IMG/VR virus record: IMGVR_UViG_3300023210_000094
Coordinates: 1-37,997 of that record
Reading direction: 5' to 3' (one strand)
DNA: 37,997 nt
Source of the DNA: a virus
Positions 1 through 37,997 of this stretch are shown here, piece by piece (position 1 is the stretch's first letter; the number at the start of each line of letters is the position of its first letter). A program made the position numbers and the translations under genes. The notes beneath the pieces were generated by a model, which made no database searches, was not told the DNA's origin, and saw nothing but the letters and a program-made list of their open reading frames with translations.

Positions 1-1
1 A

Positions 2-265
2 AACGAAAAAGACACAACCACTGAAGGTGGAATTATGCTACCAGCGGCAGCAGTAAAGAGACCTAATATCGGAATTGTCGTAGCTTGTGGTGATGGAACT
101 CACCATAATGACATGGTAGTTAAACCCGGAGATCTAGTGCTATGTAATAGATTTGCAGGAGCTGAACTTACGTTCAAGAAAGAAAAGCATTATATGATTA
201 TGTCAAACGAGATTATGGCAATCATAGATAATATTGACGATCTTGAGCTAGACGAATATGAGTAA
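2..265 (+). CDS. GroES-like co-chaperonin, 5' partial (gp31 role)
   Basis: This is the C-terminal part of a GroES/Hsp10-type co-chaperonin, the heptameric lid that closes a GroEL folding chamber. The reading frame is open from base 2, and the residues before the first ATG at 35 already fit the family: a TEGGI segment resembles the mobile-loop end (TAGGI) of GroES. It is followed by a PNIGIVVACGDG strand and a KPGDLVLCNRFAGAEL segment, which match the GroES core (KPGDxVLFxxYAGxE). The end, with an IMSNEIMAII motif, also matches the GroES C-terminus. In T4 the matching role is gp31, which lets GroEL fold the capsid protein; that role here is inference. The true start lies outside the window, so the ATG at 35 is probably internal. 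Confidence 0.8.
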   Translation, partial: NEKDTTTEGGIMLPAAAVKRPNIGIVVACGDGTHHNDMVVKPGDLVLCNRFAGAELTFKKEKHYMIMSNEIMAIIDNIDDLELDEYE

Positions 266-340
266 TAATGTATAAGACTTGATCCTTCGGGATTTGATAG
301 AAATTGATATAGTAGGTTAGACCTGCAAATTATAACTCAA

Positions 341-372
341 AAAAAGACCAATCCCGTAAGATTGGTCTTTTT
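341..372. terminator. Bidirectional intrinsic terminator
   Basis: A perfect 12-bp stem (AAAAAGACCAAT and ATTGGTCTTTTT) encloses an 8-nt loop. A T-rich run follows on the plus strand and an A-rich run precedes it, so it gives a U tract in both directions. It lies between the convergent GroES-like gene and the minus-strand late gene at 386-748 and probably stops transcription of both. Confidence 0.8.
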
Positions 373-385
373 TATTTTATAAAGT

Positions 386-748
386 TTAATTGTTATCAAA
401 GCGACCCGGTGGAAATTTTTTATTTCCATGAGTACCATCATCCTTAATTATGTCGACTCTATCCTCTATATTTAAAATATCAAGGGCTGATTCCATTTGA
501 CTTTTATCTATAACTCTAGCATTAAATGCATCTCTCATCGCAGCGTATAGTTTCTTTTTAGCAATTAACATACTATTTATGTCAGGACGAGGAAGTGATC
601 CAGGAACAGCACGTCCACGTCTTCCTGGAACTTCTTCCATATCCGAAGTCTTTCCTTCTGGGTAACCATCTTCTCCTGGTAAATAAGCTGGCCTATTTTG
701 TTCGTTCAGCTTTTCTGATAGCGTTTTAATATATCTTATATTTTTCAT
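386..748 (-). CDS. Hypothetical late protein downstream of tail sheath
   Basis: A 120-residue protein that I do not recognise. It starts with a basic amphipathic segment (MKNIRYIKTLSEKLNE), then has a Gly/Pro-rich middle with a GRRGR cluster, and ends with a predicted helical part around residues 60-100. The start is preceded by AATTATTTT (read on the plus strand at 759-767), a one-base variant of the leader element seen before other late genes. It lies 21 nt downstream of the sheath gene in the same direction, so it is probably co-transcribed with it and acts in virion assembly. No catalytic motif or membrane segment is visible. Confidence 0.65.
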   Translation of the reverse strand: MKNIRYIKTLSEKLNEQNRPAYLPGEDGYPEGKTSDMEEVPGRRGRAVPGSLPRPDINSMLIAKKKLYAAMRDAFNARVIDKSQMESALDILNIEDRVDIIKDDGTHGNKKFPPGRFDNN

Positions 749-769
749 TTTCTTGTTAAATTATTTTTA

Positions 770-3733
770 TTAGAATGACGGTGTAAATCCAGTAGATTCT
801 GAACTTAAACCTCCACCAACTCTAGTGATTGTAATTCTATTGATGAATTTGTGGATTCCTCTTGGGAAATCAACTTCAACATCGATGATAGCTGCATTGT
901 TCTCTAAAACTTCTGCACCGTTGTTTGATGAATCGAATGTTACAGTGTAACCGCTTAATCCTCTTGCATTAACAACTGCATCTAAGTAATTTTCAACAAT
1001 AGTTCTAACTCTTAGTCTTGTAATTTCATCGTTAAAATCGAATAAGAAGTTGAATAAGATTCTAGCAAGATCTCTTTCAATAGTAGAAAGATTATCTCTA
1101 ACGTGAGCATTATTAAGTGCTGAGTTAATTCTTTGGTATGCCGTGTTATTAGAAAATAACAAGGTTCCAAATCCTCTTCTCTTAACAATTAAGTTATGTC
1201 CAATTGGTTCTAAATAATCTCTATCCTCATCGGTTAATTCATATTCTACTCCAACTAATTCTGGATCAGTAATAACTCCTCTTTTTCCACCGGCTACGAT
1301 TAAGAATGGTTGTCCATTTTTAAACTTTCTAACATACAAGTTAGAGATGTAAGCGGCTGGTGGAACAGAGATGTTTCTGTTTCCATTTCTAACAATTAAA
1401 TTAGGGAAGTTAAACATTGAGTAAGATGCTAATGGAACTCCATTTACGTCTTCTTCAGCAAATTTAAACGTGAAGCTTGGATTTAAACCTAAATCTCCTC
1501 CAGTTGCAATATGTCTAGCTGCTAATAATTTATTAGTTGTATCAATAAAGCTAGGATCTACTGATTGCTCAAATTGTTTAATCGATGGTGCATTTAATAA
1601 CGCCATAGATTGACCGTGTAGAGCACAGATTTTAGATAAGTAATACTTACTAGAAGAAGATATTTCTCCCTCGTATGTATCTACAACATATCTAAAGTCT
1701 ATTACTTCTTTTCCAGCAAGTGCTTGAGGAATTGAAGTGTAATCAAATAGGTAACTTAATATATCAGATTGTCTAGCCGCAGTTTTATTTGGTAATAAAG
1801 CTTCTCTGACTTTGAATCCCTTTAAGTATTGTCCTCTAATTTCAGTAACATAGTTATCAATACCCTTGTAAACTTGAATCTCGTTTCCAGTAGCATCTAT
1901 TCCTATTACTTCATCAACAGATGGTGCCATCGTAGTAACAACATATTCAGTTCTACCCGGAGAAGTTAAGTCAACTGTAGAAGTTACTGATATAATTTTC
2001 AGTAATCTTGCTCTAGTTCCCGTCGCCGCCGTTCTAGCTTTAATATAGTGATTTACTTTGATGAACTCATCAGTTATCGCCTTTTGAGCTGGTGTTGTAT
2101 TAACTCCAATTGTAAGAACGTTAGGTTGAGTTACAGAATAATCGCTAAAATAAGCAGTATCAGTAAGATCAAATGTTCTTTTGAAGTTATCACCACTTGT
2201 TGGAGTGATTTTAATATAATCTCCTCCTGAAGTACCAGCGTAATAATTTACATCGGTTGCATTCAATAAAGAAATATCAGAATAAACGTATAACTTAATA
2301 TATTTTAAGTCGTTTGCGCCAACTGTAATAATTAATTCATCGTCAATTTTTATATAATAATCATTACCTGCATCAGAGATAACATCTCCGTTTCTAATAA
2401 ATCCCTTTAGATATGCTTCGTATAATTTAGAATCATCCATTGCAATTAAATATTCATTAGTTGCATCGTTAATATTAAACGTTTCTCCTAATGCTACCCC
2501 GGTCGTTGCATCAAATGTTGCTTGAGCTATACTATTTCCAGTTGGGATATTAAATACTAAAATATCATCAGATGGTTGACAATAGCTAATTGTATCAATT
2601 AATGGAGTAGCTGCAACTGCAGTTGTTCCATTGCTATCAAATCCACCGTCATCGGCAGTAAACGCTAATTCGTCGTATCCGTGACCAACTATATCAACTC
2701 TATGAGTATCTACCTCCATATCGTTAAATGTATCGTTTCCTAAATCAACAAGATCTAATTTATCAACATCTAGTGCTGCCATTATTCCAGTTGTTGGAAA
2801 TAATCTGTTAACTAATCTATCGATTGAAATTGAATTTCCGGATTGATCAATAAAGTTTGGAATTAAACATCCAATTACTCTGCTGATTACTTTGATTTCA
2901 CGTAATGCAAAGAAATCAGCCGATTTTCCTTGAATTAAACCAGATGCATCGAAGAATTGTTTGTAAATCGGATCCTTAGACAACTTTAAGTAGTTAGTCC
3001 AATCTCCAGTTACAATCATTGTTTCAACCATGTAATCTGATATAAAATCATCCGGGTGTACAAATGAAGGGAATTCGATATCTTTTCCACCTCCAACTGT
3101 ATTGTACCATTCTTTAGCCGTAACATCGAAACCTGTTGTTTCTGCTTTACGTACCCATACTGTACTATTAGTTTTACCAGTATTTACAAATGATAGTATT
3201 TTATTAGATGCGATTGATACCATTCCTAATCCTCCTGGGTTAGTAACGAAATCGTCACCAAGTGAAAGATTTTTAGTTCTGTTTAATTGCTCTGCATCTG
3301 CAAACCATAGTCTCTGTTTGTTAAAGAAATCTATAATTTTATTTTGGATAGGGTTGCCATCCTCGTTATTTGCTGATGATTCAGTATTAAACGTAGTAAA
3401 ATAAGCCTGATCTAAATTAAGTGTATTATCCGCTTCGGTATCAAGTGGCATTACGTTTAACGCAAATACCGGTCCTTCTCTAAGTGCTACTTCAATTGAT
3501 CGGTGAAAAAATCCACCAGCTTTTTCCAGTTTTGGGTCTATTTCCCCGTATACTGCTTTAAGAGTTCTAAGATCGTTAACTAAAACGATTGTGTTGAACG
3601 GTCCAACTCTACTTGAACCTACTACTAGTCTTCCTGATGTTAGTGGAAGAGCTACGTTAGCGCTTTCATCTATTTCAACGGTATAAACGCCGCTTGACTT
3701 ATAGTTATTTAAATTGATCCTTCTTTCGGCCAT
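770..3733 (-). CDS. 18: Contractile tail sheath protein (gp18-like)
   Basis: This is the subunit of the contractile sheath that surrounds the tail tube and drives DNA injection. The N-terminal part (about residues 1-100) carries the RINLNNYKSSGVYTVE opening and a GPFNTIVLVND segment typical of the family. The C-terminal 300 residues match the conserved sheath core, with VPPAAYISNLYVR, GKRGVITDPELVG, RRGFGTLLFSNNTAYQ and a final WD-like beta region ending in RITITRVGGG. At 987 residues it is about 330 longer than T4 gp18 (659). The extra length lies in the middle, roughly residues 300-650, where I see no recognisable motif. I chose the ATG at 3733 over the upstream TTG at 3739 because the leader element sits 7 nt before the ATG. 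Confidence 0.9.
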   Translation of the reverse strand: MAERRINLNNYKSSGVYTVEIDESANVALPLTSGRLVVGSSRVGPFNTIVLVNDLRTLKAVYGEIDPKLEKAGGFFHRSIEVALREGPVFALNVMPLDTEADNTLNLDQAYFTTFNTESSANNEDGNPIQNKIIDFFNKQRLWFADAEQLNRTKNLSLGDDFVTNPGGLGMVSIASNKILSFVNTGKTNSTVWVRKAETTGFDVTAKEWYNTVGGGKDIEFPSFVHPDDFISDYMVETMIVTGDWTNYLKLSKDPIYKQFFDASGLIQGKSADFFALREIKVISRVIGCLIPNFIDQSGNSISIDRLVNRLFPTTGIMAALDVDKLDLVDLGNDTFNDMEVDTHRVDIVGHGYDELAFTADDGGFDSNGTTAVAATPLIDTISYCQPSDDILVFNIPTGNSIAQATFDATTGVALGETFNINDATNEYLIAMDDSKLYEAYLKGFIRNGDVISDAGNDYYIKIDDELIITVGANDLKYIKLYVYSDISLLNATDVNYYAGTSGGDYIKITPTSGDNFKRTFDLTDTAYFSDYSVTQPNVLTIGVNTTPAQKAITDEFIKVNHYIKARTAATGTRARLLKIISVTSTVDLTSPGRTEYVVTTMAPSVDEVIGIDATGNEIQVYKGIDNYVTEIRGQYLKGFKVREALLPNKTAARQSDILSYLFDYTSIPQALAGKEVIDFRYVVDTYEGEISSSSKYYLSKICALHGQSMALLNAPSIKQFEQSVDPSFIDTTNKLLAARHIATGGDLGLNPSFTFKFAEEDVNGVPLASYSMFNFPNLIVRNGNRNISVPPAAYISNLYVRKFKNGQPFLIVAGGKRGVITDPELVGVEYELTDEDRDYLEPIGHNLIVKRRGFGTLLFSNNTAYQRINSALNNAHVRDNLSTIERDLARILFNFLFDFNDEITRLRVRTIVENYLDAVVNARGLSGYTVTFDSSNNGAEVLENNAAIIDVEVDFPRGIHKFINRITITRVGGGLSSESTGFTPSF

Positions 3734-3752
3734 TTTCAAAGATATTTTTTAT

Positions 3753-3760
3753 TATTTATT
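3753..3760 (-). promoter_or_regulatory. Late promoter core upstream of tail sheath
   Basis: Read on the minus strand this is AATAAATA, one base from the T4 late -10 element TATAAATA. It ends 19 nt before the sheath start codon, a spacing close to that of the copies upstream of the tail tube, the 79-residue protein and the prohead protease. T4 late promoters need only this -10 box plus phage sigma and clamp factors. Confidence 0.55.
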
Positions 3761-4023
3761 CAATCATTTTTACAATAAACCTAAAAAATATGCTAAAGTG
3801 GAGATCCTATCGGTATATATTCAGTATAAGAAAATAATTAACTGTACAAAGTTTGCTTCTAATTCGAGTATTCCTGTACAATATTGTAAAAATGATATGA
3901 TTATGAAAAAGGAAAAACTATTAAAAGAAGAGGTATTTTCTAAAATAGAATATAAAAACCCAGCCACCACCCTGGGAAATATTCCAATATTAAAAGCATA
4001 TCATCAAAAAAATTAAAAATATA

Positions 4024-4299
4024 ATGCACGTAGAAGGACAAGACGACTTGAAACCATCAGGTCACGCAAATCCAGGTGGAGAACCTGGTCAACCGCAAAC
4101 AAAAGTAAATTTAAATGATGCCGAAGACATTATGTGTGAAGCAGAAGGATGCGGATGCAAAGTGTTTGAAGAAAAGATCATACTTAAGAAAGTTTCTAAA
4201 TTCTTAACAGGAGCTGCTCAAGATCAAGTTACGCCGGTACCGGTTGTCGTATGTGCTGCATGTAACCACATAAATGAAATGTTTATACCTAAATTTTAA
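4024..4299 (+). CDS. Small zinc-ribbon-like phage protein
   Basis: A 91-residue protein with a polar, Gly/Pro-rich N-terminus (about residues 1-30) and a compact C-terminal domain. Five cysteines (C38, C43, C45, C77, C80) form two knuckles, CxxxxCxC and CAAC, about 30 residues apart, as in a treble-clef or zinc-ribbon fold. Between them is KVSKFLTGAAQDQVTPVPV, a pattern I have seen in small uncharacterised proteins of marine T4-like phages. Zinc binding is inferred from cysteine spacing, and the function is unknown. It is the first clear gene of the plus-strand replication block and ends 3 nt before the polymerase start, so it is probably co-translated with it. Confidence 0.7.
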   Translation: MHVEGQDDLKPSGHANPGGEPGQPQTKVNLNDAEDIMCEAEGCGCKVFEEKIILKKVSKFLTGAAQDQVTPVPVVVCAACNHINEMFIPKF

Positions 4300-4302
4300 T
4301 AG

Positions 4303-5745
4303 ATGATTATAGGAGTAGAAGTGCAAGAAAATATTTTAATGATTTCTTATTATGATGCAGAAGGAAAAATTGCATACATACGAAAGAGACTTGCTGAACA
4401 TGAGATCTTTAATTGGGTCGAGCATAATAAACCGTCACAATATAAAAACTGGGATGGTACCAATATTAAGCAGGAATTATCAGATCCAAAGTGGCTGACT
4501 CGAATCCGACTCGAAGAGTTGATTCTAGAAAAGCTAACACCTGAGGAAAAGGGATTACTGTATAATTTTGACAACTTTCCTAAAAAGGACTATATAGATA
4601 TTGAGATTTTGTTAACAAGCGATGAATTTCCTGCTCCGGAAAAAGCTGAAATGCCCGTCGGAATGATTTCATTTTGTAATGAAGATGGAGTAAGTTACGT
4701 ATTATCTATCATGAAATCAGAAGAGCATCCAAATGGATTATCTAAAGAAGAAATAGTTAAAATGGAAAAAGAAGTAAATAAGTACTTCAAGGAAACAGTT
4801 CCTCACGATCCAAAGGATAAAAAGATATTAATGCAAGATTTCAAAATCAAGCATATGTTCTTTGAAACTGAAAAGGAATTAATGGAGTTTTACTTTCATA
4901 AAGTTGCTCCACATCAATCATTTTTAACCGGATGGAACGTAATTGATTTCGATTGGCAATATCTAATGAATAGAGGATCTAAGATCGGACTAGATACTCT
5001 AGATAAGATGACTTCTAGGAAAACCTTTTCTAAAAGACATAAGCTACCTACCCATCTCGGAATAGTTGATTACATGCAATTGTTTATTGATCCAGGATAT
5101 AAGCCATATAAAGTAGTTGAGAATCATACTCTTGATTACATTTCAAATAAAGCATTGAATACATCAAAACTCAATCATCCTTACAAATCATTTAGGGAAT
5201 TTCAAAAAGATGTTTATATGTTTACAATGTATAATGTAATTGATAATATTCTCGTTAAGCTTCTTGAAGATAAGTTTGGACTAATGGACGTAGCTTTTTC
5301 AGTAGCAAACGTAGCAGAGATAGAAGTAAACAAAATATTTAGTCCGGTTCACATCACCGAGGTTTTAATGTGTAGAGAATTTCTAGGCAAAAATCAGAAA
5401 ATGCTTAAGAAGGGATGGAAAGGAAAATCAGAGGAAGAAGATGCAACTTATGAAGGAGCATATGTAATGCCCCCAGTTCCTGGATATTATAAATATATTA
5501 GTTGCTACGATTTTAAATCAATGTACCCTAATATTCAAATGCAATTCAACTGTTCTCCTGATACTTATCTTGGAAAGATGGGAATGATCAAGACTAATGG
5601 AACTGAGATTACAACCAAGAATAATACACTATTTGATAGTCAAAAGGATTCAGTTGCACGTGTAATATTAGAAAGATTATATAATGCTAGAATCGAAGCT
5701 CAGGAAGAAATTAAAGATCTTAAATTTGATAGAAAGAAAACATGA
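4303..5745 (+). CDS. 43A: DNA polymerase gp43, N-terminal half (split gene)
   Basis: This is the first half of a T4-type family B replicative DNA polymerase. Exonuclease motifs are present: Exo I DIE (D99, E101), Exo II NVIDFD (N212-D217) and Exo III YNVID (Y310-D314). The N-terminal palm follows, with YEGAYV at about 383-388 and motif A DFKSMYPN (D403). The protein then ends at residue 480, in the finger region at a point near T4 residue 480. Motif B (KxxxNSxYG) and motif C (DTDS) are absent, so this chain cannot polymerise alone. T4 gp43 has 898 residues. The stop codon overlaps the next start (ATGA), and the next gene is unrelated, so this looks like a settled gene split rather than a read error. 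I found no C-terminal half in the window. Confidence 0.9.
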   Translation: MIIGVEVQENILMISYYDAEGKIAYIRKRLAEHEIFNWVEHNKPSQYKNWDGTNIKQELSDPKWLTRIRLEELILEKLTPEEKGLLYNFDNFPKKDYIDIEILLTSDEFPAPEKAEMPVGMISFCNEDGVSYVLSIMKSEEHPNGLSKEEIVKMEKEVNKYFKETVPHDPKDKKILMQDFKIKHMFFETEKELMEFYFHKVAPHQSFLTGWNVIDFDWQYLMNRGSKIGLDTLDKMTSRKTFSKRHKLPTHLGIVDYMQLFIDPGYKPYKVVENHTLDYISNKALNTSKLNHPYKSFREFQKDVYMFTMYNVIDNILVKLLEDKFGLMDVAFSVANVAEIEVNKIFSPVHITEVLMCREFLGKNQKMLKKGWKGKSEEEDATYEGAYVMPPVPGYYKYISCYDFKSMYPNIQMQFNCSPDTYLGKMGMIKTNGTEITTKNNTLFDSQKDSVARVILERLYNARIEAQEEIKDLKFDRKKT

Positions 5746-5978
5746 ATATAAACACAGATGAATATTTAAAATGGCTCATGTCCTTTATTAAAGATAAAGA
5801 CGTAATAAATGAGGTTCAATTACTTCAAATGAAGGAAGAACTTGGAAAACTATTCAGCGAGAATACCTTTACTGTTAAAATAAATCATTCTCAAATATGG
5901 ACATCAGATTCTACATTTAAAAATCCTTATACTTATGAAAATACCAAATTGGATAAAACGGCTTCTACAAAAAAATAA
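5742..5978 (+). CDS. Hypothetical protein following the split polymerase
   Basis: A 78-residue protein that I do not recognise. The first half looks helical and acidic (residues 5-40), and the second half is polar with few hydrophobic residues. It overlaps the polymerase stop by 4 nt (ATGA), which suggests translational coupling. It does not resemble the missing C-terminal part of a family B polymerase, and no metal-binding or nucleotide-binding motif is visible. Confidence 0.55.
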   Translation: MNINTDEYLKWLMSFIKDKDVINEVQLLQMKEELGKLFSENTFTVKINHSQIWTSDSTFKNPYTYENTKLDKTASTKK

Positions 5979-5985
5979 AAAAGAT

Positions 5986-6687
5986 ATGATATCAGAAGAA
6001 CAATTAATTAGTTATAAACAGAACTTCGGAGGACAGACATTTCAATGGATTAAAACTCCACGTCCTGAATTAATGGGAAAAGTAGTTAAGGTTAGAGACG
6101 TTGACATGAGAGGAACAGTTCACTTTGATGACGGTTCTAAAGTGTCAGCAAAGGATCTTAATAATAAATTAATGATGATAACTGGAGACATGCAGCCATT
6201 AACTACATCAGAGGTAAATTCGATAAGTAGGCCCGCACCGTCTACTGTAATTCCAGAGACTCCACTTCCTAATGGAGAAGTTATTGCGGCAAGAGAAATA
6301 AATGCCGCTCCGGTCGCGTCAGGATTTGATCCAGCGACTGGTCGGCCTATTTCTGGAGCCACTGTTCAGACTCCAGCCGCCGCTCAAGTGGCTCCTGAAC
6401 CGGTAATAAATCCGTTCGCGATGTTTAATTCAGATGAAACTGAAATTACCTTGAAGATGAATATTAAGATCCCAGATAAAAAACTTCTTAAGATGATGTA
6501 CTCTAATGCAGAGAACAAGGAAGTATTCCTAGATCAGCTGTCTAAATACGTAAATTCACTGATAAATAATACTGTAGTATTGGAATCCATGCAGAAGATG
6601 TTAGATCCTAATCCTTCAACTAAGAAAGCAACAAAACGAGTTGCTGCCGAAGTTCAATTAACTGAAGTAGATGAAACCAAAAAATAG
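5986..6687 (+). CDS. Hypothetical protein with Pro/Ala-rich linker
   Basis: A protein of about 233 residues that I do not recognise. It has a small N-terminal domain of about 75 residues (with GKVVKVRDVDMRGTVHFDDG, probably a beta barrel), then a long Pro/Ala-rich linker (about residues 75-145), then a helical C-terminal domain with a Lys-rich end. The open frame continues upstream to an ATG at 5935 inside the previous gene. I chose the ATG at 5986, 7 nt after the previous stop, because the extension would overlap the neighbouring gene by 44 nt. It lies between polymerase and UvsX, so a role in replication is possible but not shown. Confidence 0.6.
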   Translation: MISEEQLISYKQNFGGQTFQWIKTPRPELMGKVVKVRDVDMRGTVHFDDGSKVSAKDLNNKLMMITGDMQPLTTSEVNSISRPAPSTVIPETPLPNGEVIAAREINAAPVASGFDPATGRPISGATVQTPAAAQVAPEPVINPFAMFNSDETEITLKMNIKIPDKKLLKMMYSNAENKEVFLDQLSKYVNSLINNTVVLESMQKMLDPNPSTKKATKRVAAEVQLTEVDETKK

Positions 6688-7228
6688 AGAATTCAAATCA
6701 ACTGAAGAATACCAAGATGGTAAGTATAGGGTATTTTCATTAAGTGATGGAAATTCCAACTTACGAAGAGTAGTTTGCGACAAAGAAGGAATATGCTTAA
6801 TTCCATTCGACACGGACGGCGGTAAAATAAAAAACGTGTATCTAGCAAAATACATGGACTACTTGTCAAATGAACAGGGTCATACTTGTATTACTTCAGA
6901 TTTCAAAGATGAATCAGATACAATATTTGAGGAACTGGATAATATAATTAATGGTGAGCTTGGGGTAAGCGCTGACGTAAACGATATGTACCTACTAGGA
7001 AATATCAAACATAATTTACCATTTTCAAAAACATATAAATGTTACGGATTAAATCTCGACAATCATTCAAAGGATTTAAATGGATTCAAATTAGATTTAT
7101 CCGATGATGAATTAGACAAAAAACTTTACAGTTTAGATAAAGTTAAACTCACAAGAGTACTTAAAGGGGATATAGAAGACTCTTTATGTATGTCAGCCGC
7201 ACTTCTATTAATTTCATACATCGATTAG
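6671..7228 (+). CDS. Hypothetical protein upstream of uvsX
   Basis: A 185-residue acidic protein that I do not recognise. It overlaps the preceding gene by 17 nt in another frame. The middle contains a segment with a FEELDNIINGELGV run (about residues 91-104) that distantly recalls the end of a Nudix box (REExxEExG). However, the catalytic REE..EE pattern is not intact, so I do not assign it. No membrane segment is visible. The C-terminal 30 residues are predicted helical. Confidence 0.6.
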   Translation: MKPKNREFKSTEEYQDGKYRVFSLSDGNSNLRRVVCDKEGICLIPFDTDGGKIKNVYLAKYMDYLSNEQGHTCITSDFKDESDTIFEELDNIINGELGVSADVNDMYLLGNIKHNLPFSKTYKCYGLNLDNHSKDLNGFKLDLSDDELDKKLYSLDKVKLTRVLKGDIEDSLCMSAALLLISYID

Positions 7229-7248
7229 TAAAAACTAATGGGTTTTCC

Positions 7249-7262
7249 ATAGTATAATACTT
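7249..7262 (+). promoter_or_regulatory. Possible promoter before uvsX
   Basis: The 50-bp gap before uvsX contains TAGTATAATACTTG, which includes a perfect TATAAT. A similar TAGTGTATAAT lies before the topoisomerase large subunit gene (20684-20694) and a TAGTATAAAAT before the dCMP hydroxymethylase-like gene (13733-13743). No good -35 box is visible, so this is a weak call from shared sequence only. Confidence 0.3.
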
Positions 7263-7278
7263 GTAAAAAAGAAGAACT

Positions 7279-8499
7279 ATGTCAAAAACTAAAGATTTAA
7301 TCTCGGCCTTTGCTAACTTCAACAATAAGTTAGAGAAGACCACCAAAAGTAGAGTAAAGCTTAAAGGATTTTCAGATGTTACGGAATTTATTCCAACTGG
7401 GAACTTTTTGTTAAATGCTCAAATGTCAGGATCACTTAGAGGAGGATACCCAAATGCAAGAAGCTTAGGTATCGGAGGAGACTCGGGAACAGGAAAAACC
7501 TTTCTTTGTCTTAACGCAATTAAAAATGCTCAAAATATGGATTACGCTGTATTCTATGTGGATACAGAGGGAGCATTAGATAAAAAGGATTTCGTTAACT
7601 TCGGAATTAATATGGATATGCTGAGCTATAAAAGGATCGGTATAATCTCAGAAGTTAAATTCTACATCTATGATATTATCAAGATGAAAGAAGAAAATCC
7701 TGATTTAAAAATCATGATAATTGTAGACTCACTTACTCATCTTGAAACTAATAAAGAGATTGAAGATATAGCCAAGGGAAGTAACGCTCAAGATATGGGA
7801 CTAAGAGCTAAGGAACTTAGACAATTATTCAAGTCAATGACTTTGGATTTATCAAACCTTAAAATACCGTTGATTTTTACTTCACATACTTATTCTAGTA
7901 TGGACAAATATAACCCTAAGGCAATGAGTGGAGGATCAGGTCCTTTATATTCTGCTTCGGTTGTTATGATGCTTTCTAAAGGAACCTTAAAAGCAGAAGA
8001 TGACGTATCTGCTTCTGGTGGAGATGCAAAAGAAAAAACTGGAGTAAAAGTTAGAAGCACCACAGATAAGAATCGGCTAGCTAAGCCAGAGAAAATAGAA
8101 ATCCATATTTCATTCCACAAAGGTATGAATCCATATGTTGGATTACAGGACTATTTATCATGGGATAATTGTGGAGTTGAAAGAGGTAATAAACTTACTG
8201 AAAAGGAATTCGCTAAACTTAAAGGAGCAGAATCAGAAGCATGCTCTCCATTTGAAGTAGACGGAGAAAAATTCTATTTCTTACCGAAATCGGCAGCTCG
8301 TAACTTTATCATCAAGTTTAACGGAGATATTGTACCTTGGAGAGAGATATTTACCGATCGAGTATTTACTGACGCTGTGATCGATGAATTAGATAAAAAC
8401 GTCATACAACCTAAATTTAAATACAGTTCACTAGCTGATGTAGAAGCTGCTGAAATGATTGAATTACAAATGGAGGACGAGGATGAATCTGAAGATTAA
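7279..8499 (+). CDS. uvsX: UvsX RecA-like recombinase
   Basis: The phage strand-exchange protein, which coats single-stranded DNA and drives recombination-dependent replication. The protein has 406 residues (T4 UvsX 391). Walker A is GDSGTGKT (67-74), and Walker B is the hydrophobic strand IMIIVDS ending at D150. A YVDTEGALD motif at 93-101 matches the conserved VDTE of RecA-type proteins, and SHTYSSMDKY near residue 205 fits the motif after the Walker B region. The acidic tail (EDEDESED) resembles the acidic C-terminus of T4 UvsX. It is followed by an overlapping small gene and then the gp41 helicase, the same neighbourhood as in T4 (uvsX-40-41). Confidence 0.93.
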   Translation: MSKTKDLISAFANFNNKLEKTTKSRVKLKGFSDVTEFIPTGNFLLNAQMSGSLRGGYPNARSLGIGGDSGTGKTFLCLNAIKNAQNMDYAVFYVDTEGALDKKDFVNFGINMDMLSYKRIGIISEVKFYIYDIIKMKEENPDLKIMIIVDSLTHLETNKEIEDIAKGSNAQDMGLRAKELRQLFKSMTLDLSNLKIPLIFTSHTYSSMDKYNPKAMSGGSGPLYSASVVMMLSKGTLKAEDDVSASGGDAKEKTGVKVRSTTDKNRLAKPEKIEIHISFHKGMNPYVGLQDYLSWDNCGVERGNKLTEKEFAKLKGAESEACSPFEVDGEKFYFLPKSAARNFIIKFNGDIVPWREIFTDRVFTDAVIDELDKNVIQPKFKYSSLADVEAAEMIELQMEDEDESED

Positions 8500-8821
8500 A
8501 GAATCTACCAAATTAAAATACCACCTCAATATGCATTTAATGGAGTCCTTTTTAGACAAGGACTCCATTGCATTTGAGCTGATTAAGTATGTCGTATCGG
8601 ATATAGAATCTAATGAAAGCAAGGAACTTTCCTTTGATACTCTTAAGTTTACCTCAAAAACATTGAAATATGTATTTGGGGATATGCTGAAAGAAGAGAC
8701 ATTCAAATCATACGCAATTGATAGTATAAAGAAAATGATTGCTGATAACTGGATAGAACCTAAAAATAAATCAATGTATATAACTGAAACAATGCTCACC
8801 AATTTTTATAATGTAAATTAA
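8483..8821 (+). CDS. Hypothetical protein between uvsX and gp41 helicase
   Basis: A protein of about 112 residues with an all-helical, Lys-rich pattern and no known motif. It sits where T4 has gene 40 (114 residues), but I see no sequence likeness strong enough to name it; UvsY-type or loader roles are equally open. The open frame extends to a TTG at 8459 inside uvsX. I chose the ATG at 8483, which overlaps the uvsX end by 17 nt and has GGAGG about 8-9 nt upstream, although that sequence also encodes the acidic UvsX tail. The gene contains a strong internal hairpin at 8539-8569. Confidence 0.7.
   Translation: MNLKIKESTKLKYHLNMHLMESFLDKDSIAFELIKYVVSDIESNESKELSFDTLKFTSKTLKYVFGDMLKEETFKSYAIDSIKKMIADNWIEPKNKSMYITETMLTNFYNVN
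8539..8569 (+). other. Strong hairpin inside the gene after uvsX
   Basis: A perfect 12-bp stem (AATGGAGTCCTT and AAGGACTCCATT) with a 7-nt loop lies within coding sequence, about 56 nt after the proposed start codon. No T run follows, so a simple intrinsic terminator is unlikely. It may slow ribosomes or stabilise mRNA between uvsX and the helicase gene. Confidence 0.6.
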
Positions 8822-10342
8822 ATGATAGATTTTACTGAAAATATAGACTCATTAGAGACAATGGTATGGAACTTCGTTCTAAATCCGGATAATGACATGA
8901 ACGAATTAAAACCTCATAATCATGCTTCGCTATCTCGTGAGGAATTAATTACGATGCTTTTTCCAAAGTACTTTAATGATGAAACTCGAATGGAAGTATA
9001 TAAATTCGCACTTAAATTCTTCAAGCAGTATGCTAAAATTCCAAATAGAACTGAGCTTAAAAGTTTCTTAGTATTGAATAACTATTTCTTAGATGACGAA
9101 AAGTTTGACGAGTTATTCTTTTTTAATCTAAAGGATTATAGTTACGACTATCTATACAAATATGTAAAGGCATTTACCTTGCTTAGGAATCTGAATATTA
9201 CAATGTTTGATATAATAGCCTATTTAAAAACCGCAGCCATTAACCCAGACAATATTGATGAAATTACCGACAAGATCAGAAATGATATGAATGGTAAATT
9301 ATCTGTGAGTTTTAGTAATGCCGGACAGGGACTAAACTTCTTAGACCCTAACTCACATATTCAAATTGCAAAGGTTGGAACTCCTTCTGGATTCGAGTTT
9401 ATTAATAAGACACAAGGTGGAGGATGGAACCTTAAAACGTTAGTAGTATTCCAAGGAAGACCTAAGGTCGGTAAATCTATGGTACTTGGAAACTGTGCCG
9501 CTAGGTCGTTCTTAGCTGGAAATAACACTGGATTAGTAACAGTTGAGTTAGCTGATAGATCATACATGAAACGGATTGGTTCTAATATATTAAACATTAA
9601 AAAAGATGATTATGAAAATATCAATGACGACACTCAAATGGGAATGGTTGCTGATAAAATTCAAGAACTTAAGGATTCAGGAAAAGAAATTGGACATTTA
9701 GAAGTAGTTGAATTTCCTACTGGAGGAGCAACTGCTATTGATATAGAAAACTACTTCCTTAGATTAGAAACAAAACTTAATAAGAAATTCAAAGTTATTG
9801 TGGTAGATTACTTGAATTTACTTAAACCTATCAAAGATCAAGCTGGTCTATATGAGAAAGTTAAATGTATATGTGAAGAACTTAGAGGAGTAGCGATGAG
9901 AAATGAATGGTGCGTTATTTCTGCAACACAAATTAGAAGAGATGATGTAGACAACTTTGATCTAGGAATGGACTCAGTTGCTGAATCATTTGGTTTAGTT
10001 CACACAGTTGATGCTTTATACGGATTAATGAGAAGTCCGCTTGAAGGAAGAATGAAAATTAAAGTTATTGCAAATCGTGATAATGGATACGAAGAAAGCT
10101 ATAAGTTCTATGCAATGAATAAAGATCATTTCAGATTAGAGGAAGAAATCGGAATGAACAGCGAATATTACAGTGATGATGATAACGCAAATATGATTGC
10201 TGATGAAGTTAGGCAAGAAATGAGAGAAATTCAATCTCCTGTATCTACTGACATAGCCGTATTAACTAACAATACTGATGCACCACCTCCTGCTGCAACA
10301 ATGAGCGATGCAGATTACACTACATTATTCGACCAGATATAA
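8822..10342 (+). CDS. 41: Replicative DNA helicase gp41 (DnaB-like)
   Basis: The hexameric helicase that unwinds the fork ahead of the polymerase on the lagging strand. The protein has 506 residues (T4 gp41 475). A helical N-terminal domain spans about residues 1-160, followed by the RecA-like motor. Walker A is GRPKVGKS (212-219), and Walker B is the strand VIVVDYLNLL with D329. SATQIRRDD (near 379-387) fits the DnaB H3/H4 region, which senses nucleotide and contacts DNA. The C-terminus is acidic and ends with a Pro/Ala-rich tail. The gene starts directly after the stop of the upstream small gene. Confidence 0.9.
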   Translation: MIDFTENIDSLETMVWNFVLNPDNDMNELKPHNHASLSREELITMLFPKYFNDETRMEVYKFALKFFKQYAKIPNRTELKSFLVLNNYFLDDEKFDELFFFNLKDYSYDYLYKYVKAFTLLRNLNITMFDIIAYLKTAAINPDNIDEITDKIRNDMNGKLSVSFSNAGQGLNFLDPNSHIQIAKVGTPSGFEFINKTQGGGWNLKTLVVFQGRPKVGKSMVLGNCAARSFLAGNNTGLVTVELADRSYMKRIGSNILNIKKDDYENINDDTQMGMVADKIQELKDSGKEIGHLEVVEFPTGGATAIDIENYFLRLETKLNKKFKVIVVDYLNLLKPIKDQAGLYEKVKCICEELRGVAMRNEWCVISATQIRRDDVDNFDLGMDSVAESFGLVHTVDALYGLMRSPLEGRMKIKVIANRDNGYEESYKFYAMNKDHFRLEEEIGMNSEYYSDDDNANMIADEVRQEMREIQSPVSTDIAVLTNNTDAPPPAATMSDADYTTLFDQI

Positions 10343-10349
10343 AATAATC
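10341..10349 (+). promoter_or_regulatory. AAAATAATC leader element
   Basis: The element AAAATAATC ends 8 nt before the start codon at 10358. No Shine-Dalgarno sequence is present. The same 9-mer precedes several unrelated genes on both strands at the same distance, so it probably acts in translation initiation. Confidence 0.5.
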
Positions 10350-10357
10350 ATTAAACA

Positions 10358-10918
10358 ATGTCAGATGATAAAGATAAAAAGAAAGAAAAAGAATTAAGTA
10401 AAAAGAGACGCGAAGATAAAATATTTAACAACGGATATAAAGCAGGCGAGGGATTACGAGAAGACGATGAATATCGATATCAATCTTCAATTACTGTAAA
10501 TTCAAATTACGCTGACAAATATTTAAAGGACGTATATGAATACGAGGAAACACTAGATTATAACATTGGAGTAACTAAAATATTCGAATTAATTGAAACA
10601 GATAAAGATCTTAGTAGCATGTTACACAAACTTGATAGCAATACTAAGCTTAAATTATCAAAAGATGAAATTAACTGGAGCTTTAGTAAGATTTTAACAT
10701 TGATGGAATCTGAAGAATACGAGGAACAGTTTTATAATCCAATATACGTGCTAGAAGCATTATCTTCTATTATAAACATTAACTCAAGTGATCAAATTAA
10801 GGATTACAGAAAAATATTTGATAGTTTAGATGTTGAAATTCAAGCTCAATTAGTCGAGGAATTAAATAAGAAGTACGGATTTTTAGAAGGAAAAATGAAT
10901 AAACGAAAGATGCATTAA
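10358..10918 (+). CDS. Hypothetical protein between gp41 and gp47
   Basis: A 186-residue, highly charged protein that I do not recognise. The first 35 residues are very Lys/Asp/Glu rich (KDKKKEKELSKKRRED) and probably disordered. The rest is predicted helical with Tyr-rich acidic segments (YEYEETLDY). The start follows an AAAATAATC leader element. It sits between the helicase and the gp47 nuclease genes, so a role as a small replication accessory protein is possible but not shown. Confidence 0.65.
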   Translation: MSDDKDKKKEKELSKKRREDKIFNNGYKAGEGLREDDEYRYQSSITVNSNYADKYLKDVYEYEETLDYNIGVTKIFELIETDKDLSSMLHKLDSNTKLKLSKDEINWSFSKILTLMESEEYEEQFYNPIYVLEALSSIININSSDQIKDYRKIFDSLDVEIQAQLVEELNKKYGFLEGKMNKRKMH

Positions 10919-10919
10919 T

Positions 10920-12035
10920 ATGAATTTAGACAACATTAGAAACATTTACTTACTTGGAGATTTACACATCGGAGTAAGGAATAATTCAAACGAATGGTTT
11001 GATATCCAAAGAGAATTTCTAATTGATTGGTTCATACCTAAAATCATAGCAGATGGATTCGATCCTAAACATGATGCCATAATTCAAGCAGGCGATTGGA
11101 ACCACGTTAGGGAATCTAGTAACATTCGTATCGCCGATAGATCTCGTGAAATATTCGAAATATTCGACGAAACATTTAAACGTGGAGTTCATATTATTCT
11201 AGGAAATCATGATGTTTATTACAAAGACAGAACAGACGTACACTCATTAAAAGACATTCCTGCAATTTACAATAACATTTTTGTTCATGAACAGCCTAAC
11301 GTTCTAAATATAAATGGAATACATAAAATGCTTATGCTTCCATGGGAACATGACTTTGACCAATTATCTAGAAAGGTAGCTTCATACATAGGCAAGGCAG
11401 ACTATATTGTATGTCATGCTGACATCAAGGATTTTAGACTTAATAAATGGGTTAAACTTGAACATGGTCTACATAAAAACGAACTTAAATCTTTTAAGAA
11501 GATATGGTCTGGTCATATTCATATAAGACAAGAATATGAGAATATGACGTATCTGGGAACTCCTTATCAACTAGATAGAGGAGATCACGGGAACATTAAA
11601 GGATACTATAAACTTAACGTAGAGGGTCCTGATATAATTGAGGAGTTCGTCGAAAACACTGTATCTCCTAGATTTGTTAAATACAAAGCAGATGATATAC
11701 TTAACAAAAGCCTATCTGAAGTTAAAGAGATGTTCAACAATAACTTCGTCGACATTTTAATATCGAGTGAGTTAGCTAAAGTATTTCCAATTACTCAATT
11801 CGTAGAACTAGTTAAGGATAGTGGACATAGATTAATTGAATTTTATCCTTATAAATCTGACAATGATTCAGACGATGATATCGTATTAGACGAGTCATAT
11901 GAATATAATATTTTTGAAGTATTACAAATCTATATGAAGAATAGAGAAATCCCTTCTAATTTATCTGCAAAGGTATCAGCTAAATTCAAAGAAGTACATG
12001 ACAATATTAAGAATGCAAAAAACTACTACGAATAA
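10920..12035 (+). CDS. 47: Recombination endonuclease subunit gp47 (Mre11/SbcD-like)
   Basis: The nuclease subunit of the gp46/gp47 complex, the phage Mre11-Rad50, which processes DNA ends for recombination-dependent replication and degrades host DNA. The protein has 371 residues (T4 gp47 339). Metallophosphoesterase motifs appear in order: GDLHIG (D14, H16), GDWNH, LGNHD and SGHIHIRQ. The last contains the closing metal-binding histidines (GHxH). The gene is followed by gp46 with overlapping stop and start (TAATG), as expected for subunits of one complex. Confidence 0.93.
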   Translation: MNLDNIRNIYLLGDLHIGVRNNSNEWFDIQREFLIDWFIPKIIADGFDPKHDAIIQAGDWNHVRESSNIRIADRSREIFEIFDETFKRGVHIILGNHDVYYKDRTDVHSLKDIPAIYNNIFVHEQPNVLNINGIHKMLMLPWEHDFDQLSRKVASYIGKADYIVCHADIKDFRLNKWVKLEHGLHKNELKSFKKIWSGHIHIRQEYENMTYLGTPYQLDRGDHGNIKGYYKLNVEGPDIIEEFVENTVSPRFVKYKADDILNKSLSEVKEMFNNNFVDILISSELAKVFPITQFVELVKDSGHRLIEFYPYKSDNDSDDDIVLDESYEYNIFEVLQIYMKNREIPSNLSAKVSAKFKEVHDNIKNAKNYYE

Positions 12036-13735
12036 TGAAGTTTATAAAATTTATGTGGAAGAACCTGATATCGTATGGTAATGATCTACAGGAATATGTG
12101 TTCAGTACTGAACCTCAATTAGTATTAGTAACCGGAGAGAATGGTGCAGGTAAAAGTTCTATTAAAGAAGCATTAACCGTATCTGCATATGGTAAATCTG
12201 CGATTCGTAAGATGAAGGATATTCCAAATTGGATAAATAAGAATGCCTATACTTATAATGAGTTTGAAACCTCGAAAGGAGATAGGGTAATTATCGAACG
12301 GGGAATAGATCCCAACTTCAGTTCAATACAGGTGAATGGATCTCCATATAATCTTCCAGATAAGAGAAAAATAGATGAATTTGTAGAGTCTGAATTGTTA
12401 AATCTTAATTTTCCAATATTCTGTAACACAATAAGTCTATCATTTGATGATTTCAAGTCATTTGTAAACTTAAGTGCAGCAGATAAGAGAAAAATAGTCG
12501 ATCCTATGTTTGGTATTGATCTTCTAACTGATATGCGAGCTAATATTAAGGGAGATCTTAAGGAGAATCAAAAAAGCTTAGATATAATTGACTCAACTAT
12601 CATTAAGAACAATACATTACTAGATTCTTCACTATCACAACTTACTGCGCTTAGAGAAAAGATCGAAGAAGCAGTAGTTGATAGATCTAATGAGATAAAT
12701 GAAGATATTACTACTAAAACTACAGTAAAGAATTTACATAAAGCACAATATGATAAAATAAAGAACAAAATTGCTGGAATTACAGCTAAGGCTACTGAAT
12801 TTAGACAGGCATCGGCTAACTGTAATGCTAGAATTACAGAATTTGACAAAAAGCTGACTATTTTTGAAAATAATCAATGTCCACACTGTTTAAGTGATCT
12901 TACTGGTGACACTGCTCAGCGAATTAAAACGTCAATTGAAGAAAAGAAACTAGCAGAGGACATATTGCTTGAAAAGATCAGAAAAAATCAACAGACTGCT
13001 ATAAATCTAATACACGATCTGACCAAGGATCAAGATGTTGAAAAAGACATATTCTATAAGATTAATGGTGAAATAGCTGCACTAGAAAAGGAATTAATAG
13101 CGTCCAATGCAACTAAACCTGATAACCAGGAGGAATCTATTCAGAAAATCATAGATACTATCAAGGCTGATATTTCAGAGTCAGAGATTGACTCTAAGCA
13201 GTACGAGGATAATCTAGAACTATATGGAATGCTAGATGAAGTATTATCTGATGGAGGAATCAAGAAAGTATTGATTGATAGAGTTATTCCGTTACTTAAT
13301 AATAGAATTTCTGAATTATGTGATAGATTAGAGTTCAAATTCAATTTCGAATTTGATAGTGACTTCAATCCTCTTATTAGATATTTAGGAATGGATATAT
13401 CACCTGAGAGTTTATCAACAGGTCAACGCAAGAAAATGAATCTAATTGTATTACTATCATTCATTGAATTAATTAAGTTAAAACACAATAATATGAACGT
13501 AATGTTCTTAGATGAAATATTCTCAGGACTAGATAAGAAAAACGTTTATAAATCAATTGAGATTCTTAGAGAATATGCCGATAAGTATAAAATGACAATC
13601 TTCGTCGTTTCACATGAGACTCTTCCAGAGGAATTCTTTGACCAACGTATATCAGTAACGATGCCAAGCCACTTTTCAGAGATGACCGTATCATCTAATA
13701 TTAGACAAGAGCAAGAACCAGCGGTGGTAAACTAG
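12035..13735 (+). CDS. 46: Recombination endonuclease subunit gp46 (Rad50/SbcC-like)
   Basis: The ATPase subunit of the gp46/gp47 end-processing complex. The protein has 566 residues (T4 gp46 560). Walker A is GENGAGKSS (34-42). A long central coiled coil carries the zinc hook CPHC (C282, C285), which joins two Rad50-type arms. The ABC signature is LSTGQRKK and Walker B is MFLDEIFSGLD, near the C-terminus, followed by VVSHE, the H-loop. All parts needed for ATP hydrolysis are present. Confidence 0.93.
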   Translation: MKFIKFMWKNLISYGNDLQEYVFSTEPQLVLVTGENGAGKSSIKEALTVSAYGKSAIRKMKDIPNWINKNAYTYNEFETSKGDRVIIERGIDPNFSSIQVNGSPYNLPDKRKIDEFVESELLNLNFPIFCNTISLSFDDFKSFVNLSAADKRKIVDPMFGIDLLTDMRANIKGDLKENQKSLDIIDSTIIKNNTLLDSSLSQLTALREKIEEAVVDRSNEINEDITTKTTVKNLHKAQYDKIKNKIAGITAKATEFRQASANCNARITEFDKKLTIFENNQCPHCLSDLTGDTAQRIKTSIEEKKLAEDILLEKIRKNQQTAINLIHDLTKDQDVEKDIFYKINGEIAALEKELIASNATKPDNQEESIQKIIDTIKADISESEIDSKQYEDNLELYGMLDEVLSDGGIKKVLIDRVIPLLNNRISELCDRLEFKFNFEFDSDFNPLIRYLGMDISPESLSTGQRKKMNLIVLLSFIELIKLKHNNMNVMFLDEIFSGLDKKNVYKSIEILREYADKYKMTIFVVSHETLPEEFFDQRISVTMPSHFSEMTVSSNIRQEQEPAVVN

Positions 13736-13760
13736 TATAAAATAACAAATAACGTAGTAC

Positions 13761-14639
13761 ATGAAAGTATTCAAAGGAGAAACATTCGCAGAAGTATATA
13801 AAGACAGTCTAATTGACTTGTATAATAATGCCCAATATGAAACTCGACCTAGGGATCTTGCTGTTAAGGAAAACTTAAAGGTTGCACTTGAATTTTCAGA
13901 TCCTATATCTTCAATTTATAATAATGATAGAAGATCGTCTCAGTATAAATATATAGCCGCTGAATTGCTTTGGTATTTCTTAGGTAGAGATGATGTTGAA
14001 TTCATTAGTAAATACGCAGGATTCTGGAAAGCAATCCAAAATGAAGACGGATCTATTAATTCATCATATGGAAACCTGCTGTTTAACAAGAAAAATAGAT
14101 ATGGAACCACTCAATATGAATGGGCATTAAAATCGCTATTAAAAGACAAAGACACTAGACAGGCAGTAATACACTTCAACCTACCTGAGCATCAGCATTT
14201 CGATAGCAAAGATTTTGTCTGCACAATGTATGGGATATTTCACATTAGAGATAATAAGTTATTATTAAATATTAACATGAGAAGTAATGACGCAATCCTG
14301 GGAACACCTACTGATATCGCCTTCTTTACTTTATTACAACAACAAATGTTAAATCATTTAAAGTATGAATATCCTAACTTGACACTAGGATCATATACAC
14401 ACGTTACTGATTCCTATCACATATATGAAAGACATTTTGATTTAGTAAAAGATATGATTGATCTTCCATTCATCCCCGTTAGCTTTCCACATATAGGGAT
14501 TAATCTAATATCTGAAAACGGTAAACCTTCAAGTGATTTACGGTTACTTGAGTCACATTACGATTCAAACAATGAAGTAGTTACAGATGATGTTTATAAT
14601 TGGATACAAAATAATATAAGAGATGAAGTTATCATATAG
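13761..14639 (+). CDS. 42: dCMP hydroxymethylase-like protein (thymidylate synthase fold)
   Basis: A TS-fold enzyme expected to transfer a one-carbon unit from methylene-tetrahydrofolate to C5 of a pyrimidine nucleotide. The nucleophile is C154 in VCTMYGIFHI (TS: PCHxxxQF). The phosphate/base-binding block is RSNDAILGTPTDIAFF (R174-F189). In thymidylate synthase the residue after the PF of GLPFNI is Asn, which selects dUMP. Here the matching residue is D185. In T4 gp42 the same position is Asp179 and selects dCMP, so dCMP hydroxymethylase or dCMP methylase is the best reading. The protein has 292 residues (T4 gp42 246). A canonical thymidylate synthase is encoded separately at 25573-26634. 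Hydroxymethyl versus methyl transfer cannot be decided from sequence here. Confidence 0.72.
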   Translation: MKVFKGETFAEVYKDSLIDLYNNAQYETRPRDLAVKENLKVALEFSDPISSIYNNDRRSSQYKYIAAELLWYFLGRDDVEFISKYAGFWKAIQNEDGSINSSYGNLLFNKKNRYGTTQYEWALKSLLKDKDTRQAVIHFNLPEHQHFDSKDFVCTMYGIFHIRDNKLLLNINMRSNDAILGTPTDIAFFTLLQQQMLNHLKYEYPNLTLGSYTHVTDSYHIYERHFDLVKDMIDLPFIPVSFPHIGINLISENGKPSSDLRLLESHYDSNNEVVTDDVYNWIQNNIRDEVII

Positions 14640-14856
14640 TACAATACTCGGTAGAAAAGTAAGAGCAATTTTATCATGGAGTATGGGACAAGCGGCACTG
14701 GCCGCTATTTGCTTCGGTACATATAGACTTTTTCTATTTGAATTAGTTAATATAGAAATCACATTTATTCAATGGGTTGCAATAGTTATAATATTTGCAT
14801 GCCTAATGCCTGGTAAAGTATTATCAACACTTAATAAGAATAAAAATGAACGCTAA
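14623..14856 (+). CDS. Small membrane protein
   Basis: A 77-residue protein with two predicted membrane segments (about residues 16-40 and 46-66) and a basic C-terminus (LNKNKNER). It overlaps the hydroxymethylase-like gene by 17 nt and the dCMP deaminase gene by 11 nt, so it is part of a tight operon. I do not recognise it. A small membrane protein in the nucleotide operon could be a modulator of host membranes, but this is a guess. Confidence 0.55.
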   Translation: MKLSYSTILGRKVRAILSWSMGQAALAAICFGTYRLFLFELVNIEITFIQWVAIVIIFACLMPGKVLSTLNKNKNER

Positions 14857-15268
14857 GGAATTAAAGAAACATTCGATCTATCTAAAAATGGCAAGCGAAT
14901 GGGCAGGAAACTCGTGTTGTAATAGAAAGAAAGTAGGAGCGCTTATCGTAAAAGATCAAATGATTATATCTGATGGATACAATGGAACCCCTAGTGGATT
15001 CTCAAATGATTGTGAAAATGCAGATGGTAATTCAAACTGGTATGTTTTACACGCCGAGGCTAATGCTATAACTAAATTAGCAAAAAACTATTCTGGCAAC
15101 GCAGATGGATCCACATTATATATAACATTATCTCCATGCAGAGAATGTTGTAAACTTATAATACAAACTGGAATAAAACGAGTATTTTACAAAGACAAAT
15201 ATAGAGATGTATCAGGGCTATCCATTCTTAAGGAATCTGGCATAATCATAGAGCAATTTGACTACTAA
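14846..15268 (+). CDS. cd: dCMP deaminase
   Basis: Converts dCMP to dUMP and so supplies substrate for thymidylate synthase. The protein has 140 residues. The zinc-binding and catalytic motifs are HAE (H69, E71) and PCRECC (C98, C101), the HAE...PCxxC pattern of the cytidine/deoxycytidylate deaminase family. It lies beside the dCMP hydroxymethylase-like gene, and the two enzymes would compete for dCMP. T4 also carries both enzymes. The family includes guanine and riboflavin deaminases, but the neighbours favour dCMP. Confidence 0.88.
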   Translation: MNAKELKKHSIYLKMASEWAGNSCCNRKKVGALIVKDQMIISDGYNGTPSGFSNDCENADGNSNWYVLHAEANAITKLAKNYSGNADGSTLYITLSPCRECCKLIIQTGIKRVFYKDKYRDVSGLSILKESGIIIEQFDY

Positions 15269-15269
15269 C

Positions 15270-15689
15270 ATGGAGGAAGAAGAAATAAAAACTGAAGATA
15301 GAACACTTAGGATAATTTTCATCAGAGAATTTAGATCTTTCACCTCTGTTTATCTAAAAAAAAGCAAAGAAGATTACATTCTAAACGTGAATAAGATTAT
15401 TAAGGATAGGTTTAATTCAAAATTCATAGTTCCAAACAAGGTTCAATCTTTTTTGATAAACTATGAAATTAAGAAATTATTAGATAAAGCAATTTACATT
15501 AAAAATAAGAAGTATAATAATATTATATATTTAAATTCTAATTTATCTATTACTTTAATCGAGAATGCAATTCAATTTATTAAAAATGAATACCATCCAA
15601 TAAATTTTGAATATACCCTAATTGAGCCAAAGGAATTTGATAACGAGGGATTAGATAGGATAAAACAATTAAATATTGTTAATCTTTAA
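15270..15689 (+). CDS. Hypothetical protein at end of replication block
   Basis: A 139-residue Lys/Ile/Asn-rich protein that I do not recognise. It is predicted mainly helical with a few beta strands and has no membrane segment or known motif. The open frame extends to a TTG at 15258, but the ATG at 15270, just after the deaminase stop, is the likely start. It converges on the minus-strand late cluster with only 6 nt between the stop codons and no visible terminator. Confidence 0.6.
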   Translation: MEEEEIKTEDRTLRIIFIREFRSFTSVYLKKSKEDYILNVNKIIKDRFNSKFIVPNKVQSFLINYEIKKLLDKAIYIKNKKYNNIIYLNSNLSITLIENAIQFIKNEYHPINFEYTLIEPKEFDNEGLDRIKQLNIVNL

Positions 15690-15695
15690 TATCTG

Positions 15696-16313
15696 TTAGC
15701 TATCTACCTTATATTTTGTTAAGTATCCTGGAAGCTGCTTAGATAGTAATTCAAGTGATGCTTGATCTTCACGTGCTAGTTTAGTTTTCCTTTTAACATA
15801 ATCAAGTCTTAACATTCCTATCGCGTTGTTGTTTATATCTATAATAGGCCAGTAGTAAGTTGACTTAACACCATCCTCTAATAAATTATATTTACACAAA
15901 CCTTCAGGATATTGTTTAGTATCTGCACTCCAAAATTCTCCATTTAACATCAATGGCTGTAGAGTAGTCATGCATGCCGAAACAGGTATATCTTGCTTAC
16001 TAAGTTGTATGCTAGATACTCCGTTATCTACTTGTTCATACGACATTGACATTTTCTGCATAGACTTACCTGAGTAATAATATCCACCATTATGAAATGA
16101 AAATATGCATATTCGATCTGAATGAGTCAAATCTAATACCTCCTTTAGTTTTTCAAGAACTGCCGTGTCTTCTAATATACATTCAGAAACTTGACATATT
16201 TCCAAGTTATTCTTATCTGTATCAAGCTTATTCTTATACCACATAACAATAAGAGTAGTGCCAGCTCCTATTAATGTTGTAAGTACGGGTATTAATACAC
16301 TCAACATTTCCAT
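15696..16313 (-). CDS. Membrane-anchored GAF-like domain protein
   Basis: A 205-residue protein with one N-terminal membrane segment (about residues 4-25), a short linker and a soluble domain of about 160 residues. The soluble part has ICIFSFHNGGYYYSG and SMSYEQVDNGVSS, then a strand-rich end with IDINNNAIGMLRLDYV, a layout like a GAF sensor domain (a final ILxLD-type strand and helix). I have seen similar FHNG-type proteins in marine phages, but no ligand is known. The sequence does not show the side of the membrane with confidence. It is the last gene of a late operon after the tail tube, so a role in late membrane events or virion assembly is possible. Confidence 0.65.
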   Translation of the reverse strand: MEMLSVLIPVLTTLIGAGTTLIVMWYKNKLDTDKNNLEICQVSECILEDTAVLEKLKEVLDLTHSDRICIFSFHNGGYYYSGKSMQKMSMSYEQVDNGVSSIQLSKQDIPVSACMTTLQPLMLNGEFWSADTKQYPEGLCKYNLLEDGVKSTYYWPIIDINNNAIGMLRLDYVKRKTKLAREDQASLELLSKQLPGYLTKYKVDS

Positions 16314-16324
16314 CTTCTAATATC

Positions 16325-16807
16325 TTAATTTTTAGAAGAACACTTTTTACACTCACAGTCGTCGTCACACTTACAATCGTCGTCGTCACTTTCGAGTTGA
16401 GATGGAACGTAATCTCTCACTTGATGGTCTGACTCTAATACAAAACCTGCAAAACTTGTATTACACTTATGTTCGTTTGTTTTATCATTTTTAACAACTA
16501 CTGGAATACCCATTGTTTCGTAAGGGTCCTTATAATCATAAGGATTCGTACCGTCTACGTGTGTTGATCTATCTCCACCCATAGCTTTATACGTTGGGTC
16601 GTACACTTGATTATTGAAAAGATTATTAGAATCGTGTCTATCTACCGTTCGCTGATATTCCTTTAGTTTTCTATCCTTATTTACGTATTTACCTTTACCA
16701 TCTTTCAATAACATACCTGATGAAGGTCCACCAAATGCTGGCTTTTTTAAATCCATAAAATCATCAAAGTTATGGACATCTTTTCTTTTAACGTCAAATA
16801 TTTCCAT
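16325..16807 (-). CDS. Hypothetical late protein with Cys/Asp-rich tail
   Basis: A 160-residue hydrophilic protein that I do not recognise. The last 22 residues form an acidic, cysteine-rich tail (DDDDCKCDDDCECKKC) with six cysteines in CxC and CxxC spacings, as expected for metal binding or disulphide links. The start carries the leader element AAAATAATC (16818-16826 on the minus strand) 10 nt upstream. It lies between the tail tube and the GAF-like gene in one operon, so a tail-related or virion role is likely but not shown. Confidence 0.65.
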   Translation of the reverse strand: MEIFDVKRKDVHNFDDFMDLKKPAFGGPSSGMLLKDGKGKYVNKDRKLKEYQRTVDRHDSNNLFNNQVYDPTYKAMGGDRSTHVDGTNPYDYKDPYETMGIPVVVKNDKTNEHKCNTSFAGFVLESDHQVRDYVPSQLESDDDDCKCDDDCECKKCSSKN

Positions 16808-16817
16808 TATTATTAAT

Positions 16818-16826
16818 GATTATTTT
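16818..16826 (-). promoter_or_regulatory. AAAATAATC leader element
   Basis: A minus-strand copy of AAAATAATC 10 nt before the ATG at 16807. It overlaps the last base of the tail tube gene. No late promoter box lies directly upstream, so here the element is more likely a translation signal than a promoter part. Confidence 0.5.
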
Positions 16827-17404
16827 TATATGTTGATTTGACCAACTCTAGTTTCCGTGTAAGTATCACAAATAAACTTAGCATCTAATGTGTAGATACC
16901 AGATGTGCCAGTAGCCATATAATCAAGATCCATTGCATTAAGTGGTTCTGCTAAGAATGCAGGTTTGAATTTGAATTCTCTGAATATATCTCCAGCCTTA
17001 TTGAATATAAAAACTGCGATTTCTCCAACGTAGTCTTTCTTTAATCCTTGTCTACCGTTAAGTGGATCATATATTAAATCTCCCCATCCTCTTAATGTAT
17101 TATAAACATACATATTGTTCTCGTCGTTAAGGTTAACTTCGAATTTGATAGTCAAGGTAGTTAGTGTAGTGTTAGGTACACCGTCAGCAAATGCGCGTTT
17201 AGCAAATTTGTAATCCTGTGTTGTTGCTCCTTTAGTAAACAATTCAGGAAGACCTGATATAGTTTTTACTTGTTCTACTAATAGTTCAACATTATCTGTA
17301 ATCGCACTAGGTGGTGTAATTATAACTTCAAACTGATTTTTAAAGATCGGTTCGTAATAATTAGTCGCAGCTTGCGAATTATTCCAATGTGGTAATCCAG
17401 CCAT
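16826..17404 (-). CDS. 19: Tail tube protein (gp19-like)
   Basis: The subunit of the rigid inner tail tube through which DNA passes. The protein has 192 residues (T4 gp19 163). The N-terminus has FKNQFEVIITPPSAI, a typical tube strand. The middle has TTLTIKFEVNLNDENNMYVYNTLRGWGDLIYDPLNGRQG, and the end has SGIYTLDAKFICDTYTE, matching the beta-sandwich order of the gp19/Hcp fold. In T4, gp18 and gp19 are adjacent. Here the tube gene is about 13 kb from the sheath gene, and the replication block lies between them. Confidence 0.88.
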   Translation of the reverse strand: MAGLPHWNNSQAATNYYEPIFKNQFEVIITPPSAITDNVELLVEQVKTISGLPELFTKGATTQDYKFAKRAFADGVPNTTLTTLTIKFEVNLNDENNMYVYNTLRGWGDLIYDPLNGRQGLKKDYVGEIAVFIFNKAGDIFREFKFKPAFLAEPLNAMDLDYMATGTSGIYTLDAKFICDTYTETRVGQINI

Positions 17405-17412
17405 TTTATATA

Positions 17413-17421
17413 GATTATTTT
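17413..17421 (-). promoter_or_regulatory. AAAATAATC leader element
   Basis: An exact copy of the leader element, 8 nt before the tail tube start codon and 3 nt downstream of the late promoter core at 17425-17432. The promoter and leader together span about 20 nt, so the 5' untranslated region would be very short. Confidence 0.5.
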
Positions 17422-17424
17422 AAT

Positions 17425-17432
17425 TATTTATT
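17425..17432 (-). promoter_or_regulatory. Late promoter core upstream of tail tube
   Basis: Reads AATAAATA on the minus strand, one base from T4 TATAAATA, 20 nt before the tail tube start. The arrangement matches the sheath and 79-residue protein genes. Confidence 0.55.
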
Positions 17433-17503
17433 CGAAACAACAATAAAGTTTCTTTAAATTTGATTTCTTTATGTTGTTTTTTACAATACTAGTCTATTAA
17501 CAC

Positions 17504-17542
17504 AACAAAAGTGAGATTTGAAAAACAGATCTCACTTTTGTT
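17504..17542 (-). terminator. Long hairpin, probable terminator
   Basis: A stem of 17 bp with one G-T wobble (outer 14 bp AACAAAAGTGAGAT perfect) and a 5-nt loop lies after the minus-strand 88-residue protein gene and before the tail tube promoter. The descending arm read on the minus strand ends in TTTTGTT, a weak U tract. It probably separates the two transcription units. Confidence 0.55.
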
Positions 17543-17563
17543 AAACTTTATTAAGCTATATTA

Positions 17564-17830
17564 TTATTTTTCTTTTGCTTCTTTTCTATCCCTAGTTTTG
17601 GTGTAGTTTTTCCAAAGTGTGTTATAAATTTTACAAGATGCTCCCAGAAAATTAATAATACCAACATATTTCTTCTTCTCAAGTCCGTCCATGTTAGCTA
17701 CCTTAGATCCAATCCTTTTAGCATCGCTGACTGTTAATTCTTCGTCCTCTTCTTTATTTACTAATTTCTTAAGATCCCCTTTCTTTTCAAAAACTGAGAA
17801 CTCTTCAAAACTTCCTATTGCTCGATTCAT
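17564..17830 (-). CDS. Small late protein of unknown function
   Basis: An 88-residue, Lys/Glu-rich protein that I do not recognise. Its N-terminus (GSFEEFSVFEKKG) resembles the short Phe/Glu peptides that target proteins to the T4 prohead core (for example MKTYQEFIAEA). The likeness is in pattern only. A near copy of the leader element (GATTATTTC on the plus strand at 17839-17847, one mismatch) lies 8 nt before the start. It follows the 79-residue gene by 10 nt and shares its promoter. Confidence 0.6.
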   Translation of the reverse strand: MNRAIGSFEEFSVFEKKGDLKKLVNKEEDEELTVSDAKRIGSKVANMDGLEKKKYVGIINFLGASCKIYNTLWKNYTKTRDRKEAKEK

Positions 17831-17840
17831 TAAAGTTAGA

Positions 17841-18080
17841 TTATTTCTTTGATCCGTTACCTACTACTTTGATATTCTTTACTTTAGCTAAATGTTCCTT
17901 AGTAAATTTGCTTAATTGAGGAGTTCCAGATCCTTTAATAGACGCAGCTGAAAGCTCTTGATTAAATTTCTTAGCTCCGGCATCTTTATTAGCTATATTC
18001 GCTTTTTTAGAGTAACCTCCTTCTGCGCTTTTAAAAGCAGACATAAAAGAGTTATAATTCATTACAGGATTCTTCTTCAT
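17841..18080 (-). CDS. Small late protein of unknown function
   Basis: A 79-residue basic, Ala/Lys/Ser-rich protein with low complexity and no known motif. MNYNSFMSAFKSAEGG near its N-terminus is similar in kind to T4 prohead-targeting peptides. It has both a late promoter core (18102-18109) and an exact leader element (18089-18097). A small basic late protein could be packaged in the head as an internal protein, but no direct evidence is in the sequence. Confidence 0.6.
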   Translation of the reverse strand: MKKNPVMNYNSFMSAFKSAEGGYSKKANIANKDAGAKKFNQELSAASIKGSGTPQLSKFTKEHLAKVKNIKVVGNGSKK

Positions 18081-18088
18081 GATATCAT

Positions 18089-18097
18089 GATTATTTT
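18089..18097 (-). promoter_or_regulatory. AAAATAATC leader element
   Basis: An exact minus-strand copy, 8 nt before the ATG at 18080. It lies 4 nt downstream of a late promoter core, as for the tail tube gene. Confidence 0.5.
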
Positions 18098-18101
18098 TTA
18101 T

Positions 18102-18109
18102 TATTTATC
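18102..18109 (-). promoter_or_regulatory. Late promoter core upstream of the 79-residue protein
   Basis: Reads GATAAATA on the minus strand, one base from TATAAATA, 21 nt before the start codon. Confidence 0.55.
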
Positions 18110-18164
18110 TTTAATCCTTGTAACTTTTTAAGTATTATTATTATAATCTAAAAATATAATAAAT

Positions 18165-18713
18165 ATGGAACTGCATCAAATACCAAACAAATCTTATGTT
18201 AGAATTATTCCTCAAATTGAACCTTCACCATATTCCGGGTTAAAGTCCGGAGACCAAATAGACTTAGAACAATCAATTGCTCAAGTTGAATGGGAAAATG
18301 GTAATAATCTAGAATCTAAAGTACATGTTCCGCCTGGTGCCCGAGATATAAAAAAAGGAGAATTAATATTCTTTGATCATATTGATGGAATGTATTCTTT
18401 TTGCTACCAAGTAGATCCCGATACCCTTGAACATTCACATATCGTTCACATAGCGGCATGGACCCAAGTTGAACCAGTTGAATTAGGTGAATTATTTACA
18501 TTTGAAGAAATTAGAACTAAGATCGGAAGATCTGGATATGGAAAAACAGGTAAAGGAAAACATAGATCAGCTCAATTATTTGAAATGAATGATGAGTGGG
18601 TCACCGCATCTATTCCATATGTACCCGAGGATCATCCTCATAGAAAATATTACATTAAAGAATTAGAATATAGAAAGGAACATGGTATCGTTATCGATGA
18701 TACTGAAGATTAA
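18165..18713 (+). CDS. Hypothetical protein
   Basis: A 182-residue acidic protein that I do not recognise. It has a beta-rich N-terminal half and a Gly/Lys loop (GRSGYGKTGKGKHRSAQ, about 124-140) that looks like a nucleic-acid or phosphate-binding loop but is not a Walker A motif in a valid context. The C-terminus is helical and charged. It is the first gene of the second plus-strand block. An A-rich leader (TAAAAATATAATAAAT) replaces a Shine-Dalgarno sequence. Its stop codon overlaps the left arm of the inverted repeat at 18712-18725. Confidence 0.6.
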   Translation: MELHQIPNKSYVRIIPQIEPSPYSGLKSGDQIDLEQSIAQVEWENGNNLESKVHVPPGARDIKKGELIFFDHIDGMYSFCYQVDPDTLEHSHIVHIAAWTQVEPVELGELFTFEEIRTKIGRSGYGKTGKGKHRSAQLFEMNDEWVTASIPYVPEDHPHRKYYIKELEYRKEHGIVIDDTED

Positions 18714-18725
18714 AAATAGGCAGCT
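18712..18725 (+). repeat. Left arm of 14-bp inverted repeat
   Basis: AAAAATAGGCAGCT, exactly inverted at 19037-19050 (AGCTGCCTATTTTT). The two arms frame the gene at 18750-19025. The right arm alone ends in a T run. Confidence 0.7.
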
Positions 18726-18732
18726 GGCACTA

Positions 18733-18741
18733 AAAATAATC
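18733..18741 (+). promoter_or_regulatory. AAAATAATC leader element
   Basis: An exact plus-strand copy, 8 nt before the start codon at 18750. This shows that the element is not limited to minus-strand late genes. Confidence 0.5.
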
Positions 18742-18749
18742 CAAATATT

Positions 18750-19025
18750 ATGGAAACACAATTAATTATTATAGTATCAGTTTTATCAACACTAGGTGTA
18801 GTTGCGTTAGTTTCGGCTATCGTGGTTGCGTTTTTTAAGTTGAAAAGTAAGGTTGATGTTCAATACATGGACACACAAGTAGAGAATATCTACAAAATGA
18901 TCGATGAAAATCGATCCGATTTAGAAGAAGGAGTCAGTATCTGTCATAAAGAGATTGACTCCAGATGTGACAGGCTCTATGATAAAATCGAGCAAGTCAA
19001 AAAAGCGGCGGAAGCCAACAGTTAA
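18750..19025 (+). CDS. Small membrane protein with coiled coil
   Basis: A 91-residue protein with one N-terminal membrane segment (about residues 4-30) and a soluble helix (about 35-88) with heptad spacing, likely a coiled coil. Two cysteines (about C65 and C73) lie in the helix, in CHKEIDSRC. The shape, one membrane anchor followed by a coiled coil, occurs among spanins, holin partners and superinfection proteins, but nothing here decides between them. It is framed by a 14-bp inverted repeat. Confidence 0.65.
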   Translation: METQLIIIVSVLSTLGVVALVSAIVVAFFKLKSKVDVQYMDTQVENIYKMIDENRSDLEEGVSICHKEIDSRCDRLYDKIEQVKKAAEANS

Positions 19026-19036
19026 TTAAAATCGTT

Positions 19037-19050
19037 AGCTGCCTATTTTT
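19037..19050 (+). repeat. Right arm of 14-bp inverted repeat
   Basis: AGCTGCCTATTTTT, the exact reverse complement of 18712-18725. It lies 11 nt after the stop codon of the membrane protein gene and ends in a T run. Confidence 0.7.
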
Positions 19051-19066
19051 TAAATATTATTAATTC

Positions 19067-20653
19067 ATGAAGAACATAAAGTTAGACTACGATCCACGTT
19101 CACAACAAATTGAAATCTTAGATTTTGTAAAGGATTCAATTGATAAGGATAAAAGGTTCATGATGATTGATGCTCCTACTGGAGTTGGAAAATCATATGC
19201 CGCTGTTATGATTGCAGATTGGTATTCAAAGGAAGTAAACGTAGATGCTAAGTTCGACATAATCACCAACACTAAGTTATTACAGGATCAATATACTAAT
19301 GATTTCCCATTTATGGCTTCACTCAAGGGAAGTAGAAGTTATTGGTGTAGAACTAATCTAATGAGTTGCGGAGAATCTAAAATCCTTAATAAAGTAAAGG
19401 GTAAAAGGTGCGGAACATGTCCTCACAATATAGCACAAGCCCAATTTCAACACGAACGTATAAGTTTAGCTAATTATCATTTACTTACAGCATTAACGAT
19501 GTATGCTCCTGATAAATTAGCAGAAAGAGGATCTAATGTCTTAATTATTGATGAAGCTCACTCGTTTGAAGAAGCATTCTGTGATTTTATCGCATCTACT
19601 TTTTCTGAAAGAAGTTTAACTAATCTTGGGATATGGAATGAATACATGTCAGCAGATCTTAGCGAAATTAAAGATATTATACAACTTTCTACCTATGTAT
19701 CTAAAGTAATAATTCCAAAGTTAATTAGCAACATAGAGGAATGTATCGCAGATGCCAAAGAAACACGAGGTAAGAAAAAAAGAGCTGAACTTGTAAATAA
19801 AGCAGATCTTTGTGATAAAACAATGTGTAAGTACAATAGATTTATCAACGATGAGCATAATTATCAACATAATTGGGTATTTGAAAAGGAATTAGACCAA
19901 GATGGCAAAACTAAGATATTAGTTGAGCCTATATGGGGAAACGAATACATGAAGGAGATGTTCTTTAATAAATACGATCATGTAATATTAATGTCAGGAA
20001 CCATACTAGACCCTGAAATGATGGCATTCTTAATGGGACTAAAAAAAGAAGAATATTCGTATCTAGAATTACCATGTCCGTTTGAAGCAAGTAAGCGACC
20101 AATCATATATCTTAAGTTTGGAAAAATGTCATACTATGATAAGCAGGAAACATTTAAGACAGCAATTCCGGTAATGAAGAAGATTCTTCTTAAGAACAAA
20201 GATAATAAAGGAATTATACACTCTGGTAATTATCAATTTAGCGATTGGATACGACGTAATATCAAGGATGATAGATTACTTATCCACGACTCTTCAACAC
20301 GTGAGAAATCATTGAAACATCATATGGAATCAGAATTTGAGACCGTTCTAGTTTCTCCATCAATGATGAACGGAATAGATTTAAAAGATAATCTATCGAG
20401 ATTTCAGATAATCGTTAAAGTTCCATTCCCAAATTTAAGAAGCAGCAAAATCAAAAGAAGATTAGATACTAAACCTGAATGGTATAATTGGAAAACTCTT
20501 ATAGAAGTAATGCAGTCGTATGGTAGATCAATACGAAACGACGACGATTGGGCTGAAACTTACATATTAGATTCATGCTTTGACCAGATAATACAAAGGA
20601 AGATTCCAAAATATTTTAGAGACGCGATTATAATAAAGCGATTAAATAAGTAA
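19067..20653 (+). CDS. DinG/XPD-like Fe-S superfamily 2 helicase
   Basis: A 528-residue DNA helicase. Motif I is APTGVGKS (36-43). Four cysteines (C94, C101, C115, C118) lie between motif I and the DEAH box (162-165), the place and spacing of the iron-sulphur cluster in XPD/DinG/Rad3 helicases. A Q-motif-like DPRSQQIEILDF lies at 9-20. The second motor domain has MSGTILDPE (motif III-like) and a final YGRSIRNDDDW, which fits the motif VI arginines (QxxGRxxR). It probably unwinds DNA structures during replication or repair. T4 itself uses Dda and UvsW for such roles, and I see neither here. Confidence 0.85.
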   Translation: MKNIKLDYDPRSQQIEILDFVKDSIDKDKRFMMIDAPTGVGKSYAAVMIADWYSKEVNVDAKFDIITNTKLLQDQYTNDFPFMASLKGSRSYWCRTNLMSCGESKILNKVKGKRCGTCPHNIAQAQFQHERISLANYHLLTALTMYAPDKLAERGSNVLIIDEAHSFEEAFCDFIASTFSERSLTNLGIWNEYMSADLSEIKDIIQLSTYVSKVIIPKLISNIEECIADAKETRGKKKRAELVNKADLCDKTMCKYNRFINDEHNYQHNWVFEKELDQDGKTKILVEPIWGNEYMKEMFFNKYDHVILMSGTILDPEMMAFLMGLKKEEYSYLELPCPFEASKRPIIYLKFGKMSYYDKQETFKTAIPVMKKILLKNKDNKGIIHSGNYQFSDWIRRNIKDDRLLIHDSSTREKSLKHHMESEFETVLVSPSMMNGIDLKDNLSRFQIIVKVPFPNLRSSKIKRRLDTKPEWYNWKTLIEVMQSYGRSIRNDDDWAETYILDSCFDQIIQRKIPKYFRDAIIIKRLNK

Positions 20654-20655
20654 TA

Positions 20656-20663
20656 TACATTTG
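20656..20663 (+). promoter_or_regulatory. Possible host-type -7 box before topoisomerase
   Basis: TACATTTG fits the Bacteroidota -7 consensus TAnnTTTG exactly. No clear -33 TTG box lies at the usual distance. An 11-base match (TAATATACATT) to this site occurs after the gp52 gene at 24498-24508. It is a weak call. Confidence 0.25.
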
Positions 20664-20694
20664 AAACTTCATTAAAAATAGTGTATAATTTATT

Positions 20695-22563
20695 ATGGCA
20701 AAACAGAAAATAGAAGAACAATATCAGAAGCTAACTGATCGAGAGCATGTTCTACATCGACCATATATGTACGTCGGTTCAACCACGCCACATACTGGAG
20801 ATCATCATTTGTATGACGGAACGGAGATATCATATGAATCAGTAACATACAACCCTGCATTCCTTAAAATATTTGACGAGATACTTTCTAATTCAGTTGA
20901 TGAACATAGGAAATCTAAATCGTTAAACGAAATTAAAGTAACATTCAATCTTGATGCAGGTACTATTACAGTATGGGATAACGGCGGAATCCCGGTACAA
21001 AAACATAAAGCCCATAAGGAATGGATTCCTGAAATGATTTTCTCAAATCTAAAAGCAGGATCTAGTTTTGATGATACTAAGGATAGAAATACAGCAGGGA
21101 CCAACGGAGTTGGAGCAACGTTAACAAATATCTTTAGTAATAAGTTCACGATTAAAACATGTGACGGTAAGAAAAGATTCGAACAATATTTTACCAAGAA
21201 CATGAGCAAGAGATCTACGCCTAAGATCTCAGATGGACAGAGGGGATTTACTGAAATTACATATGAGCCAGATCTAGAACGGTTCAAAATGAAAGTAATT
21301 GACGACAAGACTTATAGGATTCTTTATAAACGATGTCTAGATGCCGCCGCATGTAACCCTCGATTATACATTCATATTCATACTATTAAAGATGGAAAGA
21401 AAACAATCAACAAATTAAAGTTTAAGAAATTCGAAGAGTATATTAAACTATACACGGGAGAAAGGGAATACTTTTACGAAGAATCAAAAGATTGGAAGGT
21501 TGGATTCTCAAGTTCAACTGACGGATTCACAAATGTAAGCTTCGTAAACTCAGTTCATACAAGCGATGGTGGAACTCACGTTGATTATATAAATAATCAA
21601 CTGATCAATCATTTAAGAGCAATGATTCTTAAGAAACATAAAGTTGCAGTAAAACCCAGTGATATCCGAAATCATCTGTATTTGTTTATTGATTGTATGA
21701 TTGTAAATCCCGCATTTAGTTCTCAAACCAAAGAGAAATTAATAACGGAACATAGATTATTTAAGACTTCTCACGAAGTAACTGAGAAGATTGCTAAACA
21801 AATATTCAAGTCTGAAATCATGGAATCTATCCTCGATTGGGTTGAAAGAAAACAACTCGCAGAGGAAAGATTAGAACTTAGAAAATTAAACAAGTCTCTT
21901 GATAAAGGACGAGTTGAAAAACTAATAGATGCTCAGAAAAAAGGAGATAGGTCTAAATGTATCCTCGGAGTATACGAAGGAATGTCCGCACTATCTGCGG
22001 TACGTAAATTTAGAAATACTCAAATGATGGGAGCATATCCATTAAAGGGTAAATTTACAAATGTCCATGAATTACCTAATTCAAAAGTTATTCAAAATGA
22101 CGAAGTAAAAGGCCTAATGGGATCACTTGGTTTAAAATTAGGTGAGGAACCTAAGAATTTACGCTATGGAAAGGTGTATATCTATACAGACGCAGATCCC
22201 GATGGTAACTCAATTGCTGCCCAATTAATGAACTTCTTTGCTAAATATTGGCCAGAACTATTCGAACAGGGATTTATATTTAAAGTTATGACACCATTAG
22301 TAGTTGCCAGGAAAGGAAAACAAATGCTAACTTTTTATACTAACGATGAATTCCAACATTGGATTGAAAAGAAAACAACCAACGCTTCATTATGGGAGAT
22401 AGAGTATAAGAAGGGACTTGCTGCACTTGAAGATGATGAATACGAGAAGATAATTACGGATCCTAATGTGGTAAAAATAACCTACGATAAAGAAGCTAAG
22501 AATTCTTTAGAAGATTGGTTCGGAAAAGATTCACAGCCCCGTAAAGACAAATTACTTAGATGA
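20695..22563 (+). CDS. 39: Type II DNA topoisomerase large subunit (gp39/60-like)
   Basis: The ATPase and TOPRIM subunit of the phage topoisomerase II. The protein has 622 residues. GHKL ATPase motifs are EILSNSVDE (N66), WDNGGIPV (from W94) and GTNGVGA (136-142). The transducer is in the middle, and the TOPRIM part has YEGMSALS (E428) and TDADPDG (D499, D501, D503) for metal binding. The usual EGDSA box reads EGMSA here. In T4 the gene is split into 39 and 60; here the two parts are one continuous frame ending in a QPRKDKLLR-type tail. It is likely expressed with gp52 downstream. Confidence 0.92.
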   Translation: MAKQKIEEQYQKLTDREHVLHRPYMYVGSTTPHTGDHHLYDGTEISYESVTYNPAFLKIFDEILSNSVDEHRKSKSLNEIKVTFNLDAGTITVWDNGGIPVQKHKAHKEWIPEMIFSNLKAGSSFDDTKDRNTAGTNGVGATLTNIFSNKFTIKTCDGKKRFEQYFTKNMSKRSTPKISDGQRGFTEITYEPDLERFKMKVIDDKTYRILYKRCLDAAACNPRLYIHIHTIKDGKKTINKLKFKKFEEYIKLYTGEREYFYEESKDWKVGFSSSTDGFTNVSFVNSVHTSDGGTHVDYINNQLINHLRAMILKKHKVAVKPSDIRNHLYLFIDCMIVNPAFSSQTKEKLITEHRLFKTSHEVTEKIAKQIFKSEIMESILDWVERKQLAEERLELRKLNKSLDKGRVEKLIDAQKKGDRSKCILGVYEGMSALSAVRKFRNTQMMGAYPLKGKFTNVHELPNSKVIQNDEVKGLMGSLGLKLGEEPKNLRYGKVYIYTDADPDGNSIAAQLMNFFAKYWPELFEQGFIFKVMTPLVVARKGKQMLTFYTNDEFQHWIEKKTTNASLWEIEYKKGLAALEDDEYEKIITDPNVVKITYDKEAKNSLEDWFGKDSQPRKDKLLR

Positions 22564-22912
22564 AAATAATAATAGCAGGAGGTAGAGATTTCAACGACAT
22601 TCATAAAGTAATGGAGAGTGTAGATCATCACTTGTCAAAGTGTAAGCATCTCGATATTGAAATCGTAGTGGTACCGCAAATGGTGCTGATAAACTGGGAG
22701 AAGAATACGCAGAACTACGAGATTATAAAGTCGCACAGTTTAAACCCGATTGGGACAAATATGGAAAGGGAGCAGGATATAAACGTAACGTTGAAATGGC
22801 AGATTATGCAGATGCTTTAGTAGCATTCTGGGATGGGAAGAGTAAAGGAACTATGCATATGATCAATATAGCAAAGAAAAAAGGAATACAAGTAAAAATA
22901 ATCAAATATTAA
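22560..22912 (+). pseudogene. DUF2493/SLOG-family protein, frameshifted
   Basis: A nucleotide- or ligand-binding SLOG (Rossmann-like) protein broken into two frames. The first part starts MKIIIAGGRDFND, the typical opening of DUF2493. The frame breaks near 22667-22670. The next part, read in the -1 frame, continues with GTANGADKLGEEYAE, then KPDWDKYGKGAGYKRNVEM and ADALVAFWDGKSKGT, which are the conserved family motifs, and ends in KIIKY at 22912. One base is missing after GTA (GTAGTGG where GTAAGTGG would give V-S-G-T-A-N-G-A-D). No slippery heptamer is visible, so programmed shifting is unlikely. It may be a real loss or a sequencing or assembly error. The start overlaps the topoisomerase stop (ATGA). 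Confidence 0.8.
22895..22903 (+). promoter_or_regulatory. AAAATAATC leader element
   Basis: An exact copy, 8 nt before the start codon at 22912. It lies inside the end of the DUF2493 gene, where it encodes part of a KIIK run, so it may be partly fixed by coding. Confidence 0.4.
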
Positions 22913-23142
22913 TGACTATACCAAAGGAAGATTTAGAATATCTTAAAGAACACAACAGAACTATTGATACGTCTGGATTTACAGAAGATAAACTTAATAA
23001 ATTAGGAATATCCTCTATTCAGATATTAGCAGAAAAAACTATGAGTCCTGTGTTATCAATAAAATACTCAGATGGCAGTGATGATTGCATATACAAAGGA
23101 TATGATGAAATCATAGAAAAAATAAATGAATTAGTACAATGA
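22912..23142 (+). CDS. Hypothetical protein
   Basis: A 76-residue protein that I do not recognise. It shows two short helices and a beta hairpin (VLSIKYSDGSDDCIYKGYDEI), and no membrane segment. The start overlaps the stop of the DUF2493 frame (TAATG), and the gene ends 4 nt into gp52 (ATGA), so it is part of a tightly coupled operon. Confidence 0.6.
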   Translation: MTIPKEDLEYLKEHNRTIDTSGFTEDKLNKLGISSIQILAEKTMSPVLSIKYSDGSDDCIYKGYDEIIEKINELVQ

Positions 23143-24500
23143 GCACATCGACAATAACAGAATACTTAGATAAGGACTATAGAGAATATGCAACATATGT
23201 TATTGAATCTAGAGCAATTCCATCTGTAATTGATGGACTAAAGCCAACACAACGTAAAGTTGTTTACATTGCAGATAAAGTCTGGAAGAATGGAACGGAG
23301 AAACCATACAAGGTATTTCAGCTTACTGGTAGAATTGCAGCAGATGCACATTATCATCACGGCGACGCTTCGTTAAATTCAGCAATTATTGGAATGGCAC
23401 AGAAGTTTAAGAACTCTATGCCACTACTTCAAGAGATTGGACAGTTCGGATCACTAAGATCTCCAGAAGCTGGAGCTCCTAGGTATGTTTCAACTAAGCT
23501 ACATGAGAACTTCAGATTATTATACAAGGACTTTGAATTATTATCACCTAGGCATGAAGAAGGGTCCCAGATAGAACCTGAATACTTCCTTCCAATAATT
23601 CCTACTGTTTTATTAAACGGATCATCAGGAATTGCTGTAGGGTTTGCTACTAACATATTAAATAGGAATCCTTTAGATCTAATTGAATGCTGTCTTAGGG
23701 AATTAAACGGTAAGCGGTTCAAAGAGCCTGCTCCATGGATCAATGGATTTAATGGTGAAGTGGTTACCAACGAGGACTCTGATGCAAAGTCGGCATGGTT
23801 GTTTAGAGGTAAGTATGCTGTTAAAAATACAACTACAATAGATATCACCGAACTTCCACCATCTGTAACATATGAAAAGTTTGACAAATACCTAAATGAT
23901 TTAGAAGACAGTCGAAGAATCGCCACTTATGAAAATAACTGCAAGTCAGATATCAACTACACTATTAAACTAAGTAGATCTGATATGTCGGGATTAGGAG
24001 TTGGAGATAAGCTTAAACGATTCTTGAAGATGGAAGAGCGCCAGACTGAGAATTTCACAGTACTTGATGAAACTGGAACGTTAATGATATTCGAAACTGC
24101 AAGCGAGATCATTAAATACTTTGTAGCTTTTAGAATGAAGTACTATATTAAAAGAAAAGCATTTATAATTGACAAATTAAAGAAAGAACTTATATTCCTT
24201 TCGAATAAAGCAAGATTCATCAAAATGATTATTGATGGTAAGATTAAAATTAACAACGTTGCTCGTCAAAAGATAATTGATGTATTAACTAAAGAGAAGT
24301 TCGATGAGATAGATGGATCTTATGGATATTTACTTTCTATGCCTATTCATACTCTTACTAAAGAGAAATACGAAGAACTACTTCGTCAAGAGGCTGAAAA
24401 AAATAAAGAATTAATTGAAATGAAGAAAGTTCAACCTATTGATATGTATACTGGAGATTTAAATGATCTTAAAAAGGTATTGAAAAAGGAGTATAATTAA
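23139..24500 (+). CDS. 52: Type II DNA topoisomerase medium subunit (gp52-like)
   Basis: The DNA-cleaving subunit of the phage topoisomerase II. The protein has 453 residues (T4 gp52 442). The catalytic tyrosine is Y116 in APRYVSTKL, matching the winged-helix active site of GyrA/ParC. The DGLKPTQRKVVY motif at 32-43 and HYHHGDASLN at 71-80 are conserved before it. A GIAVGFATNI loop with the Ile that intercalates in DNA is present near residue 165. The C-terminal part is a helical coil, with no beta-propeller, as in T4. It works with the large subunit just upstream. Confidence 0.92.
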   Translation: MSTSTITEYLDKDYREYATYVIESRAIPSVIDGLKPTQRKVVYIADKVWKNGTEKPYKVFQLTGRIAADAHYHHGDASLNSAIIGMAQKFKNSMPLLQEIGQFGSLRSPEAGAPRYVSTKLHENFRLLYKDFELLSPRHEEGSQIEPEYFLPIIPTVLLNGSSGIAVGFATNILNRNPLDLIECCLRELNGKRFKEPAPWINGFNGEVVTNEDSDAKSAWLFRGKYAVKNTTTIDITELPPSVTYEKFDKYLNDLEDSRRIATYENNCKSDINYTIKLSRSDMSGLGVGDKLKRFLKMEERQTENFTVLDETGTLMIFETASEIIKYFVAFRMKYYIKRKAFIIDKLKKELIFLSNKARFIKMIIDGKIKINNVARQKIIDVLTKEKFDEIDGSYGYLLSMPIHTLTKEKYEELLRQEAEKNKELIEMKKVQPIDMYTGDLNDLKKVLKKEYN

Positions 24501-24520
24501 TATACATTAATACATTTAAA

Positions 24521-25333
24521 ATGGGAATATTTAATAGAACATTAACGCTATTTAAAAAGCCAATTGAAAAAAGATCAATACCTGAACTTATTGAAACTAT
24601 AGCTCACATTGATCCTATGAATTCAGATGGAATTAAGGAAGATTGTGAATTTCATAAATTAGCTAAGAAGTTTCCTGTAATATTCGGTGGATCTATTGGA
24701 GATAATCGAGTTTGGATGAACCCTAATAATCAAACATCATTTGAATCGGGATGGTTGGAACACCAAGACTTTATTGATTGGGCAAACGGTACCGGCAAAG
24801 TAGTACGAGGAGAAACTCAAGAACAAAAAGATAAATTCATGAGATATGCGAGAGCTCAAAATGAACTAGACTCGTATTCCTTTATGTATATTAAATACCT
24901 TAATCTTATTGATTCAGAATCCAAAGCTAAGTTGAGATGGAAACATCATAGTACTCCTTACACTAAAGCTCTTAATCTCAGCAAACGTAGAGATTCCGCA
25001 GAAGTTATAAAAGAAGTGTTTAGCACATTAGTTCCAAGATTACTAGTAGACATCAAAGAACAAGCAGAATGGCGCAAACATGATCCCGATTGGGTAGGTA
25101 AATTGCGATGTAAACACACAGAATATATGCATGCAGTATGTGATACGTTAACGATAGGAGGACATGGCTACTTTGAAGCATGCAATACTCCATGTGAAAT
25201 TGAAAATTTATCGTGGTCAAGGGATTTAGTTTGGTCAAAAGCATATTGTATGTACCTTGAAGAAATAGATCCTGGGCTTATTGACTGTATTAAATGGTGT
25301 GATGACAATAGACATAAAATAAAAGCAACATGA
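24521..25333 (+). CDS. Hypothetical protein
   Basis: A 270-residue protein that I do not recognise. It is rich in Trp, Cys and His (for example KLRCKHTEYMHAVCDT and CIKWCDDNRHK). The Cys/His pairs in the C-terminal third could bind a metal but do not match a family I can name. A MGIFNRTLTLFKK basic start is followed by mainly helical sequence. It lies between the gp52 gene and a small gene and thymidylate synthase, in the same direction. Confidence 0.6.
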   Translation: MGIFNRTLTLFKKPIEKRSIPELIETIAHIDPMNSDGIKEDCEFHKLAKKFPVIFGGSIGDNRVWMNPNNQTSFESGWLEHQDFIDWANGTGKVVRGETQEQKDKFMRYARAQNELDSYSFMYIKYLNLIDSESKAKLRWKHHSTPYTKALNLSKRRDSAEVIKEVFSTLVPRLLVDIKEQAEWRKHDPDWVGKLRCKHTEYMHAVCDTLTIGGHGYFEACNTPCEIENLSWSRDLVWSKAYCMYLEEIDPGLIDCIKWCDDNRHKIKAT

Positions 25334-25569
25334 TTAAGCCTATATTTATAATAAGATTAAACGGTAATACTAATCCTGAAGTGAGAGGTCAGATATATGC
25401 AAACACTAGATTAGAGGTACCTGAGTTATTTGAGCAATATCACGTGATGTTTGTTTCTGGAGATAATACACATATTGAATTTGAATGTTATAACGCTGAG
25501 GATATCCCAAAGGGGGTCCGAGACAAAACCTTAGCTACAATAATTGATATAATATCTAAACAATCATAG
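25330..25569 (+). CDS. Small hypothetical protein
   Basis: A 79-residue protein with a beta-rich N-terminal half (PIFIIRLNGN and YHVMFVSGDN) and a C-terminal helix. It overlaps the upstream gene by 4 nt (ATGA) and ends 3 nt before thymidylate synthase. I do not recognise it. Confidence 0.6.
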   Translation: MIKPIFIIRLNGNTNPEVRGQIYANTRLEVPELFEQYHVMFVSGDNTHIEFECYNAEDIPKGVRDKTLATIIDIISKQS

Positions 25570-25572
25570 ATT

Positions 25573-26634
25573 ATGCAAGCAACTTTTGAATACCACAAAC
25601 TATTAGATCACATTTGGAAATATGGTAAGAAAAAAACAGACCGAACAGGAACCGGCACAACGTCAATATTTGACTACAAGATTAAATTTGATATGGAACA
25701 AGGGTTTCCGCTTATCACTACTAAACGATTACACACTAAGTCAATTATCCATGAATTACTATGGTTCCTCAAAGGCTCTACAAACATCAAATATTTGAAT
25801 GATAACGGAGTCACAATATGGGATGAGTGGGCTGATGAGAATGGTGACTTAGGTCCTGTTTATGGAAACCAGTGGGTAGCTTGGGATAAAGTCAAATTGT
25901 TTGAACCAGATAATGAAGGGTTTAGGTATACTGAAACTAACCAAATAAATCAAATCCAAAATGCTATTGACACATTAAACAACAATCCCGATTCACGTAG
26001 AATTATGGTATCAGCTTGGAACGTGGGAGAGATTGATAAAATGGCTTTACCACCTTGTCATTGGGCATTTGAATTATATACTGAGGAATTGTCTGTTGAA
26101 GAGAGACAGACAATATTAGAAGAAACAAATCCTATGTATTATATGGACCAACAATTTGGTGGAGACGATATATTTACACGACAAAATATCCCAAACAGAA
26201 GATTATATCTTAAATGGCATCAACGTTCAGTAGATGCATTTTTAGGACTTCCATTCAATATAGCAAGTTACGCACTATTACTTCATATGTTTGCACAACA
26301 AACAAACATGGTACCAGGTACACTGGTAGGTGATTTAACAAATGTACATATTTACGACAATCATATGGAATTTGTTAAGAAACAGTTAGCACGAGACCCA
26401 TCTAAACATGTTGCACCAACTCTAATGTTGAACGACGAATTGACGATAGAAGATAGAATAATTCTTGCTAAAAAGTCCGACAAGTTTGAATTGCTTGATT
26501 GCATATCAAGCAATACCTGCGATACTAAAGGTATTTCAAAAACAAATGATATATTCAATTACAAGTTTAGCGACGTTATAATAGAGAACTATGAATATTT
26601 CCCTAATTGGAAAAACATACCTATTGCCGTGTAA
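25573..26634 (+). CDS. td: Thymidylate synthase (ThyA-type)
   Basis: Makes dTMP from dUMP with methylene-tetrahydrofolate. The protein has 353 residues (ThyA about 264). Motifs in order: DRTGTGTTSIF (23-33), the folate/substrate loop; LPPCHWAFELY with nucleophile C162; RSVDAFLGLPFNIASY with base-selecting N229; and HIYDNHMEFV. An extra stretch of about 40 residues (about 170-208) lies between PCHWAFE and LYLKWHQRS, where ThyA has only a short turn. N229 keeps dUMP selection, unlike D185 in the TS-fold protein at 13761-14639. Confidence 0.93.
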   Translation: MQATFEYHKLLDHIWKYGKKKTDRTGTGTTSIFDYKIKFDMEQGFPLITTKRLHTKSIIHELLWFLKGSTNIKYLNDNGVTIWDEWADENGDLGPVYGNQWVAWDKVKLFEPDNEGFRYTETNQINQIQNAIDTLNNNPDSRRIMVSAWNVGEIDKMALPPCHWAFELYTEELSVEERQTILEETNPMYYMDQQFGGDDIFTRQNIPNRRLYLKWHQRSVDAFLGLPFNIASYALLLHMFAQQTNMVPGTLVGDLTNVHIYDNHMEFVKKQLARDPSKHVAPTLMLNDELTIEDRIILAKKSDKFELLDCISSNTCDTKGISKTNDIFNYKFSDVIIENYEYFPNWKNIPIAV

Positions 26635-26879
26635 TGAAACACTTCACACTAATATCACTAGGTATATTAAATATGTTACATGGATCCTTACATATTATAC
26701 AATTTGCACAATCCATGGTATTGGTTAGTTATTCAATAGATCACCATAGGGAACCCACTACTCTTATAGACGAGGTTATTCACCATCCTATCTTTGGATT
26801 AACCATGGGATTAATAGGACTTATTACCTTAATTATAGGTATAAGAGATTATATCCATCATAGGAAGTGTAATCATTGA
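26634..26879 (+). CDS. Small membrane protein
   Basis: An 81-residue protein with two predicted membrane segments (about residues 3-25 and 50-72) and histidine-rich ends (HHP, HH, and a HHRKCNH tail). The open frame reaches upstream to a TTG at 26607, but I chose the ATG at 26634, which overlaps the thymidylate synthase stop (TAATG). I do not recognise it. Confidence 0.55.
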   Translation: MKHFTLISLGILNMLHGSLHIIQFAQSMVLVSYSIDHHREPTTLIDEVIHHPIFGLTMGLIGLITLIIGIRDYIHHRKCNH

Positions 26880-26885
26880 TAAATA
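26878..26885 (+). promoter_or_regulatory. Plus-strand late promoter core
   Basis: GATAAATA, one base from TATAAATA, lies 53 nt before the start of the 126-residue membrane protein gene. It is the only plus-strand copy that I see in front of a gene. It suggests that the gene is expressed late although its neighbours are replication genes. Confidence 0.45.
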
Positions 26886-26922
26886 ATAATATACTCAGGT
26901 AAATACACATTGTCCTAGTATT

Positions 26923-26931
26923 AAAATAATC
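26923..26931 (+). promoter_or_regulatory. AAAATAATC leader element
   Basis: An exact copy, 7 nt before the start codon at 26939. Confidence 0.5.
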
Positions 26932-26938
26932 TTCCTTA

Positions 26939-27319
26939 ATGATCGATCTGTTACTCTTAATCGTGGCGATAACACTATTGTACGTGATTCTTCCAGTTGT
27001 ATCTTTATATGCAATACTTAAGTTTATTATTTATCGAGATTTCAGACAATCTAAAATTTGGTTTTATTCTACAACTAAGGCAATTGATATTCTAGGTAAT
27101 GTTATTGCAGCTGATTTATTTAATGATATATTCATTAAGAAACGTGGATATGAATTTGGACGTAGAGGAGAAACAATATCCTCTGTACTAGGAAAGAATC
27201 AACAAGATAATACGTTAACTAAAGGTGGAAACTTCCTTAGGAGTCTTCTAGATTATATAGAACATGATCATTGTATTAAGAGCATCCTCACTGACGAAGA
27301 TATAAACAATCGTAAGTAA
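26939..27319 (+). CDS. Membrane protein with conserved C-terminal block, possibly late
   Basis: A 126-residue protein with a long N-terminal membrane region (about residues 2-32), then a soluble part. The soluble part contains a block that I recall from small membrane proteins of other phages: IDILGNVIAADLFNDIFI, GETISSVLGKNQ, and a C-terminal LLDYIEHDHCIKSI. No function is known to me. A late promoter core lies upstream and a leader element precedes it, which would fit lysis or assembly, but no lysis motif is visible. Its end abuts the minus-strand gene at 27320 with no gap. Confidence 0.65.
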   Translation: MIDLLLLIVAITLLYVILPVVSLYAILKFIIYRDFRQSKIWFYSTTKAIDILGNVIAADLFNDIFIKKRGYEFGRRGETISSVLGKNQQDNTLTKGGNFLRSLLDYIEHDHCIKSILTDEDINNRK

Positions 27320-28033
27320 TTAAAGTGACATCACCTTATCAACTATTTCTTGAACATGTTTATTTGCTAATACTTTATAGTCAATAGAAAAGTTATCTCC
27401 CTTTATAGATGTAGAGTCTTCACAGAATGATCCTTTGTATGCAATTCCAGCAGGAACTGTTTTTCCTGTTCCAGGATCCTTATATTCTTCTTGTTGGAAT
27501 GGAAATAATTTCCTATTTGTAATAGAGTTTTGTATGAAAATTGGCATCCTAATTACCGTCCCATATACAGTGTTAACTATTCCTTTAATAATATTTTCTA
27601 CTGCAACGCTAGGATCCCCTCCGATTAATTTTTTAGCAGATTTAATCGCTATCCCAATAGATCCCTTTGTAATCCAGCTTAATCCATCAATGTCGCTAAT
27701 TAAGAGTTTCTTTAAGGATATTATAAAATTCTCAGATCCTTTTCTAAATGATTTTCCACCATCACATTCTATATATGATTTAATTAATAAATCAAGCTGA
27801 GGTGTAATTGCCTCAATTGCTTGTCCCTTTAACTTATCTATATTAATAAATGTTGATGCTATTGTTCCTTGAGGGCCACTTCCTACTTTTACACGAGCAT
27901 TTAAATATTTCCTAAGACCTTCAATTACATCAGATTTAATATCCGACTTGGCCCTATTAATCTTATTAATTTGATCTGATGAGGCTGCTTCATTCATCAT
28001 ATACCAGGTTGTAAAGTTATTAATATAATTCAT
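27320..28033 (-). CDS. Late protein of unknown function downstream of the capsid gene
   Basis: A 237-residue protein that I do not recognise. The N-terminus (MNYINNFTTWYMMNEAASS) resembles prohead-targeting peptides in pattern. The rest is a mostly helical, basic sequence. Around residues 165-215 a segment with PFQQEEYKDPGTGKTVPAG looks like a loop. GTGKT here lacks the strand and helix of a real Walker A. It has its own late promoter-like box (28041-28048) and lies beyond a terminator that ends the capsid transcript, so it is a separate late unit. Confidence 0.6.
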   Translation of the reverse strand: MNYINNFTTWYMMNEAASSDQINKINRAKSDIKSDVIEGLRKYLNARVKVGSGPQGTIASTFINIDKLKGQAIEAITPQLDLLIKSYIECDGGKSFRKGSENFIISLKKLLISDIDGLSWITKGSIGIAIKSAKKLIGGDPSVAVENIIKGIVNTVYGTVIRMPIFIQNSITNRKLFPFQQEEYKDPGTGKTVPAGIAYKGSFCEDSTSIKGDNFSIDYKVLANKHVQEIVDKVMSL

Positions 28034-28040
28034 ATATTGT

Positions 28041-28048
28041 TATTTATC
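28041..28048 (-). promoter_or_regulatory. Late promoter-like box upstream of the 237-residue protein
   Basis: GATAAATA on the minus strand, only 7 nt before the start codon. Initiation from it would give an almost leaderless message, so the call is less certain than the others. Confidence 0.35.
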
Positions 28049-28062
28049 CCAAAAAAATAGCA

Positions 28063-28094
28063 TAAAAAAAGGACGTATCTGAGATACGTCCTTT
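28063..28094 (-). terminator. Intrinsic terminator after the capsid gene
   Basis: A perfect 12-bp stem (AAAGGACGTATC and GATACGTCCTTT) with a 3-nt loop lies 30 nt after the major capsid stop codon. On the minus strand it is followed by a T run. It should end the capsid transcript. Confidence 0.85.
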
Positions 28095-28123
28095 AGTTTA
28101 ACTATATTCGTTTAATCTATCGA

Positions 28124-29830
28124 TTAAAGAGTGTTAGTTGGTGCCGCTCCACCAGTTAAAGTAGCTAAGTCACCTTGAACCGTCATATTTACATATTGCG
28201 TTTCTGGGTGCCATCCTGCTTCAGTGATAGCGTAACGAGATTTCATCCCGATCTTTGGTGAGAAAGTACCTTCAGCTATTGTCTGTAAAGACTCAGCCAT
28301 GATGTAAGGCATGAATTTAACTCCAGGCTCTTCATCAGCACCTTTTCTTCCGATACAAATACGAGGATCTCCCCAAGAAAGGTTAGGATCTACATACACT
28401 TGAACTCCGTAAACTTTACCCGCTGGGTATAAGTTTCCAGCTACTCCGCCCATGTCCGTAGGAACTTGTGCGATTGAATAACCAGATACATCAGCTAACG
28501 CAGATGCTACTCGTCCGTTAGTTACCAAGAATGTACCAGCTCCAAATCTACCTCTGTGATAAATTAAGTTTGCTAATTCAAGAATCTTAGTTACTAATCT
28601 TCTTTGTAATGTAGAAACATTTTCAAATCCACCTGTTCCAGCTAGCAAATCAAGTCTAGTAAGGTTAGAACCTTCTACTAGGTCAATCTCAGTTGTATGA
28701 GTTGCTGCTAGTTGGAATACTCTATCCACTAATCTTTTATTGATTGACTGTGCAAGGTCATTTACTGCTACATTCTCTAACATAGAGATAACGTCGTAGT
28801 TCCAAACTCTGTTAAGATCTTGGATTTGCTCTACAGATGCAGAGATTGCTACTTGGTCAGTATCAGCTTCAATGAATTTAGTAAACATTCTAAGACCCAT
28901 TTGTCTGAATCTTGAACCTTCACCTGCTTCTCTTGACATAGATCCTGGTGTAGATCCTGTTGCTGGCATATAGGGCCCTTGAAAATCAGTTGATGCGTAA
29001 TCGTCATCAGATGTTCCAGTGAAACCGGAAATTTGATTCTCTAACGCAGATACTAATTGTACATCAGCTGTTGCGATATTACCAGTAGTTCCTCCTGCTG
29101 GAGCAACTGTACCGATAGTTGCAATTCCTTTACCGTTAATATCAGCTGCTACCGAAGTAGTACCTGTTGGATCTTCTACTACCTTGATGATAGCGTGACC
29201 GTCTATTCTTGAATAACCAATAAAGTGGTATACTCCAGATGCTGCTGCACTAAAGACGATAATTTCACCAGAAACTGGATTTGCAGTAGCAATGTTAGCT
29301 ACACCTGATCCTAAAAGATCATCTGTAGTAATTCCTACTAGTTTTACCATATATGGAGAAAACTCATCGTCTGTTTTACCACCAGTGTAAAGATAATCTA
29401 AGTAAGGTAAAAACCCTACTGGAGAATCCATAGGTACAACTGGAACTAGGTCGAAACCTATTGTCTTAGCTGCAACTTGTATTGCTACTGGTAAAAGAGA
29501 TGGGAATTTATCACCAGAACCTGACTGATTTGCTGCGGTTCCTGTGCCACCATATCCATTTTTTACTCCACCAGCTGTAAACGGCGTTTGAGCCGGAGTT
29601 GGTGCTTGTGCGGCTCCCATTCCTGGTAAAGCTCCTGGAGTCTGTAGGAATTGACCTGGTGCATTTTGCTCAAAGATCGCGTCAGTATTGTCAAATATTG
29701 CGTGATTGTGAGCGTATTCTGCTAACCAAGGTGTTTTTTCCATATCAGCTCCGTGAGATTCCAAAATTGGTTTCCACGTGTTGTTCATCGATTGATCGTT
29801 TGAACGTCTGAAAATTTTAGTACGTGCCAT
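28124..29830 (-). CDS. 23: Major capsid protein (gp23-like)
   Basis: The main shell protein of the head. The protein has 568 residues (T4 gp23 521). The N-terminal 60-70 residues (with PILESHGAD and WLAEYAHNHAIFD) are likely the pre-sequence removed by the prohead protease. The HK97-type fold follows, with a Gly/Ala/Thr-rich insert (about 140-300), then SREAGEGSRFRQMGLRMF, a long helical spine region (about 320-420) and the conserved GRKGADEEPGVKFMPYIMAES and AEGTFSPKIGMKSRYAI blocks near the C-terminus. T4 gp23 needs GroEL and the gp31 co-chaperonin; a GroES-like gene at 2-265 fits this need. It follows the protease-scaffold gene by 18 nt, as gene 23 follows 21-22 in T4. Confidence 0.92.
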   Translation of the reverse strand: MARTKIFRRSNDQSMNNTWKPILESHGADMEKTPWLAEYAHNHAIFDNTDAIFEQNAPGQFLQTPGALPGMGAAQAPTPAQTPFTAGGVKNGYGGTGTAANQSGSGDKFPSLLPVAIQVAAKTIGFDLVPVVPMDSPVGFLPYLDYLYTGGKTDDEFSPYMVKLVGITTDDLLGSGVANIATANPVSGEIIVFSAAASGVYHFIGYSRIDGHAIIKVVEDPTGTTSVAADINGKGIATIGTVAPAGGTTGNIATADVQLVSALENQISGFTGTSDDDYASTDFQGPYMPATGSTPGSMSREAGEGSRFRQMGLRMFTKFIEADTDQVAISASVEQIQDLNRVWNYDVISMLENVAVNDLAQSINKRLVDRVFQLAATHTTEIDLVEGSNLTRLDLLAGTGGFENVSTLQRRLVTKILELANLIYHRGRFGAGTFLVTNGRVASALADVSGYSIAQVPTDMGGVAGNLYPAGKVYGVQVYVDPNLSWGDPRICIGRKGADEEPGVKFMPYIMAESLQTIAEGTFSPKIGMKSRYAITEAGWHPETQYVNMTVQGDLATLTGGAAPTNTL

Positions 29831-29840
29831 TATTTATAAT

Positions 29841-29849
29841 GATTATTTT
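29841..29849 (-). promoter_or_regulatory. AAAATAATC leader element
   Basis: An exact minus-strand copy, 10 nt before the capsid start. TATAAATA (29831-29838) follows it directly before the ATG, too close to the start to act as a promoter of this gene. Confidence 0.5.
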
Positions 29850-31093
29850 TAGTTGTTAGCTTGTCTCGAAAGATTTGCTAAGTAATTTGAGGAATATCCT
29901 CTGCTATTCTCAACCACCGTTTTAACGGCTATCATACCTTCTGTACCTTGGCTTTCGTTAAGTTTTTGCATTTTTATGTTTTGTGTTTCTATTTCAACTC
30001 TTTCATTAACTCCTCTTAGGATGTTCGATTGTTCGTCCCAAAAAGATTTAACTTGATAAGCTGTCTTTAGGTTATATAACTGAGATTTTGCGAATATTTT
30101 ACCTTTTTCATTTTCATTCATCTTATTCCATACTGGTTTGTATGTATCAGGCATGAATTTTACGATTAAAGGAATATCCTTAGTTGATTCATTTACAACA
30201 GCGTCCATAATTCCAAGTACATCATTTTCTGAGAACCAAACTGATGCTCCAAGAGCCTCAACAATTGCTTGTTTTTGTTCAGTAGGTAATTCATAAAACG
30301 CTGTTCTTTTATCTTCAGCTATAACTTTTAAGAATGGGTGTCTGTTTTCTAACACTGATTTTGCAGATTCAGAGTTAACTGATGCGATAACTGCATCTAC
30401 ACTAGATACTAATTTATCTACATTTGCTGATTCTGTTAAAGATACAACTCCATCTAATAGATTTCTCTGTTTAGGTGCAGCAGTTCCTTCATTTAATGAT
30501 TCTGCTAAATACTCTGTATAACCAATTCCTTGGCTAGCTTTTCCTGCTACATACTGAGAATACTCTCTGTTTTCGTTAATTCCTTTTCCAAGGTATTCAG
30601 CGAATTGTAAAGTGTTATTTGCTCCTTCAGCAATGTGTTCTGAGTATTGAATTGATCCATCTAATTCTTCAGCTAAATAGTTTTGATAGTTAATAGAACC
30701 GTTTAAGCTCTCTTTCAAATACTCAGCGTAGTTAATTGATTGATTTAATTTCTCTGCAATATAGTCATTATGGCCAATTGTTGTGTTTAGTTTTTCTCCA
30801 ACGTAACTAGTATACTCGATAGCATTGTTTGTAGTTGATGCTACATGCTCCGTATAAGATACGTTTTTATTTACCATTTCTGAAAGATAATCTGAATAAT
30901 TAATTACTCCTTCTAAATGTTCAGCTAAATAATTTACAAACGAAACAACTTTACTGAGGTCTTGTCCTCCTTCAGTAGATTCATTAAGTTTTAAATTCTT
31001 CATTTCGCTTTTTAATGAATCGAAATTTTCTTTAACTACCTCAGTGTATCTATTCATACTCTCCTTAGTTACAAAATCTTTGTTGTCGGCCAT
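29849..31093 (-). CDS. 22: Possible nested scaffold protein from internal start
   Basis: An in-frame ATG at M247 of the protease gene is preceded by an AT-rich stretch (AAATAATAATAATACA) like the leaders of the other late genes. Translation from it would give a 414-residue scaffold with the eleven repeats but without protease. Phage lambda makes its scaffold (Nu3) from an internal start in the protease gene C in this way. Direct evidence is lacking. Confidence 0.45.
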   Translation of the reverse strand: MADNKDFVTKESMNRYTEVVKENFDSLKSEMKNLKLNESTEGGQDLSKVVSFVNYLAEHLEGVINYSDYLSEMVNKNVSYTEHVASTTNNAIEYTSYVGEKLNTTIGHNDYIAEKLNQSINYAEYLKESLNGSINYQNYLAEELDGSIQYSEHIAEGANNTLQFAEYLGKGINENREYSQYVAGKASQGIGYTEYLAESLNEGTAAPKQRNLLDGVVSLTESANVDKLVSSVDAVIASVNSESAKSVLENRHPFLKVIAEDKRTAFYELPTEQKQAIVEALGASVWFSENDVLGIMDAVVNESTKDIPLIVKFMPDTYKPVWNKMNENEKGKIFAKSQLYNLKTAYQVKSFWDEQSNILRGVNERVEIETQNIKMQKLNESQGTEGMIAVKTVVENSRGYSSNYLANLSRQANN

Positions 31094-31831
31094 TGTATTA
31101 TTATTATTTTCTGGTGTTATAAAATCTTCAAATACGGATTCTATAGGATTATTTATTTTATATATTTTAAAATTATCACTATAATTTAAACTTTCTGAAA
31201 CATCGTTTAAATGTTCCTTGTTTACGAATGAATCTGCTTTTAAATGATCAAAGCTTTCCGTTAACATTTGGAAGTTATCTTTTAATGATTCATTAAGTGT
31301 TTTCTTTAAAATAGCAGCAGTAAATCCAGGCTCTCCAACTAAATCATAAGTGAATATCTTGTGAAGTTTAACTCTACCTTCATTCATTACTTGACCAGCT
31401 GCTCTAGATGAAATTGAAAGATTAACTCCTCCGTCTAATAAAGCCTTAGCTATTTTTCCGTTTGGAGTGTTTTCTAAAATTCTTAGTTTAATCATTACCT
31501 GATTTCCACCGTCAAAATTTAATGCTTCAATAATATGTGATGCACTTTTTAATGTAACGTCGAAATGTGGTGGGTGATCTAAATCTCCAACTAGTTGACC
31601 TTTACTGATTTTATCGTTAAGGTAACTTAAGTGAGGTAAGTATTCTGTTTTTCCATATACTCTACCGTTATTGTTCTCTTCTTCAAACACTGCGCATACT
31701 CCTTCTAGGACCATATTACCATGTGTTGAACTCTCGTTTATACGTAAATCCTGTCCAATATTTTCAACCAATAGAACGTAATCGTCTAAGTTTGCTGATT
31801 GTAAAGAATTATTGCTTTGATTAGTTTTCAA
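29849..31831 (-). CDS. 21: Prohead protease fused to scaffold-like protein (gp21-gp22)
   Basis: The first 180 residues match the T4 prohead protease gp21: DLDHPP with catalytic H86 (T4 H85), SISSRA with catalytic S141 or S142 (T4 S140), and LVGEPGFTAAIL after it. The remaining 480 residues look like a head scaffold: eleven 14-residue repeats at 298-451 (pattern YxxYLAExLNxxIx), then an acidic helical end. T4 makes the scaffold as separate gp22 (269 residues). An internal ATG at 31093 (M247, in MADNKDFVTKES) could start a free 414-residue scaffold. The start codon of the whole gene is a TTG at 31831, with no in-frame ATG before M40. It lies 18 nt downstream of an exact TATAAATA late box. Protease domain confidence is high. 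The fused scaffold role is inference from position and repeats. Confidence 0.85.
   Translation of the reverse strand: MKTNQSNNSLQSANLDDYVLLVENIGQDLRINESSTHGNMVLEGVCAVFEEENNNGRVYGKTEYLPHLSYLNDKISKGQLVGDLDHPPHFDVTLKSASHIIEALNFDGGNQVMIKLRILENTPNGKIAKALLDGGVNLSISSRAAGQVMNEGRVKLHKIFTYDLVGEPGFTAAILKKTLNESLKDNFQMLTESFDHLKADSFVNKEHLNDVSESLNYSDNFKIYKINNPIESVFEDFITPENNNNTMADNKDFVTKESMNRYTEVVKENFDSLKSEMKNLKLNESTEGGQDLSKVVSFVNYLAEHLEGVINYSDYLSEMVNKNVSYTEHVASTTNNAIEYTSYVGEKLNTTIGHNDYIAEKLNQSINYAEYLKESLNGSINYQNYLAEELDGSIQYSEHIAEGANNTLQFAEYLGKGINENREYSQYVAGKASQGIGYTEYLAESLNEGTAAPKQRNLLDGVVSLTESANVDKLVSSVDAVIASVNSESAKSVLENRHPFLKVIAEDKRTAFYELPTEQKQAIVEALGASVWFSENDVLGIMDAVVNESTKDIPLIVKFMPDTYKPVWNKMNENEKGKIFAKSQLYNLKTAYQVKSFWDEQSNILRGVNERVEIETQNIKMQKLNESQGTEGMIAVKTVVENSRGYSSNYLANLSRQANN
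30479..30940 (-). repeat. Eleven tandem 42-bp units (14-residue repeats)
   Basis: Residues 298-451 of the protease-scaffold protein divide into eleven units of exactly 14 residues with the pattern Y-x-x-Y-[LVI]-A-E-x-L-N-x-x-I-x. Two heptads per unit suggest a continuous helical rod. DNA copies have diverged. Confidence 0.8.
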
Positions 31832-31849
31832 AAGTCTGCAATTTTTTAT

Positions 31850-31857
31850 TATTTATA
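31850..31857 (-). promoter_or_regulatory. Late promoter core upstream of the prohead protease
   Basis: TATAAATA on the minus strand, identical to the T4 late consensus, 18 nt before the TTG start of the protease-scaffold gene. Confidence 0.65.
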
Positions 31858-31891
31858 ACAGACTTATATGAAAAAACTGAAGTTTTTGCCT

Positions 31892-32869
31892 CTATTCTTG
31901 GATAAAGGACTCTTTGATAATTTCTAAATTATCTTCGTTGACTTCTGATAAGTCAGGTGGGATGATATTAAATCGTATAATATAATTACCGAGTATGCCT
32001 GCGCTAGACATGATACCTTGGTCCTTTATATTGAATTTTAAATCATTTAGCTTCTTAGGTGTAGATATCTCAGCATCATATGATTTATCTAATAATGTTG
32101 TGATACTTATTTTATCACCTTCGAATAATGTTTTATACAGAGGAATGTCTATAAATTGAATAACATTTTCATCCTCAAGTTCCATATCTTCTGGAACATT
32201 TATTTTTAAAGTTAAGTAATAATCTCCAACTAATAATACCGTTTCCGGATCTCCCCATATATTAGCACGCTGGAATATATCTTCATGACCTAGTTTTTCT
32301 AGTTTCATCTTTATAAAATATACACTTCCTACTTTAAGAATTGTCGTATGTTTCTTTCTTAGATCTAAATGAATATTTAGAGTCTTAGATAATTTATCCT
32401 TTTTAAAGCTACCATCAACCGTCCATCTATCGTAATTAACCTTAACTGATGTTCCTTGCATTAAATCCCTTAAGTCTACTTCTCTGTCTTCCTTTATATT
32501 AAGATGATCAGTAGTTGGCATTCTCGTTCCTCTTTCGCTATTGAATCCTCCTCGACGAGATGAATGTCTTCCTGTATTATTGAATCCTCCTTTAAATTCT
32601 TCTTTGCTAAAGTTATTTACCCAATCTTCAAATGATGTGCCATGTCTACCTCCATTAGATATAGGGTTCCTTGATAGATCATAGTCTTCTTTCTTTTTAG
32701 GATCTCCTAATACTCCATATGCTTCTGATATACTTTTAAACACATCTTCTGCTCCACTACTTGAATTAACATCGGGATGATATTGCTTTGACATAGCTCG
32801 ATATGCCCGTTTAATTTCCGCAGAAGTTGAAGTATTCTTTACTTCTAATATTTTGTAATAATCTTTCAA
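31892..32869 (-). CDS. DnaJ-like J-domain co-chaperone
   Basis: A 325-residue protein with a complete J domain at residues 1-65 (DYYKILEV, HPD at 31-33, FKSISEAYGVLGD, then YD). It is followed by a Gly/Arg-rich linker (about 70-115) and a C-terminal substrate-binding region resembling the beta-sandwich part of type II DnaJ/CbpA, without the zinc-finger cysteines. The HPD motif is needed to stimulate Hsp70, so it probably recruits host DnaK to fold phage proteins. The start is a TTG at 32869, since the J domain begins at the next codon and no ATG lies before residue 26. It is in the head gene cluster, upstream of the protease. Confidence 0.85.
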   Translation of the reverse strand: MKDYYKILEVKNTSTSAEIKRAYRAMSKQYHPDVNSSSGAEDVFKSISEAYGVLGDPKKKEDYDLSRNPISNGGRHGTSFEDWVNNFSKEEFKGGFNNTGRHSSRRGGFNSERGTRMPTTDHLNIKEDREVDLRDLMQGTSVKVNYDRWTVDGSFKKDKLSKTLNIHLDLRKKHTTILKVGSVYFIKMKLEKLGHEDIFQRANIWGDPETVLLVGDYYLTLKINVPEDMELEDENVIQFIDIPLYKTLFEGDKISITTLLDKSYDAEISTPKKLNDLKFNIKDQGIMSSAGILGNYIIRFNIIPPDLSEVNEDNLEIIKESFIQE

Positions 32870-32940
32870 AAATATATAAACTATAGTTATTTAATATTGT
32901 ATAAAAGAATTGATTACAGGTTTTAAAATTAATACACTAT

Positions 32941-33807
32941 ATGAGAATTAAAGTTTGCCAATTCAAGGCAAGTCCAATCGCAATGGCACCGGACGTGTTA
33001 TCTGACTGTATCAATAAGTATTCAACTGACTTTGTATCTCACGTATGCGGACCTCGTTCAATTAATCCTACGCCACAAGAAGGAACTGCATTATTACATT
33101 GTCATAACAAAATACCTGGAAATATTAGAGTTGCAAATAGGATAATACAATACCACAGTGAGCCATTTCAGGTTGATTTAAAGTCTCCAGTCAAAACGAG
33201 ATTGGTGATCGCTCAGTATCATGCGACACTTCCTGAATACAGAACATGTAAGCTAGTAAGAAACATTATAGACTTTAACGATCCTGTATATAATTATAAT
33301 AGGGTTGATAATAAAATTAGAATAGGATATTCTCCAAGTCGAACTACAAAGATGGGACAATGGCACGATAAGGGATACGAACCAACTATTAGAATATTAA
33401 ATTCGATTAAAGAAAAGTATCCAACTCTTGTTGACGTAGATGTAATACGTAAAGTTGGATTAAATGAATGTATTGAACGTAAATCTAAGTGCAACATTAT
33501 TATTGATGAATGTGTAACTTCAAGTTATCATAGATCAGGATTAGAAGGATTAGCTCTTGGTAAATTAACAATATGCTCATTGGATCCTGCAATTGAGAAC
33601 GTTATAGTGAAAGCAACTAAGACTCCAACTCACCCGTTTGTTAATGTGTGGATTAGAGATCTACAATCTAAACTTGAAGAATTAATAGATGGTGGAATCG
33701 ATCCTATTTTAGAAAACGGAAGAAACTCTAGACAATGGATGGAATCATATTGGAAACCGCAGGATATAATTAAAGAATTCGAAAATATTTACAAGAAATC
33801 AACATGA
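32941..33807 (+). CDS. Glycosyltransferase-like protein (GT-B type)
   Basis: A 288-residue protein that looks like a GT-B glycosyltransferase of the GT4 kind. It has a strand-helix repeated fold and, in the C-terminal half, DECVTSSYHRSGLEGLALGKLTI, a pattern like the donor-sugar ExxGxxxxEAxxxGxP motif of GT4 enzymes (here SGLEGLALGK). Similar proteins appear in phage and marine bacterial surface-sugar clusters. The first gene of a plus-strand operon, it lies 71 nt from the divergent DnaJ-like gene. It ends 4 nt into the next gene (ATGA). The substrate cannot be told from the sequence. Confidence 0.6.
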   Translation: MRIKVCQFKASPIAMAPDVLSDCINKYSTDFVSHVCGPRSINPTPQEGTALLHCHNKIPGNIRVANRIIQYHSEPFQVDLKSPVKTRLVIAQYHATLPEYRTCKLVRNIIDFNDPVYNYNRVDNKIRIGYSPSRTTKMGQWHDKGYEPTIRILNSIKEKYPTLVDVDVIRKVGLNECIERKSKCNIIIDECVTSSYHRSGLEGLALGKLTICSLDPAIENVIVKATKTPTHPFVNVWIRDLQSKLEELIDGGIDPILENGRNSRQWMESYWKPQDIIKEFENIYKKST

Positions 33808-34436
33808 ATATCATAAACACCGTGTTTGACAAAATATATTGCATTAATCTAGATTCTAGAACAGATAGATGGGAAAGATCTTATAACTTATTCAAACAAT
33901 TAGGAATAAATGTAACTCGATATTCGGCAAATCCAGGAACTGGATATAGTCATAATAAATTCATAAATAAAGGTGAACATGGATGCTTATTAAGCCACAT
34001 GGAAGTGATGCAAGAAGCGGAATCTAACAATCTAGGCAATATCCTTATTTTAGAAGACGATATTGAATTTGTAAGAGGATTCACGGGTAAATTTGAAGAA
34101 TTATGGGACAATACGCCGACGGATTGGGATTTATTATACCTAGGAGCAAATAATCAAGGAACACTTAACGAAAAAGCTCCAAATATTTATAGAGCAGATA
34201 AACTACTCACAACTAGTAGTTATGCCGTGAATTCTACCACTCGTAAGTTGCTAATCAGTGAAATTAGACGTATGGATGTTCCTGTTGATAATATATTTAC
34301 ACGAGTTCAAGCTAGAGTTAACTGCTACTTATATAAACCATACATTACTTACCAAAGAGAAGGATTCAGTGATATCCGAGGAGGATTTCGTAACTACGAT
34401 AGAGTTCTTAGAAAATACAGCACCGATCATGAATAA
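33804..34436 (+). CDS. GT25-family glycosyltransferase
   Basis: A 210-residue protein with the GT25 (LPS biosynthesis) pattern: INLDSRTDRWERS (14-26), an opening strand with Asp/Arg; GCLLSHMEVMQEA (59-71); and ILILEDDIEF (79-88), whose EDD contributes the metal-binding triad. Later, VDNIF and a Tyr/Gly-rich end fit the rest of the domain. GT25 enzymes add galactose or similar sugars to LPS cores. It overlaps both neighbours. Confidence 0.82.
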   Translation: MNIINTVFDKIYCINLDSRTDRWERSYNLFKQLGINVTRYSANPGTGYSHNKFINKGEHGCLLSHMEVMQEAESNNLGNILILEDDIEFVRGFTGKFEELWDNTPTDWDLLYLGANNQGTLNEKAPNIYRADKLLTTSSYAVNSTTRKLLISEIRRMDVPVDNIFTRVQARVNCYLYKPYITYQREGFSDIRGGFRNYDRVLRKYSTDHE

Positions 34437-35040
34437 AAAATTAGTAGACTTCCATAACATACACGAAGGAGCGAAGATTGTCGTATGTGGGTGCGGAATG
34501 TCGCTCTTGGATTTTGAACCTCATCATAAAGATTTCATAACCATTGGGGTAAATGATGTGCCTCAATTATTTTCACCTACCTATAATTTAGTGACAGATC
34601 ATCCTAATAGATTCAATTCACATCGACAAAAGATAGTTAATGAAGGTGATTATAAACACCTATTCACATGTGTAGGAGGATGGAGGCATCCAAATATAAT
34701 TAACTTTGATTTAGGAGCAAAGGGAGCACCTAACTTAGCGGATCCTACTAAAGTTGATCACTTTCTAAATTCACCATACACTGGGATTAATATCGCATAT
34801 AAATTAGGAGCAAGGCAAATTGCAATAGTAGGAGTAGATTTTACAGATGGACATTTCTATTCAAAGAAAGATGGACCCCATTCCCTTTCAAGAATGAACT
34901 ACATAACTGATTTAGAATGGGGATATGATCACATTAAAAATGAGCTTAAAAAATTAGGAGCAGATTTATATAACTTAAGTTCAAGTAGTAAAATAGAATC
35001 TCTTCCAAAGATAAGTGTAGAAGAATTTAAAGCATTATGA
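34429..35040 (+). CDS. DUF115/GT42-like Rossmann protein
   Basis: A 203-residue protein with a Rossmann start, AKIVVCGCGMSLLDFE, then NDVPQLF and DHPNRFN, and a later IAIVGVDFTDGHFY. This order is like DUF115 and bacterial sialyltransferases (CstI/II, GT42: VCGNGPSL and a later strand-D motif). The next gene resembles CMP-sialic acid synthetase, which supports a role as a sialyltransferase-like enzyme. The family match is moderate. The long open frame reaches upstream to 34258, but I chose the ATG at 34429, which overlaps the preceding stop by 8 nt, because the conserved domain begins there. Confidence 0.5.
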   Translation: MNKKLVDFHNIHEGAKIVVCGCGMSLLDFEPHHKDFITIGVNDVPQLFSPTYNLVTDHPNRFNSHRQKIVNEGDYKHLFTCVGGWRHPNIINFDLGAKGAPNLADPTKVDHFLNSPYTGINIAYKLGARQIAIVGVDFTDGHFYSKKDGPHSLSRMNYITDLEWGYDHIKNELKKLGADLYNLSSSSKIESLPKISVEEFKAL

Positions 35041-35666
35041 AAATAATAATACCAGCAAGGGAAGGCTCCAAGGGACTCCCACATAAAAACCGTAAGCTAT
35101 TTAAGCATACCGCAGATATCATACCTGATGAGCTCAAAGGGGATGTGTATGTATATACAGACGATGCTGACATTCAAATAATGGCAGTTCAACGTAAATT
35201 TAATGTAATTAATAGATCGTTAGAATACGCTTCAGATTTTATATCAACTAAAGATTCACTCATCGATTGTATGGGAGATATTAATACCGAAGATGATGAG
35301 GTTATTATAATGCTATACTTAACATATCCTGAACGAACATGGGAGGAAGTTATGGACGCATATGAATTATATTCAATGACTAATGCGCCGTCACTATTAT
35401 GTAAGAAAGAAATAGATGTTTCTCCATTCCTAATATTAAAAAGAGAAGGATCCTTCGGCGGATCACAGTTATTTTACCATGATTTATATAGACGTCAAGA
35501 TTATCCTGACTGTTTTGAAATAAGTCATTATATTACAATGTTTAGAAAGGAAACGTTACATGGACTCAATAATAATATGTATAACATAGATACTATCTAC
35601 ATTGACATAGATAAAAATACAATTGATGTTGATACTAAAAAAGACCTAGATAAATTAAATGAGTAA
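35037..35666 (+). CDS. CMP-sialic acid synthetase-like nucleotidyltransferase
   Basis: A 209-residue protein with IIPAREGSKGLPHKNRKLF at its N-terminus, the signature of NeuA/KdsB-type cytidylyltransferases, which join CTP to an acidic sugar. TDDADI (around 41-46) is the next conserved strand. The length is close to NeuA (about 220). It probably activates a nonulosonic acid or a related sugar. The neighbours are glycosyltransferases, and the gene overlaps both. Confidence 0.72.
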   Translation: MKIIIPAREGSKGLPHKNRKLFKHTADIIPDELKGDVYVYTDDADIQIMAVQRKFNVINRSLEYASDFISTKDSLIDCMGDINTEDDEVIIMLYLTYPERTWEEVMDAYELYSMTNAPSLLCKKEIDVSPFLILKREGSFGGSQLFYHDLYRRQDYPDCFEISHYITMFRKETLHGLNNNMYNIDTIYIDIDKNTIDVDTKKDLDKLNE

Positions 35667-36456
35667 CTTTATTACAGTAAAAGACATTGGCCACTTTGGT
35701 AGATTGGGAAACCAGCTATTTCAGATTGCAGCCGCATTAGGATATTCTAAAATGTATGATATCCCAGCTAAATTCCCAAGATGGATTTGCAACTATGACA
35801 AACTGGATTTCGCACATTATTTTAAGAATAAATTAGATGAGACTCTTGTACCGTCTCAGATTTCTCATGTATTTAATGAGCCTGACTTCTCACATGCTAC
35901 AATCCCTAAGTTTGGAGTTGCAACTAATTTACATGGATATTTTCAATCTGATAAGTATTGGGAACATTGTGAAGATACTATAAGACATTATTTTGAACCT
36001 GCTGATTTTTTAGTGAATAATATTAATGAAAAGTATTCTAAAGAACTAAGTGGAAATCCATGTTCTATTCACATTAGACGTGGAGATTATGTTGGCAATG
36101 AATTTCATGATGTTTGTGATATTAATTATTACAACAAAGGTATTAAGATGATGAAAGAAAATGGAATTACTAAATTCTTAATATTTTCAGATGATATTGC
36201 ATGGTGTAAAACTCAATTTACAGGAGATAATGGATATAATTTTATCTTCATGGAAGGAAACGATGTTATCACTGATTTTATTGCAATGACTATGTGTAAG
36301 AATAATATTATTTGCAATAGTAGTTATTCATGGTGGGCAAGTTATTTAAATAATAATCCATCTAAAATAGTATATGCTCCATCTAAATGGTTCAGCGACA
36401 CTGCTAGTATTAAAAACTACGAAACCATTTACAGAAAGGACATTATAAAAATATAA
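35659..36456 (+). CDS. GT11 alpha-1,2-fucosyltransferase-like protein
   Basis: A 265-residue protein with the GT11 signatures: GRLGNQLFQIAAALGYS (14-30), HIRRGDYV, which binds GDP-fucose, and NSSYSWWASYLN in the C-terminal part. The family adds fucose in alpha-1,2 linkage to galactose or related residues of surface glycans. No GDP-fucose synthesis genes are visible in the window, so the donor would come from the host or elsewhere in the genome. It overlaps the upstream gene by 8 nt. Confidence 0.85.
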   Translation: MSNFITVKDIGHFGRLGNQLFQIAAALGYSKMYDIPAKFPRWICNYDKLDFAHYFKNKLDETLVPSQISHVFNEPDFSHATIPKFGVATNLHGYFQSDKYWEHCEDTIRHYFEPADFLVNNINEKYSKELSGNPCSIHIRRGDYVGNEFHDVCDINYYNKGIKMMKENGITKFLIFSDDIAWCKTQFTGDNGYNFIFMEGNDVITDFIAMTMCKNNIICNSSYSWWASYLNNNPSKIVYAPSKWFSDTASIKNYETIYRKDIIKI

Positions 36457-36463
36457 AGATACG

Positions 36464-37936
36464 ATGGAAAGATTAAACCTTAGAAATACAACATTCATTA
36501 TCCCACTTTACCTTGAAAGTGAGGATAGAAAACTAAATCTCCATATAACACTCGCTTACCTATCTAAGCATCTTGATACTAATATTATCATACTTGAACA
36601 TGATACAGTATCTAAAGTTCCTCAGATACTTGAGAACTTAAATTTAGACACTAACATTAAGTATGTATTCTCAGAGAATAAAGCTGGGAATGATATATTT
36701 CATAGAACTAGATTCCTAAATGAAATGTTAGATTTAGTAGAAACACAAGTCGTTGTTAACTACGACGTTGATATTTTATTAAGACCTGACGTATATTTCG
36801 AATGTCAAGAAAAAATATTAGATGGATCTGATTTAATATACCCATATTTCTGGGGAGATTCTCAATATCAAATCCATAGTCCAGGTCGACATACTATACA
36901 TACAACTAATGATATAGATTTAATTGCACCTCAACATATGGCAATTACTAGAAGTGAATATGGGCACTGTCAATTCTTTAGCACTAAATCATATCGTGAA
37001 GGTGGAATGGAAAATGAGAATTTTATCTCATATGGACCTGAAGATAAAGAGCGTGGATATCGATTTCAAAAGTTAGGATATAAAGTTGAATGGCTAAATA
37101 ATATGGTTTATCATATTGAACATAGTAGAGGAGTTAATAGTTCTAGTGCGAATCCTCATATGGCAAACAATAATAATTTCCTTAGTCAAGTTCAATCATA
37201 TACAGAAGGCGAACTTAGACATTATTATGATAACATTGGATATTTAAGTAAGTATTCAAATCAACACGTTGTACCTGAACTTATATCAGAACCTATTCCT
37301 GAGCCTTATGTTGAAGATGAAAAGAATATTGCTAATAAAATATTTCATGAAGAAGTACAGAGATGGTTTGAAGATGATGGAGATTTAACTCATAGATTAA
37401 GCTATGATCTTACTGATAATTCTAAGATTATTGATGTTGGTGGATACAGAGGAGAATGGGCAGCTGCTATGTTTGCTAATCATATGTGTAATATTGAAGT
37501 ATTTGAACCAGTCTCAGAATACTGGCAATTTATTCATAATAGATTCCTAAAGAATACTAAAATTATTGCACATAAATCCGGACTTAGCCATAAGACTGAG
37601 ACAATTGATATTGTAAAGAAATCCCAAGAATCATCTATGTTCATAGAAGCAGGTGATGATGTATTAGAAGCAATTTACATGTTGGATATAAACGATCATC
37701 TTGCTAATTGTGGAATAGTTGATCTGATTAAGATTAATATTGAAGGTTCTGAATATGATATATTTGAAAATATATCTGATGATAGTCTTAATAAACTAAA
37801 GAATATTCAAATACAATTTCATTCATTTGTAGACAATTGTATTACTAGACGAGACGCTATTAGAGAAAGATTAGCGATCACACATGATTGTACTTATTGT
37901 TACGATTTTGTTTGGGAAAATTGGAGACTTAAATAA
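36464..37936 (+). CDS. Glycosyltransferase-FkbM methyltransferase fusion
   Basis: A 490-residue two-domain protein. The first part (about 1-270) is a GT-A type glycosyltransferase: an opening TTFIIPLYLES strand, YDVDILLRPD with a DxD-type metal site, and MENENFISYGPEDKERGYRF, which is the galactosyltransferase-like ED motif. A Pro-rich linker (about 272-288) leads to an FkbM-type SAM methyltransferase (about 320-480): IIDVGGYRGEWAA (SAM loop), EVFEPVSEY and KINIEGSEYDIF. It could attach a sugar and O-methylate a sugar in the same step, a useful cap for a glycan chain. The next gene overlaps its stop by 1 nt (TAATG). Confidence 0.75.
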   Translation: MERLNLRNTTFIIPLYLESEDRKLNLHITLAYLSKHLDTNIIILEHDTVSKVPQILENLNLDTNIKYVFSENKAGNDIFHRTRFLNEMLDLVETQVVVNYDVDILLRPDVYFECQEKILDGSDLIYPYFWGDSQYQIHSPGRHTIHTTNDIDLIAPQHMAITRSEYGHCQFFSTKSYREGGMENENFISYGPEDKERGYRFQKLGYKVEWLNNMVYHIEHSRGVNSSSANPHMANNNNFLSQVQSYTEGELRHYYDNIGYLSKYSNQHVVPELISEPIPEPYVEDEKNIANKIFHEEVQRWFEDDGDLTHRLSYDLTDNSKIIDVGGYRGEWAAAMFANHMCNIEVFEPVSEYWQFIHNRFLKNTKIIAHKSGLSHKTETIDIVKKSQESSMFIEAGDDVLEAIYMLDINDHLANCGIVDLIKINIEGSEYDIFENISDDSLNKLKNIQIQFHSFVDNCITRRDAIRERLAITHDCTYCYDFVWENWRLK

Positions 37937-37997
37937 TGGAAATTCACGACCACAGTAAACCAGACATAATACAATTCGGATCATATAGAAGTGGATC
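37936..37997 (+). CDS. Partial gene, possibly sulfotransferase-like
   Basis: Only the first 20 or so residues are in the window. They read MEIHDHSKPDIIQFG and then SYRSGS. A strand followed by (F)G-x-x-RSGS resembles the phosphosulfate loop at the N-terminus of sulfotransferases (GxxRSGST). It belongs to the glycan operon. The call is weak because the sequence stops there. Confidence 0.4.
   Translation, partial: MEIHDHSKPDIIQFGSYRSG

Follow-up and report, generated by a model that had tools for sequence, protein, structure and literature searches.

The DNA analyzed here, referred to as the window, is a fragment comprising positions 1-37,997 of the 37,997-base virus record IMGVR_UViG_3300023210_000094. 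On its minus strand, at 29849..31831, lies a reading frame of 660 codons with a TTG start that joins a prohead protease domain of the S77/gp21 type to a repeat-bearing, scaffold-like half, in agreement with an earlier note on this DNA in which protease and scaffold had been read as one gene. The neighbor upstream of this fused ORF is a DnaJ-like gene (31892..32869, minus strand), a possible source of readthrough transcripts, and adjoining it downstream is the gene for a gp23-type major capsid protein (28124..29830, minus strand). Nested within the fused ORF is a putative scaffold reading frame of 414 amino acids (29849..31093, minus strand), which shares the phase and the 3' end of the protease gene.

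Directly after the capsid gene is a gene for a 237-aa protein (27320-28033), with GATAAATAAC located 15 nt upstream of it; a family search with this protein gave no significant match and we consider it a candidate head protein. Beside the head genes, at 33804-37936, is a cluster of genes for a glycosyltransferase 25, a cytidylyltransferase-like protein, a glycosyltransferase 11 and an FkbM methyltransferase, whose putative role is sugar decoration. Two genes of the thymidylate synthase family (13761-14639 and 25573-26634) were also identified, one with a strong match (E 3e-95) and one diverged (E 1e-21), the latter of which may encode a nucleotide hydroxymethylase. At 4303-5745 there is a 480-aa fragment of a DNA polymerase B that has the exonuclease and just the first part of the polymerase domain, and because the fragment stops there, the polymerase of this virus may be split.

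The Protease Half

The N-terminal part of the fused protein is a prohead protease of the S77/gp21 type, based on profile, structure-sequence comparison and predicted fold. The domain spans residues 41-177 (31301..31711, minus strand). In profile searches residues 33-177 matched Pfam Peptidase_S77 (E 1.3e-10) and PHROG 207, head maturation protease (E 1e-36), and the top Foldseek match of the predicted protease fold was T4 gp21 (5JBL, E 4.4e-8), with herpesvirus capsid proteases as the next matches (E about 2e-3). The earlier note had placed H86 and S141/S142 in this gp21-like domain, and these residues hold up among relatives, all of which have D85-H86-P87 and S141-S142-R143. Alignment to the sequence of the T4 gp21 structure 5JBL, a chain in which Ala replaces the His and the first Ser of SSR, identifies H86 and S141 as the catalytic pair. 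Directly after the domain is a motif that marks a predicted self-cleavage site, L179-N-E181/S182 (31286..31297, minus strand), which aligns with ITE/S of T4 gp21; 87 of 94 relatives have [LIVM]xE directly after the protease domain.

The Scaffold-Like Half

The C-terminal half (414 residues) is largely helical by structure prediction. It contains ten to eleven copies of a 14-residue repeat, [IL]-x-Y-x-x-Y-[LIV]-[AG]-E, at residues 296-449 (30485..30946, minus strand), which are predicted to form a long helix, and a C-terminal helical domain at residues 500-620 (29972..30334, minus strand; pLDDT about 80). Most repeat copies have a gp21-type [LI]xE motif, and in the window's protein this half contains 14 such motifs versus 5.5 in shuffles. 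There was no detectable homology between the scaffold half and T4 gp22 (hhalign probability 0.3%), and a PHROG search with it gave weak matches alone, to families mostly without a stated function. The T4 gp21/gp22 frame of the earlier note thus stands as regards gene position and helical architecture but not as regards a sequence relation to gp22, and the term "gp22-like" can be used for position and architecture only. It is the position, the repeats and the helical prediction that lead us to describe this half as scaffold-like.

A separate gp22 gene elsewhere in the genome would speak against scaffold and protease being one gene, as the earlier note recognized. When 14 long records (four of 462-735 kb) were searched with the scaffold half, no second full-length homologue was identified, and the sole extras sharing the repeat were two short ORFs. 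These are separate genes of huge phages, encoding 210 aa in L098 (LR756501, locus 752-1384) and 87 aa in L099 (LR745206, minus strand), and carry two to four copies of the YxEYIAE 14-residue repeat; their products may act as tags that target the core, docking cargo into the scaffold.

The 3' end of the scaffold ORF (29900-29985, KLNESQGTEG) is under strong synonymous constraint. One group of relatives (L045-L057) has TATAAATAAT at this end, about 140 nt upstream of the capsid gene, which suggests that the promoter of the capsid gene is embedded in the scaffold gene in that group.

Distribution of the Fused Gene

A scan of IMG/VR revealed at least 572 candidate loci that encode relatives, and those that were readable have a single frame of about 640-810 residues. 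Among the carriers are uncultured huge phages of 460-735 kb, in which the gene order is portal-fusion-capsid and the portal is of the gp20 type (Pfam Portal_T4, E <= 1e-64). Genes 21 and 22 are separate in T4, P-SSM2 and Acj61. Phage PAU was rejected as a split homologue, as it has one gene for the protease (gp151) and another for the scaffold (gp152) and the sequence of gp152 is without the M..VT...YS motif of the fused family. In Prevotella phage Lak-A1 (L006) the protease is fused to a long second half that is acidic, of low complexity and without repeats and is, by its sequence, a different type of scaffold on the same protease. In the literature searched, which mostly lacked subscription journals, no previous description of a fused protease-scaffold gene in T4-like phages was found.

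The Internal Start

The nested frame opens at an in-frame ATG (31091..31093, minus strand; M247) that is preceded by GAAAATAATAATAATACA. The earlier note had proposed ATG 31093, with its AT-rich leader, as a possible start and conservation in relatives as a check; none of 240 relatives lacks it. The junction Met was identified in 240/240 fetched fused relatives (229 by pattern, 11 read by eye), a set that leaves out Lak-A1, which is fused but has a second half that is not alignable. These relatives are diverse, in that 94 of them are less than 80% identical to one another, with identity to the window as low as 28% in the most distant one. In a set of relatives at <90% identity the Met was kept in 46/46 (including Lak-A1, whose aligned junction Met is ambiguous) and was the sole invariant Met of the protein. 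M247 is located in a linker (residues 236-254, pLDDT <50) that is predicted to be disordered and connects two folded parts, and the linker columns next to the Met vary in both length and sequence. Since the linker is so variable and predicted to be disordered, a structural reason for the invariant Met is unlikely, and chance or artefact as the origin of the internal ATG was rejected because the Met is conserved in all 240 relatives.

The leader of the internal start (31094..31113, minus strand) is rich in A and poor in G. Across relatives its positions -20 to -1 are 61% A and 6% G, whereas other in-frame ATGs are preceded by 38% A and 17% G (p 7e-24, which, as with all such p-values here, is overstated because related sequences are not independent). 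The leaders of the capsid-gene starts in the same phages are 67% A and 2% G, and have in common with the internal-start leader an A-tract at about -17 to -14. Around the internal start, the predicted RNA structure was weaker than the gene average in 45/46 relatives. In addition, the internal start is always ATG in relatives, whereas the full-length starts are often TTG or GTG in the window's clades. Judged from these comparisons of sequence, the internal ATG is very likely used as a start.

A Promoter-Like Element within the Coding Sequence

At 54 nt before the internal ATG, within the coding sequence (K-I-N-N), is a promoter-like element, AATAAATAAT (31148..31157, minus strand). Synonymous constraint was determined with each sequence pair normalized by its own codon identity; a pair-specific expectation was needed because variable regions leave only close pairs, which biases an un-normalized test. 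The strongest constraint was at three places: the internal element, the leader with the ATG, and the ORF's 3' end ahead of the capsid gene. Of these, the peaks at the internal element and at the leader and ATG recurred in three clades taken separately. The internal element reads ATAAATAAT in loci with TATAAATAAT as the promoter upstream of the full-length gene, and GATATATA in those with GATATATA upstream. The internal interval has [TAG]ATAAATAA or GATATAT[AG] in 52 of 90 loci, versus 0.005 per interval elsewhere in the ORF, and the type of internal motif matches the upstream type in 35 of the 38 loci that could be assigned. Neither promoter motif occurs at either place in 23/90 loci. Promoter types follow clades, and for this reason the switch between them may represent one or two events.

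Each of the two forms of the element constrains its own Ile codons within one peptide stretch, and codon bias shifts with the form. In the ATAAATAA group 23/24 Ile residues after Y[KR] are encoded by ATA, and in the GATATATA group ATA encodes 16/23 Ile residues before Y, against a background of 18-19%. Where the internal element lies, the protein reads KIYKI, a stretch that is predicted to form a beta-strand (residues 221-226) and keeps its Tyr in 44/46 relatives; part of the conservation of the element is therefore at the protein level. On balance, the internal element is somewhat more likely than not to be a working late promoter.

In the window itself, [TAG]ATAAATA is present at 3760, 17432, 28048, 29838 and 31857 (minus strand), 30 nt or less upstream of five minus-strand gene starts, which is fitting for a late promoter; over the whole window there was no enrichment of the motif, with 19 seen versus 27.5 expected. 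Conservation in relatives was not found for TATAAATAAT at the start of the capsid gene (29829-29838).

The Start of the Full-Length Gene

A predicted hairpin abuts the TTG start of the full-length gene (31832..31865, minus strand), with AAGTCTGT (31858-31865) and GCAGACTT (31832-31839) as its arms and a T4-late-type promoter element, TATAAATAAT (31848..31857, minus strand), that is conserved in relatives in its loop. The arms co-vary, which applies to the window's clade only (the window and relatives L009-L037, L066 and L082): they differ among relatives yet still pair, as AAGTCTG/CAGACTT, AAGAGTCCT/AGGACTCTT, AAAGCCTA/TAGGCTTT or CGTCT/AGACG. The pairing score of arms with their own partners was 13.7, compared to 10.65 (sd 0.43, maximum 12.1) in 300 partner permutations. 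In the same clade the full-length gene opens mostly with TTG, non-ATG starts being common in the window's clades. It is unlikely that the hairpin is a terminator, because the promoter lies in its loop, which measures about 18 nt, and because a start codon, not a U-tract, comes after the stem.

The start regions of the T4 genes e, soc, 49 and I-TevI are hidden by an RNA helix; gene e transcripts that begin at late promoters do not include its 5' portion, and these are translated (PMC3014915). By the logic of gene e, the hairpin described here would silence readthrough from the DnaJ-like gene. Whether hairpin and TTG start together keep synthesis of the full-length protein low and late is, in our view, evenly poised.

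A Model for Protease and Scaffold Dosage

We consider it very likely, given the conservation of start and leader, that this one frame has two 3'-coterminal products, a little protease-scaffold and much free scaffold. The long product (660 aa) would be the prohead protease, brought into the core by its scaffold tail, and the short product (414 aa, from ATG 31093) would be free scaffold in excess. The T4 core contains about 580 copies of gp22 and 55 of gp21 (PMC9958956), a ratio that is beyond the reach of a plain fusion. In the prohead the protease probably releases itself at LNE181/S182 and would then degrade the scaffold at the repeated [LI]xE sites; the predicted cleavage motifs fit the pattern in T4, in which the protease self-releases and the core is digested (PMC9958956). 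As to how dosage is set, we lean slightly toward a transcriptional solution, in which this clade of big and huge T4-type phages would have a gene within a gene resembling herpesvirus UL26/UL26.5, with a late promoter and leader of its own for the scaffold and, in the window's clade, a protease start that is held back further by the TTG codon and by the hairpin with the late promoter in its loop.

A rather doubtful alternative to the transcriptional part of this model is that nesting is by translation only, with the internal ATG used on the full-length mRNA and the promoter-like element being no other than a conserved protein strand in AT-rich DNA. Such an arrangement is consistent with the predicted strand at KIYKI and its Tyr (44/46), with the 23/90 loci that have no recognised motif at either place, and with the internal starts inside one protease gene that are known in lambda and in Mu-like phages (PMC8508860, PMC4378225). 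It does not sit well with the bias at different Ile codons in each promoter group, each fitting the local motif, or with the peak that synonymous constraint reaches at the element in each of the three clades.

Two further readings concern the short product itself, and we regard both as very improbable. If only the full-length protein were made, free scaffold would come from self-cleavage after the protease domain, for which there is the gp21-type [LIVM]xE in 87/94 relatives that aligns with ITE/S of T4 gp21, and the invariant Met would be a fossil start or a structural residue. However, protease and scaffold would then be made in equal amounts, the leader and the codon constraint would have no role, and a Met that was only a fossil would not persist through 240 sequences, down to 28% identity, in a linker that is disordered and variable. 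Scarcely more credible is that the internal start is used for some other core protein, with an unrelated main scaffold gene elsewhere. The dissimilarity of the scaffold half to gp22, the extra short repeat-bearing ORFs in huge-phage records and the fragmentary nature of the window are all compatible with this, but the scaffold half holds the place of gp22 between gp21 and gp23 (portal-fusion-capsid in the huge phages), is largely helical and has the repeated [LI]xE sites that are expected of a degraded core. Under the favored model of two products from one frame, a second gene should be called at the invariant Met in annotation of these genomes. The T4-type lineage with the fused gene includes phages above 600 kb, for whose capsids the scaffold has hardly been described.

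Comparison with Known Systems

The earlier note had likened the gene to lambda C/Nu3, in which the scaffold gene is likewise in-frame and 3'-coterminal inside a capsid protease gene. That analogy is apt for the nested, in-phase scaffold frame, but the closer parallel is herpesvirus UL26/UL26.5, because of the embedded promoter-like element and the weak TTG/GTG start with its e/soc-type hairpin. Lambda C is an S49-type protease, a family different from gp21/S77, whereas the fused family has a gp21/S77-type protease, a gp23-type capsid, an A-rich leader that is not of the Shine-Dalgarno type, and a promoter-like element of its own. UL26/UL26.5 consists of a protease-scaffold frame and a nested scaffold gene with its own promoter, with cleavage between the two halves. 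The fused family resembles it in the nested scaffold frame, the predicted cut between the halves, the match of the protease fold (about 2e-3) and probably, through the promoter-like element, in a separate promoter for the scaffold, and differs in being of phages, with T4-type late promoters and a gp21-type cleavage motif.

Mu I/Z and the Mu-like phage PaMx73 also have an in-frame internal scaffold start within a protease gene; in PaMx73 this start is a Val codon behind a Shine-Dalgarno sequence (PMC4378225), whereas in the fused family it is always ATG with an A-rich leader, and in T4-type phages. In phage P2, gpO combines protease and scaffold in one protein, as here, and the portions of the source consulted describe no nested scaffold product (PMC7552001). 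The protease of T4 itself is homologous and shares the catalytic residues, and the gene order (20-21-22-23) is also alike, but gp21 and gp22 are encoded by separate genes, and gp21' is a protease shortened at its N terminus and not a scaffold. The hairpins of T4 e, soc and 49 are similar in the placing of the late promoter, which leaves the 5' arm out of late transcripts; here, the gene with the hairpin encodes a capsid protease-scaffold and starts at TTG, and the repression is putative. A scaffold nested in a protease gene is thus of a known kind, and what the comparisons support as new is its pairing with a T4-type protease and capsid, an A-rich leader, a likely late promoter of its own and a weak start that appears to be guarded by a hairpin. 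The nested solution to protease and scaffold dosage of lambda-, Mu- and herpes-type viruses would in this way extend to the T4-type (gp20/gp21/gp23) lineage.
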